Source: Cyanobacteriota bacterium (GTDB lineage Bacteria; Cyanobacteriota; Cyanobacteriia; Leptolyngbyales; Leptolyngbyaceae). From it: a DNA stretch of 57,291 nucleotides. The translations under genes and the position numbers were made by a program. The notes below the pieces were generated by a model. It searched no databases and was not told the origin of the DNA. It worked only from the letters and a program-made list of their open reading frames with translations. This document shows, piece by piece, positions 1 through 57,291 of this stretch. Position 1 is the stretch's first letter. Each line of letters starts with the position of its first letter. The DNA is taken from the NCBI GenBank assembly GCA_026389365.1, contig JAPLHZ010000333.1, positions 1 through 57,291 of the forward strand. The letters run 5' to 3'.

Positions 1-1226
1 CATCTCCAAAAGCATTGCATTTAGAAAAGTTGGAAAAGGAAGAATTACAACAGATAATCAATCGACACAGTACATCGCAGCAAATAGCCCAACGAGCAAA
101 GATAGTTGTTTTAGCCTCTCAAGGATACAGTCAAGCAATGATAGCGCGGGAATTAGATATCAGCCGCAAAAGTGCCCGATTGTGGCGAGACCGATGGGTG
201 TCGGGACGGGAAAAAGACATGTCCGTGTTGGATTGTTTGAAAGATGCCGAGCGTTCGGGTACACCGCCGACATTCGAGCTTGAGCAAATCATGCACTTAT
301 TTGCAATCGCCTGTGAAAGTCCAGAGGAAAGTGGTCGCCCCATCAGCCAATGGACAAGTCGCGAACTCGCCGACGAAATGATCCAACGGGGGATAGTGAC
401 CACGATATCACCGAGGCACGTTGGACGCTTACTTGCCGAAGCAGATATCAAACCGCACCAATCAGGTTACTGACTGAATCCAGCCCCCGACCCATTGTTT
501 GATCAAAAAGTAACAGCGATTACTGACAATTACTTAAATGCAATAGAGCGAGCCGCATTAGGTGAACAAACCATCAGTCTTGATGAAATGACGGGTATCC
601 AAGCCCTTGAACGCAAATATCCTGACAAGCCCTTGGAGCCTGGCAAGATTCAACGCCGCGAGTTTGAATATATTCGACATGGTACGCAAACCTTAATCGC
701 CAGTTTTGATGTCGCCACGGGTTTAGTCATCAAAGCATCTGTGGGCGATACACGTACTGAAGTTGACTATCTTGAGCATGTCCAACAAACGATAGACACT
801 AACCCTAATGCTACCAAATGGCATTTAGTCATGGATTGCCTCAATACTCATCAATCTGAGTCCCTCGTTCGCTATGTTGCCCAAGTCGAAGGATTGGAGA
901 TTGATTTGGGTATCAAGGGTAAGAGCGGTATCCTTAAATCTATGCAGACAAGGACTGATTTCTTAACCGACAAAACTCATCGTATTGTCTTTTATTTTAC
1001 TCCCAAGCATTGTTCTTGGCTTAATCAGATTGAGATTTGGTTTGGCATCTTGATGCGTAAGTTACTCAGACGCGGTAACTTTATCTCTCAAGCCGATCTG
1101 AAGTCTCGCATTATCTTGTTTATTGACTACTTCAACCGCACTATGGCTAAGCCTTTTAAATGGACTTATAAAGGTAAGGCTTTAGCCGTCTAAAGTTTGT
1201 TCCTTCACTTTAGCCGCCTTGTACTA
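1..1226 (+). mobile_element. IS630-family insertion sequence (left end outside window)
   Basis: The element runs in from the left edge and ends near 1222-1226, where transposase-derived sequence stops and DUF262 sequence resumes in the same frame. IS630 elements insert at TA dinucleotides. The junction stretch gtactacgta holds several TA steps, and the TA at 1225-1226 best restores the host codon order (inferred R-L-R-T-F-Q-R-F). I could not check the terminal inverted repeat because the left end is missing. Confidence 0.7.
3..1193 (+). pseudogene. IS630-family transposase with in-frame stop codon
   Basis: One frame stays open from the window edge to 1193 except for a single TGA at 471-473, which the ORF track shows as two ORFs. 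The N-terminal part is a helix-turn-helix (SQAMIARELDISRKSARLWR). The C-terminal part carries the DDE residues: D in SLDEMTGIQALE, D in LVMDCLNTH and E in SWLNQIEIWFG. The family usually has Y-W-L-N at the break, so TGG to TGA is the likely lesion. About 397 codons are present, close to the usual single-ORF length. The start lies at or left of the window edge because the frame is open upstream of the TTG at 15. The copy is probably dead unless the stop is read through. Confidence 0.85.
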
Positions 1227-2012
1227 CGTACTTTTCAAAGGTTTCTTAATGATGATTTCCCATTAAGAAATTTACAGTTACGTGATGATGTTAACGATAA
1301 GAAGTACTCGGAGCTTTCTCAGAGAGATAGAGATGAGATAAGAAAGCGCTCTATCAGAGCTATTGTGATTTTGAATGAATCAGACGAAGAAGTAAAATAT
1401 GAAGTATTTGAACGCCTAAATCTCGGAAGCATCCAGTTAACTCCACAGGAAATAAGAAATAACACCTTAAGAGGAGATTTCAATGATTTACTCAAAGAAC
1501 TAGCAAGTGAAAAATTGTTCAAGGATATGTTGAATCTAAAGCTAAAGAAAGATGACACAAATATGGCACACGAAGAGCTAGTCCTTCGATTTTTTGCGTA
1601 TCATGACAGTGGATATAAACGGACTGAAAATCTGTCATATTTTCTTACTGAATATATGAAGGAAAATCAAAACCCTACTAAAGATAAGATAAGAACTCTT
1701 AGAGAATTATTCATTGGAACAATCCAATTAGTATACAAATACCTTGGTGAAAAAGCATTTTCAAATTTTGGTGAAAAAGTGGGGAAATGGGCTAGCGTTA
1801 CTAATCGTTCTTTATATGATGCTGAAATGTTAGCATTTTCTGATTTTATTGGGAAAGAGATTACGATTTCTAGTGATAATTTCGTTAGAAAGCTTGAAGA
1901 ATTGATGGCTGACCCAGAATTCAAAAAAAGTTTACATTCTCAAGCTGGCGGAACAATGATAGAAAAGAGAGTGAATGAGATCAAAAAAATTATATCTAAT
2001 TCGGAATTATAA
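1227..2012 (+). pseudogene. DUF262 protein, C-terminal part cut off by IS630
   Basis: From about codon 11 of the ORF starting at 1197, the sequence matches the middle and end of DUF262 proteins: LRTFQRFLN directly after where DGQQR should be, then FERLNLGSIQLTPQEIRNN, then a helical C-terminal half. The conserved N-terminal half (IPxFQRxYVW and the DGQQR active-site region of this ParB/sulfiredoxin-like fold) is missing because the IS lies exactly there. The TTG at 1197 belongs to IS sequence. The remaining frame is undamaged, so insertion looks recent. The gene ends 3 nt before a HEPN gene, the same order as the intact pair at 11-12.9 kb. The fragment is unlikely to be active. Confidence 0.8.
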
Positions 2013-2015
2013 ATT

Positions 2016-2561
2016 ATGTATGATGGGCAATCTAGGATTTTAGATGTTCTTAGGGCTTTTACCGGAAGGGAAGGAGAGCCTAAGAATGAAGTCGAGTCAT
2101 ACATGTTGAAAGCAATGTGGTTAATGATGCTTTCAGAATTTGAGGCAAGTGTGAAGCAAAAAGCTGAAAACTATATCGATAAAATAAAAAAGAAGGATAT
2201 TTCTAATATCCACATATGTCTTTTAATAAGACATTTTCATGGCAAATCTGAAGATACATTGACGGCAGATAAAATTGTGGGATTTTACAGTAAAGATCCA
2301 AGAGAAATAAGTTATCGAAACTTCACTAAGGATAAGGTTCCTAAATATAAAACTAAGGCCGTCGAGAAGCTTTTTAATAACATGGGAATTTTTTTTACAT
2401 CTGATGAACTTATCTCATTATCGATTCTGGATAGTGTCGCATCAACTAGAGACTCCATAGCTCACGGAGACATTGATGTCCAAATAACTAGAAAAGAATT
2501 AGAAGAGCAGCTTCACAATCTCAGTGAACTTGCAAAAATGCTAGAGGAAAAGCTGATCTAA
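2016..2561 (+). CDS. HEPN-domain protein (MAE_28990-like), DUF262 partner
   Basis: This 181-residue, mostly helical protein carries R-D-S-I-A-H near residue 148, which fits the R-x4-H motif of HEPN ribonucleases. HEPN proteins of this kind act as RNases or toxin subunits in defence and toxin-antitoxin loci. Members resembling MAE_28990/MAE_18760 often stand next to DUF262 genes. The start is ATG, 3 nt after the truncated DUF262 gene, so the two were co-transcribed. It is A+T rich compared with asnS downstream, which suggests transfer. Family assignment rests on motif, size and neighbourhood; substrate is unknown. Confidence 0.6.
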   Translation: MYDGQSRILDVLRAFTGREGEPKNEVESYMLKAMWLMMLSEFEASVKQKAENYIDKIKKKDISNIHICLLIRHFHGKSEDTLTADKIVGFYSKDPREISYRNFTKDKVPKYKTKAVEKLFNNMGIFFTSDELISLSILDSVASTRDSIAHGDIDVQITRKELEEQLHNLSELAKMLEEKLI

Positions 2562-2658
2562 ATGGTTCTAAATTCATCAGATTGAATATTCTATTCATCT
2601 CACCGCACTTTGTTGATTATAAAATGTCATTTAAATAACTTTAAAGATAGATTTAAAA

Positions 2659-2696
2659 AACTCTCGTAAAAATGCGGATGCACCTTTACGAGAGTT
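2659..2696. terminator. Hairpin terminator between HEPN gene and asnS
   Basis: A perfect 12-bp stem (aactctcgtaaa / tttacgagagtt) with a 14-nt loop is flanked by A-rich sequence on the left and T-rich sequence on the right. It lies between two converging genes and could stop transcription from both sides. Confidence 0.75.
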
Positions 2697-2757
2697 AATT
2701 TTCGCTTAATTTTTAGAGGATTGAGAACTGCGTCAACATTGTGCCAAATGAATTGTT

Positions 2758-4164
2758 TTAAAACTCGACATTCATGGGAGTACGCGGGAAAGGAATCACA
2801 TCCCGAATATTCGCCATCCCCGTCATAAACTGCACCAGCCGCTCAAAGCCAAGCCCAAACCCTGCATGAGGCACTGTGCCATAACGTCGCAAGTCTAAGT
2901 ACCACCAGTAAATCTCCGGATCAAGTCCCTGGGCACGAATCCGAGATTCCAAGACATCTAGGCGCTCCTCACGCTGCGATCCACCAATGATTTCCCCAAT
3001 CTTCGGAGCTAAAATATCCATCGCTGAAACCGTTTTGCCTCCATCATCTAAACGCATATAAAAGGCTTTAATGCCCGTCGGGTAGTTAGTGACAATTACA
3101 GGCTTTTTAAAATACTCTTCAGCCAGCCAGCGCTCATGCTCGGATTGCATATCAATCCCCCATGCCACGGGATATTCAAAAGATTTATTAGATTTCTCTA
3201 GAAGGTCGATCGCTTCCGTATAAGTAACACGAGCAAATTCACTATTGATAATATTATTCGCTGTATCTAAAACACTATCGTCAATGCGCTGCTGGAAAAA
3301 CTCCATATCTTCTTGGCAATTTTCCATCACATGTTTAAATACATATTTCAGAAATGCCTCCGCCAAATCCATATCACCTTTCAAATCACAAAAAGCCATC
3401 TCCGGCTCCACCATCCAGAATTCAGCAAGATGTCGAGATGTGTTTGAATTCTCGGCTCGGAAGGTCGGACCAAACGTATAGACATCACTGAATGCCATGG
3501 CCATAATTTCGGCTTCAAGTTGACCGCTAACCGTGAGATAAGTCGGTTTACCAAAGAAGTCTTGGCCGAAGTCTACTTTGCCTTCTTTAATTGGCAACTT
3601 GTTTAAATCAAATCGCGTCACCGAAAACATTTCCCCGGCACCTTCGCAATCACTCGCTGTCAATATTGGCGTATGCACCCATAAAAATCCGCGTTCTTGG
3701 AAAAATTGATGGACCGCTGCTGCACAAGCATTTCGGACTCTAAACACAGCGCTTAATGTATTGGTGCGCGATCGTAAATGCCCAATATCCCGCAGAAATT
3801 CAAACGAATGCCGTTTCTTTTGCAATGGATATGTTTCTGGGTCAGCCTCGCCATGAACCACAAGAGCGATCGCTTGCATTTCAAGGCGTTGACCTTTACC
3901 GGGAGAGGGCACCAGTTTGCCTTCGATTTCGACCGAGGCTCCGGTATTAATTCGCTTAATCGATTGGGCATAGCCCGCGATCGCGTCACTCACCACCACT
4001 TGCAATCCTGCCATCGAGGAGCCATCATTCACTTCAATAAACGTAAACGTTTTTTGTTCACGCTTAGTCCGAACCCAACCGCGAATGATAACCGTGGTAT
4101 CGGGTTCGCCACTACGAAGGACTTGGGAAATACGGAAAACGGAGCTTTGAGTCGGCTGAGTCAT
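2758..4164 (-). CDS. asnS: Asparaginyl-tRNA synthetase
   Basis: This cytoplasmic class IIb enzyme attaches asparagine to tRNA-Asn using ATP. Residues 1-120 form the OB-fold anticodon-binding domain ([20 protein letters not shown]). The catalytic domain follows, with class II motif 2 around [21 protein letters not shown] and motif 3 [15 protein letters not shown] near the C terminus. The 468-residue length is standard for bacterial AsnRS. The C terminus [10 protein letters not shown] separates AsnRS/AspRS from LysRS, and the overall pattern fits AsnRS. The ATG start gives a complete N terminus. It is a single gene, transcribed toward the HEPN gene, with a shared terminator between them. Confidence 0.97.
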
Positions 4165-4282
4165 GGAAAAACCGCGCTACACATCTACTAGAAGAGATTA
4201 TGGATCATAATGTGAAATAGGGATTAATTGGGGAGATTGAGAGAGGCAAACCCTAGAGGCCACGAGGCTGAAGCATTGGAAT

Positions 4283-4567
4283 GTGCTGGAATATCGCCGC
4301 ATGACTGAGTTGGGAATTCTCAATCCAGATAAACGAACAGAATTGATTTCAGGACAAATTTTATTTGGGGCTGCCAAAGGAACGCCCCATATATTGGCTC
4401 TTCGTTTACTGGCAGTGGCGTTGGATTCGCTGTTAATCAATCAGCCTTTTTTCGTGAGTACTCAAGACCCGATTCAATCGGATGATTTCTTGCAACCAGA
4501 ACCCGATTTGGCGGTTTTATTTAATCTCCATTCCTTAGATAAACCTGAATTACTTCAGCGGTTCTGA
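4283..4567 (+). pseudogene. Uma2-family (DUF820) endonuclease-like fragment
   Basis: The reading frame shows the start of a Uma2/DUF820 protein: W-N-V-L-E-Y-R-R-M-T-E, then PDKRTELISGQIL, then the PxPD-type core QPEPDLAVL. Uma2 proteins are usually about 190 residues with a PD-(D/E)XK-like fold. This frame stops after about 95, soon after the catalytic Asp, and lacks the E-V-x-D-x-S half. Recognisable residues (K-H-W-N) lie upstream of the GTG at 4283 with no ATG, so the 5' end is damaged too. It overlaps the 3' end of the minus-strand gene by 18 nt. Probably a dead remnant; Uma2 genes are very numerous in cyanobacteria. Confidence 0.65.
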
Positions 4568-4972
4568 GCGCGGCTGTTCCAAACGGATAGGGGACTGATT
4601 TGAGTCGGGAACCCCTCGCATTCCCATCGCCCACGTCGTGAGTCCCCAACCGACCAAAATGCCCATGCCCCCAAAGCGTACAATCTGCCAAAAATACTCA
4701 CGAAGTCCCAACCAAGACACCAATTGACTTTCGAGACGCATTTCTACGTCATCCAGTTCAGCCGCGAGTCTTTGTAACTCTGCCTTTAGCTCCGGTCGGC
4801 TTGTTTTCAGGTCTTGGTGTTTAGCTTGCAGTTGATCTCTAAGTGCTTCATCGGCTTGCACTTGGTCATACCGATCGCGAAACTCACCAAGGGTTCGCTC
4901 TAGCTCCAGAAGAGCCGGACCGATTTCATCAGAATTGGGCGCGATCGGCAAAGGGGCAGACTCAGACGGCAT
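4550..4972 (-). CDS. Conserved cyanobacterial coiled-coil membrane protein
   Basis: I chose the internal ATG at 4972, giving 140 residues, because the longer ORF to 5149 overlaps the divergent DUF6439 gene and its extra N terminus looks like antisense translation. Residues 20-90 are rich in Glu, Gln, Leu and Arg and should form a coiled coil (LLELERTLGEFRDRYDQVQ). A single hydrophobic segment follows (FGGMGILVGWGLTTWAMG), and the tail is short and polar. This pattern suggests a membrane-anchored rod. No function is known to me. It is divergently transcribed from the DUF6439 gene with only 34 nt between starts. Confidence 0.7.
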   Translation of the reverse strand: MPSESAPLPIAPNSDEIGPALLELERTLGEFRDRYDQVQADEALRDQLQAKHQDLKTSRPELKAELQRLAAELDDVEMRLESQLVSWLGLREYFWQIVRFGGMGILVGWGLTTWAMGMRGVPDSNQSPIRLEQPRSEPLK

Positions 4973-5006
4973 AATAAAAGAAGAATTAAGAGCTTGATTA
5001 CAATCT

Positions 5007-5273
5007 ATGACACAATCTACAACCCGTAACGCTGTCAACCTCGATTCAGGCACAGAACCTCTTGAACTGGCCCAAGCCCTAGCCCAGACCTTGGCAATCG
5101 GCCACAAAGACTGGCATCGGCTCCAAGCTAATCGTTCAGCTCGGGCCAAGGAGCAAGCGGCAGTGGCATTAGTCTATTTGCTCAAGGGAGACAATGACCA
5201 AGCCCTAGCCCATCTTCAACAAGCAGCAGGATGGCTCGATCGATCGATTTCGTCTCCTGGCTGTCCGCATTAG
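5007..5273 (+). CDS. DUF6439 family protein
   Basis: This small 88-residue protein matches a family I recognise from cyanobacteria by its middle part, ALAQTLAIGHKDWHRLQANRSARAKEQAAVAL, followed by a helical Q-A-L-A-H-L-Q-Q-A-A-G-W-L-D segment. No signal peptide, membrane segment or catalytic motif is visible. The ATG start lies just past the divergent promoter region shared with the coiled-coil protein. The biochemical role is unknown. Confidence 0.75.
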   Translation: MTQSTTRNAVNLDSGTEPLELAQALAQTLAIGHKDWHRLQANRSARAKEQAAVALVYLLKGDNDQALAHLQQAAGWLDRSISSPGCPH

Positions 5274-5288
5274 ACTTTGAAGAATAAT

Positions 5289-5528
5289 CTACGCTTTTGG
5301 GCCTAGAAGAAGTTTGCGGCTATTTCGGGTTTGCTGCTGATGACACACCATGACGCAGGACACATTGGCAATGCGCGAGGAATAGTTACCGGGTGCCGTT
5401 GAACTGGACGTTGCACCCGCCATGGGCTGACAGAGCAGCGTCAACAGACAAGAACAACCTGCCAACAAGACTAAATCAAGCTGACGATGATTAAAGGACA
5501 AGAAATGATGCGCTAACCGATGGGTCAT
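5289..5528 (-). CDS. Small hypothetical protein with lipoprotein-like N terminus
   Basis: The 79-residue ORF begins with ATG and contains a hydrophobic stretch ending in L-L-A-G-C-S-C-L-L, which resembles a lipobox placed inside a hydrophobic segment. The rest is Ser/Cys-rich without recognised domains. It fills the space between the DUF6439 and anti-sigma genes and has no overlapping competitor. I do not recognise a family, so it may be a chance ORF. Confidence 0.35.
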   Translation of the reverse strand: MTHRLAHHFLSFNHRQLDLVLLAGCSCLLTLLCQPMAGATSSSTAPGNYSSRIANVSCVMVCHQQQTRNSRKLLLGPKA

Positions 5529-5617
5529 GAAAGGGTACGGATGGGGGACGTTTCTGGAGACAAGATACCCTAATTTTAGCCAATTTTCTCAGAGATAAGA
5601 GATCGTTGGACGGTCAT

Positions 5618-6064
5618 TTAGGTAAGTATCGGCGATCGTGACGTGAATCGCATCTTCTTACAAAGACGTAACTGGGTGCCGCAAGGGTTCCACTGAACTT
5701 GATCAAAAACTTGATGCAATATAAATAAGCCACGCCCGGATTCAGTATCATCACTGAGCGTTTCTTCTAGATTAGATGTATGAGCATCTGGCGGCGTAAA
5801 TCCAGCACCTTGGTCACAAATAAGCCACTCGCACCGATCGTCACTGTGGGAAAATAATACCGAAATGCTTTTACTTGGGTCGAGTTTATTTCCATGTTTT
5901 GCTGCATTTACTAATGCCTCTTGTAACCCCAAATGCACCTCAGCGTGCCAATGGGACGGAATACAATCAAGCAACAGCTCTAAAACAGGTAACAGATAAA
6001 GCGTTGACGTAAAACTAACCGTCATCGCCGATCGCCCAGTTATTCGAGTTAATTTCGCGAACAC
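5618..6064 (-). CDS. Anti-sigma-type ATP-binding protein (RsbW-like HATPase)
   Basis: The protein has the GHKL ATPase signature of serine kinases/anti-sigma factors: N box LQEALVNAAKHGNK, G1 box WLICDQGAGF and G2 region SGRGLFILHQVFD. Such proteins bind ATP and either hold a sigma factor or phosphorylate an STAS anti-anti-sigma partner. At 148 residues it is a single-domain type without phosphatase or receiver domains. The ORF opens with GTG at 6064, and no upstream ATG is in frame. Neither a sigma factor nor an STAS gene is adjacent, so the partner is unknown. Confidence 0.8.
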   Translation of the reverse strand: MFAKLTRITGRSAMTVSFTSTLYLLPVLELLLDCIPSHWHAEVHLGLQEALVNAAKHGNKLDPSKSISVLFSHSDDRCEWLICDQGAGFTPPDAHTSNLEETLSDDTESGRGLFILHQVFDQVQWNPCGTQLRLCKKMRFTSRSPILT

Positions 6065-6193
6065 AGTAAACTCCGTATCACTAAATCAACAACATATCCA
6101 CTCCACATATATCAATCCTACATGAACTTTAGGAAGAGATTTGATATTTTCTGGGGATCGCATTTTTACTTTCAAGGCAATATTAAATAAAAC

Positions 6194-6772
6194 TTAAATC
6201 GATCGAAGTGATGTTTGTTGGACTTGACGGTTTAACGATCGCAGGTCTTGATGAAGCTTAGCGACCAGGTCGCGGTTGGTTGGATTGGTGGCGAGGGCTT
6301 TTTGCAGATAGCATAGGGCTTGCGGATAGCGACGATCGCGCATGAGACGACGACCCTGTTGTTGGTAGGCAATGGCACACCACTGCTGGACTTCGAGATC
6401 GTCGGGCAGCTTCGAGATCAACGCCTCCACTAGGGCTATTGCAGTGGCAAAGCGCTGTTGAACAAATAACTCGCGCAACCGGATATGGGCATTGTATTTC
6501 AGTAAATTTTCTGGCGTTTTAGCACAGGCGGCAGAAGCCGAATTTTTTGGGGGGCTTGACGCAGTGTGGGCTAGAAGAAATTTATAGGCGATCGTGATCG
6601 TGAGAAAAATATCTGACGCAGTTTGATTAGCAGCAGTTTGATTAGAGGTAGCTTGATGCGCTGCGGTGTCAGGATGGTGTTGACGTGCCAAAACCCGATA
6701 AGCCTGTTTGATTTGCTCGCGGGATGCACCCGGTTTTAGCCCAAGCGATCGATAATACTCCTCCAATTTCAT
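6194..6772 (-). CDS. J-domain protein with C-terminal TPR-like repeats
   Basis: Residues 1-70 form a J domain (YYRSLGLKPGASREQIKQAYR) with the HPD tripeptide in RQHHPDTA that stimulates DnaK ATPase. A Q/T/A-rich insert (TSNQTAANQTASD) sits inside helix III territory. Residues 100-180 contain tetratricopeptide-like helices (YPQALCYLQKALATNPTNRDLV). There is no Gly/Phe or zinc-finger region, so it is a type III J protein that probably guides DnaK to specific clients. The ATG at 6772 gives a standard J-domain start. It lies downstream of clpR-clpP on the same strand, separated by a hairpin. Confidence 0.85.
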   Translation of the reverse strand: MKLEEYYRSLGLKPGASREQIKQAYRVLARQHHPDTAAHQATSNQTAANQTASDIFLTITIAYKFLLAHTASSPPKNSASAACAKTPENLLKYNAHIRLRELFVQQRFATAIALVEALISKLPDDLEVQQWCAIAYQQQGRRLMRDRRYPQALCYLQKALATNPTNRDLVAKLHQDLRSLNRQVQQTSLRSI

Positions 6773-6803
6773 AGCCAGCCTAAAACCCTGATCAAAATAA
6801 AAT

Positions 6804-6830
6804 GGCAGAACTCACTCTATGAATTCTGCC
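6804..6830 (-). terminator. Terminator after clpR-clpP
   Basis: A 7-bp stem (ggcagaa / ttctgcc) lies 29 nt past the clpP stop. Read on the minus strand it is followed by ATTTTATTTTG, as expected of a factor-independent terminator. Confidence 0.65.
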
Positions 6831-6858
6831 ACCTCTTTCTAGATTTGGACGGAAAACC

Positions 6859-7455
6859 CTATTTCAAGGTTTCAATCACTTGGTCAATCAGACCATAATC
6901 TCGGGCTTCGGCTGCCGACATAAAGTAGTCGCGATCGGTATCTTTCTCGATTTTCTCAACCGTTTGACCACTGCGCTTAGCCAGAATCTCATTCAGCAAC
7001 GTCTTGATGCGAAGAATTTCCCGCGCCTCAATTTCAATGTCCGTTGCTTGACGACGACCCGTTCCACCCAGAGGTTGGTGAATCATGATGCGGGCGTGGG
7101 GCAAAGCAAGGCGCTTACCTTTGCTACCCGCAGACAACAAAAATGCACCCATACTAGCGGCCAGACCCACACAAATGGTGATCACTTCTGACTTGATGTA
7201 TTGCATCGTGTCATAAATTGCCATTCCAGCCGTGACGGACCCGCCAGGGGAATTGATATAGAGATATATCGGCTTAGACGGATCTTCCGAATCCAGATAC
7301 AACATCGCCGCAATGATAGAGTTCGCAAGGGAATCAGTTACTTCTTGGCCCAGGAAAATAATCCGCTCTTGGCTTAGGCGAGTGTAGATACTGACCCATT
7401 GCTCGTAGGTGCTACCGGGTAAGCGGTACGGGACTTTTGGCTCGCCGATAGGCAT
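6859..7455 (-). CDS. clpP: ClpP protease subunit (active)
   Basis: This is the proteolytic subunit of the cytosolic ATP-dependent Clp protease, which in cyanobacteria forms a mixed ring with ClpR. The catalytic triad is intact: Ser101 in GLAASMGAF, His126 in [10 protein letters not shown] and Asp176 in DTDRDYFMS. The 198-residue length and short N terminus match the ClpP3-type paralogue. The gene lies 43 nt downstream of clpR on the same strand, the usual cyanobacterial pairing, and the two are probably one transcript ending in the hairpin at 6804-6830. Confidence 0.95.
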
Positions 7456-7498
7456 GGGGAAATCGCTCCAATTGATGATAAATGTTCAGGTCCAGACT

Positions 7499-8167
7499 CT
7501 AAATTCCAGCAGGAATTGGGGTAGGCAAGTCTTTGGTGCTTTCGAGGACGCGATCGATCAGGCCGTACTCCTTCGCTTCGTGGGGCGTTAGATAAAACAT
7601 CCGATCGGTATCTTTGGCGATTTTTTCAACCGTTTGCCCCGTGTTTCTAGCCATGATGTCAAGGACGGCGGTTTTGTTGATGATCGCTTCCTTCGCCCGA
7701 ATTTGGATATCCGTCGCTTGACCTTGGGCACCCGTGCGCGATTGGCTCAGTGTGATGGTCGCATGAGGCAAACTCGCCCGAAATCCTTTAGCACCAGATG
7801 ACAAGATCATCGCCGCCGTCCCCATAGCCTGACCGAGGCAAATGGTGTGGATGGGCGGTTTGATGTACTGCATGGTGTCGCAGATAGCGAAGGCTTCGGT
7901 CTCATAACCAATGGTCTCGCCGTCGTACCAGGAGGTTCCGGTGGAGTTGATATAGAAGAAGATGGGCTTCTCGGGGTCATCAAACTGCAAGTAAAGCAAC
8001 TGCGCGATGATCAATTCCGTGACATCAATTCCAATGCGACGTTTGACATCATCGGAAGAATAAAGTGGTAAACCCAAATAAACAATCCGCTCCTTCAACA
8101 GAAGCGATGCAATATCCGGGGGCGGAGTGCGGTAGGACTGATCGCCGTAATACTGTGTCTGACTCAT
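7499..8167 (-). CDS. clpR: ClpR, inactive ClpP-like subunit
   Basis: The fold is ClpP, but the serine of the active site is replaced (GQAMGTAAM where ClpP has GxAASMGAF) and the histidine region reads TLSQSRTG. ClpR joins active ClpP in a heteromeric core essential in cyanobacteria and plastids. I start at the ATG at 8167 (MSQTQYYGDQSYRTPPPD) because known ClpR proteins begin close to YYGDxSYRTPPPD; the ORF track extends to 8242 without a better site. The product is 222 residues. A cyanobacterial ClpR insertion (TSWYDGETIGYETEAFAI) is visible. Confidence 0.93.
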   Translation of the reverse strand: MSQTQYYGDQSYRTPPPDIASLLLKERIVYLGLPLYSSDDVKRRIGIDVTELIIAQLLYLQFDDPEKPIFFYINSTGTSWYDGETIGYETEAFAICDTMQYIKPPIHTICLGQAMGTAAMILSSGAKGFRASLPHATITLSQSRTGAQGQATDIQIRAKEAIINKTAVLDIMARNTGQTVEKIAKDTDRMFYLTPHEAKEYGLIDRVLESTKDLPTPIPAGI

Positions 8168-8242
8168 AGCGTTTAATCTCGGGTTGCCTGAACCTGTAAC
8201 AACAATCTGCGCACCCACAGGTTTTTTGGCCTGCCTGAACAC

Positions 8243-8951
8243 CCTCAGCTACAGGAGCGAGTTTCTCTATAATACAGCGCTGGGTGAAGTGAAGTGGGAT
8301 TTTTCGGTGGGGAGAACCGTATTTTTGTGATATCAGGGGGGAGGCGATGAAAACAAGCTAGTCTTAGGTCAAAAAATATCAAAAAATAGGGCATAACCTT
8401 AGTGGCTACACCCTTACTTGCACCTAATTGAACTACTCAAAGCAACGCTCGATTTCAAAACTATTTGCATCCTGCGCCTAATGGATTAATCGGCATTGGA
8501 GACGAAGAACCCGGAAGGTTGGTAAGAAGTCAGGAGAGGGATCGATTCGATCGCCTCCCTAACCTCGATTCATAATGCAGTCTCGTAGCTGAGATAGAGT
8601 TTCTGTATAGAACCCATTTGAGATCTAATCCTGAAACCAGAAGCCTTGCAGCTAGCTGGTTTTCTTCATTTTCTGGCAGAAAGCGGTTTTGCTAGGTAGG
8701 CAGGCTCTACCACTGATCGCAGAGTAACGGCTTCCTTCAAAGGAATAAGTTCGGTCTGGATATGTACTTAGAATAGCGGGTGAAACCACTGAGGTCATGG
8801 GGTAAATGTCGTTTTTTACAGTGATTTTACAGAAGCATTGTTGAGATGAAGAAGAGATATATTTTTCGGTAGAGAATCCGGAAGCGTGACAAGTCCAAGA
8901 GCAGATATACGATCGTCCCCCTGAAAGACCTATAAACTAGGAGTCATATTG
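8243..8951. other. 0.7-kb divergent intergenic region with stem-loops
   Basis: No convincing ORF is present between clpR and the RNase D gene. Several stem-loops are visible: one around 8533-8558 (gaggg-atcga / tcgat-cgcctc) and one around 8631-8664 (gaaaccag / ctggttttc) followed by ttcattttct, which looks terminator-like. The hairpin-rich stretch from about 8500 to 8670 could be a small RNA plus the promoters of both genes. I did not recognise rnpB, ssrA, ffs or Yfr1/Yfr2 motifs. Confidence 0.4.
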
Positions 8952-9611
8952 ATGGATTTGAGGAGTGGCGCGCAGATGAGTAACGAGACACAGGATTTTG
9001 TGATTTATGACGGTGATTTGGCGATCGATCGTCTGGAGACTTATTTAGCGGGTTCGACCATTGCTGTTGACACCGAAACCATGGGATTACTGCCTCAGCG
9101 CGATCGGTTGTGTTTGGTCCAGCTTTGTGATGACCAAAACCGAGTGACGGTGGTGCGAATTCTGAAGGGCCAAACCAATGCGCCCAATCTAAAAGCCTTA
9201 ATGGAGGCAACTCAGGTCACCAAGATTTTTCACTTTGCCCGCTTCGACATCACGACTCTGAAATATCACCTAGACATTGCCGTTAGCCCGATTTTTTGCA
9301 CTAAGATTGCTAGCAAACTAGCCCGAACCTACGCACCACGACACGGATTGAAAGATTTGATTAAGGAAGTGGTGGGTGTGGAACTCGACAAAACGGCTCA
9401 AAGCTCCGACTGGGGCAATGCGGCAAATTTGTCTGATGAGCAACTGCGTTACGCGGCAAACGATGTGCGCTATTTGATTGAGGCTCGCGAAAAACTGACA
9501 ATAATGCTGGAGCGAGAAGAACGCTTATCGTTGGCGAACCAATGCTTTGCGTGTTTGCCGACTTTTGCAGAATTGGACATCGCACAGTACAGCAATCTCT
9601 TTGAGCACTAA
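8952..9611 (+). CDS. Ribonuclease D family 3'-5' exonuclease
   Basis: This DnaQ-fold (DEDDy) exonuclease shows Exo I (AVDTETMGL), Exo II (FHFARFDITTLKYHL) and Exo III (YAANDVRYL) with all acidic residues and the Tyr present. It lacks the HRDC domains of E. coli RNase D and at about 220 residues matches the short cyanobacterial form. Likely action is 3' trimming of structured RNA such as tRNA precursors in the cytosol. ATG at 8952 follows AGGAG by 8 nt; a second ATG at 8976, also behind AGGAG, is possible. It is transcribed divergently from clpR. Confidence 0.88.
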   Translation: MDLRSGAQMSNETQDFVIYDGDLAIDRLETYLAGSTIAVDTETMGLLPQRDRLCLVQLCDDQNRVTVVRILKGQTNAPNLKALMEATQVTKIFHFARFDITTLKYHLDIAVSPIFCTKIASKLARTYAPRHGLKDLIKEVVGVELDKTAQSSDWGNAANLSDEQLRYAANDVRYLIEAREKLTIMLEREERLSLANQCFACLPTFAELDIAQYSNLFEH

Positions 9612-9757
9612 ACTTGGAGTACTGATTGCTAAAGCTTCAACAGACGTGCTTTTTCGCATCTAATCCTAAAATCTGGGCATTACTGGCGAAGTAACGATCG
9701 CGAATAATGCTCAATAACATCGATGGAATTCAACCCTTTGATTCGACAGCGTATGAG

Positions 9758-10030
9758 TTATGCGACTTCTAAACTAGAGCGAAACGACTGAAAGAAAGAA
9801 CGGATTGCTCTAGCAATGGGTGATTTTGAAATAATAGCCGATCGCATTTCAACAGTATCAGGAGCAGATGGAGTACCCCAAGTTGCGGCTAGAACATCGG
9901 ACCATTCAGCACCGGGGGCAATCTCTTCAAGGCTGATGAAGTCATCCATCAGGCCAGAGACTTCGATGTAAGTAGGTTCTGGGATGTAGGCAGATTCGGT
10001 GAAATTCTTGCGGAAAAGAGTGTTGAACAT
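9758..10030 (-). CDS. Hypothetical 90-residue protein
   Basis: The ATG-started ORF is acidic in the middle (DDFISLEEIAPGAEWSDV) and basic and helical at the C terminus (ARAIRSFFQSFRSSLE). No signal peptide or domain is recognised. It stands alone between the RNase D gene and a divergent secreted protein gene. Its composition looks like a real protein, but I know no family. Confidence 0.45.
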   Translation of the reverse strand: MFNTLFRKNFTESAYIPEPTYIEVSGLMDDFISLEEIAPGAEWSDVLAATWGTPSAPDTVEMRSAIISKSPIARAIRSFFQSFRSSLEVA

Positions 10031-10302
10031 AACGGCTTGGACTCCATCGACATAAGGTTAGATACGGGCGAATTCCGATCAAAGGGGGAGACTTGGCGAT
10101 CGGAATCTAATAAGGACTTACAGATACACTTAGGGTATATCTAGAAAACTTAGTGAAACTCACGGGCAAGTGAATGACTGTTTTCTTGACTTGTATCAAA
10201 AGAATAGCACATACCTGCGTGGAGATACCTACGTGTTTTCGGGATACTTTAAGAAAGATTTACACAAATTCTATAGAACTTTATATATTCTCAGGATTAA
10301 AA

Positions 10303-10662
10303 ATGATGGCTCCCTCGCAAATACTGAGACTAATGCAACGAATTCAGGTCGATAAATGGCCAATAGTATTGTTTCTATTGGCTTGTGTTTCTATCGGGAA
10401 CCCAGGAGTTCAGGCCGCTGAATTGCCTGCAATCGAGCCGGATTTGCCTGAAGAGGTGCTGCGATCGGAGATCCTACTGGATGGTCGATCGCCATTCGAT
10501 GGAAAACGGCTGACGGCGACGGAATATGCAGAGTTGCGACAGGAGATTGAACAGGCGAACGAGGTAGAGCCTCAACTCGCGTCCCAGATTCGGAGATTGG
10601 TGGGACTGATTAAATTTCGGAAGTTTATTAAACAGGTTTTACCGATCGTGCCGATTAAGTAG
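10303..10662 (+). CDS. Small secreted conserved cyanobacterial protein
   Basis: I start at the ATG at 10303 (MMAPSQILRLMQR), since the longer ORF from 10174 reads through sequence that looks non-coding. A hydrophobic segment (WPIVLFLLACVSIG) followed by a VQAAE site suggests Sec export. The mature part has the pattern EEVLRSEILLDGRSPFDGKRLTATEYAEL, which I recognise as recurring in cyanobacterial secreted proteins, and a basic C terminus (KFRKFIKQVLP). The role is unknown. The product is about 119 residues and presumably periplasmic. Confidence 0.65.
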   Translation: MMAPSQILRLMQRIQVDKWPIVLFLLACVSIGNPGVQAAELPAIEPDLPEEVLRSEILLDGRSPFDGKRLTATEYAELRQEIEQANEVEPQLASQIRRLVGLIKFRKFIKQVLPIVPIK

Positions 10663-11041
10663 TTTGCATAGGCGACAGGATTTGAAAGGGAAGAAAAATG
10701 GTGGATACGTTATCAATAATATTATTCGTTCGCGTCTTTTCATGCTAGGGAAATTACACTACTAACGATCGTACAGATTCAACAGCTCTGCGATCGCTCT
10801 TGATACAGGTGAAGCTCCCGCCTCAATCATTCAGTGAATAGAGCCGATCGTTGCCAAATTATGGCGAATTTGATGATTTTATATTTAGATTTTTTAAGGG
10901 GATTTAAGAGCGATCGATTGTAGGATAACAAATAGTGTGTAGATGTTGGGCTAATTTATCTACAATAAGAATTAATTTATTTCATTGTTTCGACAAAGAT
11001 AATCTGCATTTTTTATTGGTAGTTAGAACATAATTGTTCGC
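10663..11041. other. Intergenic region upstream of DUF262 gene
   Basis: No gene is seen here. The last 150 bases are strongly A+T rich and lead into the palindrome and start of the DUF262-HEPN pair. Several GCGATCGC-like HIP1 variants occur in the first half, and the base composition changes sharply around 10860. Confidence 0.5.
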
Positions 11042-11062
11042 TATAATTATGGTGTAATTATA
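11042..11062. promoter_or_regulatory. Perfect palindrome before DUF262-HEPN pair
   Basis: The sequence tataatta-tggtg-taattata has 8-bp arms around a 5-nt centre and lies 24 nt before the DUF262 ATG. It overlaps a TATAAT-like -10 hexamer, so a repressor bound here would block transcription. Autoregulation by one of the two products is an inference. Confidence 0.5.
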
Positions 11063-11085
11063 AGAAGTGTACATGGAAGCTCAGA

Positions 11086-12312
11086 ATGACAAATCTAACA
11101 GATGTAGAAATTCAAGAAGATACTGCAACACTTCCAGCGCAGTCTGACGAGACTGAGTCAATCAAGTGGTTTGATAATGATCCTCAGGTTGAAGAACTAT
11201 ACTCAATTAATGAATATGAGATAACAACTTCGGCTAATGATTTTAATATCAAGACGCTGTATGACTTTATAAAGTCTGGAGCTATAAATATTCCAGGGTT
11301 TCAACGAAATTATGTTTGGGATATAAAAAGAGCGTCGAAACTCATTGAATCAATAATTATTGGTTTACCGATTCCGCAAATTTTTCTTTACCAAGAGTCG
11401 AGAAACAAGTTTTTAGTGATAGATGGACAACAGCGTTTAATGTCTCTCTATTATTTTATTGAGCAACGCTTTCCAAAAGATGGGAAGAGAGCAGTTCTAA
11501 GACAGATTTTCGAGGAGCATGGGAAGATTCCGGATGTTATTCTGGGAGATGATAATTATTTTACAAAATTTAATCTGCAACTTCCTTCCACTTTGCCAAA
11601 CCAGCCTAACAAGCTAAATAAAATTAATTATGCAACTTTGGACGAATATAAAATTTCATTTGATTTACGTGCTATTAGAAATATTATCATAAAGCAGAAT
11701 TTCCCAGAAGAGGATGATTCATGCATCTATGAAATTTTTAATCGTTTAAACTCTGGAGGTATCAATCTGAAACCTCAAGAAATCAGAACGAGTTTGTATT
11801 ATTCAAATTTTTACAATATGTTGTATCGGCTGAATAGTCTTCCAGACTGGCGGAGAATAATCGGTGTCGAAGAGCCAGATTTAAATATGAAAGATATTGA
11901 AACTCTATTGAGAGGATTTGCAATGTTAATTGAACGTGAACAATATCAGTCATCTATGGTCAAGTTTCTTAATAGTTTTTCCAAAAACTGTAAGAAATTG
12001 AACGATGAGCAGATACATTATCTTGAAAAACTTTTTCATTCTTTTCTAGAATCTTGCTCAATCTTGCCAGATAAAGCATTTTATCGGAAGACAACAAACA
12101 AATTTAATATATCTATCTTTGAAGCAGTTTTTGTCGCTCAATGTGCAAGTTCTTTTGAAGCCCGTGGACTTGTCGAACGAAAGATTGATCCTGGAAAACT
12201 TGAAGAGCTGAAAAGTGATTTGGAGTTTGTTGAAGCAATTCAATCTCAAACTACTAGCAAACAAAATGTTAGTAAGAGATTGGAAAAAGCTACGAGTATT
12301 CTATTTAGTTAA
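11086..12312 (+). CDS. DUF262 protein (GmrSD N-domain/ParB-like), intact
   Basis: This 408-residue protein has the full DUF262 core: FNIKTLYDFIKSGAINIPGFQRNYVWD near residue 53, FLVIDGQQRLMSLYYF near residue 107, and FNRLNSGGINLKPQEIR near residue 217. DUF262 is a ParB/sulfiredoxin-like fold that binds or hydrolyses nucleotides and forms the GmrS half of GmrSD type IV restriction systems. The HNH GmrD domain (DUF1524) is absent; a helical C-terminal half takes its place. It is followed after 12 nt by a HEPN gene, so a two-subunit defence or toxin-antitoxin module is likely. A+T content is clearly above that of the neighbouring core genes, a sign of transfer. Confidence 0.82.
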   Translation: MTNLTDVEIQEDTATLPAQSDETESIKWFDNDPQVEELYSINEYEITTSANDFNIKTLYDFIKSGAINIPGFQRNYVWDIKRASKLIESIIIGLPIPQIFLYQESRNKFLVIDGQQRLMSLYYFIEQRFPKDGKRAVLRQIFEEHGKIPDVILGDDNYFTKFNLQLPSTLPNQPNKLNKINYATLDEYKISFDLRAIRNIIIKQNFPEEDDSCIYEIFNRLNSGGINLKPQEIRTSLYYSNFYNMLYRLNSLPDWRRIIGVEEPDLNMKDIETLLRGFAMLIEREQYQSSMVKFLNSFSKNCKKLNDEQIHYLEKLFHSFLESCSILPDKAFYRKTTNKFNISIFEAVFVAQCASSFEARGLVERKIDPGKLEELKSDLEFVEAIQSQTTSKQNVSKRLEKATSILFS

Positions 12313-12324
12313 TTGTAATCTGCT

Positions 12325-12852
12325 ATGACAAGTGAAAGTATTGTTGACCGGATCTATCGAGATAATTTAGATATTCTAATATTTTTGGAGGAAAAAAATG
12401 AGCCATCTTTTGTGATTCAATTTAATACACTTTTCACTAAAACTTTATTACTTTCAGCGGCCAGCTATTTTGAATATGAGATTTGTAGAATGGTTAGAGC
12501 ATTCATTAAGCATAAAGCTCAGAATGATGAATGTATCATTGCAATAGTTAACCAGAAGGCAATTGATAGGCAGTATCATACATATTTTGACTGGACTGGA
12601 AGGAATGCAAATAAGTTTTTTTCTTTATTTGGACCCACCTTTAAGGCGGACCGAGTGCAAGACATAAAGAATAATCCTGATTTAGAACTTGCAATCAAGT
12701 CATTTCTAGAATTAGGAGATGAGCGTAATAAGTTAGTACATCAAAACTTTGCAGATTGCACTATACAAAAAACGGCGAAGGAAGTATATGACCTTTATCA
12801 ACAAGCAGCAAAATTCATAGATTTTTTAGATAGTCAATTAAGTAGTTTATAG
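12325..12852 (+). CDS. HEPN-domain protein, DUF262 partner
   Basis: This 175-residue helical protein contains E-R-N-K-L-V-H-Q near residue 135, matching the R-x4-H active-site motif of HEPN RNases. The N-terminal part (LLLSAASYFEYEICRMVRAF) resembles RiboL-PSP-HEPN/MAE_28990-type proteins. It starts with ATG 12 nt after the DUF262 stop and is surely co-transcribed with it. The arrangement mirrors the damaged pair at 1.2-2.6 kb, but the two HEPN proteins differ much in sequence, so they are separate acquisitions rather than a recent duplication. Target RNA and trigger are unknown. Confidence 0.65.
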   Translation: MTSESIVDRIYRDNLDILIFLEEKNEPSFVIQFNTLFTKTLLLSAASYFEYEICRMVRAFIKHKAQNDECIIAIVNQKAIDRQYHTYFDWTGRNANKFFSLFGPTFKADRVQDIKNNPDLELAIKSFLELGDERNKLVHQNFADCTIQKTAKEVYDLYQQAAKFIDFLDSQLSSL

Positions 12853-12948
12853 TTCTAAACTTACTCCTTTAAATTTAGATAACGTATTGACGCGGCAATA
12901 GGGAATATAGACCGATCGGACCCATCACCATATCGATCGGACCCAATC

Positions 12949-12987
12949 CATTCACGCCTACTATTCCGATAAACCCGATCGCCGCAA
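12949..12987. repeat. Short repeat flanking DUF4058 pair, left copy
   Basis: The core ctattccgataaacccgat plus cgccgcaa matches the right copy at 14797-14834 with one mismatch in 27 nt, and the preceding ccattc also matches. The two copies bracket the two DUF4058 genes in the same orientation. Confidence 0.6.
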
Positions 12988-13108
12988 TTGCCTCAAACCA
13001 TCCAAAAGCATCTCCAACACAAACTCAATCCCATCATATTCACTAAAATCCATTTCCCCAACTCGTGCGATCTACAATAAAAATAGAAGACCCTCCAGAG
13101 GAACTCCC

Positions 13109-13888
13109 ATGCGATCGCCCTTCCCAGGAATGGACCCCTACCTCGAAGACCCCATTTTTTGGTCTTCGTTTCATAACCGATTTTTAGTAGCGATCGCCGA
13201 TGCCATTGCCCCTCTTCTTCAGCCAAAATACTATGTTGAAATTGAAGCTAGAACTTACATTGATAACGGGGAAGATGAGGTCTTAATCGGGATTCCGGAT
13301 ACCGTCGTCCTCGCACGCACGCAGCCAAATCACTCCCCCATCTCGCAATCATCCAGCTCAACCGCCGTCCAAACCAAACCTCAAAAGGTGGAAATTCCAA
13401 TAGATCTCGAACGAAAAGAGCGTTATCTTCAAGTCCGCGAAATCGGAACCGATGCCGTAATCACCGCGATCGAACTCCTCTCTCCAACCAACAAAAGGAC
13501 GGGCGAAGGTCGAGACATTTATAAAGAAAAACGCCGTAGCATCTTATCCAGTCGCTCTCATCTCGTCGAACTTGATTTTCTACGTTCCGGAAATCCCATG
13601 ACCATGCGAGGAGTCACTGGAAGAATGGACTACCGAATCCTAGTCAGCCGAGCCAATCATCGTCCAACTGCTGATTTGTATGGATTTACCCTAAGAGATC
13701 AAATTCCGACCTTCAGCCTACCCCTACAAGACGCTGACGAATCATTAACAGTTGATCTCCAGACTATCTTTAATGGGGTCTACGATCGCAGTAGTTATCG
13801 ATCGCGCCTAAATTACCAGAATCCCGTCCCGCCTCCAGCCCTCCCCGATCCCGATCGCCTTTGGGTTCAAGAATTATTAAAGTCCTAA
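13109..13888 (+). CDS. DUF4058 family protein
   Basis: The start MRSPFPGMDPYLEDPIFW is the DUF4058 hallmark. The middle shows RYLQVREIGTDAVITAIELLSPTNKR, LVELDFLRSG and DYRILVSRANHRPTADLY, all typical. The family fold has been linked to PD-(D/E)XK-like nucleases, but the function is not established. At 259 residues it is full length. The ATG start agrees with family members. It converges with a second DUF4058 gene 24 nt downstream; the two share the same motif order, so they are paralogues. Confidence 0.85.
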   Translation: MRSPFPGMDPYLEDPIFWSSFHNRFLVAIADAIAPLLQPKYYVEIEARTYIDNGEDEVLIGIPDTVVLARTQPNHSPISQSSSSTAVQTKPQKVEIPIDLERKERYLQVREIGTDAVITAIELLSPTNKRTGEGRDIYKEKRRSILSSRSHLVELDFLRSGNPMTMRGVTGRMDYRILVSRANHRPTADLYGFTLRDQIPTFSLPLQDADESLTVDLQTIFNGVYDRSSYRSRLNYQNPVPPPALPDPDRLWVQELLKS

Positions 13889-13912
13889 AAATTTGATGGT
13901 CAAAGACCGGCC

Positions 13913-14683
13913 CTAGGTCATCGCCCCTAATAACCAATCGCGATCGATGCCTTCAGCCATGGGAATACATCGGTTGATAGCTTCGGGGGAATAATCGATC
14001 GAAAGGTCGAGTCTAGCGCGATCGTACATTTCATTCAGGAGGCGTTGGAGATCGACAATCGGTTCGATATCTCGCGTTTTCAATGGAATGGGAAATGCTG
14101 GAATAGGTTCGGGAAGATTGAACGCAAAAAGGTCAGCGTTGGGACGGAGGGCGCTGCGACTGACTAAAATTCGATAGTGACTGGCTGTTTCTCCTGCCAT
14201 CGGCATTAGTGTTCCCGATCGCAACAAATCGATCTCGACTAAATTCGTCATGGAACTCAAGATTTTAGTTCGCTTAGCTTCATACAACGATCGCCCTTTC
14301 GACGATCGTTTATTCGCGGGCGATAAAACCTCGATCACTGTCACTAGTTCACGAGTCGCAATTTCTCGAATTTCTAAGTATCGTTCTTTAACTTCCCAAG
14401 GCATGGGCAACTGCACCTGTTGCGGTTTCACCAGCGTGGCAGTTGCTATGGAAAATGAAGCTATCGTGTCACGATCGGTTTTGACTCCAATGTCGGCAAT
14501 GCCCACCAAACTTTGGGGATCATCGACACTCATGTAAACCCGTTGTGCAATCGCGACGCGGTATTTTGAAGCGATCGTCCCTGCAATCTCATCGGCAATG
14601 CTAATGATTAACCGATTGTGAACCTGATGCCAAAGCTCAGGATGCTCCAAATAGAGATTCATGCCAGGGAAGGGATTTTGCAT
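13913..14683 (-). CDS. DUF4058 family protein (second copy)
   Basis: The start MQNPFPGMNLYLEHPELWHQVHNRL and the later RYLEIREIATRELVTVIEVLSPANKR, LVEIDLLRSG and HYRILVSRSALRPNADLF match DUF4058 along the entire length of 256 residues. It points toward the first DUF4058 gene and shares its length and motif order. Sequence identity between the two is moderate, which argues for an old inverted duplication or independent arrival. Function is unknown. Confidence 0.85.
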   Translation of the reverse strand: MQNPFPGMNLYLEHPELWHQVHNRLIISIADEIAGTIASKYRVAIAQRVYMSVDDPQSLVGIADIGVKTDRDTIASFSIATATLVKPQQVQLPMPWEVKERYLEIREIATRELVTVIEVLSPANKRSSKGRSLYEAKRTKILSSMTNLVEIDLLRSGTLMPMAGETASHYRILVSRSALRPNADLFAFNLPEPIPAFPIPLKTRDIEPIVDLQRLLNEMYDRARLDLSIDYSPEAINRCIPMAEGIDRDWLLGAMT

Positions 14684-15091
14684 GAGTACGAGTTGGGAAA
14701 CGGGTTATACCATTTTAGCAAAGCTCAGGAGGTTGGCGATCGATTGGGGCGGGAATTGGAGAATTGTGTTGACCTATGGTCGATCGCCCCTCCAACCATT
14801 CCCCCCACTATTCCGATAGACCCGATCGCCGCAACCGATCGAGTCAATTTGAATACAAAATGGACTAGCAAAAATATTCTAATCACGAGACTTTGGGTCA
14901 ATCAACCAATCAAACTTGAGATCAAACGAATTGACGATCGGACCTTCCGTATAGACTATCAAAAAATAGTTGACGAAAAGCCTGAAAACAAAAAAATCAC
15001 ACCATTCGCCAATTCTGGAGCCTACATTTTTGAACATAGAAATGGATGCTGGCACCTCATACAAGATTTACAAATCATTCCAAACTCTTAG
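14618..15091 (+). CDS. Uncertain hypothetical ORF, partly antisense to DUF4058
   Basis: The ORF opens with GTG inside the 5' end of the opposing DUF4058 gene, so its first part is probably spurious. The part from about 14770 on (NLNTKWTSKNILITRLWVN, then FRIDYQKIVDEKPENKKI, ending HLIQDLQIIPN) reads like a genuine beta-rich domain. No family is recognised. It may be the tail of a decayed gene whose front was removed, since the right-hand copy of the DUF4058-flanking repeat falls inside it. Confidence 0.35.
   Translation: MNLMPKLRMLQIEIHAREGILHEYELGNGLYHFSKAQEVGDRLGRELENCVDLWSIAPPTIPPTIPIDPIAATDRVNLNTKWTSKNILITRLWVNQPIKLEIKRIDDRTFRIDYQKIVDEKPENKKITPFANSGAYIFEHRNGCWHLIQDLQIIPNS
14797..14834. 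repeat. Short repeat flanking DUF4058 pair, right copy
   Basis: This is the second copy of the repeat at 12949-12987 (ccattc, then ctattccgatagacccgat and cgccgcaa). It may mark the ends of a transferred or duplicated block containing the two DUF4058 genes. Confidence 0.6.
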
Positions 15092-15227
15092 AATCCCAAA
15101 TCTTGATCAACTATCCGATTGTCCTCAACTGCATCAAATACTTCATCACATCCGCCATCGCATTCGTATTTGCCATCATCGTCTCAGAAAAGGGATCCAT
15201 GATGAAACCGTGATTGAGGGGCTTGAC

Positions 15228-15277
15228 ATATTCAACTAATTGATCATGATGTAGTCTATAGTCAATTAGTTGAATAT
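15228..15277. promoter_or_regulatory. 16-bp inverted repeat before carotenoid oxygenase gene
   Basis: Perfect arms atattcaactaattga and tcaattagttgaatat are separated by 18 nt and end 39 nt before the ATG. The half-site ttagttgaata resembles tttgttgacta in the inverted repeat in front of the nearby PadR gene, though the arms point the opposite way. A regulator site is likely; PadR as the binder is an inference. Confidence 0.55.
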
Positions 15278-15316
15278 TGGCTAGGTTTGAGTACCTATTT
15301 ACTTGCGGAGACTCCT

Positions 15317-16747
15317 ATGACTGCTACTATGCCTACCAACCGTGCCGCCTGGGCTAAATCGATCGCCAAACCTGCACAAGAATTTCCGTTAACTCCCCTC
15401 AAGCTGCGCTCTGGAGCGATTCCAGAAGGTTTACAAGGTAAACTCTATCGAAATGGGCCAGCTCGGCTAGAACGCGGTGGAATGTCTGTTGGTCATTGGT
15501 TTGATGGGGATGGTGCCATTTTGTCTGTTGATTTTGCTGATGGAAAAGCTCATGCCATTTATCGCTATGTTCAGACCAGTGGCTATAGGGAAGAAAGTAA
15601 GGACGATCGGTTCATTTTCGGCGGGTATGGAATGGTTTCTCCCCGTGCTTGGTGGCGACGATTTGGGAAATCATCCAAAAATGTTGCAAATACATCTGTA
15701 ATTGCTTTTCCCGATCGACTTTTAGCCCTTTGGGAAGGAGGTTTACCCCATGCGTTGGATTTGGAAACCCTGGAAACCAAAGGATTAGAGAATTTGGATG
15801 GATTAGAATCATCTCTACCCTATTCTGCTCATCCAAAACGTGATGCTCAAACAGGCAACATTTATAATTTTGGATTAACCTATGGAAAAAATGCGACATT
15901 ACATCTCTATTGCAACGATCGCCAAGGTCAACTTCTAAAAAAGAATCAGATAGAACTTTCTGGACTACCGATGATTCATGATTTTGTCATGGCGGGCGAC
16001 TACCTTGTTTTCTGTGTTCCGCCCGTCCGACTTAATCCGTTCCCCATGTTGCTCCAGTTCAAGAGTTACAGCGATTCACTACAATGGCAACCCAAAGAAG
16101 GAACCGAAATTCTAGTCTTCGATCGGCATACTTTAGAATTAGTTAGCCGCACTCAGACAGAAGCGTGGTTTCAGTGGCATTTTGGCAATGGTCATACCGA
16201 TCGGGATGGCAATGTTGTTTTCAATTTCATCCGTTATTCAGATTTCAGTACCAATCAATTTCTCAAAGAAGTTGCATCAGGTAAAGTTAAAACTCATGCT
16301 CCAGGATACTTTAGCCAAATACGACTCAATCCAAAAACTGGAACAATTTTGGAATCAATTCAGTTGTTTGATCAGATTGTTGAATTTCCTACTGTATCAA
16401 CCTTACAAATAGGCCAAATATCTCGCTATACCTATCTTTCTATGCAGCACCCGAATACTAATCCTGATTTATTCGGAGCGATCGTTCGCTATGATCACCA
16501 AACTCAAACCGCAACTATTGCGGATCTTGGTCCCAATTGTTATGGCAGCGAGCCTATCTTTGTTTCTGATCTAGATAATGCTGATCTCGGTTGGGTTCTA
16601 ACCGTGGTGTATGACTGCGATCGTAACTGTTCAGAAGTCTGGATTTTTAATAGCGAACATCTAGATCAAGAACCGATCGCTCGATTAGAATTACCCGATG
16701 TTATTCCAATGGGATTTCATGGAACTTGGCAATCTTTGACTACATAG
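15317..16747 (+). CDS. Carotenoid oxygenase (apocarotenoid-15,15'-oxygenase-like)
   Basis: This RPE65/CCD-family non-haem iron enzyme cleaves a carotenoid or apocarotenoid double bond with O2. The N-terminal signature GKLYRNGPARLERGG and GHWFDGDGAI is clear. The four iron-binding histidines can be placed in YSAHPKRDAQTG, MIHDFVM, QWHFGNGHTD and MGFHGTW. The 476-residue length fits cyanobacterial ACO/Diox1. I start at ATG 15317, 7 nt after CGGAG, instead of the TTG 10 codons upstream. The downstream PadR gene on the same strand may control it, as both have long inverted repeats upstream. Confidence 0.88.
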   Translation: MTATMPTNRAAWAKSIAKPAQEFPLTPLKLRSGAIPEGLQGKLYRNGPARLERGGMSVGHWFDGDGAILSVDFADGKAHAIYRYVQTSGYREESKDDRFIFGGYGMVSPRAWWRRFGKSSKNVANTSVIAFPDRLLALWEGGLPHALDLETLETKGLENLDGLESSLPYSAHPKRDAQTGNIYNFGLTYGKNATLHLYCNDRQGQLLKKNQIELSGLPMIHDFVMAGDYLVFCVPPVRLNPFPMLLQFKSYSDSLQWQPKEGTEILVFDRHTLELVSRTQTEAWFQWHFGNGHTDRDGNVVFNFIRYSDFSTNQFLKEVASGKVKTHAPGYFSQIRLNPKTGTILESIQLFDQIVEFPTVSTLQIGQISRYTYLSMQHPNTNPDLFGAIVRYDHQTQTATIADLGPNCYGSEPIFVSDLDNADLGWVLTVVYDCDRNCSEVWIFNSEHLDQEPIARLELPDVIPMGFHGTWQSLTT

Positions 16748-16813
16748 GTTGATAGAAATTGGGATCAGGTGAAGCAGAGGAACATTAAAAAATCAATAAG
16801 AACGATATAATTT

Positions 16814-16851
16814 ATTTGTTGACTACCGTTATTACCATTTAGTCAACAAAT
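16814..16851. promoter_or_regulatory. 11-bp inverted repeat before padR-like gene
   Basis: Perfect arms atttgttgact and agtcaacaaat are separated by 16 nt and end 36 nt before the PadR ATG. Position and symmetry suit autoregulation. The half-site is similar to the one in the 15228-15277 repeat. Confidence 0.55.
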
Positions 16852-16887
16852 AGATGTTATCAATCTGATCACAGGAACGACTTTACG

Positions 16888-17415
16888 ATGGCTCTGGCTC
16901 ATGCAATTTTGGCGACAATGATAGATTGTCCCTGTAGTGGATATGATTTACGTAAACGGTTTGAACGTTCCGTTGGCTTTTTTTGGCAGGCGAGTTTTCA
17001 GCAGATTTATCGGGAATTAGGAAAATTAGAAGAACAAGAATTAGTACAAAGCAAGGCGATCGTTCAGCAAGGTCGCCCCGATAAGAAGCTATTTTCAGTG
17101 ACCATGGCGGGGAAGACATTTCTACAAGATTGGATTAGTCAACCTTGTGAGATGGCTCCATTACGGGATGATTTGCTCGTAAAAATGTTTACGGGATCTG
17201 TGGTTTCAAGAGAAGTAATTTTAATAGAATTAAAGCAACATCGATCGTTACATCAAGAACGCTTAGCCGTCTATCAACAAATTGAAAAGAATGCATTTGC
17301 TAATCCTAAAACATTATCAGATAAAGATTTATTTCCCTATCTAACCCTTCGCAATGGTATTCAGTTTGAACTAAGTTGGTTAGCTTGGTGTAAGGAAGCG
17401 ATCGCTATGCTTTAA
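16888..17415 (+). CDS. PadR-family transcriptional regulator
   Basis: The N-terminal winged helix shows the PadR pattern PCSGYDLRKRFERSVGFFWQASFQQIYRELGKLEEQELV, followed by a C-terminal helical dimerisation domain of the subfamily-2 type (175 residues). PadR proteins usually repress neighbouring genes in response to small hydrophobic ligands. It lies 140 nt after the carotenoid oxygenase gene in the same direction with its own inverted repeat upstream. The neighbourhood suggests an apocarotenoid or related ligand, which is only an inference. Confidence 0.88.
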   Translation: MALAHAILATMIDCPCSGYDLRKRFERSVGFFWQASFQQIYRELGKLEEQELVQSKAIVQQGRPDKKLFSVTMAGKTFLQDWISQPCEMAPLRDDLLVKMFTGSVVSREVILIELKQHRSLHQERLAVYQQIEKNAFANPKTLSDKDLFPYLTLRNGIQFELSWLAWCKEAIAML

Positions 17416-17712
17416 TTCTGCTTTCATAGTTTCTCCTTTTCAAGGGAGATTGAGGGGAATCGTTCCTATCTAAAAACTGATCCGACCTCCGTAAGTAATT
17501 CTGCCTCTCGATCGATAAATCATGAGCGATCGGGCGTAAATTAAGAAGGGTTTGAGGGGCGATCGGATATACGTCTAATCACATTCTTCATCGAATATAC
17601 TGCTAATCACATTCTTCAATTAGTCTCATAGTGATCTCGTCCCTTTGACAAAATCGCAAGGACATCAGATAACAGAGGAGAGTCGCTGCCCAATCTCATC
17701 GTCGAAACCCCT

Positions 17713-19329
17713 ATGTCACTCCTCCAAATCAACCATCTCAACCTCGCCTACCCAAACTCCACCGAATGGGTCGTCGAAGACCTTTCCCTCACCCTACAGC
17801 CTGGAGAACGGCTAGGACTGGTGGGCGAATCTGGCAGCGGCAAATCGACGATCGGTAAAGCAGTTCTACAAATGCTACCCAACGGTTCCAGCATTCAAGG
17901 GGAACTCCTGTTTGAAGGCCAAGACATTGCACGACTCACCGGCGATCGGTTACGAAAATTCCGAGGCGAAACCGTCGCCTTAGTCTTCCAAGATCCCATG
18001 ACCCGCCTCAATCCGCTATTGACGATCGGCGATCATTGTATCGAAACCTTACAAGCCCACGAAATTGGCATTACCCGAAAACAAGCCCGCGCCCGTGCCC
18101 ATGAAGTACTAGAAGCCGTCCAAATTCCCGCCGATCGTTGGAATCAATATCCCCATGAATTCAGCGGCGGAATGCGTCAACGGGTCGCTATTGCCCTTGC
18201 CCTAATTCTCAATCCAAAACTGATCATTGCTGACGAACCCACCACCAGTTTAGACGTGACCGTCGCCGCAGAAATTCTCACCGAAATCAAACGACTTTGC
18301 ACCGAACGCAATATGAGTTTGATATTGATTTCCCACGATCTCGCCATGGTCAGCGAAACCTGCGATCGGATAGCCGTCTTATCCAATGGCAAACTAGTTG
18401 AACTGAATACAACCGATGAAATTGTTAATCATCCACAACACGAATATACCCAAGAACTTCTAAATTCCGCCCTATATTTACAAACAGGAAATACAAAGAA
18501 AATAAACCAAATTAAACCAAAAGCACTTCTAACCTTAACCAATCTCAAACAATATTACGATCGTAAAAGCAATCTAATTACAACACTTTTTTCCAAAGAC
18601 GATCGGACCATTCGCGCTGTCGATGGCATCAATCTAACAATCCATACAAATGAAACCCTCGGACTCGTCGGCGAATCTGGCTGCGGCAAATCCACGCTTT
18701 CCAAAACAATTTTGCAACTAATCAAACCCACCAGCGGCACCGTTGAATTTCAAGGCCAAAATCTGGGCCAATTGACCCACAAACGAATGCAACAACAGCG
18801 CCGCGACATTCAAATGATCTTCCAAGATCCCAGCGCCTGCCTCAATCCCCGCATGACCGTGGGCGAAAGCATTGCTGACCCATTGCTAATTCACAACATG
18901 GCCACCGCCATCACCGCCAAACCCCAAGTCGAAGCCCTACTGCACCGAGTCGGACTCGAACCCAAAACCTACCTCGATCGCTACCCCAGCCAACTCTCCG
19001 GCGGACAGCAACAACGGGTTGCGATCGCTCGCGCCCTGATCACTCAGCCAAAACTAATCATCTGCGACGAACCCGTGAGTATGCTTGATGCAACCGTTCG
19101 CACCCAAGTCTTAGACTTAATGCAAGATCTCAAAGAAGAGTTTGAATTAACGTATCTATTCATCACCCATGACTTGTGGGTTGCACGATTCTTCTGCGAT
19201 CGTATTGCGGTCATGTATCACGGTAAAATTATTGAAATTGACCAAGCCTCGGTCATTTTTGACCATCCTCAGCATATTTATACCCAAACCCTACTGGGTG
19301 CCGCTCCAATGATTCATCGATCGGCCTAA
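17713..19329 (+). CDS. Fused dipeptide/oligopeptide ABC transporter ATPase
   Basis: Two complete ABC ATPase domains are joined in one chain, as in YejF or a DppD-DppF fusion. Domain 1 (about residues 1-250) has GESGSGKST, FSGGMRQRVAIA and LIIADEPTTSLD; domain 2 (about 270-538) has GESGCGKST, LSGGQQQRVAIA and LIICDEPVSMLD. The oligopeptide C-terminal extension (HPQHEYTQELLNSAL and HPQHIYTQTLLGAAP) follows each. It energises a peptide or nickel-type importer at the plasma membrane. Permease and binding-protein genes are not in the window, so it is an orphan here. The right neighbour is IS-derived sequence, only 17 nt after the stop. Confidence 0.92.
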   Translation: MSLLQINHLNLAYPNSTEWVVEDLSLTLQPGERLGLVGESGSGKSTIGKAVLQMLPNGSSIQGELLFEGQDIARLTGDRLRKFRGETVALVFQDPMTRLNPLLTIGDHCIETLQAHEIGITRKQARARAHEVLEAVQIPADRWNQYPHEFSGGMRQRVAIALALILNPKLIIADEPTTSLDVTVAAEILTEIKRLCTERNMSLILISHDLAMVSETCDRIAVLSNGKLVELNTTDEIVNHPQHEYTQELLNSALYLQTGNTKKINQIKPKALLTLTNLKQYYDRKSNLITTLFSKDDRTIRAVDGINLTIHTNETLGLVGESGCGKSTLSKTILQLIKPTSGTVEFQGQNLGQLTHKRMQQQRRDIQMIFQDPSACLNPRMTVGESIADPLLIHNMATAITAKPQVEALLHRVGLEPKTYLDRYPSQLSGGQQQRVAIARALITQPKLIICDEPVSMLDATVRTQVLDLMQDLKEEFELTYLFITHDLWVARFFCDRIAVMYHGKIIEIDQASVIFDHPQHIYTQTLLGAAPMIHRSA

Positions 19330-19345
19330 CTTAAGCCATCCAGTT

Positions 19346-19903
19346 TAGGACTTACGCATTGACAGATATCGATTAGCCTGAAACTTAGGTAGGGCAGTCT
19401 TTTTGAGCATTATCTAGGATAAATTGGCGCACGATCGTTTCCGACATTAGAGTAACTGCTATCTCCCGCTGTCCAGCAAGGCTTTAGACCCCAGGCTTTA
19501 ACCTCTGAAACCATCTCTAGAAAATACTCATTTTTAGTCTTACCCTCACGTTTATCATAAATCCGAAAGTTTACAGGATATGACTGATTCGCAATATCTG
19601 TGTGATACAACGTAATTAAATTAATCCCTTTTACCGTTCGCTTATGCTTGCCGGAATAAAAGTTGTAAATTGTTCCCTCAATAAAAATCGATTAATACTA
19701 TCGTGACAGAGCGTTCCCAGAATATGGGCTAGTCGTACACAGCTTATCTATTTCGGCTCCGCGATCAGAAACAGCATATAAATATTGGCATTACATTTCG
19801 CTGTCGAGGGTTTCGATCGTTCGATCACAGCTAAATTTCTATAAATTATCCCATCATTTTAGTCCATCCATAGTCTTGGCGTTATGTCAATGCGTAAGTC
19901 CTA
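19346..19903 (-). mobile_element. 558-bp internally deleted IS (MITE-like)
   Basis: Perfect 19-bp terminal inverted repeats taggacttacgcattgaca and tgtcaatgcgtaagtccta bound the element. The flanks cagtt on the left and cagtt on the right look like a 5-bp target duplication. The inside holds a minus-strand transposase remnant. AGGACTTACGCA-type ends are common among cyanobacterial IS families; I cannot fix the family, and IS701 or IS4-like is my best guess. The element cannot encode a complete transposase and would need one in trans. Confidence 0.75.
19410..19700 (-). pseudogene. Transposase remnant inside deleted IS
   Basis: The minus-strand frame reads TIYNFYSGKHKRTVKGINL, then LYHTDIANQSYPVNFRIYD, KREGKTKNEYFLEMVSEV and WGLKPCWTAGDSSYSNV. 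This is the central part of a DDE transposase in which GDSWYS normally carries a catalytic Asp. The front and the C-terminal catalytic Glu region are missing. The frame ends soon after the Asp motif at the left end of the element, consistent with an internal or 3' deletion. Confidence 0.65.
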
Positions 19904-20036
19904 CAGTTTTCAATCAAATCTTCAATCAAATTTTCAGTACAACAGCCCTTAAAAACTGAATGTCAATGCGTAAGTCCTACAGTTTTCAATCAAATCTTCA
20001 ATCAAATTTTCAGTACAACAGCCCTTAAAAACTGAA
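19885..20036. repeat. Perfect 76-bp tandem duplication at IS right end
   Basis: Units 19885-19960 and 19961-20036 are identical. Each starts with the right terminal repeat of the IS (tgtcaatgcgtaagtccta) and continues with 57 nt of flanking DNA. The duplication thus copied an IS end together with its target flank. Identity of the two copies implies a very recent event or an assembly artefact. Confidence 0.9.
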
Positions 20037-20129
20037 GTACAATTCTCAAACAGCGTTCCCGGAATCAAAACGCCCATCGTCTAAATAGAAACGATCGCGT
20101 CAAATGGTTCAACGTAAACTCAATGCAAT

Positions 20130-20795
20130 ATGGACATGCCCGCAAAAAACGACTACTCCCTCGGAAAATTTCTCACCCACTGCACCGTCATTTTGTGGCT
20201 GGTGTACATTCTCACAAATCTGCGCGCCGGAAATAGCGTTTGGGTGAATACAGAACTCAAAGGCGAAAACGCGCCATTAGCAATGGAAGGCGGCGACCCT
20301 TACATCCGCGCCCTCATGCGTACCATTTCCGCCAGCGAATCCAACGTATCTAACCCCTACAGCATCATCTACGGCGGCAGTCGCACCCAGACCTACGGCC
20401 AACATCCCGATCAATGTATCACCATCAGCGTTGGTACCAACCTGGATAACTGCTCCACCGCCGCCGGACGCTACCAATTCATCACCACTACCTGGCAAGA
20501 GCAAGCTAAAAAATATCATCCCGCAGCCTCAGGACTCTGGCAACATTACAGCTTCGAGCCGCAGTACCAAGATGTCGTCACCTACCGCTGGCTCAGCGAT
20601 CGCAACGCCTGGAACGCCGACCTCAGCAAACTCCTACAATCCGGACAAATCAACACCGTCCTCCAAAAACTCTCCCCCACCTGGACTAGCCTCGGCTACG
20701 GCATCGAAACCAACGACATGAGTAGCAGCCTGCCCCAAATCTACAAAAAAATCCTCCGAGAAGAACTCAAACTCACCTCCACCGCAAACCGATAA
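20130..20795 (+). CDS. Membrane-anchored lambda-lysozyme-like (GH104) enzyme
   Basis: After a short cytosolic start, a hydrophobic segment (FLTHCTVILWLVYILTNL) should act as a signal anchor. The rest resembles glycoside hydrolase family 104 / phage lambda R-type lytic transglycosylase: ALMRTISASESN holds the catalytic Glu, followed by YSIIYGGSRTQTYGQHP, TAAGRYQFITTTWQ and FEPQYQDVVTYRWL. Such enzymes cleave the peptidoglycan glycan strand. No holin or other phage genes are near, so a role in wall remodelling or an old phage capture are both possible. ATG at 20130 gives 221 residues. Confidence 0.82.
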   Translation: MDMPAKNDYSLGKFLTHCTVILWLVYILTNLRAGNSVWVNTELKGENAPLAMEGGDPYIRALMRTISASESNVSNPYSIIYGGSRTQTYGQHPDQCITISVGTNLDNCSTAAGRYQFITTTWQEQAKKYHPAASGLWQHYSFEPQYQDVVTYRWLSDRNAWNADLSKLLQSGQINTVLQKLSPTWTSLGYGIETNDMSSSLPQIYKKILREELKLTSTANR

Positions 20796-20832
20796 ACTAT
20801 TCTCGAAAGATCAAAGCCGTAGCTATAACTCA

Positions 20833-20847
20833 TAGTCATTATGACTA
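20833..20847. promoter_or_regulatory. 7-1-7 palindrome upstream of dps-like gene
   Basis: The sequence tagtcat-t-atgacta is a perfect 7-1-7 inverted repeat 58 nt before the dps-like ATG. The spacing is that of Fur/PerR/Zur boxes, and dps genes are often under PerR or Fur-type control. The bases differ from the usual Fur consensus, so the regulator is uncertain. Confidence 0.45.
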
Positions 20848-20905
20848 CGGGAACGATATGGTAAACTACAGGTAGAAATGAACGATTTAATAAAAGGTAT
20901 CTACC

Positions 20906-21418
20906 ATGGGTAAGAAAAAAGAAGCAGCGCTGTCGATCGCAGCCATGGGAACAGCTATTGATATTGGTCTCGAACCCGAATCACGGGAGGCGATCGCCCA
21001 AGGACTTTCGTGCCTGTTGGCTGACACCTATACGCTGTACCTCAAAACCCACAATTTTCATTGGAACGTCACTGGGCCAATGTTCAATACATTGCATCTA
21101 ATGTTTGAAACGCAATATACCGAACTCGCGTTAGCGGTTGATATTATTGCAGAACGCATTCGTGCCCTAGGCTATCCCGCCCCCGCGACCTACAGCCAAT
21201 ATGCGGAACTCACGTCTATTCCTGAAACCGCTGGTGTGCCTAAAGCGAATGAAATGATTAAGCTTCTGGTCGAAGGTCAAGAGGCCGTCGTTCGCACCGC
21301 CCGATCGCTCCATCCGAAAGCCTCTGAAGCTCACGATGAACCCACCGCCGACTTGCTCACCCAACGCATGAACCTGCATGAGAAGAATGCTTGGATGCTT
21401 AGAAGTCTTTTAGAGTAA
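20906..21418 (+). CDS. Dps-family ferritin-like protein
   Basis: This 170-residue four-helix protein has the Dps ferroxidase signature: [28 protein letters not shown], with [14 protein letters not shown] after it. Dps dodecamers oxidise Fe2+ with peroxide, store iron and protect DNA. The N-terminal extension [10 protein letters not shown] is Lys-rich and could contact DNA. The ATG follows AAAAGG. A 7-1-7 palindrome lies upstream and a strong bidirectional terminator lies downstream. The proximity to prxQ suggests a small oxidative-stress neighbourhood, though the genes are not in one operon. Confidence 0.92.
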
Positions 21419-21455
21419 TGGCTTTCAATTTGAATTGATTATTCTCAATCAAACA

Positions 21456-21492
21456 GAAACCCCGGTGATTTGAATCTAATCAGCGGGGTTTC
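21456..21492. terminator. Bidirectional terminator between dps and psb32
   Basis: The arms gaaaccccg and cggggtttc form a 9-bp G+C-rich stem with T-rich flanks between two converging genes. Confidence 0.75.
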
Positions 21493-21526
21493 TCGATTAA
21501 AGTATCAATCTAATGACTCAGACCAA

Positions 21527-22240
21527 TTACTCACGATTACCAATGTAAAGATAGCCGTAGTAAGTAGCCATCGGAATGACGGTGGATAACACCAACAACA
21601 CAATAACCCAAGTGAATCCGCCGCCTTCTTTAGTTTCTTCACGGCTGGCAAAATTACCTTCGACATTGATATTGTCTTTGACCACAGGCGGACCAGGATC
21701 GGCTTGACCCGAAAGCACTAAGGCTAGTCGATCGGTTGCATCGGTAAAGGCTTGATTGTACTTGTTGCCATATTTCAACGGCACCAGTACAGTTTCTTTG
21801 GCGACGCTTTGGGCAATCGTATCGGGCATGATCGCTTTGGCACCTTCCCCCGTCACGATCGCCGTATTGTCCGTCTGAACATCTATTGTCAGAAGCGTCA
21901 CATTATTTTGATCCTCGGCAGTCGGAAACCAACGAACAAATAAGTCTTGGGTGAATTTTTCGATCGTTACGTCGTAGTCCAACCGACGGACTGTAACGAT
22001 GTAAGTCTCTTGACCATTATCAGTCTCGATTTTACGAAACGTCGAATTGATGGTTCCTTCAGTGGCGCGGCTCAGGACTTCGGCCTGGTCTACGACGTGG
22101 GCATTTTCTTCAAAGTCAGGAACATCGTAAATATTCGTGGCGTTCGCGGGCAGACAGATCTGTAACAACAGAACGGCTAGGACTGCGATCGCGCCGATTT
22201 GGGCTTGAAGTCGCTTGAGAGTGGGTGGGATTTGAATCAT
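21527..22240 (-). CDS. psb32: Psb32-like TPM-domain protein
   Basis: I start at the ATG at 22240, giving 237 residues with a signal peptide (GAIAVLAVLLLQICLPANA). The longer ORF to 22426 overlaps the divergent prxQ gene. The mature N terminus NIYDVPDFEENAHVVDQAEVLS opens a TPM domain (residues about 40-180, with NVTLLTIDVQTDNTAIVTGEGAK). A C-terminal membrane helix (FTWVIVLLVLSTVIPMATYYGYLYIG) anchors it. Psb32 is a thylakoid-lumen protein that protects and helps repair photosystem II. The layout fits that family; I cannot exclude another TPM paralogue. Confidence 0.85.
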   Translation of the reverse strand: MIQIPPTLKRLQAQIGAIAVLAVLLLQICLPANATNIYDVPDFEENAHVVDQAEVLSRATEGTINSTFRKIETDNGQETYIVTVRRLDYDVTIEKFTQDLFVRWFPTAEDQNNVTLLTIDVQTDNTAIVTGEGAKAIMPDTIAQSVAKETVLVPLKYGNKYNQAFTDATDRLALVLSGQADPGPPVVKDNINVEGNFASREETKEGGGFTWVIVLLVLSTVIPMATYYGYLYIGNRE

Positions 22241-22376
22241 GGGGAGTATTAATAATTGCAATGACTGATTCTCTCCCCAGAATACAGGATTGTCCGAGCC
22301 TGGGATCGGCGAAGGGGATTCTGTGGGGACGGTATAATCAGGGAGAAAACCTTTTCCCGTTGAGTACGAATTTTTT

Positions 22377-22820
22377 ATGGCTTTATCCATTGGTGCAGTA
22401 GCTCCTGATTTCATCGTGAAAGACACTCAGGGCAATACCGTCAAACTTGCAGACTACGCCGGAAAAACGGTTGTGCTGTATTTTTATCCCAAAGACGATA
22501 CGCCAGGTTGCACAAAGGAAGCCTGTAGCTTTCGGGACAATTATGCGCAATACACCACCAAAGGCATTACGGTCTTCGGGGTGAGCATGGACGATGAAGC
22601 CTCACACCAAGCATTCACAGCTAAATTCACCTTGCCGTTTCCATTGCTGGCGGATGTGGATGGCGCGATCGTGACGGCTTATGATGTTGCGGGCGATCGG
22701 AATGGGGTGAAGTATGCAAAACGGGTTACCTATGTGATTGAGTCTGGCAAGATTGCTCAGGTGTATGAGACGGTGAATACTGAAACTCACGCATCTGATA
22801 TTTTGGCGGCGATCGGCTAG
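22377..22820 (+). CDS. prxQ: Peroxiredoxin Q / BCP
   Basis: This is a thiol peroxidase that reduces H2O2 and alkyl hydroperoxides with thioredoxin. The signature FYPKDDTPGCTKEACSFRD contains the peroxidatic Cys of TPGC and the resolving Cys five residues later, as in atypical 2-Cys PrxQ. The 147-residue length is complete (ALSIGAVAPDFIVKD at the start, ILAAIG at the end). ATG at 22377. The gene is divergent from psb32. Its 3' end plus terminator has been copied twice further downstream (29398 and 31041), which marks the borders of the cassette array. Confidence 0.95.
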   Translation: MALSIGAVAPDFIVKDTQGNTVKLADYAGKTVVLYFYPKDDTPGCTKEACSFRDNYAQYTTKGITVFGVSMDDEASHQAFTAKFTLPFPLLADVDGAIVTAYDVAGDRNGVKYAKRVTYVIESGKIAQVYETVNTETHASDILAAIG

Positions 22821-23132
22821 TTTCGTAGGGACATGGCTGGCTGAGATATGGCGGCTATGTCCCGAGGCCGATCGGGGGTTGAGGAGAATCGATCGAACTC
22901 TTTCTGTCACTGGGTTTTGGTATTTTGACTGGGTGGAAAGTGGGGCTGATTGGTTGGGCGATCTGAGGGGCGATCGTTACAAAATGCAACAGCAATAATT
23001 TCCTTTTAAGGCTGATTTGGCCGACAGTTTCAATATTTCTACGTATAATGAAAGGAGATTTGGAAACAATTCTGCCTATCACCCCTGATTTTGGTAGATA
23101 GGTGGAAAATTTCCACCTACTAATTGTTAGCC
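22821..23132 (+). repeat. 310-bp repeat A, copy 1 (attI-like end, GTTAG core)
   Basis: The block from just after prxQ to ctactaattgttagcc recurs almost unchanged at 29433-29744, with the same length of 310 nt up to the G of GTTAG and only scattered substitutions. It contains ctacgtataatg, a plausible -10, and a 10-1-10 palindrome (taggtggaaa-a-tttccaccta) just before the core. It ends in ctaattGTTAG, two opposed core sites as in an integron simple site. A cassette gene follows directly. I read it as an attI-like platform, but without integrase this remains inference. Confidence 0.55.
22828..22863 (+). terminator. prxQ terminator hairpin
   Basis: The arms gggacat and atgtccc bound a 22-nt loop with further internal pairing, 7 nt after the prxQ stop. 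Related hairpins follow the prxQ tail copies at 29439 (gggacatggctggctgag) and 31096 (ggggacatagggtgctgtgtccc). Confidence 0.6.
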
Positions 23133-23186
23133 TGCTATCCTTAAAAGTTCTTAATTTAACTTTTCTCCATTAACTATCACTCGAAT

Positions 23187-24884
23187 ATGGCAAAAACTAA
23201 ACTTCTAAGCAATACTGACCCAGAAATTCGTGGTAAGTCAGACATGTTGGTGGTTGTACTACATGGTATTGGGCGAGATTTGAAAGACTGGTGTGAAGCA
23301 GTCAGAGAATATCTACCAGACGCTGATTTGCTTGTTCCGCAATATCACTCAAATATAGTCTCCAATGTTGATCCAAGAAGAGTTGCAGATCAACTTGTGC
23401 AATATATTCATGAGATTGATATAAGTCGCTCAAAGCGCTCAGATGGTGGTGAATATAAAAGTATTATTCTGATTGGATATAGCGGAGGTGGATTAATTAT
23501 CCGTAAGACCTACCTAATAGCTATGGGGTATGGTGATGATGAAAAAATAATCCGCAACTTCAAGCCGTTTCCATGGGTTAAGAAGGTTGAGCGTATCCTT
23601 TTGATGGCTGGTCTTAACCGAGGAATTTCCAATACTAATAAGCCTGAGCATATGAGCTGGCTTTTCTATGCAATTCAAAGATTAGGTTGGGTTGCCCTTC
23701 CACCGCTGGGAATAGGAAAGTTTGTCTCTCATCTGAAACAAGGTTCGCCCTTTGTAGCAAATTTAAGAGTTCAATGGATTCGGCTCAGTCAATCCCCAAA
23801 TGTCCAACTTCCGCCAACCATTCAGCTTCTAGGGGATATCGATGAAGTTGTATCAGAGGCAGACAATATAGACGTGCTTGCAGATGCAGGTTTTAAGTAT
23901 CTCAAAATTCGAGATACGGGACATGCCTCAATTCGCGACTTTAAGAACCCTGCTGTTGGTTCTCATCGAAAGGAAAGATTCCATCACGCACTAACCGCTC
24001 CTATTGAAAGTCTAGATAATGATTCAATTTCCTATGAAGATGAAGTCGGACAAGCCAAAGACCATGTTGTCTTTATTATGCATGGCATTCGAGACATGGG
24101 CTTGTGGACAAGCAGAATCGGTGAAACTGTAGAATCAGTTGCCCACCAACTTGGACAATCTGTAGTTCCCATCAAAGCAGGGTATGGCTATTTCCCAATG
24201 CTAAGGTTTTTGTTTCTGGGGTCACGACAAGTAAACGTTCGCTGGTTCATGGATCGATATACGGAGGTGATCGCCCGCTACCCAAATGCAAAAATCAGTT
24301 TTATTGGGCACAGTAACGGTACCTATCTATTAGCTAGTGCCCTTAAAAGATATCATGCTTGTAAAATGCATCATGTAGCTTTTGCAGGAAGTGTAGTTCC
24401 TAAAAATTATCCTTGGGATAATTTAATCCAACAAGGGCGTGTAAAGGCAATTCGCAATGACATAGCATCGGCAGATTGGGTGGTCGGCATCTTTCCAGGC
24501 TTCTTTGAGTTACTAAAACTCAGCGATATTGGTACTGCTGGACACAATGGTTTTCAAGATGATGCTCCTAAGAATAGCTCTTTTGACAAATATTTTAAAG
24601 GTGATCACAATGCTGCAATTCAGCTCCAAAATCATAATTCATTAGCGCACTTTATTCTATTAGGTGGAAGAGTTGCACCTGAGGAAGGACTGCTCGTAGA
24701 ACAGCAGGAAAGTTCAGTAGTAATGTTTGCTAAACTATGTTGGTTAGTTTGGTTGCTAATTTTTGCAATCCTAGTTTCCCTGGGTTTTCTATTTGCTTGG
24801 CTACTAACTCTTTTGGGTATTCCATTCCCTGCTGCTTGGGTAATTTATGGCGGTTTTGTATTGCTCCTACTTTACACACTGTAA
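23187..24884 (+). CDS. Tandem alpha/beta-hydrolase protein with membrane tail
   Basis: The 565-residue protein contains two alpha/beta-hydrolase units. Unit 1 (about 20-270) begins LVVVLHGIGRDLKDW and has the nucleophile elbow IGYSGGG; unit 2 (about 285-500) begins HVVFIMHGIRDMG and has IGHSNG. Candidate histidines are in RDTGHASIRD and QNHNSLAHFI. Two hydrophobic segments close the chain (CWLVWLLIFAILVSLGFLFAWLL and AAWVIYGGFVLLLLY), so it is membrane bound with the enzyme domains probably cytosolic. Substrate is unknown; lipase or esterase activity fits. It is the first gene after repeat A and is followed by attC-1, which makes it a cassette gene. Confidence 0.75.
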   Translation: MAKTKLLSNTDPEIRGKSDMLVVVLHGIGRDLKDWCEAVREYLPDADLLVPQYHSNIVSNVDPRRVADQLVQYIHEIDISRSKRSDGGEYKSIILIGYSGGGLIIRKTYLIAMGYGDDEKIIRNFKPFPWVKKVERILLMAGLNRGISNTNKPEHMSWLFYAIQRLGWVALPPLGIGKFVSHLKQGSPFVANLRVQWIRLSQSPNVQLPPTIQLLGDIDEVVSEADNIDVLADAGFKYLKIRDTGHASIRDFKNPAVGSHRKERFHHALTAPIESLDNDSISYEDEVGQAKDHVVFIMHGIRDMGLWTSRIGETVESVAHQLGQSVVPIKAGYGYFPMLRFLFLGSRQVNVRWFMDRYTEVIARYPNAKISFIGHSNGTYLLASALKRYHACKMHHVAFAGSVVPKNYPWDNLIQQGRVKAIRNDIASADWVVGIFPGFFELLKLSDIGTAGHNGFQDDAPKNSSFDKYFKGDHNAAIQLQNHNSLAHFILLGGRVAPEEGLLVEQQESSVVMFAKLCWLVWLLIFAILVSLGFLFAWLLTLLGIPFPAAWVIYGGFVLLLLYTL

Positions 24885-24997
24885 TTTAACCCAACCTCAG
24901 GCAGTACTTAACAAGTATTCATTCAAGTTGTCATTTCCAACTATTTGAAGTAATTGCCTTGCAAAGATTTACATGCATTTCAAGCTGTAAGGCTGAA

Positions 24998-25084
24998 GGC
25001 TAACAAGCCCGCTGCACCGGAATAAATTCAACCTGTTGTTTGGATGCAACAATGATCTGCATCCGGTGAGCGGGAACGTTAGAC
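24998..25084 (+). other. attC-1 integron recombination site
   Basis: The 87-bp imperfect palindrome begins ggctaac and ends gttagac. Arms pair as taac-aag-cccgct-G-caccgga with tccggtg-agcggg-aac-gtta; the marked G is unpaired, the extrahelical base typical of attC. The central 35-40 nt are unpaired in this view. Position between two unrelated short genes fits a cassette junction. Confidence 0.8.
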
Positions 25085-25209
25085 CGCTGAACTAAATGTA
25101 GGGGCATAGTTAAGAGACTGTTTTGGGGCTTGATCAAGTAGGCGAAAGCCCATAGCTGATGGGGTTGAATTGTGTAAGTTATGAGATATTTCAAAAGGAG
25201 AATCTTCAA

Positions 25210-25617
25210 ATGGCCATGTCTGAAAAGTTAATAGAATTGGTCAATGTAATGTGGAAACGAATAAAGTCTTTGAGTGCCGAAAAAAATGTTTTGCCTGAAG
25301 CTGCAAGCGAAGCCATAGAGAAAGATTTCATTCTTAAGAATCACCAAGAAATAGTTGAAATCATAGAGTCTAAGATTCATTTGGCAGGTGATTCCGCTAA
25401 CAGTAAAGAATTGATCAATGAGTTACTGAAGTATATCAAGCACGTTGCAGTTTACAAAACAATTCGTTCTATAAAGGAACTTCAGAGATTTAATCCGATT
25501 GACCTAAATGAGCCGTTTCCCGAAAAAATTTTTCCATTAGTTGAAAATAACTTTCGAGAGTTGCAAAACAAATATGAGAAGCTTAAAAAAGTTAAATTTG
25601 GAGAACTTAATGAATGA
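25210..25617 (+). CDS. Cassette hypothetical protein, helical
   Basis: I start at ATG 25210, preceded by AAGGAG at good spacing, giving 135 residues; the longer ORF from 25159 lacks such a site. The protein is charged and helical (KLIELVNVMWKRIKSLSAEKNVLPEAASE and NFRELQNKYEKLKKVKFGEL), without signal peptide or membrane segment. It lies between attC-1 and attC-2 with little spare DNA, as expected of a cassette. I recognise no family; a regulatory or effector-associated helical domain would be a guess. Confidence 0.65.
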   Translation: MAMSEKLIELVNVMWKRIKSLSAEKNVLPEAASEAIEKDFILKNHQEIVEIIESKIHLAGDSANSKELINELLKYIKHVAVYKTIRSIKELQRFNPIDLNEPFPEKIFPLVENNFRELQNKYEKLKKVKFGELNE

Positions 25618-25630
25618 ATTTAATTGCGCT

Positions 25631-25718
25631 GTCTAACCGTTCAAATGCAGCGGACAATCAAAATCCGTTGGTAGCTGAGCTTGAGTTCTACTGCCGCCGC
25701 TGATTTGAGTCGTTAGAA
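25631..25718 (+). other. attC-2 integron recombination site
   Basis: It starts gtctaac (RYYYAAC) and ends gttagaa. The arms taacCGTtcaaat-G-cagcgg and ccgctg-atttga-gtc-gtta pair with one extrahelical G at the same position as in attC-1. Total length is 88 bp, and it starts 14 nt after the stop of the cassette gene. Confidence 0.8.
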
Positions 25719-25811
25719 AGATAGTACGATCGAACTCTCAACCCGCCAGTAAATGCGAGTATCAATTAACTCGATCGAGATTCCGTTATAATTTCAATAT
25801 GACCGATCGCC
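25712..25811 (+). repeat. Repeat B, copy 1 (leader after attC-2)
   Basis: About 100 bp from gttagaaagatagtacgatcg to attccgttataatttcaatatgaccgat recur after attC-4 (29278-29379) and in shorter form after attC-5 (30872-30932). TTATAATTTC is a likely -10 element. The shared leader shows that the three array segments have a common downstream flank. Confidence 0.75.
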
Positions 25812-25826
25812 CTTGAGGAAGCACCG

Positions 25827-26083
25827 ATGAATCTAGCGCGCTCAACATCCACCCTCACAGGACATATCTTGTTGGAAACCCTAGAAGAGGGTTATTCCGC
25901 ATAGATTGCTGAATTTTCTGACTGTCGAGTCATTGCAGAATCCAAAGAAGCAGCGATCGCTGCCATGTTGAAGATTTCTAGTTTCTCCTAAAATAAATGA
26001 GCTGATGCGGTCGCTTCCATAATTCTGGAAGAACTTGAAGATGATCAATGCATAACACAAACGTTAGGCCTATCCTGAAGCGA
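25827..26083 (+). pseudogene. Decayed antitoxin-like gene (stop after 25 codons)
   Basis: It is a near copy of the first part of the gene at 26878: both begin MNLARSTST and contain GHILLETLE-GYS. Here TGG has become TAG at 25902-25904. The similarity ends near 25970 in ccatgttgaagatttctag. A further frame nearby reads ASIILEELEDDQ, the end of another antitoxin-type protein, ending in TGA at 26081-26083. The stretch is thus a composite of two dead antitoxin remnants. Confidence 0.65.
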
Positions 26084-26140
26084 TCGTCCCCTTCCCCAAG
26101 TTATGATTGGATTACTTGAAGTCGCAGCGAGGTCAATCCT

Positions 26141-26440
26141 ATGGCAGTTTCTCCAGAGGAGAGGTTACACCCACGACAACCCCGATACAGTAAAGAAGAG
26201 TTTGCCCAGCGTGGCGATGCACTCTATGAATCAGAGGTGCGATCACAAGTCGAAGAAGGTAATCACGGCAAGATAGTGGCGATCGACATCGAAACTGGAG
26301 CCTTTGAACTAGCTGATGATACGATCGCCGCCACCGATCGCCTTTATGAGCGTGTACCCGATGCCCAGCCTTGGGTCATTCGGATCGGACATCGCACAGT
26401 CTATCGTTTCGGGTCGCGGAGCTTGAAGAAGTCAGTATGA
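26141..26440 (+). CDS. Hypothetical protein paired with aspartic protease-like gene
   Basis: This 99-residue soluble, charged protein (RYSKEEFAQRGDALYESEVRSQVEEGNHGKIVAIDIETGAFELADD) resembles a recurrent cyanobacterial family found just upstream of small retropepsin-like proteins. The stop codon overlaps the next ATG (ATGA), so translation is coupled. The two-gene layout looks like a toxin-antitoxin type module, though neither activity has been shown to my knowledge. ATG at 26141. Confidence 0.65.
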   Translation: MAVSPEERLHPRQPRYSKEEFAQRGDALYESEVRSQVEEGNHGKIVAIDIETGAFELADDTIAATDRLYERVPDAQPWVIRIGHRTVYRFGSRSLKKSV

Positions 26441-26808
26441 TGCAAGGCTTTGTGAATCAGAATTGTGAAGCGATGCTGCCGATCGTTGTTGGTCGTGACA
26501 ATAAACCCAGACAAATGGTTGAGGCATTGATTGATACGGGATTTACAGGATTCTTGTCCCTACCATTGTCGATGATTGAGTCGCTGGGGTTACCTTGGAT
26601 CTTCAGTGATTCTGTCACATTGGGTGATGGCAGTGAAGTAATTTTTCAGATGTACCGTGCCACTGTCATCTGGGACGGACAATTTAAGGTCGTGGATGTG
26701 GCAGAATCAGAATCAGAGCCACTTTTAGGCATGAGTTTGCTGTATGGATTTAAGCTCCAAGTTGAAGCTATTGAGCGTGGCACTGTTAGCATTGAAGCGA
26801 TGACATAG
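26437..26808 (+). CDS. Clan AA aspartic protease-like protein
   Basis: The retropepsin-like motif ALIDTGFTGFLSLP carries the catalytic D-T-G. The second conserved part, EPLLGMSLLYGFKLQVE, corresponds to the G-x-x-L/I-L-G segment and following strand. At 123 residues it would have to dimerise to form an active site, as retroviral proteases do. I start at ATG 26437, which overlaps the upstream stop, in preference to 26371. It is translationally coupled to the preceding hypothetical gene. Substrate is unknown. Confidence 0.75.
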   Translation: MMQGFVNQNCEAMLPIVVGRDNKPRQMVEALIDTGFTGFLSLPLSMIESLGLPWIFSDSVTLGDGSEVIFQMYRATVIWDGQFKVVDVAESESEPLLGMSLLYGFKLQVEAIERGTVSIEAMT

Positions 26809-26832
26809 TGAATATTAATCGGTTGGGGAGCA

Positions 26833-26860
26833 GTCTAACAACGCCCATGCACACCGATCG
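26833..26860 (+). other. Left half of a truncated attC site
   Basis: The stretch gtctaacaacgcccatgcacaccga has the R box and the t-G-cac-ccga pattern seen in the left arms of attC-1, -2, -4 and -5. No matching right arm with GTTAG follows; instead the leader of the antitoxin-like gene starts at once. A deletion has probably removed the right half. Confidence 0.5.
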
Positions 26861-26877
26861 CCCCTGAGGAAGCACCG

Positions 26878-27402
26878 ATGAATCTAGCGCGCTCAACATC
26901 TACCCGCGCAGGACATATCTTGTTGGAAACCCTAGAAGACGGTTATTCCCCATGGATTGCTGAATTTTCGGACTGTAGAGTCATTGCAGAATCCAAAGAA
27001 GCCGCGATCGCTGCTTTAGAAATCATCCTTACTAAACGAATGAAAACGATCGAAGTGATCCCATTACCGATTTCGTCTGGAAATTCTGAAAATATTTGGC
27101 TTAAACTCGGCGGCAGCTTGAAAGATAATCCTAGTTTTATTGAATGGAGCGATCGGTTCTGGGATGACAAACAGCAAAATACTGATGATGATGAAATTTT
27201 GTCTGTGGAAGACTGTCTGAGGTTGATAGGAGTTTACGAAAACTACTATCGCAGAATCCCAATCTCCGTAAAAAGAGACTACAAAAAGATATGCGAATTG
27301 CTGCGATCGCCCTTGCCAATGATGCGATCGTCTACAACACAACCAGCGGAAAAATTCATGAAAAAGTTGACTCGTCGAAAGTTTATAGTTAATGAAATGT
27401 AA
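26878..27402 (+). CDS. HicB-like antitoxin-family protein with extended C terminus
   Basis: Residues 1-70 match a cyanobacterial HicB-like antitoxin group: GHILLETLEDGYSPWIAEFSDCRVIAESKEAAIAALE. The region up to WDDKQQNTDDDEILSVEDCL is the usual tail. From about residue 115 on, the frame runs antisense-like over a decayed PIN toxin in another frame, so the real product probably ended earlier or the present C terminus is a frameshift product. A second, dead copy of its first 25 codons lies 1 kb upstream. ATG at 26878. Confidence 0.6.
   Translation: MNLARSTSTRAGHILLETLEDGYSPWIAEFSDCRVIAESKEAAIAALEIILTKRMKTIEVIPLPISSGNSENIWLKLGGSLKDNPSFIEWSDRFWDDKQQNTDDDEILSVEDCLRLIGVYENYYRRIPISVKRDYKKICELLRSPLPMMRSSTTQPAEKFMKKLTRRKFIVNEM
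27222..27392 (+). pseudogene. C-terminal remnant of a VapC/PIN toxin
   Basis: In a frame different from the 26878 ORF the sequence reads VDRSLRKLLSQNPNLRKKRL, then D-M-R-I-A-A-I-A-L-A-N-D-A-I-V, ending at TAA. The D-x-x-I-A-A-x-A-L-A-N pattern is the C-terminal conserved part of VapC PIN domains. The N-terminal half with the first Asp is missing. It follows its presumed antitoxin gene, so this was once a complete pair. Confidence 0.55.
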
Positions 27403-27515
27403 CACGCCTTTTTAACCCTAATTAGCTGATAAAAATTCGTTTTGCACTCTAGATTGAACTCAAAAATGTTATTGCCGTTATAATCTAAAGATATTTGTTT
27501 TTAGAGGGTATAACT

Positions 27516-27758
27516 ATGACAAATCAAGAGGTTTTAAGCGAGTTTTTATCTCTCCCTGCTGACGCACAAAGCCAAGTAGTCAGTCTGATAGCCTTCTTGA
27601 AGCAGAAGTACACGTATGCTGAACCGCACTCTCCTTCATTAAAAGTTGATTTAGTGAATGATCCTTTTGTTGGAATGTGGCGCGATCGTCAAGATTTAGG
27701 TAGCACTACTTGGGTGCGAAATTTACGACAAAGCGAGTGGTCAAAGACAAATGGCTAG
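27516..27758 (+). CDS. VapB-like antitoxin (DUF2281-type)
   Basis: I start at ATG 27516, behind AGAGGG, giving 80 residues. The N terminus (NQEVLSEFLSLPADAQSQVVSLIAFLK) is a helical DNA-binding or dimer region. The C terminus FVGMWRDRQDLGSTTWVRNLRQSEW is the toxin-binding tail typical of cyanobacterial antitoxins placed before VapC. The stop overlaps the start of the next gene by 8 nt, so the pair was translationally coupled. The toxin gene is broken, leaving the antitoxin as an orphan. Confidence 0.8.
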   Translation: MTNQEVLSEFLSLPADAQSQVVSLIAFLKQKYTYAEPHSPSLKVDLVNDPFVGMWRDRQDLGSTTWVRNLRQSEWSKTNG

Positions 27759-28245
27759 TTCCACTATCGTAGATACCGACATAATCATTGATGTTGGTCG
27801 TGGTATTCCTGAAGCCGCCAATTGTCTGCAAAGGCTAAAATCAAGTTCCAGATTGGCAATTAGCATAGTCACAACAAATGGAATTAATTGTTGGATGCAC
27901 TAACAAGGAATGAGAACTAAATAAGATCCAGAACTGGGATTCCCTTAAACTCTTCCTAGAAGCCATAAGGGTTTCAAGAATTATGAGTGTTATTAAATCC
28001 TCGTTCCCAAGTCAGAATTACGGACTCTAGAAAAATTCCTCCAACAGTTTGAGGTAATTAGAATTGACCAGCCTATTTCAGATAAAGCGGTTGACTTGTT
28101 ACGATTGTATCGGCTAAGTCATGGCTTACTCATTGCCGATGGCTTGATCGCAGCTACGGCAATCATATACGAGTCACCTTTCATAACCAAAAACCAACGA
28201 GATTACCGATTTATCCAGAATCTCAATCTATTACCCTACCTGTAG
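27751..28245 (+). pseudogene. VapC/PIN toxin broken by frameshift and small insertion
   Basis: The start MASSTIVDTDIIIDVGRG has the first PIN aspartates. Around 27875 the frame shifts (expected T-M-E-L-I-V-G-C-T-N-K-E). About 100 bp of foreign sequence follow, then the second half resumes: LEKFLQQFEVIRIDQPISDKAVDLL, HGLLIADGLIAATAI and ITKNQRDYRFI, ending at TAG. All catalytic positions can be recognised across the pieces. The product would be a tRNA- or rRNA-cleaving RNase if intact. Confidence 0.75.
27907..28007. repeat. About 101-bp MITE-like insertion in vapC
   Basis: Imperfect terminal inverted repeats ggaatgagaactaaataa and ttattaaatcctcgttcc (14 of 18 match) bound the segment that interrupts the PIN gene. 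It is A+T rich, has no ORF and fits a miniature inverted-repeat element. Exact ends are uncertain by several bases. Confidence 0.55.
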
Positions 28246-28251
28246 CCAAAA

Positions 28252-28335
28252 GCCTAACGCTGCGTTGATACGGACGGTACAGAGGTTATCGGTAGGTGTT
28301 CGAGGTTGTCTGCCGCGTTCTAACTGATGTTAACC
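28252..28335 (+). other. attC-3, degenerate candidate site
   Basis: It starts gcctaac right after the broken vapC and ends gttaacc. The arms pair only partly (taac plus gttgatacgg against ccgcgttctaac), so it is weaker than the other four. Size (84 bp) and position between two unrelated modules support a decayed attC. Confidence 0.4.
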
Positions 28336-28490
28336 ACCAGAAGGCATTATTCAAAAACTTCTTTTCTCTACTGGATGAAAGTGAGCCGATCACGAGCGGC
28401 TGGGAACTTTAGTGGAGGCAATCAAGTTAGTCATGGAGAGCGCCATCGTTCATAATAGACGGTAGACACCTTCAACCTTAGGAGCCGTCT

Positions 28491-28718
28491 ATGTTGCTAC
28501 AAGAAGTCAAGGAACAGGTCTTCAAACTGCCACCAAGCGATCGTCTTGCGTTAGTCAGTGCCATCATTGAGTCCTTACAAGAACAGCCAGTTCCCAGGGC
28601 TGATCGTTCTGACGCGATTCAACGGATGCGAGGCTTACTAAAGACAGACCAACCTGCACCGACCGATGAGGAAGTGGCAGCGATGTTAGACGAGCGACGG
28701 GTGGAGAGGTATCTTTAG
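28491..28718 (+). CDS. Antitoxin of a VapBC-type pair
   Basis: The 75-residue protein begins MLLQEVKEQVFKLPPSDRLALVSAIIESLQ, a common helical N terminus of small cyanobacterial antitoxins, and ends with an acidic-to-basic tail (PAPTDEEVAAMLDERRVERYL) likely to wrap the toxin. ATG follows TAGGAG by 6 nt. The stop codon overlaps the first base of the toxin GTG. Unlike the other modules in the array, this pair appears intact. Confidence 0.8.
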   Translation: MLLQEVKEQVFKLPPSDRLALVSAIIESLQEQPVPRADRSDAIQRMRGLLKTDQPAPTDEEVAAMLDERRVERYL

Positions 28719-29146
28719 TGAGGGTATTAATTGATACCAATATCACCTTGGATTTTCTGTTGCGACGAGAGCCATTTTTCCAAGATGCAGAGTTGATATT
28801 TCAAGCGATCGATGTGGGTCAAGTCATCGGCTATGTTACGGCAACAACGCTCACGGATATTTTCTACATTTCTCGCAAACATACTCGCAGTGTTGATCAA
28901 GCACGGCAAGCAGTTTCAGAAACGTTGACTGTTATGGTCGTTTGTCCAATTGATCGAGCCGTTTTGGAATCAGCCTTCAACTCTGGCTTGGTTGATTTTG
29001 AAGATGCTGTTCAAATTTTTGGTGCGGTTTCCCAAGGGTTAGATGGTATTCTGACCCGCGATAATAAAGGCTTTTTGAGTTCGCCCATACCTGTTTTTTC
29101 CATTCAAGAGTTGTTGCAGCAACTGGGGACGCAGAATCGGGGGTAG
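28718..29146 (+). CDS. PIN-domain toxin (VapC family)
   Basis: This 142-residue PIN ribonuclease has acidic residues in VLIDTNITLDFLLRREPF, in LTDIFYISRK, in LVDFEDAVQ and in LTRDNKGF, the four positions needed for metal-dependent RNA cleavage. It starts with GTG overlapping the antitoxin stop by one base. The subgroup with DTNIxLD and DIFYISRK is common in cyanobacteria. It is followed after about 50 nt by attC-4, so the pair is cassette cargo that may stabilise the array. Confidence 0.87.
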   Translation: MRVLIDTNITLDFLLRREPFFQDAELIFQAIDVGQVIGYVTATTLTDIFYISRKHTRSVDQARQAVSETLTVMVVCPIDRAVLESAFNSGLVDFEDAVQIFGAVSQGLDGILTRDNKGFLSSPIPVFSIQELLQQLGTQNRG

Positions 29147-29197
29147 TTGGTGAGGATGCATAGATCTCGATCGTATTGTCAGGTTGTCGCAAACGCA

Positions 29198-29284
29198 GTC
29201 CAACCACCCTAGTGCAGCGGACGGAATCAAGATCTTGGTGGTGAGGCAAAAGCTATCTGCCGCCGCTGACTAGGAACGTTAGAA
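29198..29284 (+). other. attC-4 integron recombination site
   Basis: It starts gtccaac (RYYYAAC) and ends gttagaa, 87 bp. The arms ccctagt-G-cagcgg and ccgctg-actagg pair with one extrahelical G at the conserved place. The right half gccgccgctga and gttagaaagatag are nearly shared with attC-2. Confidence 0.8.
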
Positions 29285-29379
29285 AGATAGTGAGATCGCC
29301 CTCTCAAGCAACCGCCAGCAAATGCGAGTATCAATTAGCTCGATCGAGATTCCGTTATAATTTCAATATGACCGATCGC
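29278..29379 (+). repeat. Repeat B, copy 2 (leader after attC-4)
   Basis: This copy matches 25712-25811 with few changes, including ttccgttataatttcaatatgaccgatcgc. It is followed by a fragment of the prxQ 3' end and then repeat A copy 2. Confidence 0.75.
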
Positions 29380-29397
29380 GGATCCATTGCGGGTTCC

Positions 29398-29432
29398 GAT
29401 CGTAATGATGTGAAGTATACGAAATGGATTAG
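29398..29432 (+). pseudogene. Fragment of prxQ 3' end
   Basis: The sequence gatcgtaatgatgtgaagtatacgaaatgg translates D-R-N-D-V-K-Y-T-K-W and matches D-R-N-G-V-K-Y-A-K-R of prxQ (22695 onward). It continues straight into the region downstream of prxQ, so an internal part of the prxQ tail has been deleted. Confidence 0.65.
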
Positions 29433-29744
29433 TTTCATGGGGACATGGCTGGCTGAGATATGGCGGCTATGTCCCTGATGCCGATCGGGAGTTGAGGAGA
29501 ATCGATCGAACTCTTTTTGTCACTGGGTTTTGGTATTTTGACTGGGTGGAAAGTGGGGCTGATTGGTTGGGCGATCTGAGGGGCGATCGTTACAAAATGC
29601 AGCAGCAATAATTTCCTTTTAAGGCTGATTTGGCTGACAGTTTCAATCTTTCTACGTATAATGACAGAATATTTGGAAACATTCTGCCTATCACCCCTGA
29701 TTTTGGTAGATAGGTGGAAAATTTCCACCTACTAATTGTTAGAC
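29433..29744 (+). repeat. 310-bp repeat A, copy 2 (attI-like end, GTTAG core)
   Basis: This copy is nearly identical to 22821-23132 and ends in ctactaattgttagac. A cassette gene (kinase) starts 29 nt after it. Two copies of the same element, each followed by a cassette gene and an attC, indicate tandem duplication of the platform. Confidence 0.6.
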
Positions 29745-29773
29745 AGCGGTTTTTAGTTGAGTGAGTAAGATAA

Positions 29774-30586
29774 GTGAAAAAAATATCAGACATACAATCA
29801 TTAGTAGCTGAAATTAACTTAAGGAAACCTAGCATTACGGTTGTTGATGGTTATCCTGGCACTGGAAAATCTACTATTGGATCATTAATTTCTAAGTCGC
29901 TTGATATACCCCTAGTATCTCTAGATAGCTATTTAAATCCAAATCAGGGTAAATATCTATCCAGTATTAGATATGAGTACTTAAAGCAAACTTTGCAAAA
30001 GCGCCCGCTTATTGTAGAAGGTATCTGTTCACTAGAAATACTATCTCGGCTGCATGAAAGTTACGATTGCTTAGTTTACATAACTGCTTCAGTTGCATTG
30101 ACTAACAGTAGTGATAAAGTTATACAAGAAGTTGGTGCGTATCATGAAGGGTGGAACCCATGTGAACGCGCTGATATTTGTTTCAACAACGACAAACCAT
30201 TAAACCCATTAAACGTATTGAGGAAAAAAATGTCTACAGATAGAACAGCCATTGATGTAACTTACATTAAAGCTACAACGCAATTTGCTATTGTTCTTGC
30301 TTGCGGAGGAATGTTAAGTCTTGTCATTGGCTTGGTTGTTCTCCTAAGCGGCGTAGAAGGACAAGATGAAACTGTAGTGAAAATAGGTGGTTTTAACCTT
30401 TCAGCCAAAGGATTAGGGGCTGTTATTATGGGGACTTCATCTGTTTGGGCGTTCTTCTCATATCAATCAAGACCAAAGTACTCTCACTCAAGGGAAGTTA
30501 CTGAAGGGTTTGATCCAGAATCTAACCGTACGTACCGACGTGAAGTTGAATCATCAACAATAATACGTGTAAATGATCATAGTTAA
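29774..30586 (+). CDS. P-loop kinase-like protein with two membrane helices
   Basis: The N-terminal domain has Walker A VDGYPGTGKSTIG, then VSLDSYLNPNQGKYLSSIRYEYL and RPLIVEGICSLEIL, a layout like uridine kinase or phosphoribulokinase-type small-molecule kinases. From residue 155 on, two hydrophobic segments (TQFAIVLACGGMLSLVIGLVVLL and KGLGAVIMGTSSVWAFFSY) anchor it in a membrane. The combination is unusual for a metabolic kinase. It opens with GTG at 29774 and lies between repeat A copy 2 and attC-5, so it is a cassette gene. Substrate is unknown. Confidence 0.7.
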   Translation: MKKISDIQSLVAEINLRKPSITVVDGYPGTGKSTIGSLISKSLDIPLVSLDSYLNPNQGKYLSSIRYEYLKQTLQKRPLIVEGICSLEILSRLHESYDCLVYITASVALTNSSDKVIQEVGAYHEGWNPCERADICFNNDKPLNPLNVLRKKMSTDRTAIDVTYIKATTQFAIVLACGGMLSLVIGLVVLLSGVEGQDETVVKIGGFNLSAKGLGAVIMGTSSVWAFFSYQSRPKYSHSREVTEGFDPESNRTYRREVESSTIIRVNDHS

Positions 30587-30791
30587 TTTTAGTCTAAGTC
30601 ATAGCCTTCAAAGATTGATATGCTACTGAATCTTACCAACTAGCGGTTTGTTTGATAAACGTATGTACGCAGAATTAGATATTAGATTGTAACTCAAAGT
30701 TAAATACTTTTCGTAATGCACTAACAATTAGGTTGATGTTAGAGATTAGAAGCTCTTCCAGTAGCAATAGAGTATTCTCGTAATATCTGAT

Positions 30792-30878
30792 GTCTAACAA
30801 ATCGCTGCACCGGAACGTTGCAAGTTGGTTGGCTGAGTTGTAAAGGTTGTCTGCGTCCGGTGAGCTTGATAGTTAGAA
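30792..30878 (+). other. attC-5 integron recombination site
   Basis: It starts gtctaac and ends gttagaa, 87 bp. The arms gct-G-caccgga and tccggtg-agc pair with the same extrahelical G. The left arm caccgga core equals that of attC-1. It ends the last cassette before pcrA. Confidence 0.8.
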
Positions 30879-30932
30879 AGATAGTACGATCGCACTCTCA
30901 ACCAACCGCCAGCAAATGCGAGTATCAATTAG
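30872..30932 (+). repeat. Repeat B, copy 3 (short)
   Basis: The stretch gttagaaagatagtacgatcg to aatgcgagtatcaattag matches the first 60 bp of copies 1 and 2 and then diverges. About 100 bp of unassigned sequence follow before the prxQ-tail copy. Confidence 0.7.
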
Positions 30933-31040
30933 GACTTGCTGATTTAGAGGATGAAGAAATCTCTCCAAGCACCGGAAAATCGCCCATCAACTCCTACTCA
31001 ATTCACTTCCGATCGCTTACGGTTATGGATCGAGAGTTTA

Positions 31041-31117
31041 GATCGTAATGGTGTGAAGTATGCAGAAGGGATTAGCGCGATCGGTTAGTTTCGTGGGGAC
31101 ATAGGGTGCTGTGTCCC
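31041..31117 (+). pseudogene. prxQ tail plus terminator, second displaced copy
   Basis: The frame reads D-R-N-G-V-K-Y-A-E-G-I then S-A-I-G-stop, which equals the prxQ tail with an internal deletion. It is followed by ttcgtggggacatagggtgctgtgtccc, a shortened version of the prxQ terminator. It ends 9 nt before the pcrA stop codon, so it probably shows the original prxQ-pcrA junction. Confidence 0.65.
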
Positions 31118-31126
31118 TAACTTGAT

Positions 31127-33493
31127 CTAGATCACCTTACGCATTGGAGCCATTCGCGGATCAAGGATTTTGTGACCACTTTCGGGAAACTTAATGCCCA
31201 AATGCAATTTGCTCGATGATGCAAACACATGGGTAACAGTGCCCGTGCCAAACGCTTCATGCACAACCTTATCGCCAGTCAGCCAGTCCTGAGGCGCATT
31301 GTCGCGGGGTTGAAACTTGGGTTTGGGTTCACGGATGGCCTGAGCTTCGGTCGCTTTTCCTAGACTTTTCGCCCATTTGGCCGGAGGTGGACTGTTGGTT
31401 TCCATTAAATCGGTCGGAAGTTCAGCGAGAAATAGTGAGGGCGATGCGGGTTCGCGGTTGCCATAAAGACGACGGGCGCGGGCGTGGGTAATAAACAATA
31501 ACTCCTGGGCACGGGTGATGCCGACATAACACAGACGACGTTCTTCTTCTATTGCAGCGGGATCATCCAGCGATCGGTAACTCGGGAACAATCCTTGCTC
31601 TAACCCCACGAGGAATACCACAGGAAACTCCAATCCTTTTGAAGCATGAAGCGTCATTAGGGAAACTTTTTTATCTTCTTCATTTGTAGAATCCATATCC
31701 GACGACAATGCAGCACTCGCCAAAAATCCAGTCAATGACTTATCTTCGTCACTATCTTCTTCAAATTGCAACACAGCGTTATAAAGCTCTTTAACATTTT
31801 GCATCCGATCTTGCGCTTCATCGGTGTCCTGGGATTTTAGTTCAGCCAAATATCCCGAAGTCTCAAGAATATCCTGAACTAATGTCGAAGCCGATACCGT
31901 GTCCCGTTGAGCCTGAGCATTACGAATCACATCAGCAAATGCCAATACTCCTTTAGACGATCGGCCAGCCAAGGTCCGCACAGAGGTTTCATCTTTAAGA
32001 ATTTCCCACAAGGGAACCTGAAGTTCAACGGCAGCGCGCACAAGGGAATCGATCGTTGCTTTACCGACACCCCGCTTTGGAGTATTGATAACGCGCAACA
32101 AACTGACCGAATCCGCTGGATTGGCGACAGCACGCAAATAGGCAACCACATCTTTAATTTCTTTACGATCGTAAAACCGCAAGCCGCCAATCACACGATA
32201 GGGAACCCCCGCCCGCACTAAGGATTCTTCCAACGCACGAGACTGAGCATTGGTCCGGTAGAGAATCGCAAATTTACCGAAATCGAGTTCTGGATTTTTA
32301 CGTTCAAGGGATTCAACTTGTTGTCTCACAAATTCCGCTTCGTCAATCTCATCTTCACAACGATGGAGTCGAATCGGTTCGCCTTGGCCTCGGGTTGGTT
32401 TTAGTACTTTGTCAATGCGTTCAGTATTGTGTTCAATTAAGGCATTAGCCATTTGTAAAATATTAGCCGTCGATCGATAATTTTCTTCAAGCTTAACCAT
32501 GGACTGGGTTTCAGCATCTTCTAGCCCATCACCAAAGTCACTTTGAAAGCCCATTAGAATAGTAAAATCAGCGCTGCGGAATGAGTAAATAGATTGATCC
32601 GCATCACCTACCACAAAGACCGATCGATAGTCCCAATCATCAAATTCATTAGGATCTTTCCCATTGGTCGTGAGCATTTGAATCAAATCATATTGCGTCC
32701 GGTTTGTATCTTGATATTCATCGACTAAAATATGTCTAAACCGTTTATGCCAATAGCCGCGAACGAGTTCATTTTGACGAAACAGTTTTACAAGCATTAA
32801 GATCAAATCATCAAAATCTAATGCATTGTTTTCAGCCAAACGATCGAGATAACATTCATATACATTTGCAATGACTCGTCCCCGGAAGTTATTCTGTTCT
32901 TGTTCAAATTCTTGGGGCGTTAGACCTTGATTTTTTGCATTACTAATAGCAAACCGAACGGCACGGGGTTCAAATTTTTTGTCGTCTAAATTCAGCTTAT
33001 TAACAATGATGTCTTTGATTAAGTCTTTCACATCAGATTCATCAAAAATCGAGAATGTTTTGGTCCATTTACGACCTTTTGGATCTTGGTATTTTTCAAT
33101 ATCAAACCGCAAGATTCGACAACATAATGCGTGAAATGTACCAATCCACAGCTCTTTGGTGATGTTTTTATAGACTTGCGATCGGAGTTTTGTTTGTTCC
33201 GATTGTGATAAGGCATCGAGGGGCTTGCCGTGGGTGCTGTGAGATTGCTGATCGGCAAATAGCTTTTCGACCCGATCTTTCATTTCCTTGGCCGCTTTAT
33301 TTGTAAAGGTGACGGCTAGAATATTTTCCGGGTCAGTGCGATGGGTGAGGACGAGGTTTGCAATACGATAAGTCAGCGCCCGAGTCTTTCCTGATCCTGC
33401 GCCTGCAACAACTAAGAGCGGTCCACAATAATGCTCCACCGATTGACGCTGGGAAGGATTGAGATGAGCAAGAAAATCAGTGAATTTGGGCAT
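31127..33493 (-). CDS. pcrA: UvrD/PcrA-type DNA helicase
   Basis: This superfamily 1A 3'-5' helicase unwinds DNA in repair and during replication restart. Motif Q/I: LNPSQRQSVEHYCGPLLVVAGAGSGKTRAL; motif II: HILVDEYQDTNRTQYDL; motif III: VGDADQSIYSFRSAD; motif IV: LEENYRSTANILQMAN; motif V/VI: MTLHASKGLEFPVVFLVG and RLCYVGITRAQE. The C-terminal Tudor-like domain seen in PcrA is present (WLTGDKVVHEAFGTGTVTHV). At 788 residues it is full length. ATG at 33493. It converges with the cassette array. Confidence 0.95.
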   Translation of the reverse strand: MPKFTDFLAHLNPSQRQSVEHYCGPLLVVAGAGSGKTRALTYRIANLVLTHRTDPENILAVTFTNKAAKEMKDRVEKLFADQQSHSTHGKPLDALSQSEQTKLRSQVYKNITKELWIGTFHALCCRILRFDIEKYQDPKGRKWTKTFSIFDESDVKDLIKDIIVNKLNLDDKKFEPRAVRFAISNAKNQGLTPQEFEQEQNNFRGRVIANVYECYLDRLAENNALDFDDLILMLVKLFRQNELVRGYWHKRFRHILVDEYQDTNRTQYDLIQMLTTNGKDPNEFDDWDYRSVFVVGDADQSIYSFRSADFTILMGFQSDFGDGLEDAETQSMVKLEENYRSTANILQMANALIEHNTERIDKVLKPTRGQGEPIRLHRCEDEIDEAEFVRQQVESLERKNPELDFGKFAILYRTNAQSRALEESLVRAGVPYRVIGGLRFYDRKEIKDVVAYLRAVANPADSVSLLRVINTPKRGVGKATIDSLVRAAVELQVPLWEILKDETSVRTLAGRSSKGVLAFADVIRNAQAQRDTVSASTLVQDILETSGYLAELKSQDTDEAQDRMQNVKELYNAVLQFEEDSDEDKSLTGFLASAALSSDMDSTNEEDKKVSLMTLHASKGLEFPVVFLVGLEQGLFPSYRSLDDPAAIEEERRLCYVGITRAQELLFITHARARRLYGNREPASPSLFLAELPTDLMETNSPPPAKWAKSLGKATEAQAIREPKPKFQPRDNAPQDWLTGDKVVHEAFGTGTVTHVFASSSKLHLGIKFPESGHKILDPRMAPMRKVI

Positions 33494-33559
33494 GATGCGG
33501 CGCTCAAAGCGTGGACTCTAGACGGGTAAACCTTTACCATACCGCGTCCCCGACATACC

Positions 33560-33720
33560 TGCAACGCCCAAGTTTTCATCATGGTGGTCGAATTGAAGCC
33601 TTAATTGAAGCAGCGGGATACAAAGGATATATTTACTGCCCTATTCTCCGGACCTAAATCGAATTGAGAAATGTTGGGCTTGGATTAAAAGTCGGGTTCG
33701 TAGTTTGAACTCGACGAAGA
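33560..33720 (+). pseudogene. IS630-type transposase remnant
   Basis: Across two frames the sequence reads H-H-G-G-R-I-E-A-L-I-E-A-A-G and then S-P-D-L-N-R-I-E-K-C-W-A-W-I-K-S-R-V-R-S. That is the catalytic Glu part of an IS630/Tc1-mariner transposase (P-Y-S-P-D-L-N-P-I-E). About 50 codons remain and the frame is broken in between. It sits between pcrA and priA. Confidence 0.65.
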
Positions 33721-33726
33721 CTAAAC

Positions 33727-36159
33727 TCACATCAAATTCACTGGATCCACATCGATCGTCAAACTAACCCCCGGACCACAAACCGATCGTAATTCTTCCA
33801 AATGGAGTTCCACGGGTGTGGAAGTCGGTCCGTTAGTTTCACCCTTCAATAAAATCTGCCATCGATATCGCTGCGCCACTCGCAACACCATCGCCGGAGA
33901 TGGACCCAACACCTCATATCGCCCTTGAGCCACCATTTGTAACCGCTGGGCCACTTGGTTCGCTGCTGCCTGAACCTCCATCGCCTCTGGACTACTAAGC
34001 CGAATTAAAATCACCCAACCGATCGGCGGATAGCCTAAAACGTTTCGGGTTTCCAACTCCGATCGGGCAAACGCGCCATAATCCTGGGCCACCACCGCAT
34101 CAATTACCGGATGATCAGGACTATAGGTCTGCAAAATAACGCGGCCAGGATCATCCCCCCGACCCGATCGGCCCGCCACTTGCAACAAGGTCTGACAGGC
34201 TCGTTCCGCCGATCGAAAATCCTGCAAATGCAACAATCCATCCGCCGCCACAATGCCCACCAGCGTCACCTGCGGCAAATCCAAGCCCTTCGTCAACATC
34301 TGAGTTCCCACCAACAAATCGGCATCTCCACGGGAAAACCGATCGAGCAAACTGCGGTGCGCTCCCTTGGTCCGAGTCGTATCACTATCAAATCGCAAAA
34401 ACTTCAACTCGGGGAATTCCTGCGCAAGCTCTTGCGTCACCCGCTGCGTCCCACTGCCAAAATGCTTGAAGTAAATGGAACTACACACCGGACAAATTTT
34501 CGGTTGAAGTTGCGTATAGCCACAATAATGACAGCGCAACAGTTCCGCCGCTGTCGCGTGCGTGTGGTGATAAGACAGAGAAACATCACAATTTGGACAT
34601 TCCATCACATACCCACAACTCCGACAAGATACATGGCTACTATGTCCCCGTCGATGGATAAACAAAATTCCCTGATTGCCCTTCTCCTTCATCTCAGCAA
34701 TCTCATCCCGCAACGATCGGCTGAAAATCGATCGATTCCCTTCCTTTAGCTCCAGCCGCATATCCACCACTTCAATTTGGGGTTGGGGCCGATCGTGCAC
34801 CCGTGTCGGCAGCGATAAATATTTAATCTCTGGCGCAGACCAGGATTCGAGGGATGGAGTGGCCGAACCTAAAAGCAAAGGACAATCTTCCAATTGCGAT
34901 CGCCACCTTGCCACTGTCCTCGCGTGATAACAAGGCGCAGGTTGATCTTGTTTAAAACTAGAATCATGTTCTTCATCTAAGACAATCAATCCCAAATTCC
35001 CCAATGGGGCAAAAATCGCACTCCGAGTCCCAATCACAACCTGCGGCTCAAGTTTTAACATTTGTCGCCAAGTGTCATAACGTTCCCCCTCAGAAAGCGC
35101 ACTGTGATAAACCCTCACCCGATCGCCGAACCTCGCCCGAAACCGATCGGTTAACTGTGGAGTCAACCCAATCTCCGGCACCAAAACCAAGGCTGATTTT
35201 CCGGCCATTAAAAGAGGGGCGATCGCCTGTAAATAAACCTCTGTTTTTCCCGATCCCGTCACCCCATGGAGCAAAATAGTTGCACAGCTTTTATGGTCTT
35301 GAATCGATCGCACCACCGACACCTGAAATTCGGTCAAAACCTTCGGCAAGTCGGATTTCACAGTATGAATTTCCTGACGAAGGACCTCGCGAGATTGAAG
35401 TACAACAAACCCTTTTTTCTCCAATGTCTTAAGTACGCTTGAACTGGATTTGGTTTGAACTAAAAGATCACTGACCCACGCCTCACCGCCCATACGTTTC
35501 AGGCATTCCAAAATTTCTCGATGCCGACCGTTCAACTGATCATCAACCTCACCCACCAATGTCGCCGCCTGTTGCTGCTTCGGACGGACCGTTTGCGGCG
35601 GTTGCAAATAACTATCAACTAATCCCGATCGAACCAACTCCTGAACAATTTTTCCCAAGCCCTTAACCTTTTGCTGTAAAAAACGCCAAGAATAGTCACC
35701 AGTTTTACTTTCAGAGAGCAAATCTAATACCTTCTGCGCTTCGAGAGACACAGCCAGATTGCTATTTAGATTATGGTTCTGGTCGGACCGTAATTTAAGT
35801 CGGCGCTGCGATCGTGACAATAATCCCGGCGGCAATGCGGCTCGTACCACCTGCATTAATGGAGTCTGATAATACTTCGCGACTTGAGACAACAACGTCC
35901 AATAATGAGCAGGAAAAAATCCCAAACTCACCACCGCATCAATTTTACGAATCTTTTCAATATCTAACCCAATGGACCGAAGTGATTTCTCATCAGAATC
36001 TACTACCAGTGCAATGGCTCCAACCTGTTGTGCACCGAAGGGAACAGATAAAATATCTCCCACTCGGACAATTAAATCAAAGGGAATTTCATAGGTATAC
36101 AAACCCTGTGCGCCAGGACAATCGACTAATGCCTGAACCCAACTACGATCGCTACTCAT
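33727..36159 (-). CDS. priA: Primosomal protein N' (PriA helicase)
   Basis: PriA binds stalled forks and reloads the replicative helicase. The N-terminal DNA-binding part starts VQALVDCPGAQGLYTYEIPFDL. The helicase core has Walker A LLHGVTGSGKTEVYLQ and the DEEH box LIVLDEEHDSSFKQ. Zinc-binding cysteines are visible in CRSCGYVMECPNCDVSL, CHYCGY and CPVCSS. Motifs V/VI are GTQMLTKGLDLPQVTLVG and LLQVAGRSGRG. At 810 residues it is slightly longer than E. coli PriA because of a larger N-terminal linker. ATG at 36159. Confidence 0.95.
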   Translation of the reverse strand: MSSDRSWVQALVDCPGAQGLYTYEIPFDLIVRVGDILSVPFGAQQVGAIALVVDSDEKSLRSIGLDIEKIRKIDAVVSLGFFPAHYWTLLSQVAKYYQTPLMQVVRAALPPGLLSRSQRRLKLRSDQNHNLNSNLAVSLEAQKVLDLLSESKTGDYSWRFLQQKVKGLGKIVQELVRSGLVDSYLQPPQTVRPKQQQAATLVGEVDDQLNGRHREILECLKRMGGEAWVSDLLVQTKSSSSVLKTLEKKGFVVLQSREVLRQEIHTVKSDLPKVLTEFQVSVVRSIQDHKSCATILLHGVTGSGKTEVYLQAIAPLLMAGKSALVLVPEIGLTPQLTDRFRARFGDRVRVYHSALSEGERYDTWRQMLKLEPQVVIGTRSAIFAPLGNLGLIVLDEEHDSSFKQDQPAPCYHARTVARWRSQLEDCPLLLGSATPSLESWSAPEIKYLSLPTRVHDRPQPQIEVVDMRLELKEGNRSIFSRSLRDEIAEMKEKGNQGILFIHRRGHSSHVSCRSCGYVMECPNCDVSLSYHHTHATAAELLRCHYCGYTQLQPKICPVCSSIYFKHFGSGTQRVTQELAQEFPELKFLRFDSDTTRTKGAHRSLLDRFSRGDADLLVGTQMLTKGLDLPQVTLVGIVAADGLLHLQDFRSAERACQTLLQVAGRSGRGDDPGRVILQTYSPDHPVIDAVVAQDYGAFARSELETRNVLGYPPIGWVILIRLSSPEAMEVQAAANQVAQRLQMVAQGRYEVLGPSPAMVLRVAQRYRWQILLKGETNGPTSTPVELHLEELRSVCGPGVSLTIDVDPVNLM

Positions 36160-36361
36160 TCAGGCATATTCCTAACTCTAAAAACCGATGCAAATCTTAA
36201 GAAAATCCAGAAAAGAACTTGTAATGCAAATTATAATGCTAAACAAAGTCAGATAGTTATTTTTAAACATCAACTAAGTAAATTTTAAATTTGCTCAATT
36301 CAAAAATCACTCTTAGATCAGAATTTTAGCTCATTTCCCATTTAAAAGAGGACTTAGCACT

Positions 36362-37618
36362 ATGACTGTCACGCAACTCAATAAGGATGAGAATTTAACT
36401 GTATTTATAGATAATTTGGAAAGCAGGATTCCAGATGATTGCTCTGTAAATAACAAAAGTCAAACGGCAAACGATTGGAATAGAAAGAGCATCGCCGAAG
36501 TTACTGAAACTGTTATCTCGTCAGAACTACGATCGCAGTCAGTCGGGATAACTGATGAATTATCCATAGATTTAGACCCCACGTTACTAGAAACAGAGCT
36601 AGAACTTCTAGAAACCAATGATGAAAATAGTATCCTAGAAAACAGAGCAATTACAGGATATAGCCGAGCAATTAGTGATGATGCTGTTGGGGCATTTTTT
36701 AAAGATATGGCTCGTTACCCATTACTAAAGGGAAATGAAGAAATCGAACTTGCTCGGGAGATTCGTTACGGTGTTCAAATTGAACAAGTCAGAAAAGAAC
36801 TTTCGGAAAAAAAAGGTAGCCCGATCGGACAATCCCAGCTTGCTAGTCATTTCAAAATGACCCAACAAGAATTTGAACGCAAATTACATCTTGGGCGATG
36901 TGCAAAGCGAAAAATGATCCGCTCGAACCTGAGATTAGTCGTCTCGATCGCAAAACGATATCTTAATCGTGGCATCCCCTTCCTGGATCTAATCCAAGAA
37001 GGAGCACTAGGCCTACACCGGGCTAGCGAGAAATTTGATCCAGACAAAGGCTATAAGTTCTCTACTTACGCATATTGGTGGATCAGACAAGGCATCACCC
37101 GGACGATCGCGAACGATGCCAGGACTATTCGTTTGCCTATCCATATTGTTGAAAAACTGAGTAAACTTAAATGTGCTCAACGAAATCTACGCCGAGATCT
37201 TGGACGTACTCCTAAAGAACAAGAAATTTCAGATGTATTAGGAGTCACTGTTGAATATTTTCGGTACCTTCAACAAATTCAACGTCAATCTCTATCCCTG
37301 AATCATCGTATTGGGGAAGACGATAAAGAGTTGCTTGATCTTTTGGAGGATCATAATTGCCAATCTCCTGAACAGCAGATGACTGAGTCTGTAATGCGCC
37401 AGGAAGTATCAGAAGTTTTAGATACAGTCTTAACAGAACGGGAGCGGGAAGTCATTTGTCTTCGATATGGCTTATCTAGTAGTAAACCCTGCACTCTTGA
37501 AGAAGTTGGATTTGCCTTTAACCTTTCCCGTGAACGTGTACGCCAGATTCAGAGCAAAGCAATGCGAAAACTCCGTCGTCCTCATGTTGCTGAACGGTTA
37601 AAGGGATGGCTAGCTTAG
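36362..37618 (+). CDS. Group 2 sigma-70 factor
   Basis: The protein has no long region 1.1. Residues 1-95 are a variable acidic segment. Region 1.2 (DAVGAFFKDMARYPLL), regions 2.1-2.4 (RSNLRLVVSIAKRYLNRG, FLDLIQEGALGLHRA, FSTYAYWWIRQGITRTI), region 3 (RLPIHIVEKLSKLKCAQRNL) and regions 4.1-4.2 (ECLRYGL-type VICLRYGL, TLEEVGFAFNLSRERVRQIQ) follow. Region 2.4 and 4.2 match the principal sigma type, so it should read similar -10/-35 promoters. Length of 418 suggests a SigB/SigC/SigE-like group 2 factor for stress or nutrient responses; the subgroup cannot be fixed. It is divergent from priA with a 200-nt A+T-rich promoter region. Confidence 0.9.
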   Translation: MTVTQLNKDENLTVFIDNLESRIPDDCSVNNKSQTANDWNRKSIAEVTETVISSELRSQSVGITDELSIDLDPTLLETELELLETNDENSILENRAITGYSRAISDDAVGAFFKDMARYPLLKGNEEIELAREIRYGVQIEQVRKELSEKKGSPIGQSQLASHFKMTQQEFERKLHLGRCAKRKMIRSNLRLVVSIAKRYLNRGIPFLDLIQEGALGLHRASEKFDPDKGYKFSTYAYWWIRQGITRTIANDARTIRLPIHIVEKLSKLKCAQRNLRRDLGRTPKEQEISDVLGVTVEYFRYLQQIQRQSLSLNHRIGEDDKELLDLLEDHNCQSPEQQMTESVMRQEVSEVLDTVLTEREREVICLRYGLSSSKPCTLEEVGFAFNLSRERVRQIQSKAMRKLRRPHVAERLKGWLA

Positions 37619-37728
37619 TTCCCAGCATTCCCTTTGATATTTCTTTAGATTCATACTAAGTCCCATAATTCGTCTTACAATGGAAGTCTAAATTTCATAC
37701 AAGATGTAATTTTTGGAAAGACAATACC

Positions 37729-37938
37729 ATGATAAAAATCTGGGTTAATGAACAGCTAGATCCCAGTGGACTGCTGTATGCCTGTATCGCTTGCTGTAAT
37801 GAGCAACAGGCAATCGATTGTTGTGATTCATTTGAACTGAACCTGACCCAGCAGCAAAAAAGGGCCGGTTGGTTAGTTCGTCGATCGGTTGTGAGTTCTT
37901 GGCGCGACGTGCCTGCTGGAGCGCTGGAGCTGGGTTAA
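37729..37938 (+). CDS. Small conserved hypothetical protein
   Basis: The 69-residue ORF begins MIKIWVNEQLDPSGLLYACIACCNEQQAIDCC and ends SWRDVPAGALELG. It is cysteine rich in the middle and has no signal peptide. ATG start and coding-like composition support a real gene, and short proteins of this style occur beside argD or sigma genes in cyanobacteria. No function is known to me. Confidence 0.55.
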   Translation: MIKIWVNEQLDPSGLLYACIACCNEQQAIDCCDSFELNLTQQQKRAGWLVRRSVVSSWRDVPAGALELG

Positions 37939-38016
37939 TTTTTTCAGTAAAGTCTAGCTTTTTAGCGCTACGATTTCTTAAGCTAGCCTATTTAATTTAC
38001 CGAGGTTCCCAGAGCA

Positions 38017-39297
38017 GTGACTTTAGATACCCTTGTAAACGAGGTCGCCCCGAACCTCGACACGTCCGCACTATTTGATATAAAAGAGTTTGATACAGCA
38101 GAGTTTGATCACTATGTGATGAAAACCTACGGACGATTTCCGTTAACCTTGGTTCGAGGAGACGGCTGTCGAGTTTGGGACGATCGGGGTAAAGCTTATT
38201 TAGATTTTGTCGCGGGAATTGCGACTTGTACTCTGGGTCATGCTCACCCGGTTATGGTCCAAGCCGTCACTCGGCAAATGCAGACGCTACATCATGTTTC
38301 CAATCTTTATTACATTCCTCAACAGGGCGAGTTGGCCAAGTGGTTGGTCGATCGTTCCTGCGGGGATCGTGCTTTTTTCTGTAATTCCGGGGCTGAGGCC
38401 AATGAGGGTGCGATTAAGTTAGCTCGGAAATATGCCAAGGTAAAACGCGGTATTGAAAACCCGGTGATTATTACAGCTCATGCTAGTTTTCATGGTCGTA
38501 CCTTGGCGACTGTTACTGCAACAGGTCAACCTAAATACCACAAGAATTTTTCGCCATTAGTTCCAGGGTTTAATTATGTTCCCTACAATGACATTGAATC
38601 TTTGCGGGCGACGATCGCAGAACTCGATCGAGACCAGTCTCAAGTGGCTGCAATTATGTTGGAACCCCTACAAGGCGAAGGCGGCGTAAATCCCGGAAGT
38701 GAGTCCTATTTCCAGCAGGTTCGTCAAATCTGTGATGAAACTGGGATTTTGTTAATTTTAGATGAGGTGCAAGTTGGTATGGGCCGATCGGGTAAGCTCT
38801 GGGGTTATGAAAATTTAGGAATTGAGCCAGACATTTTCACATCGGCTAAAGGTCTAGGCGGTGGAATTCCGATCGGGGCGTTGTTGTGTAAGTCATCCTG
38901 TGATGTGTTTGAGCCTGGGGATCATGCGAGTACCTACGGCGGTAATCCTTTTGTTTGTGGTGTGGCACTGGCTGTTTGTCAGTATGTTGAGGCATCAAAT
39001 TTAATTGAGAATGCTAAGGAACGGGGCGCACAGCTTACCCATGGCTTACAAAAGCTCGCAAATCAATATCCCCATCTGATTGAGTTATCCCGTGGTTGGG
39101 GCTTGATTCAGGGACTGGTGTTGCGATCGGATATATCTATGAGCGCCATCGATTTGGTGAAAGCGGCCATGGCTGCTGGGCTATTGCTAGTACCTGCCGG
39201 ACCAACAGTCGTGAGATTCGTACCGCCGCTTTTGGTGACAGCGAGGGAAATTGATGAGGCGCTTTTGGTGCTTGACCGATTATTTGCTGCTCTTTAG
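38017..39297 (+). CDS. argD: Acetylornithine aminotransferase
   Basis: This class III PLP aminotransferase converts N-acetylglutamate semialdehyde to N-acetylornithine in arginine synthesis. Signatures: GIATCTLGHAHPVMVQAV, FFCNSGAEANEGAIKLAR, SFHGRTLATVTATGQPKYHK, ILDEVQVGMGRSG and the PLP-lysine in FTSAKGLGGGIPIGALL. Length of 426 residues is typical for the cyanobacterial enzyme, which has an N-terminal extension. The start is GTG at 38017; an ATG inside (VMKTYGRFP) would remove conserved residues. Confidence 0.93.
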   Translation: MTLDTLVNEVAPNLDTSALFDIKEFDTAEFDHYVMKTYGRFPLTLVRGDGCRVWDDRGKAYLDFVAGIATCTLGHAHPVMVQAVTRQMQTLHHVSNLYYIPQQGELAKWLVDRSCGDRAFFCNSGAEANEGAIKLARKYAKVKRGIENPVIITAHASFHGRTLATVTATGQPKYHKNFSPLVPGFNYVPYNDIESLRATIAELDRDQSQVAAIMLEPLQGEGGVNPGSESYFQQVRQICDETGILLILDEVQVGMGRSGKLWGYENLGIEPDIFTSAKGLGGGIPIGALLCKSSCDVFEPGDHASTYGGNPFVCGVALAVCQYVEASNLIENAKERGAQLTHGLQKLANQYPHLIELSRGWGLIQGLVLRSDISMSAIDLVKAAMAAGLLLVPAGPTVVRFVPPLLVTAREIDEALLVLDRLFAAL

Positions 39298-39441
39298 AAA
39301 ATCTTGATTAATGTGTCATGAACTGCCGATCGGGTCTCAGGTTGTAGGAAAATCTGGGTTGAGACGATCGATCGGTCGCGGTTTGTGGTTATGATTACAG
39401 ACTGGACATTATGAAGAAATAGCAATAAGCGGAGAATAATT

Positions 39442-39678
39442 ATGTCGCGCGTATGTGAATTAACAGGCAAGAAGGCCAACAATGCTTTCGCGGTCTCTCA
39501 CTCCCACCGTCGTACTAAGAAATTACAGGGTGTAAACCTTCAGTGGAAGCGTCTGTGGTGGGCTGAAGGCAAGCGTTTTGTGCGTTTGAACCTTTCTACC
39601 AAAGCCATCAAGACCATTGAGCTTAAGGGTTTGGCGGTTTATGCGAAGCAGTTGGGTGTCAACCTGAACAAATTCTAG
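39442..39678 (+). CDS. rpmB: 50S ribosomal protein L28
   Basis: The 78-residue basic protein begins [34 protein letters not shown] and contains [20 protein letters not shown], the L28 pattern. It binds 23S rRNA in the large subunit. ATG follows GGAG by 9 nt. It is a single gene with a strong terminator downstream. Confidence 0.97.
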
Positions 39679-39738
39679 ATTCGGTTACTGATGCCTAGAC
39701 ATCATCCGATTAAGAGAGTTGGTAAATAGATGATTGAG

Positions 39739-39770
39739 TAGCTCCGGTGGACATCCACGGGGGCTATTTT
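39739..39770 (+). terminator. rpmB terminator
   Basis: The arms tagctccggtgga and tccacgggggcta form a 13-bp stem with one mismatch and a 2-nt gap, followed by TTTTATTG. It lies 60 nt after the rpmB stop. Confidence 0.8.
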
Positions 39771-40177
39771 ATTGTTATGAGAGTAGATGTTTCAATTTTT
39801 TTGTTCTATTTTGAATCTGATGTTAATCAAATTCGATCGTTTTGGGTAGCCTTAAAATATGAAGTCCTCATGAAGCCCTCGAAATGATTACTAATGATAA
39901 TTTTCCAAGAGATTTGGAGATTTTTATTAGGATCCGGTACAACTGAGTTAGGTTTAGGATTTGGTCTCAATACTTTTTTAGAGTCGCTTTTTAGCTTAAT
40001 ACGGGTGAATTATTCTCTCAGAAGACGTGAATCTCCAGTCATTTCTGAGTTCATCGGCTAAACTGTCACTCTATACAGTATGTCCAACGATCGCCCCGGA
40101 CAGATCCATTTTTTGACCAGTGGAATGTCCCACTCTACAGAAATTCTACAAAATCGTCTCCCTGGCACATCACCGCT
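39771..40177. other. Upstream region of hpsA
   Basis: No ORF of note lies here. The stretch is A+T rich and probably holds the promoter of the long hpsA operon. No clear operator or riboswitch-like fold was recognised. Confidence 0.4.
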
Positions 40178-43100
40178 ATGTCAAACCGTAACCTTTCCAA
40201 AGCATTTCAGACCTTCACCCGCGAGGTCACTCGTCTGTGTCGATCGATGACTAAAGGTGCGATAGACTGGCTATTGCGGTCAGCTTTCGTTGTGAGTCGT
40301 GGAGTTTCCCCGAATTCAGGGATAATTCTACCGACGACCATAATGTTGATTTTAGTGGTGTCGTTGTCTGTGGGAGCGTTGACCTATCGGGCTTACACTC
40401 GTAACGTTCAAGTCATTACCAGTAACCAGCAGCGGGTTATCTATAATGCTGCAACTCCTGCGATCGATCGGGCGCGATCGAAGCTGGAGTTCATGTTTGA
40501 TGCTAGTCAAGATACTCGTTATCCTAGTGGTGGTGTTCCTCGAGAAGACTATCTTCTGGGAATGATGTTGAATGATAACGTCACAGGAGGTGTTGCAGAA
40601 CGCAAGGTCAATGGTGAAGATCCATATACTTTACCTGGAGAAACTAGACTTAATCTTACTACAACTGCAACAGCTACTGATAATGCTTGGTCGTTCAAAG
40701 CAGATACGAATGGAGATGGCCAAGAAGATGCAACGGTTGTTTATTCAATCATCTTCAAAACTCCTCTGGATGCAGACCCGGCCAGATCTCAACGCTTACT
40801 CGTTACGCAAAGTGATAAACAAAAATCCGATCAGGGTGTTGTCCGCCATGGTCCGTTAACAACTGAAACGGGTTCAGCTTGTCAATTGCCATCTACGGCT
40901 ACTACTGCTCCTACCTCCGTCGGTTGGTTTAATGATCCGACTAACACTTCAGTGGTTCGTAAAAATTTCCAAGTGGATGTTTTGGTGGTGCCATACAGTG
41001 CAAAATCCGTCGCCACTACAATTGAATTCCATCAAGATCGTGAGATAAGCAAAGGAAACAAATGGGGTGCATGGTTCCGCAATGACTTAGAAGTGTTTCC
41101 CGGTCCTGAATTCCGTTTTAATGGTGCTATGCATACGGAAGGTAATTTGATTGTTGGACAAAGCAATGGTCTCACGACTAGGTTTCAATCGTATTTGATT
41201 AGTTCAAAAAACTCTTGCCTGTATCCCCCGATCGATAATTCTGAAATTTCGATTACAACGGGTAGTGACCAAGACAAGTTTCAAGGTGTCATTGCTGCCG
41301 GATTGATGGGAATTTCGACTAATGTTGGTGGTTTCACACCGCATTACCAGCAAGCTGGGCAGCCTAATTCCAAGATTGCTATCAATAGGAATAATGATAC
41401 GAGTAAGGCAGATAAGCCGGAGGATGTTTACAGCGACCCAGTTGCTATTCTGACCGAAGACATTCGGCAAACGGTTAAACCTGGTACTGGTTCTGCTGCT
41501 AATCCGAAAAATAATTCACTAAATTACCAAGCTCCGACTTACAACGACTCACTAAAACAGCGAATTCAGTTTAAAAAGGAGGCAACTCCCTATATCGACG
41601 ATTTGTCAAGAGCTGATGGTCGTTGGGGACCAAAGCCAACTTTTCCCTTGCCTATTTCTTCTTCCGGTGCTGCGGCAGCTACTACATCTAGTAAAGTCCC
41701 CGATCGTAATGATACGGCTAAAACTGGATATGGGTATGCAATTCCGGATGCTAACAAGTACTTAACTGCGAAAAACACCTTCACTCCAACAGCGGGCGCA
41801 AAAGACCTCACGGATGAAAGCGTTGGGGCTGACGGATATTGGGAAAATCGTGCCCGAAATGAGGGGCTTCGTATTTTGGTGGGTGAGCGTTTGGAGTTGG
41901 GAAATCCCTTCGGTTGGGTCACTCCGCGAGATGGTGATAATGACGGATATATTGCCTCTGATCCGACCGGAGTGAATGAGCGGGAGGGCGATCCGCTCTA
42001 TCCGCCTGAAGTTAAGCCATATCCTGTCGCCTCTGCCAGTACGACTATCTCTCATGTTCAGCAGCAGCATAGAACCTTGCGTGATAATTTAGCGGCTGTT
42101 CAGGCGACCGCTCTGTATCACACTGACTTTATTAATAAGGGTTTTGGTGCAGACTATCCGTTTGCTTGCTTAGCGACAACGGCCCATCCCGGTACTCCGA
42201 CGACCTTGCGTCAGTCCACTAACTTTGTCCCGACCCGATTTAATACATCTGCAACTGATCAGGTTGATTTGTTGTCAGATTTTTTCTCGGGGCGCGGAAC
42301 CAATGGTTGGGAATTTGAGCCGCCAGCAGGAAATCTAGGTGCATTTACGACTGCGATCGGAAAAACCGAGCCATTAGGAATTGCCCTACGAAATTTGGCA
42401 AACTTTGCTGGAGATCCAGATGGTGCATTCCCACCAAAACAAGATGCTAATATACATCCCTATCCTGCATTGAGTATGTGGGGTAACTTCTCAAATCTTC
42501 GTCGTGCGTTAAATCTCATAGATACGGGTACATCTTATGCCAATCTTTCAACTGCTGATAAGACTTATATTCAGACGGCATCTTGCACCGTTGGAATGCT
42601 TGCCTATGAGATTGATACGGTTCAGAAGTTCGACCCGACCAAGCCGATTAATAATATTGCTGTCGGACTAGGGCTGACTGACACCGCTAACAATGGAAAA
42701 CTGATGTTTCAGTTGGGTACAGAGCTTTATGAATTAATGAATGAAGATGCGCCTAATGCGAATGTGCTTAATGCGAATAAGGATCATGTTTTACCAGACG
42801 AGCTACGCAATCAATTTAAATACGATCCAACGGATACAGGAACAGGAGCTAAAAATCCTCGTGATTACTACAACGTGCCACCAGAGGCATATATTGAAGC
42901 TCTGAGGCAGAAATATAGTAATGGGAGCGGCGGCGGACTTGGGGTTGCGGCGGTTAATAATAGCAAGCTGAGAATGGCTGAGCTAATCATGCTCAATTTC
43001 CAAATTCGTCGCGATCGGACCTTTGGGTTCCGCCCCTCTCCATCGTTTGGTCACTATGCAATTGAAATGACGACGACGACTTCAGGAGTAACATCGGGTT

Positions 43101-45772
43101 CTGGAAAACTTGCTGTTTATCCATCCGCCTGCGATCCAGACTTGTTTGCAATAACCGATGGTGTTTTGCTGGGAGATGATGCGACTAAAGGTCCAAAGGT
43201 ATCAGCCTTGGCTGACGGAACTCCTGAAGCGATCGTTGATTTCTCACCTTCGTCCGTATTCGATACAACAAAAAAACAAAAACTAGTAAGAGCACGCTTA
43301 GGATTGTCTCGCCTTTGTGGTGCATTGAATATTCCAGACACAGCGTCTTACGATTTGACTAAAACTGGCTACAGTATTTCTGATGACAATCAGGCACGCC
43401 CTGTTGTTATGCCGAAATTTCCAGCACTGTACTACATTTTCCCTCAGGAAACACACGACTTGAAGGGTGCTCTCACTGGTACTGTTGATACTCGTCAACC
43501 CGGAAGCTATACGGTTGTAGATGGCACTCTGGATCAGAAAAAGTTGGGGTTGAAGAGTACGGACAAAGAACCCTACATCGTAGATAGTTATGTTCAATCG
43601 TCACTGGGTAGCTACAAGTTTGAGCCAGTCCAAAAAAATGATGTCGCAAATGAGCCATCTCCAAGTTTCACTGGTACTTTTGTAAATGCTGCTGTTCCTA
43701 CATCATTTCCAAATTCAGGTGCTATTCCAGCCGTTGCTCGTTTCCCTGATGACAAACGACAGGTTTTCCCTACTAAGGACTTTAAGGTAAGCAGCGTTGC
43801 GATCAAACCTCGTAACCTTCCAGGATTGTTTACCTTGAACAATTCATCTCCTGACAAGTGGTTCTTACCTTCGTCCGAGACGGTCACTGGTGCAGGGAAT
43901 GGTAATGCAAACATCCCAACCAACATTATTCAAGCCCCAAAGCTCTCGGGCAGTGACTTAGTTAGTACACCTTTTGCTGTACCATTCCTCGATCGAGCTT
44001 TCTTTGATGGCCGACAACTAATGCTTGCTCGGACATTGGATCTTGATGTTGGGATGATGCGGAGTGCTAAGGCAAAGCTGAGAGGTGGACTACGCGGGGA
44101 ACCGTTAATGCCCATGAGCGGAATTGTTTATGCGTTCCGTGAAGATGCGGTTCGTGAAGATGCGATCGCCCGTCCCGCAGCGGGAACAGCGACGAATGCC
44201 ACCAACCCTAAAACACCGACAGATCCGCCTCTGAGAACTAATGGAATCTCAATTAAAGCCGTTGATGGTTTACCTGATCCAAGCCGTCGTATTCATGGCT
44301 TCCGGCTGAGAAATGGCCGTCAAGTCAAGCGTGATAAAGGTTACGAGACGACACCGTTTACGGCTTCAGACAACTACAGAGGTCTCTCACTCTTTACGGA
44401 TCAACCTCTCTATATCCAAGGGGATCTAAACCGACATCAGAACGGTGAAGATGACACGATCGGTGATCCTCTAGAAGAATTCACGGGAGGAACTGATGCC
44501 TTGATTCGAGATGACACTGTTAAGACTCTTAATGAAGCCCAATACAATACCCGTTTTTATAATCGTGGTGGTGGTGGTGCCACTGGTACAAGGGATGATA
44601 GATTCGCGAGCTTAACGGGCGATCGTTGGCGACCTACAGAGTTACTTGCCGATTCAATTTCCATTCTTTCTGATAACTTCTGCGATGGCAGTATTTCAGA
44701 TATGTTTCTTACCTATCGCGAGGTTGATTCTGTCAAAGGATATCAACGTCATCCCGGCAATGACTCATCACTTGCCAACGATACATCCGAACGTAGCATC
44801 TACCATGATGGGGCTAAGGGATTCACAGAAACGGGTCTGTACGGTCCAGGTTGTGCAGTTAGTAGTAGAGGATATACGTCTAGTAGAGGATATACGTCGT
44901 TTCAAAATTCCGATCGGCCTGTCACTATTTTGCCCAATATGACATCCCAGTCAGGAAAGACGGGTGCTTATGACTGGCTACGTGAAAATCCAAATGTGAC
45001 TAACTACAATGCGCTAGCAGCTAACAGCTATCTAACGTCTACGAAGAACACAATGCCTGCGGGTGACAATGCCACTCCCATCAAGATCTCGCGTTCTGGC
45101 CTTCCTTTACTCAGTCAGCCGTCCGGTCTCCCAAAAGCCACGCCGTATGATGTTACCAAAATCGATCAAAAACTTTCGGCGATAGGGACTACTTATGCTT
45201 ATGCAGACAAGGATTCGCCTGTGACTAAAGACATGGCGTTTGGGAAGATCGGTAATAATGGAAATCGTTTGCTTATGGATGCTTTATCTCTGGGAAGCGA
45301 TGCCACTAATATCAATTCCATTGTTGTCAGCGGTATCGTTCCGTCTCGGCCTGGAAATAGTTATGGTGGCCTGCATAATTTCCCTCGATTTATTGAGAAA
45401 TGGGATGAAAAAACCCCCTTAGATTACGCTGGTTCATTCTTGCAGTTGAGCTTTAGCAACTATGCAACGGCTCCATACCAAATGGTGGCCTTGGATCTTG
45501 ATTCGAGTGGTGCGTTGACCCCGCCTTTTGAAACCTCTGGAAACGAAGAAAATATCGATTACTATAGACCGCCTCTACGTCAGTGGGGGTATGACGTGGC
45601 ATTACAGCTAGCACCTGCTGGTCCGGCTGCTTCGCGTTTTGTGTTGGTCAAGGCCCCTCGAAACGAGTTTTATAGTGAACCTCAAATTAACGACCCATAC
45701 ATTCAAAATCTGTGTGCCGTTGCTAAAACCAACAACTTCAAGGGCGCAGCGAATCTAAACTGTACAAACTAA
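40178..45772 (+). CDS. hpsA: Hormogonium polysaccharide biosynthesis protein HpsA
   Basis: HpsA is a very large protein needed for hormogonium polysaccharide export and gliding in filamentous cyanobacteria. The N terminus has a basic cytosolic part and one membrane helix (GIILPTTIMLILVVSLSVGALTY) followed by RAYTRNVQVITSNQQRVIYNAATPAIDRARSKLEF, the family signature. The remaining about 1780 residues should be extracytoplasmic, rich in Asp, Asn, Gly, Pro and Thr, with a D-x-N-x-D-G-like stretch (DTNGDGQED) and GDNDGYI. Short internal repeats occur (SRGYTS twice, AVREDA/IAR). Only about one helix is present, so it is anchored, not secreted free. It starts an operon with four pilin-like genes. 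Confidence 0.9.
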   Translation: MSNRNLSKAFQTFTREVTRLCRSMTKGAIDWLLRSAFVVSRGVSPNSGIILPTTIMLILVVSLSVGALTYRAYTRNVQVITSNQQRVIYNAATPAIDRARSKLEFMFDASQDTRYPSGGVPREDYLLGMMLNDNVTGGVAERKVNGEDPYTLPGETRLNLTTTATATDNAWSFKADTNGDGQEDATVVYSIIFKTPLDADPARSQRLLVTQSDKQKSDQGVVRHGPLTTETGSACQLPSTATTAPTSVGWFNDPTNTSVVRKNFQVDVLVVPYSAKSVATTIEFHQDREISKGNKWGAWFRNDLEVFPGPEFRFNGAMHTEGNLIVGQSNGLTTRFQSYLISSKNSCLYPPIDNSEISITTGSDQDKFQGVIAAGLMGISTNVGGFTPHYQQAGQPNSKIAINRNNDTSKADKPEDVYSDPVAILTEDIRQTVKPGTGSAANPKNNSLNYQAPTYNDSLKQRIQFKKEATPYIDDLSRADGRWGPKPTFPLPISSSGAAAATTSSKVPDRNDTAKTGYGYAIPDANKYLTAKNTFTPTAGAKDLTDESVGADGYWENRARNEGLRILVGERLELGNPFGWVTPRDGDNDGYIASDPTGVNEREGDPLYPPEVKPYPVASASTTISHVQQQHRTLRDNLAAVQATALYHTDFINKGFGADYPFACLATTAHPGTPTTLRQSTNFVPTRFNTSATDQVDLLSDFFSGRGTNGWEFEPPAGNLGAFTTAIGKTEPLGIALRNLANFAGDPDGAFPPKQDANIHPYPALSMWGNFSNLRRALNLIDTGTSYANLSTADKTYIQTASCTVGMLAYEIDTVQKFDPTKPINNIAVGLGLTDTANNGKLMFQLGTELYELMNEDAPNANVLNANKDHVLPDELRNQFKYDPTDTGTGAKNPRDYYNVPPEAYIEALRQKYSNGSGGGLGVAAVNNSKLRMAELIMLNFQIRRDRTFGFRPSPSFGHYAIEMTTTTSGVTSGSGKLAVYPSACDPDLFAITDGVLLGDDATKGPKVSALADGTPEAIVDFSPSSVFDTTKKQKLVRARLGLSRLCGALNIPDTASYDLTKTGYSISDDNQARPVVMPKFPALYYIFPQETHDLKGALTGTVDTRQPGSYTVVDGTLDQKKLGLKSTDKEPYIVDSYVQSSLGSYKFEPVQKNDVANEPSPSFTGTFVNAAVPTSFPNSGAIPAVARFPDDKRQVFPTKDFKVSSVAIKPRNLPGLFTLNNSSPDKWFLPSSETVTGAGNGNANIPTNIIQAPKLSGSDLVSTPFAVPFLDRAFFDGRQLMLARTLDLDVGMMRSAKAKLRGGLRGEPLMPMSGIVYAFREDAVREDAIARPAAGTATNATNPKTPTDPPLRTNGISIKAVDGLPDPSRRIHGFRLRNGRQVKRDKGYETTPFTASDNYRGLSLFTDQPLYIQGDLNRHQNGEDDTIGDPLEEFTGGTDALIRDDTVKTLNEAQYNTRFYNRGGGGATGTRDDRFASLTGDRWRPTELLADSISILSDNFCDGSISDMFLTYREVDSVKGYQRHPGNDSSLANDTSERSIYHDGAKGFTETGLYGPGCAVSSRGYTSSRGYTSFQNSDRPVTILPNMTSQSGKTGAYDWLRENPNVTNYNALAANSYLTSTKNTMPAGDNATPIKISRSGLPLLSQPSGLPKATPYDVTKIDQKLSAIGTTYAYADKDSPVTKDMAFGKIGNNGNRLLMDALSLGSDATNINSIVVSGIVPSRPGNSYGGLHNFPRFIEKWDEKTPLDYAGSFLQLSFSNYATAPYQMVALDLDSSGALTPPFETSGNEENIDYYRPPLRQWGYDVALQLAPAGPAASRFVLVKAPRNEFYSEPQINDPYIQNLCAVAKTNNFKGAANLNCTN

Positions 45773-45788
45773 CTTGAGGAATACTGAT

Positions 45789-46616
45789 ATGAAACGTCAA
45801 GTTAAACATCCAATGGATTCGTTGTGGTTCGTGATTAGCAAGGCTTCCAAACCCCGATCGAAGTCTTCAGGTGGCGGATTCACTCTAATTGAGTCATTGG
45901 TCGCAATTATCATTGTCAGCATCACCGTTGTTGCTATTTCACCACCTATCTTTTGGGCTACAGGGACTCGGGTGCAGAACCGTCGCGCTGAACAAGCCCT
46001 ATCGATCGCTCAAGCGACAATAGATCAGGTTCGGGCAAAAGTTGAACGGGGTGGATCTAATGCCCTTGAACTGCCTGCGATCGACACTACTGCTACGGCT
46101 GGCAAGCGTCCTAATCCCCCTGCCCCTGCCCCTTCGGCTGAATGGACCTCAATGCAGGGAATCACGCCATGTCCTAAAAGTGTTTCACGGCTTAGACCCG
46201 CTGTCGCTGCTACAGAAACTACGGCGGCGGTCCCGGCAGATCAGCAATACCCTGCTGTTGGTCAGTATTTGCCTGTCATGACAACCACTGATTGTGATAA
46301 ACCCGATTTCTTAGTTCAGGTCTTTAGGAATGACGGAATTTGTGCCGATGGATTAGCCTGCTCAGCATCCGCAGTACCTGTTAATGAGAGACGGCCACTG
46401 GCATTTTCTGTTGGGGTTCGGGTTTATTCTGCTCTTGCAAAGAATAGCACTACATTACTAACAGAAAAGGCTAGTCTGACGGGTACGACGGGTACAGGGC
46501 AAGTTGGAACCCGTCCGCTTGCGGTCCTGTATGCCACGGTTGCGAAAAGTGATGACTCAGCATCTCTCAATAACTACCGTGCTCTCTGTAGGGCTGGCGG
46601 TACATCTTGCGAATAG
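45789..46616 (+). CDS. hpsB: HpsB-like pseudopilin
   Basis: After a 20-residue leader comes GGGFTLIESLVAIIIVSITVVAISPPIFWA: a prepilin peptidase site (G/F), the Glu at +5 and the hydrophobic alpha1 helix. The globular domain (residues 65-275) is Pro/Ala rich in part and contains cysteine pairs (ITPCPKS, TTDCDKP, GICADGLACSAS). I use ATG 45789 behind TGAGGA instead of the TTG at 45774. The gene begins 16 nt after hpsA and has the family's size and place in the locus. Confidence 0.85.
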   Translation: MKRQVKHPMDSLWFVISKASKPRSKSSGGGFTLIESLVAIIIVSITVVAISPPIFWATGTRVQNRRAEQALSIAQATIDQVRAKVERGGSNALELPAIDTTATAGKRPNPPAPAPSAEWTSMQGITPCPKSVSRLRPAVAATETTAAVPADQQYPAVGQYLPVMTTTDCDKPDFLVQVFRNDGICADGLACSASAVPVNERRPLAFSVGVRVYSALAKNSTTLLTEKASLTGTTGTGQVGTRPLAVLYATVAKSDDSASLNNYRALCRAGGTSCE

Positions 46617-46676
46617 AGTGCTTGTGGCGAGGCTCGAGAGGATTGTTGGTTCAGATATTTTTATAGGGGCAATGAC

Positions 46677-47861
46677 ATGAAAAGCGGGTTGTCGAGACGA
46701 GATAAGCATCTGCGTATGGTATTGCGGATGTTGCCTAAACGCACCGATCGGCGAGGGTTCACGCTGATTGAATTACTGGTGGCGATATTAATCAGCGGAT
46801 TGATTGTCAGTGGGTTGCTTTATCTGGTTGTGGAAGTTTTGGGGATTAACCAAAAAGATGCAGCTCGTAGTGATACCCAGCGCGATATGCAAATGGCGAT
46901 GGACTACATCACCCGTGATCTCCGGGAAGCATTTTATGTTTATGGGACAGAAGTAGAGGGTACATCTGTCGAAAGTTGCTTAGCGGACCGTGATGATGCC
47001 GCTACTCGTGGTGCAGGTGGTCTATGCACGGGTTTGTTAGCTTCTTTGCCCGCTCATTTAAAATATCTCCCTGACAAAAATAATATCCCTGTCTTGGCAT
47101 TTTGGAAACCGGAACCTTTACCCGATGGCGTGAGTGCTTATTGTAAAACGAATGTAGATAAAATTGGCGTAGTAGTGCGTGATGCTAGCGGTGTGCCTCA
47201 AGAGAATCCGGTCGATCGAGTTCCTTGTGTTTCTCAACGAATGTACACTCTGGTTGTTTATTCCCTCAATACGGATAATAGTAGTAAGATTTGGAAAGGC
47301 CGCGCTCGGATCAAGCGCTATGCTCTTCCTCATTTCGCTGAATCTACAACAAACACTAAAAAATCTGGATGGGTGGCTCCAGTCGCTTCTGATGATAAGA
47401 GACCGCTGTCTTGGCCCTTTGGAAAATCTGATAATGGGACCGTTGATTTGCAACTTAACGCCTCTAGTGCAAACACCTCTATTACAACTATTCCAGCCGC
47501 TGGCAAGCCATTAGAAAATAGTGCTGAAAGCGTTGTTCTTACGGATTTTGTTGACTATGCTTTAGATGCTGCTGCTAAGCCTGTTCCTGCCTTTGCTATT
47601 AGTCCAATTCCAACTGAAACGGTGAACAGTGGCTATTGTCCCTATGGTTTTGAAGTGGCTAATTTCAAAGCATTTAGACCTGAATTTTATGCCTGTGTTC
47701 GTAGAGCTTCGGTTAATGAAAATCCTGAAGTCCGTGTTGTAATTAAGGGGAATGCGGCGGGTCGTGGTGCAATTCCCTATGCGACGGGTGATGTTCCATT
47801 TCAGATGGAGGCTCAGGTGACGGGGCGAGGGGTTTATAGTAAGCAACGATCGGGAAGCTAA
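46677..47861 (+). CDS. hpsC: HpsC-like pseudopilin
   Basis: The leader ends in R-R-G-F, followed by TLIELLVAILISGLIVSGLLYLVVEV, a type IV prepilin helix with Glu at +5. The long C-terminal part (about 345 residues) has the MDYITRDLREAFYVYG segment typical of GspJ/PilW-like minor pilins and HpsC. Such proteins are thought to prime assembly of a fibre that exports polysaccharide. ATG 46677 is 60 nt after hpsB, with ATAGGGGC upstream. Confidence 0.83.
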   Translation: MKSGLSRRDKHLRMVLRMLPKRTDRRGFTLIELLVAILISGLIVSGLLYLVVEVLGINQKDAARSDTQRDMQMAMDYITRDLREAFYVYGTEVEGTSVESCLADRDDAATRGAGGLCTGLLASLPAHLKYLPDKNNIPVLAFWKPEPLPDGVSAYCKTNVDKIGVVVRDASGVPQENPVDRVPCVSQRMYTLVVYSLNTDNSSKIWKGRARIKRYALPHFAESTTNTKKSGWVAPVASDDKRPLSWPFGKSDNGTVDLQLNASSANTSITTIPAAGKPLENSAESVVLTDFVDYALDAAAKPVPAFAISPIPTETVNSGYCPYGFEVANFKAFRPEFYACVRRASVNENPEVRVVIKGNAAGRGAIPYATGDVPFQMEAQVTGRGVYSKQRSGS

Positions 47862-47894
47862 CGTTAATCTAATTGCAATAGGGAGGGTTTAGAC

Positions 47895-48536
47895 ATGATG
47901 AAATATTTTCGATCGCGATCGCGCCAGTCTAATGATGGTTTTACGCTAATTGAGATTTTGGTCGTTGTGATTATTGTTGGTATTTTGTCTGCGATCGCTG
48001 CCCCTGGTTGGCTAGCCTTCGTGAACAACCGACGGATTGGTACAGTGCGTTCTCAAGCCGCCGATGCCATTCGTTTAGCTCAAACTCAAGCGAAAACAAC
48101 ACAAACGCTTCGTGCAGTAGTCTTTGATGAGAATAGTGACCCTACAGTTGGTCCTCGTCCTCGTGTTGCTGTGGCTCGATGCCTATCTTCTGGCACGGCA
48201 GATACGTACAGCTCTAGTAAATGTGTATTGCCTGCGCAATTAAATTGGCAGACATTAGGTGGTGATGATGTGAAGTCTGGAATGGTTCGTTATTATGCTC
48301 TGAAGACTAATCTTACTGCAAGTACTAATAAGGCTTCTAATCAATTACGACTAGTGTTCGATGGTAATGGAGTTGTGAAAAAGAGCGAATCTGATTGGCC
48401 CTCTACCTCTGAGAGTTTTGTGATTGGTTTTCAGCTAGTGAGTAGCGGCATTAATTCTCAGCCGCGTTGCATTGTTGTGCGGACTATCTTGGGTGGGCTA
48501 GGTGAAGGGAGTTCAGCTTCTGAATGTAGTCAGTAA
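47895..48536 (+). CDS. GspH/FimT-like pseudopilin (HpsD-type)
   Basis: The leader ends in D-G-F, followed by TLIEILVVVIIVGILSAIAAPGWLAFVNNRR, a GspH/FimT-type prepilin N terminus. The domain contains RSQAADAIRLAQTQAKTTQTLRAVVF, the typical alpha-helix continuation, and four cysteines that may form disulfides (ARCLSSG, SKCVLP, PRCIVV, SECSQ). Starts at ATG 47895 behind GGGAGGG, 33 nt after hpsC. It should be a minor pilin of the Hps apparatus. Confidence 0.82.
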   Translation: MMKYFRSRSRQSNDGFTLIEILVVVIIVGILSAIAAPGWLAFVNNRRIGTVRSQAADAIRLAQTQAKTTQTLRAVVFDENSDPTVGPRPRVAVARCLSSGTADTYSSSKCVLPAQLNWQTLGGDDVKSGMVRYYALKTNLTASTNKASNQLRLVFDGNGVVKKSESDWPSTSESFVIGFQLVSSGINSQPRCIVVRTILGGLGEGSSASECSQ

Positions 48537-48605
48537 ATATTGTTCGATCGTCTCTTTATCTGGGAATTCTTAGGGGTGTAGAATTAATCCAAAGTATTCC
48601 CAGCT

Positions 48606-49154
48606 ATGAAATTTGCATCTATTAAAAAAGTTTTTCTGAAAGCTGGAAAGCAGGCCGCCGGGTTTACATTGTTGGAATTGATGATTGTATTGACCATTAT
48701 CGGTATTTTGTGTGCGATCGCTGTTCCCGGTTGGAATAGTTTTTATGCAACGCGACAACTCAATACGGCCCAAGATCAAATTCAAGGTTCTATCAAACAA
48801 GGTCAACATCTAGCGAGAGTACAGCGTCGTCCCTATCGTTTTGTGATTGAGCAGTACGGAGATGTCGTCCGTTGGGGAATTGGAACTGATCCAAATATGC
48901 CTATTGAATGGAAAAGTTCTTTTCAAAATATTTCGATCGACACTAACCAAACAACATTTCGCCAAATCAAAGATAAAAATCAATGGTTTATGGTTTTGGA
49001 TGATGACGGGACGGTGACAGGCCAGCTGGGTCGAGTGACGTTAGTATCGCAAACGGTCAGTGAACAGCGTTGTGTGATTATGTCTACGCTGTTGGGTGAG
49101 ACTCGTAAAGGACAAAGGCAGCGCGTTAATCAAGGGAAATTTTCTTGCTATTAA
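48606..49154 (+). CDS. Second GspH/FimT-like pseudopilin
   Basis: The leader ends A-A-G-F, followed by TLLELMIVLTIIGILCAIAVPGWNSFYATRQ, again a prepilin N terminus with Glu at +5. It shares the helix pattern LNTAQDQIQGSIKQGQHLARVQRRPYRFVIE with the preceding protein, so the two are paralogues. Length 182. It is the last gene of the hpsA cluster in this direction; the glycosyltransferase genes known from other hps loci are not here. Confidence 0.82.
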   Translation: MKFASIKKVFLKAGKQAAGFTLLELMIVLTIIGILCAIAVPGWNSFYATRQLNTAQDQIQGSIKQGQHLARVQRRPYRFVIEQYGDVVRWGIGTDPNMPIEWKSSFQNISIDTNQTTFRQIKDKNQWFMVLDDDGTVTGQLGRVTLVSQTVSEQRCVIMSTLLGETRKGQRQRVNQGKFSCY

Positions 49155-49193
49155 ACTTGTCTTGAATCTAGCAGTGAATCCAACAAACTGAAT

Positions 49194-50057
49194 TCAAAGA
49201 CGATCGCGGAGTTCTTTAACTCGATCGATCGTCAGTTCTGTGACTTGGGCGACGAGTTCGATCGGCATTCCCTGTCTCAAAAGATTACGCCCGACTTTGT
49301 AGACCCCTTCTTGTAATCCCTCTTGTAATCCCTCTTGTAATCCCTCTTGTAATCCCTCTTCCTTCCATTCCGATCGCTTCTGGAGATAGGCCGCAGACAA
49401 GTTCATAATCAGTTCCTCCTCTTCTTGAGTAAGCTTTCGATTGGCTTCTAGATTAGCCCGATAGTCCGCTAGGATTTCGCTAATGCTAACATAGAGCTGC
49501 ATTGTATCCGGTAACTGCAAAAACTCATCAATAGCTCGTTTCTGATTTCCCGATCGCCCTAAAATCCTCAACCATAAAGTCTCTGGGATGTTCGGCAATT
49601 GATGAATGACGACCAAAGTGGTTCGTTCTTCGATGGGAAATGAATGAACGCCAGGGATGTTGGTTTCGACAGTACCAAAACCCGATCGAATCTCTTCGGA
49701 AGCCGTGGGCATCAGAATCAGTAAAGATGGCAATTGGTCTTGGGAGAGAGTTTGTTTCTCTCGTTTAGCTTTGCGTAGAAATTCGCCTTCTAGGGAATAG
49801 AGTTTTCCTTTACAGGCACGCATTTCAAAAGCGGTAGCGGGATTACGAAAGACTTCGATGAGTGAATCTTTTGTCAGGAGATCTGCGAGAAGACCTAATT
49901 GCGATCGTTCTTCTTGTGACCCACTGTCCCGTTCAAACCAGAGGTCTACGGCTCTAACTTCGGATTTGATTGGACGACTGGGCGTAGTTTTACCGATCGT
50001 GGTCAGCAATCCTTCTAAATAGTTTTTGGCAAAATTATCATGGGCAAACTTAGACAT
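49194..50057 (-). CDS. Conserved cyanobacterial protein with LQEG repeat tail
   Basis: I start at ATG 50057 (MSKFAHDNFAKNYLEGLL), giving 287 residues. The N-terminal 230 residues resemble cyanobacterial proteins related to Rpn/DUF4351-type PD-(D/E)XK nucleases (RAVDLWFERD, LSAAYLQKRSEWKEEG), but I see no complete catalytic set, so this is weak. The tail E-G-L-Q repeated four times is encoded by four perfect 12-bp units, and ends in VYKVGRNLLRQGMPIELVAQVTELTIDRVKELRD, the usual C terminus of this group. The repeat number probably varies between strains. Confidence 0.6.
   Translation of the reverse strand: MSKFAHDNFAKNYLEGLLTTIGKTTPSRPIKSEVRAVDLWFERDSGSQEERSQLGLLADLLTKDSLIEVFRNPATAFEMRACKGKLYSLEGEFLRKAKREKQTLSQDQLPSLLILMPTASEEIRSGFGTVETNIPGVHSFPIEERTTLVVIHQLPNIPETLWLRILGRSGNQKRAIDEFLQLPDTMQLYVSISEILADYRANLEANRKLTQEEEELIMNLSAAYLQKRSEWKEEGLQEGLQEGLQEGLQEGVYKVGRNLLRQGMPIELVAQVTELTIDRVKELRDRL
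49310..49357. repeat. Four 12-bp tandem units (cttgtaatccct)
   Basis: Four perfect copies of cttgtaatccct lie inside the coding region and give the E-G-L-Q repeats on the minus strand. Copy number change would keep the frame, so length can vary without loss of the protein. Confidence 0.95.
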
Positions 50058-50151
50058 TAGGAAACTTAAATAGTGGAAAAAACAAATATTGGAAGACATG
50101 GGAATAAGCAGAACTTACCCCCAGACTCACTTTAATTTAACCGTTTTTGAT

Positions 50152-52431
50152 TTAACCTTTGTAGTCTCGATCGAGTTTCAGGATAATCGTACTAAGAGGA
50201 GGAAGGCATAGGTCTAGGGAGTACTCACGATCGTGGTAGCTCCAGTCGTCACTCCATTTACCCCCCAGATTTCCCATATTACTGCCGCCATATGCACGCG
50301 AGTCACTGTTGAAAATTTCCTGATAGAAGCCCGTATTTGGGACTCCGACGCGGTAATGTGCGTGAGGTTGGGGTGTAAAGTTGCAGACAACGACCACGAA
50401 CTCATCGGAATCTTTGGCTCGCCGAATGAAGGCAATGACGCTGTTACGGTTATCGCCGCAGTCGATCCATTCAAATCCGCCCTGTGCGAAGTCTTGGCTG
50501 TAGAGGGATGGTTCTTGTTTGTACAGCGTATTTAGAGCTGTTGTGTATTCTTTCAGCTTGCGGTGGGCTGGGTATTCCAGCAGCTTCCACTCAAGGTCGC
50601 CCCAGACATTCCACTCGCTCCATTGCCCAAATTCCATACTCATGAATAGGGTTTTCTTGCCGGGATGGGCGAACATATAGCCATATAGACAGCGGACATT
50701 GGCGAACTTTTGCCATTCGTCTCCGGGCATTTTTCCGATGATGTTGCTCTTACCGTGAACGACTTCATCGTGGGACAGCGCCAACATGAAATTTTCGCTG
50801 TGGTTGTACCACATGCTGAAAGTTAGGTTGTTTTGGTGGAATTGGCGGAACCAAGGATCCATACTGAAATAGTCCAGCATGTCGTGCATCCAGCCCATGT
50901 TCCATTTCAGGTTGAAGCCCAAACCGCCGACATAAGTAGGCCAAGAAACCATAGGCCAGGAAGTGGATTCTTCTGCGATTGAGAGTGTCCCAGGGAAATA
51001 ACTAAACAGCAAATGATTCATCTGCCGCAAGAAATCTGCCGCTTCAATATTTTCCCGTCCACCGTACTGATTCGTCACCCATTGGCCCGGATCTCGGTTG
51101 TAATCTAAGTAGATCATGGAAGCGACGGCATCAACTCGGATTCCGTCGATGTGGTATTTATCGAACCAAAACAGCGCGTTTGAAACGAGATAGTTACGCA
51201 CTTCAGGACGTTCGTAATCAAAAACTAAGGTACCCCATTCTTTATGTTCACCTTTGCGGGGATCGGCGTTTTCGTAAAGGTGTGATCCGTCGAAGAATGC
51301 CAGTCCATGGCCGTCCTTAGGGAAGTGGCCGGGTACCCAATCAACAATCACGCCGATCCCGTTGGCGTGGCATTGATCGACAAAATACATGAAGTCCTGC
51401 GGGGTGCCGAAGCGGGTGGTGCAGGCGTAGTGGCCGACGACTTGGTAGCCCCAAGATCCGTCGTAGGGATGCTCGGCGATCGGCAGCATTTCGATGTGGG
51501 TGAAGCCGAGTTCTTTGACGTAGGGAATCAGTTTGGTGGCGAGTTCGCGGTAGGTGAGGAAGCGGGCACCGGGTTTTTCATCGGAAACGACGACCACAGG
51601 TTCAGGTTTGCCATCGCTTCCGATCGCAGGCACGGTCGAGTCCCCATGCATCCAGGAGCCGAGGTGAAGTTCGTAAATAGAAATCGGTTGGTTGAGGGGT
51701 TCGCTTTGGCGGCGTTGCTCCATCCAGTTATCGTCGTTCCACTGGTACGTGCTTAGGTCGGTGACGATCGAGGCGGTTTTTGGGCGGGTTTCTTGTTGGA
51801 AGCCGTAGGGATCGGATTTTTCGTAGATGTGGCCTTCGTGGTTTTTGATCTCGTATTTATAGCGATCGAGTTCTTTTAATTCTGGGATGAAAAGTTCCCA
51901 AATTCCCGTTGATCCCCGACGCATTTGATGCTGACGACCGTCCCAATAGTTGAAGTCACCGAGAATAGATACATTTCGCGCGTTGGGTGCCCAAACTGCA
52001 AAATAAACTCCAGCAATATCGTTTTGTGTCGTTAGGTGTGCGCCGAGTTTTTCATAAATGCGGTGGTGGTTGCCTTCGCCGAAGAGATGCAAGTCAAATT
52101 CTGTGAGACAAGGGTCTTTGAAGGCGTAGGGATCGTAGAGGACCGTGCTGCGATCGTCTGTTGTGATGCGTAGTTGGTAGTTATTGATTTCGGGGAGATC
52201 GATGAGGCATTCAAAGAAGTGAGGGTTGTGAGCCGAGGCAGTCATTTCAAACTCGCGGCGCGCTTCAGGAATCAGGGCTGCAACTGCGGTGGCTTTGGGT
52301 TGGTAGACGCGGAGTGCCCAGAGGTTTTTTCCATCCTGTTCGATCGGGTGTAATCCAAGAATATCAAAGGGATTGGTATGTTGATTATGAATAATCTGAT
52401 CTACTTGCTCGCGGCTCGCCGTAGTCGTCAT
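50152..52431 (-). CDS. glgB: 1,4-alpha-glucan branching enzyme
   Basis: GlgB makes alpha-1,6 branches in glycogen. An N-terminal N1-type module and CBM48 (GVYFAVWAPNARNVSILGDFNYWDGR) precede the GH13 barrel. Catalytic residues can be placed in GIRVDAVASMIYLDY (nucleophile Asp), LSIAEESTSWP (acid/base Glu) and LALSHDEVVHGK (transition-state Asp). The C-terminal all-beta domain ends ...CLPPLSTIILKL. The 759-residue length is normal for the cyanobacterial enzyme with the N1 extension. ATG at 52431. Confidence 0.96.
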   Translation of the reverse strand: MTTTASREQVDQIIHNQHTNPFDILGLHPIEQDGKNLWALRVYQPKATAVAALIPEARREFEMTASAHNPHFFECLIDLPEINNYQLRITTDDRSTVLYDPYAFKDPCLTEFDLHLFGEGNHHRIYEKLGAHLTTQNDIAGVYFAVWAPNARNVSILGDFNYWDGRQHQMRRGSTGIWELFIPELKELDRYKYEIKNHEGHIYEKSDPYGFQQETRPKTASIVTDLSTYQWNDDNWMEQRRQSEPLNQPISIYELHLGSWMHGDSTVPAIGSDGKPEPVVVVSDEKPGARFLTYRELATKLIPYVKELGFTHIEMLPIAEHPYDGSWGYQVVGHYACTTRFGTPQDFMYFVDQCHANGIGVIVDWVPGHFPKDGHGLAFFDGSHLYENADPRKGEHKEWGTLVFDYERPEVRNYLVSNALFWFDKYHIDGIRVDAVASMIYLDYNRDPGQWVTNQYGGRENIEAADFLRQMNHLLFSYFPGTLSIAEESTSWPMVSWPTYVGGLGFNLKWNMGWMHDMLDYFSMDPWFRQFHQNNLTFSMWYNHSENFMLALSHDEVVHGKSNIIGKMPGDEWQKFANVRCLYGYMFAHPGKKTLFMSMEFGQWSEWNVWGDLEWKLLEYPAHRKLKEYTTALNTLYKQEPSLYSQDFAQGGFEWIDCGDNRNSVIAFIRRAKDSDEFVVVVCNFTPQPHAHYRVGVPNTGFYQEIFNSDSRAYGGSNMGNLGGKWSDDWSYHDREYSLDLCLPPLSTIILKLDRDYKG

Positions 52432-52903
52432 GAAATTACCTATTATTTGGTCTTCGTTTAAAGCGTTTTAAAATGCTGCTTACACCGTACCAAATCTCGG
52501 TAAATCATTTTCAACTTTCTAGGGTGTTTGCTGTCTTGATGATCTAGGGATTAAAAAAATCGCCCGGATTTTGGTTACTATTTCTTCAGCTAGTGCTAAA
52601 GCATCTACGGCATCCGATCGAGATCCATCAAAGCCTCAATCTGGAACTGTAGATCCATGGTAGCGGTCTCCCTGTCAGCAAATCTTTCACGTCTGACGAG
52701 GGGTGATGATGTCGTTGTTAGATCTTTGTAGCCATCGGTTTGCAAGTTCAAGATGCTGATCGGTCCTAGAGACGTTTTACTGTTAGAACTGCGGTGGTAA
52801 TGATGGGATTGCGGGGATCGGCACTCTAGCTTGTTTATGACTCAAAGTGTAGCGTAGGGCGATCGATCCTAAAAACAATCGCCCCAAATCTGATTATCAA
52901 AAC
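52432..52903. other. Intergenic region, no gene seen
   Basis: The 470 bases between glgB and the DUF2330 gene hold no plausible ORF. The right end should contain the terminator of the RnfD/DUF2330 pair and the left end the glgB promoter. Nothing distinctive was recognised. Confidence 0.4.
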
Positions 52904-54280
52904 CTATCGAACATAAGCGCGGAACCGATCGTACCAACTCACATCTGCTAAGTTCACGGTCGGAAGTTTTTTACGAATATCTTCGATTTTCCAGCCCGTG
53001 AGTTTGGATAATGTTTGCGCTTCTTGGTCAAAGCGTTTAGGAAGTCCGGCACGATATTGTTTGCCTGCATCGCAATTGCTTTCATTCAAATAGGGATGCT
53101 GCATCACATAACGACCTTGGAAGTTCTCCTGATTGTTCGTATCTTGGAACATCAAATCTTCAGGGAATTTGTCGCGGGTATAGCGGACGTGGAGACGAGT
53201 GATGAATACATTAGATGACATGGGCATTGGCCGACGACCGCCCCAGATTGGTTGAGGTTTGTTTGTTCCGATCGGTTGTTCTAGCCAAAAGACACCCGCT
53301 TGTTTGAGTTCATCGGGATTCAAGGGGTCAGCCGAGCAAGGATCGCAATTGCCCATGTTCCAGGCATATTCCAGGAAGGCCACATTGCGGTCTTCACGAT
53401 CGTAACTCGTATTAAACATTGATTTATAAAAGTCGCTGAATTCACCTTTGACAAATTGAGGAATATTCACATCCGACGGAATGCGTACGGTGCGGTAGTT
53501 TGCGACTTCGGCGCGGCCTTTGGGCGACAGGATATAAACAATCAAATCCTGGGCTTGTTGCGCATTGACCATACCAAGACGGATGGGCAACATGAAGCGG
53601 GGAGATTCGTAGGCGATTTGAATCGGGCGGAGTTTGGTGAATCCTGAGGTTTCAAACTTCTCTAGGTTTACTTTGGCGACGAAGAACTTAAGCTTTTGAC
53701 GAATGTAGGGCTTCAGTAAATCCTTTGCGCCGTTGGGGATTTTGTAGCCATTGTCCTGGAGCCAGCTTTCAAGACCGCCAGATTCCTTGGCGCTGAGAAT
53801 CACAATGTCATATTCACCGACATTAAATTGTGCTTCAACAGTTACGCCTTGAGCTTGCTCTCGGGAACGATTAGAGGCGATCGGTGCTGGTGCGGCACTA
53901 GGGAGTGGTAAACCAAAAGATTTATACTCCCTAACGGGTTCACAGGGATTTGCGTCAAAGTATTCTACTAATCGCGGCGCACTGAAGGCATCAAGGCGCT
54001 CCATGATAGTTGGATTTGCGACTTTGACTTGTTCTTTTTTTAGCACTGTAGGGACTGGGACAACCATGGCAAAATCTTTCGCTTCGCCTTGGTAATCGTT
54101 GGCCATGGTGAGAATGGTTCGATCGTCGGCGCGGGCGATCGCAACTTGGGAGGCTTGGTTATAGAGTTTGGTATCTGCCTTTGCAACGTAGAAGCCACAG
54201 AAGGCGAGGGCTGGTAATGAATTTGTAAATACTAAAAATAATGAAAGTACTATGGCAAAAAACGATCGAATCATAGTCAT
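52904..54280 (-). CDS. DUF2330 family secreted protein
   Basis: I start at ATG 54280 (MTMIRSFFAIVLSLFL), giving 458 residues with a signal peptide cleaved near ALA-FCGFYVAKADTKLYNQ, where the mature protein would begin. DUF2330 features: FAMVVPVPTVL, CEPVREYKSFG, EYDIVILSAKESGGLESWLQDNGYKIP and FITRLHVRYTRDKFPEDLMFQDT. Cysteines are paired (NCDPCS). It is exported to the periplasm or lumen and follows the RnfD-like gene by 23 nt. The role of DUF2330 is unknown; the pairing suggests joint function at the membrane. Confidence 0.85.
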   Translation of the reverse strand: MTMIRSFFAIVLSLFLVFTNSLPALAFCGFYVAKADTKLYNQASQVAIARADDRTILTMANDYQGEAKDFAMVVPVPTVLKKEQVKVANPTIMERLDAFSAPRLVEYFDANPCEPVREYKSFGLPLPSAAPAPIASNRSREQAQGVTVEAQFNVGEYDIVILSAKESGGLESWLQDNGYKIPNGAKDLLKPYIRQKLKFFVAKVNLEKFETSGFTKLRPIQIAYESPRFMLPIRLGMVNAQQAQDLIVYILSPKGRAEVANYRTVRIPSDVNIPQFVKGEFSDFYKSMFNTSYDREDRNVAFLEYAWNMGNCDPCSADPLNPDELKQAGVFWLEQPIGTNKPQPIWGGRRPMPMSSNVFITRLHVRYTRDKFPEDLMFQDTNNQENFQGRYVMQHPYLNESNCDAGKQYRAGLPKRFDQEAQTLSKLTGWKIEDIRKKLPTVNLADVSWYDRFRAYVR

Positions 54281-54303
54281 GATGATTACCAAAATGAATG
54301 AAT

Positions 54304-55164
54304 TTAGACGGACTTAATTTCGGGAGTGATAGCACTGGGGAGATTGAACCAATCAAATCGATCGTCTTTGAAAATCCAATCTAAAAGAATGGTGAGTGGT
54401 GCAGCTAGAAACAATGCAAAAAAGACAGCCGTGGTCATGAAAAAGTAATTTCTTAGAATAAAAGTGATCAATGCGATCGTAAATGTCCAAATGATTCGGG
54501 CGGGTTTTGCATTGGGAATAGTACGCGGATCGGTAATCATAAAAAATGAAAACATGATCAATGAACCGCTCATCATCCGATGACTCCACACATCCCAAGT
54601 CCAGCCGAGGTATACATTACGCAATGCTTCCATAGCGAAATAGAACGAAAGAAATGCGATCGTGGTGTCCCAACGGCCCACTTTTTTCAGCACTAATCCA
54701 CCACAGATTAAGAACATTCCCACATACCACATGGATTCGCCCCATTGACCCGGTGAAACCCAGGCTTCATCGGTGAAGAGAACAGCACAGACAATGCCAA
54801 AGTTAGCAGGATTGAAGATGTGTTTTTGATTGAATTCCAACAGGAATTTGGATAGAACCGCGATCGTTGCTGCAAATGCCATGGCCCATGGATGATCAAC
54901 GCGAAGTAGAACGGATAATCCTAAGGCGGTGATCATTGGGCTGTAGAACTGGGAAGATCCCCCTAAATCTCCCTTGGGAAGAGGGACTAGAAGGTTTCTT
55001 GAGTTCTTTAGTTTTAGGCAGAGGTATTGGGTGGTGAGGGCGGCGACGATCGCGGTGAGGACGACTTCAATATGGAGTTGCCAATCGCGGGTGAGGAAGC
55101 CGAGGAGTAGGAAACTCGTGAGGAAGCCGATTTGATATAGGCGAGCGTCGATCGGGGTGCGCAT
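54304..55164 (-). CDS. RnfD/NqrB-like membrane protein
   Basis: The 286-residue protein has about eight to ten hydrophobic segments and the RnfD/NqrB patterns HIFNPANFGIV and FFMITDPRTIPNAKPAR. RnfD is a flavin-carrying membrane subunit of Na+/H+-pumping electron-transfer complexes, but the covalent flavin motif (S/T-G-A-T) is not visible and no other rnf gene is near. It may be a flavin-free relative with a separate role, linked to the downstream DUF2330 gene. ATG at 55164. The pair is found together in other cyanobacteria as far as I recall. Confidence 0.8.
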   Translation of the reverse strand: MRTPIDARLYQIGFLTSFLLLGFLTRDWQLHIEVVLTAIVAALTTQYLCLKLKNSRNLLVPLPKGDLGGSSQFYSPMITALGLSVLLRVDHPWAMAFAATIAVLSKFLLEFNQKHIFNPANFGIVCAVLFTDEAWVSPGQWGESMWYVGMFLICGGLVLKKVGRWDTTIAFLSFYFAMEALRNVYLGWTWDVWSHRMMSGSLIMFSFFMITDPRTIPNAKPARIIWTFTIALITFILRNYFFMTTAVFFALFLAAPLTILLDWIFKDDRFDWFNLPSAITPEIKSV

Positions 55165-55314
55165 ACGCAGAGGCCAAGGTAACGGTGTCTGAATTATGGC
55201 GCTTACGATCGGTCTGGGTGGTCTGGTTTCATAAAATGAAACCTGTCTGGATGGTGGTTAAGACCCAGTCACCCGGCGATTGCATTTCTCCGTTGGAGAC
55301 GCTTCGCGAACGTG

Positions 55315-55393
55315 GGCTACACAAACAAAACCCACCGTCGTGGGTTAAGAATAGAGTCTTAGTCCGCTCAGGGCGGACTTTGTTTGTGTAGCC
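55315..55393. repeat. Nested palindromic repeat element (79 bp)
   Basis: The outer arms ggctacacaaacaaa and tttgtttgtgtagcc are perfect 15-mers. Two smaller hairpins lie inside (aacccaccg/cgtgggtt and agtccgc/gcggact), so a cloverleaf-like fold is possible. Just upstream is ggagacgcttcgcgaacg, a dispersed sequence common in cyanobacteria. This is probably an intergenic repeat element, not a gene. Confidence 0.75.
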
Positions 55394-55452
55394 GTGACTT
55401 TAGTCGCCAGGGCAAATAATGGATGTGATTCAATCCTGATTTCTTTGAAGTC

Positions 55453-55663
55453 CTACATACGCCATTTGGTCATGGTGCTGAGGTAGTCGCCTTGCCTGTC
55501 GGGATGCGGTTGAATTTTGCTCCAGGCTGAGTGGTCGCAAGTTGAGGACGCAGAGATGGTCGATCGTTTCTTGGATGCCGTCGCGGGTTCCGATGAGAAG
55601 AATGCGCGTAGGTTCGGCGTTCGATCGGTTGGATCGAACGACTAAGGGAGGAGCCATGTTCAT
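55453..55663 (-). pseudogene. Small conserved ORF with frameshift
   Basis: The minus frame begins MNMAPPLVVRSNRSNAEPTRILLIGTRDGIQETIDHLCVLNLRPLS. At that point the continuing frame gives low-complexity sequence, while another frame gives S-A-W-S-K-I-Q-P-H-P-D-R-Q-G-D-Y-L-S-T-M-T-K-W, which reads like the proper end. Loss of two bases at cactcagcc (from ctctcag) would explain it. The first part resembles a small cyanobacterial family I know only as hypothetical. Confidence 0.45.
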
Positions 55664-55706
55664 GGTGATTTTTAGCTTTTTCTAGGGTGGAAAAAACCAA
55701 AAACTT

Positions 55707-55742
55707 GAGCCACCCCACGGTGATGCGTTAGTGGGATGGCTC
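55707..55742 (-). terminator. Minus-strand terminator-like hairpin
   Basis: The arms gagccaccccac and gtgggatggctc pair in 11 of 12 positions. On the minus strand AAGTTTTTGGTTTTTT follows. It implies minus-strand transcription coming from 55.8-56.2 kb. Confidence 0.6.
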
Positions 55743-56295
55743 AAAGGCTGCGTGGTAACATAGCCAGAGACCGCCCGCTGGTGTATTCAGCGCGTGTGGT
55801 TTAGCCGTTGGCTGGTGTTCGTTGCACTAGCCATCGGTGCTCAAATTTTTGGGGCCAGATGCTTGGTTGCATCCTGTGAGATTTAGCGTAGCGGATTTGA
55901 TCTGGGTTTTCAAGCGTGTGGTGGATGGAGTTTTTTAGGTTTGTTTGAGGGAAAAATGATTCCCGTTCCCGGTGGTTGGCCAACGATCGTAACAAAAGGG
56001 TTCTGATTCATCACTAAACGCCGATCGTTTTGAACAAAAGGCTGTTGCTTTTGGACTAACTATCGATGATTCTCTACTAAACGTTGATGATTATTCGAGA
56101 GTTGTCGATCGTTTTGGAGGAAAGGTCGATCGGTTGTTACTAAAGTCCTCTGGTTCTTCAATCAATGGAACTGTTTTGGCTTGAGCGAAGGTGCTTTCTT
56201 TAGGTTTGCTTAAGGGAAATTGGAGGGACGATCGGTTATTATTCCTTTAGAGGTCATGAAAATTTTGAGCGGTCTATTCTGAATGGTGTGATATG
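55743..56295. other. Intergenic region before third GTTAG element
   Basis: Only a 64-codon minus ORF at 55801-55995, ending SIWPQKFEHRWLVQRTPANG, is present, and I do not recognise it. The stretch has many GATCG steps and a few weak hairpins. Since a terminator-like hairpin follows on the minus strand, a small RNA or small peptide gene is possible. Confidence 0.35.
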
Positions 56296-56366
56296 CGGAA
56301 AGTTTCTGCCTATCACACCAAAATAGGATGATAGCAGGAAAAATTCAACCTACTAATCGTTAGACC
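56296..56366 (+). repeat. Divergent copy 3 of repeat A end (GTTAG core)
   Basis: The stretch ttctgcctatcac, aggaaaaattcaacctacta and atcgttagacc aligns with the last 70 bp of repeat A copies 1 and 2. Only the ends are well conserved; a new inverted repeat (cctatca / tgatagcagg) replaces the inner part. A gene with a foreign look follows, as with the other two copies. Confidence 0.5.
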
Positions 56367-56590
56367 GCTAGATCTTTTGTCAGGGCGCAGTCAAAAAATT
56401 CTCATTGTAGTGCGAACTCTAAAGTGAATACGCATGATTTTTAGATGACTGATCGCAAGATTGCTATCTATGGAGTGCATCTGACTTTTCCTAACTTTTT
56501 CCCGACCTTTTCCCGACCGCCAAAGTAGGTCTGTAGAGATTAAGGTTGGTTTTGGCGGTATTCATATCAAACTTGAACGGAGGTTCGCTA

Positions 56591-57291
56591 GTGAGATTGT
56601 TCAAAATTCTACCTTCTCAAAGTTTTAGAGGTCTTTTAATTGCTACCCTTGTGGCTTTACAGATTCTAGTTTTCTCTTCTTGGCAGCCAGCACGTTCTCA
56701 AGTTTTAGAGGTTGTAGCGATAATCAAGAACCTCGCCGCAAGCGGACGAGGTATGAAACAGCCACTTTTGGGTTTCTTCAGACGTCCCAAGGGACGGGGA
56801 ATTTACCCGTGACAGATTAAAACTTGTTGCTAAAACAGGTGTAGCCAGAGGAACTTGCTTCACAGGTGCATATTTGGGCGGTAATGAATGTAGAAAACCT
56901 TCTAGATGTGTAGAAGCAATTGAGCATTTTGAAAATGTAGTGAATTCCAATGGTAGTTCAGCCTCAGTTAGAAGTTTGGAAAGCTGGATCGGATCAGCTA
57001 GTCAAAATAAAAATTGTGCAGTTGCTATTGCTGGTGGACCTATTGTTAGTGCCGTAAGAAATGCAGTTGCAGCTATAGATTTAGGTGTTCCTAATTCAAT
57101 TCCAGGCTCACCCAGTGGATCATTCGTAAAGCTTCGGAATAAGAATTCGGGGAGATGCCTGAATCTGCAAAACGCAACTCAGAATGGTGTAGCGGCTAAT
57201 GCTTGGGAGTGTGTTTCACATCCTGATCAGGAATGGAAAATTGAGGATGCAGGTAACGGATTCGTAAAGCTTCGGAATAAGAATTGGAGGA
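56591..57291 (+). pseudogene. Secreted ricin-type lectin, frameshifted, runs off window
   Basis: The gene opens with GTG behind GGAGG and encodes a signal peptide (LLIATLVALQILVFSSWQPARS). After IIKNLAASGRGMKQPLLG this frame ends at 56812, but another frame open from 56757 carries D-G-E-F-T-R-D-R-L-K-L-V-A-K-T-G-V-A-R-G-T-C and then a beta-trefoil lectin: F-V-K-L-R-N-K-N-S-G-R-C-L-N-L-Q-N and D-Q-E-W-K-I, a Q-x-W motif. The shift must lie in about 56757-56800 near aagggacgggga. The lectin continues beyond the window. A sequencing error cannot be excluded. Confidence 0.6.

Follow-up and report, generated by a model that had tools for sequence, protein, structure and literature searches.

We found that the window, i.e. 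the whole stretch of 57,291 nucleotides analysed here from a cyanobacterium of the Leptolyngbyaceae (contig JAPLHZ010000333.1), carries a genuine and conserved two-gene module in which a DUF262 gene is followed directly by a gene for a HEPN protein, and which, judging from its sequence, is probably an active defence module. With a probability of roughly two in three, we read it as a horizontally acquired module directed against phages or other mobile elements, where DUF262 would be a nucleotide-driven sensor of foreign DNA that licenses a HEPN RNase. A DUF262 protein of the GmrS/BrxU/SspE type would bind and hydrolyse NTP upon recognising a sign of foreign DNA, and the conformational change driven by the nucleotide would license the co-translated HEPN partner, a release of effector activity that we propose by analogy with SspE and BrxU. 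The HEPN protein, a predicted metal-independent RNase, would then cut RNA, and either phage propagation would be stopped or the host cell stalled. We infer the activating role of DUF262, the trigger that it would sense, the cleavage of RNA, and the direct or abortive form that protection may take. A nucleotide-dependent sensor controlling an RNase, as put forward in the original prediction, is the best-supported reading. The module is conserved, its motif is kept, and the co-occurrence of the two families is massive.

Co-occurrence was assessed through two independent profile searches (PF18735 for HEPN and profile PDLC03877 for DUF262) over the same 292 cyanobacterial genomes, which provided 133 HEPN and 150 DUF262 matches. 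A HEPN gene lies directly 3' of a DUF262 gene in 95 of the 133 cases, spread over 52 of the 292 genomes, against a chance expectation of 0.06 neighbouring pairs, and none of these 95 pairs is in reversed order or on opposite strands. The linkage is tight, with gaps of 20 nt or less in 86 of the 89 pairs that were fully read and a 4-nt overlap as the commonest arrangement. The two partners also appear to diverge together, their distance matrices being correlated with a Mantel r of 0.94 (permutation maximum 0.06), a value to which shared ancestry adds. The proposed pairing of the two families is therefore borne out across genomes. A single-protein search of 144 relatives returned the copy of the window only, because the clade is patchy, and profile searches were required to reveal the pairing.

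The module is mobile as well as patchily distributed. In IMG/VR, a HEPN gene with the RX4H motif follows 23 of 24 close homologues of the window DUF262, the remaining one being cut by the contig end. Phages and plasmids from several phyla carry the pair: it is present on the Akkermansia phage Chambord and on plasmids of Exiguobacterium, Salmonella (IncX), Hymenobacter, Kocuria, Phaeobacter, and Rhodococcus. In two Peduoviridae phages, the HEPN that accompanies DUF262 is of the same Pfam family or of a sister one. A separate clade of cyanobacterial pairs (e.g. the L146-L172 group) includes phage P24B2, whose partner is a MAE_28990-type HEPN, and 17 of 22 sampled partners from this clade match both the MAE_28990 Pfam family and PF18735. 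On Chambord (locus L015, 2878-5688), an annotated DNA methyltransferase gene lies directly before the pair and overlaps the start of DUF262. Another annotated one is found near the pair of the Rhodococcus plasmid (L024), and ORFs that look by eye like methyltransferases lie near pairs in two viral contigs (L194, 1354-6628; L188). These neighbours may possibly link some of the pairs to the sensing of DNA modification.

Concerning the sensor candidate, no match to DUF1524/HNH (PF07510) and no other nuclease motif was found with Pfam profiles in the 408-aa protein (Table 1), which agrees with the predicted DUF262 ORF devoid of HNH. That the HNH part is missing, as the original prediction put it, holds in the sense of absence and not of a loss from this gene, since other members of the branch also lack HNH; the DUF262s of the window branch, of Menshen, and of PD-T4-2 are all full-length single-domain proteins whose effector is encoded by a separate gene. 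The AlphaFold2 model of DUF262 finds its best PDB match in BrxU (7p9k, E=2e-4), with SspE and CDP-bound ParB/Noc coming next; sequence searches of the PDB with DUF262 and with HEPN gave no solved close relative of either. The QR, DGQQR, and FxxxN motifs (Table 1) are nearly invariant among 100 homologues. In BrxU and GrwAB, QR, DGQQR, and FxxxN are required for the use of NTP and for defence (PMC8565348; PMC12137116), DGQQR being the NTP hydrolysis motif of GmrSD/BrxU/SspE/GrwAB (PMC8565348; PMC12137116) and RLFDS, with which we equate KLIES by inspection, a nucleotide-binding motif of BrxU (PMC8565348). Values of dN/dS against the pair of Nostoc sp. FACHB-973 (0.05 for DUF262 and 0.12 for HEPN) indicate that both genes are under purifying selection.

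These features bear on a type IV-like restriction system, in which DUF262 itself would nick or bind DNA, its ParB-like domain serving as DNase, and HEPN would be an accessory subunit. The ParB-like fold has indeed been counted among endoDNase domains (PMC3710099), GrwAB is a modification-dependent system made of two genes (PMC12137116), and the methyltransferase genes beside the pair on Chambord and the Rhodococcus plasmid, together with the similar ORFs of the two viral contigs, would suit such a function. However, the DUF262 protein has neither HNH nor another nuclease motif, cleavage by BrxU and SspE sits in their DUF1524 domain (PMC10952713), and the residues that are invariant in HEPN are exactly those of an RNase active site, so that we regard this explanation as quite improbable.

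The second gene starts 12 nt after the first (spacer 12313-12324) and matches the HEPN family PF18735 well above its gathering threshold, as expected from the predicted HEPN ORF at this distance. The RNase site of HEPN proteins consists of an acidic residue in helix 2 and an Rx4-6H motif that ends helix 3 (Anantharaman et al., 2013; PMC3710099), and the helix positions of E50 and RX4H in our AlphaFold2 model, which is all-helical with a mean pLDDT of 91, agree with this description (PMC3710099). When 103 HEPN proteins, nearly all of them adjacent to a DUF262, were aligned, E50, R134, and H139 came out as the sole invariant columns in an alignment whose column identity averages 14%. The R-N-K-L-V-H stretch, pointed out beforehand as a candidate, is thus no chance occurrence, its key residues being conserved in the homologues. 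RX4H is present in 102 of the 103 partners as against 18% of shuffled sequences, and the single partner devoid of it comes from a locus whose reading frame is broken. Comparison of the model, a small helical protein, with the PDB using Foldseek gave a best E of 0.8, the HEPN toxin 7ae2 coming at rank 27 (E=4.9); as none of these matches is significant, HEPN is assigned here from the Pfam profile together with motif geometry. No PADLOC model matches the window HEPN at E<=1. Since catalysis has been lost in some HEPN families (PMC3710099), the protein could in principle be a catalytically dead subunit that binds RNA or serves as scaffold, in a module with no defence function, but the invariance of R134 and H139 despite so low an overall identity makes this highly implausible.

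Table 1. Features of the two DUF262-HEPN loci in the window (positions are those of the window).
Feature	Position	Strand	Evidence
IS630-like transposase ORFs, two frames (3-473, 495-1193), reaching the window edge	3..1193	+	family named by eye
Second DUF262, of the same family; IS-truncated relic that lacks QR and DGQQR along with the rest of its N-terminal part	1197..2012	+	NsnA model positions 118-381 only; PF03235 103-198 only
Second HEPN partner, intact ORF, R-D-S-I-A-H	2016..2561	+	PF18735 1.8e-13; motif aligned
A/T-only 8-5-8 inverted repeat before the DUF262 ORF; not judged functional	11042..11062		shuffle P=0.12
Predicted sensor/regulator of 408 aa without HNH: DUF262 (GmrSD_N, ParB/Srx-like NTPase fold)	11086..12312	+	PF03235 E=4e-32
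QR motif of DUF262, Q73-R74 (in FQRNYVW)	11302..11307	+	Q73 100%, R74 99% of 100 homologues
KLIES of DUF262 (residues 85-89), equated by inspection with BrxU RLFDS	11338..11352	+	S89 93%, otherwise T (100 homologues)
DGQQR motif of DUF262 (residues 113-117)	11422..11436	+	D113, G114, R117 invariant, Q116 99% of 100 homologues
FxxxN motif of DUF262 (F218-N222, FNRLN)	11737..11751	+	F218, R220, N222 invariant in 100 homologues
Predicted metal-independent RNase effector of 175 aa: HEPN (RiboL-PSP-HEPN)	12325..12852	+	PF18735 E=2.9e-19, 70.1 bits vs gathering 28.4
E50 codon, acidic residue in HEPN helix 2	12472..12474	+	invariant 103/103; inside model helix 27-64
R134-N-K-L-V-H139, predicted catalytic RX4H closing helix 118-139	12724..12741	+	R134, H139 invariant 103/103

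The window also includes a second pair, in which the truncated DUF262 is abutted by transposase ORFs that end just upstream of it, while HEPN keeps an intact ORF. The genome has two HEPN_RiboL-PSP genes, both within the window. Between the two pairs lie some 8 kb of housekeeping genes (asnS-clpP-rnd). Similar situations are found in two other cyanobacteria: in Nostoc sp. XA010 (L013, 8001-8528), DUF262 is deleted altogether, and in Scytonema NIES-4073 (L012, 7494-8528) it is 5'-truncated and devoid of its N-terminal half, the HEPN ORF being intact with RNKLVH in both. The XA010 and NIES-4073 loci adjoin a nif cluster. HEPN appears to be tolerated without a complete DUF262, because all three loci (XA010, NIES-4073, and window 1197-2561) keep it intact, and its retention after the loss of DUF262 favours an activating sensor over an antitoxin, although the loss of the upstream promoter may simply have left the orphan HEPN genes silent.

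The orphans bear directly on a toxin-antitoxin pair, in which DUF262 would keep a constitutively toxic HEPN RNase in check until phage attack or plasmid loss sets it free. A regulator-first order with tight and often overlapping coding would be in line with such a pair, as would its presence on plasmids and phages, and many HEPN toxins are indeed toxins of toxin-antitoxin systems (PMC3710099). Nevertheless, a HEPN with an intact site persists without a complete DUF262 at the three loci, and the intact NTPase signature of DUF262 would be superfluous for a plain antitoxin. Furthermore, the NTPase of DUF262 is tied to nuclease activity in BrxU and SspE (PMC8565348; PMC10952713), and PD-T4-2 is absent from the five toxin-antitoxin-like systems of Vassallo et al. 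(PMC9519451). We therefore consider a toxin-antitoxin pair unlikely; within the earlier suggestion of an abortive-infection or toxin-antitoxin system, it is the latter half that the three loci weaken. A DUF262 sensor that activates HEPN remains our preferred reading.

The module was probably acquired horizontally. The GC content of the pair is 33%, as compared with 44.7 +/- 3.5% for the window; three congeners do not have the module, and synteny with them stops around 10660-10694, shortly upstream of the pair, a break at which the contig of one of the three congeners also ends. The nearest intact copy is that of Nostoc sp. FACHB-973 (84% and 76% identity); next come copies from phages and plasmids, with 40-56% identity. 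Two convergent DUF4058 genes (13109-13888 and 13913-14683) immediately follow the module, past the end of congener synteny. The neighbourhood is made of housekeeping genes, and besides the second DUF262-HEPN pair the scanned window ORFs revealed no recognisable defence gene. When ten window ORFs were scanned with PADLOC, a match to MzaA was set aside as it covered the sigma-factor part only of what is an ordinary sigma-70 factor, and so was a match to GlgB.

A palindrome overlapping the promoter had also been proposed upstream of the pair. The 8-5-8 repeat does exist, with arms at 11042-11049 (TATAATTA) and 11055-11062 (TAATTATA), but a regulatory role finds no backing: the repeat is pure A/T, its like occurs in 12% of dinucleotide shuffles of the 423-nt spacer (35% GC), and no alignment of it was obtained in the nearest relative, Nostoc FACHB-973. 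The promoter scan gave no excess over shuffles and no promoter-like site on the + strand at the palindrome, which was consequently rejected as an operator or promoter. A terminator scan yielded nothing exceeding shuffles.

The architecture itself is already known, and the window pair is a divergent member of it. The PD-T4-2 operon of E. coli ECOR65 protects against T4 both in its native strain and after transfer, and plaques form again once it is deleted (Vassallo et al., 2022; PMC9519451); it has been tabulated as DUF262 plus a PF18735 HEPN (review, PMC10952713). Already in 2013, RiboL-PSP-HEPN was listed 'in operon with ParB' (Anantharaman et al.; PMC3710099), so that the HEPN family (RiboL-PSP-HEPN / MAE_28990) and its operonic link with a ParB fold were on record, yet as a table entry only, with neither an experiment nor a sensor-effector model for the pair. 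The statement that such a system has not been studied thus holds only in part: the operon and its listing are on record, and the searchable literature (subscription papers and preprints lying outside it) yielded no work on the mechanism of a DUF262-HEPN pair.

Like the window pair, PD-T4-2 is a two-gene operon with DUF262 first and a PF18735-type HEPN with RX4H second. Its cyanobacterial representatives are L226-L230, and the genes overlap or abut in its cyanobacterial homologues (L226-L229, L171, L173). However, the window DUF262 is only 22-23% identical to the cyanobacterial PD-T4-2 A proteins, and the window HEPN has no significant BLAST match with their B proteins and matches none of the three PD-T4-2_B models (PDLC04028/29/30), PDLC04028 having no match at E<=1 in the whole genome. 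In the HEPN tree, the PD-T4-2 clade (support 100/100) is separate from that of the window (100/99), which comprises the copies of Nostoc FACHB-973, Chambord, Exiguobacterium, and viral contigs, and the two are also separate in the DUF262 tree. On the strength of the profile results and the trees, the window pair is no strict PD-T4-2 and belongs to a separate and well-supported clade. Within PD-T4-2 itself, we observed by eye that the HEPN of locus L171 (58-939, minus strand; the same gene occurs in L228) continues in frame into an apparently complete RidA/endoRNase L-PSP, at the very point where the HEPN of the close homologue L173 stops. The RiboL-PSP fusion behind the PF18735 name may be a chance read-through from a defence gene into a downstream housekeeping gene.

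Among PADLOC models, the 408-aa DUF262 scores highest to NsnA (214 bits), ahead of PD-T4-2_A (PDLC04027; 139.5 bits, 3.4e-41). We take PADLOC NsnA-B-C to be Menshen, from our reading of the name 'Nsn'; a literature search on NsnA returned unrelated matches only. Menshen resembles the window pair in its full-length DUF262 devoid of HNH and in having its effector in another gene. On the other hand, true NsnA proteins form a clade of their own (18 rows, 100% SH-aLRT), and the gene that follows them codes for an AAA/OLD-type ATPase in the four loci that were read, whereas the partner in the window is a HEPN. Membership in Menshen on the basis of the higher NsnA score was thus rejected, since the window DUF262 has another partner gene and falls into another clade. 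GmrSD, BrxU, SspE, and GrwAB likewise share with the window a DUF262 with QR, DGQQR, and FxxxN, and include its best fold match, BrxU. Their effector, however, is a DUF1524 HNH nuclease, while in the window no HNH is fused or adjacent and the next gene codes for a predicted RNase.

More generally, we tentatively propose, at slightly less than even odds, that the window pair belongs to a large and mostly unannotated DUF262-HEPN family in which a sensor of foreign or modified DNA of the type IV restriction kind switches on an RNase rather than a DNA nuclease. At most 21 of the 103 HEPN partners are matched by the PADLOC PD-T4-2_B profiles, which means that most of the family, the window clade included, is missed by annotation based on PD-T4-2_B. 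If the proposal is true, this would be a DNA-sensing and RNA-cleaving immune module of which PD-T4-2 is one twig, with Menshen and GmrSD representing the same sensor coupled to other effectors. One type of DUF262 sensor is found in nature with at least three unrelated effectors, i.e. an HNH DNase (GmrSD, BrxU, SspE), an OLD-type ATPase/nuclease (Menshen), and a HEPN RNase (PD-T4-2 and the window family), which makes sensing by DUF262 and the transfer of its signal directly testable. The natural loci that have lost DUF262 and kept HEPN provide a simple discriminator between the activator and antitoxin models. The interest of the family lies in its unannotated size, in the swap of effectors behind a common sensor, and in these natural orphans.
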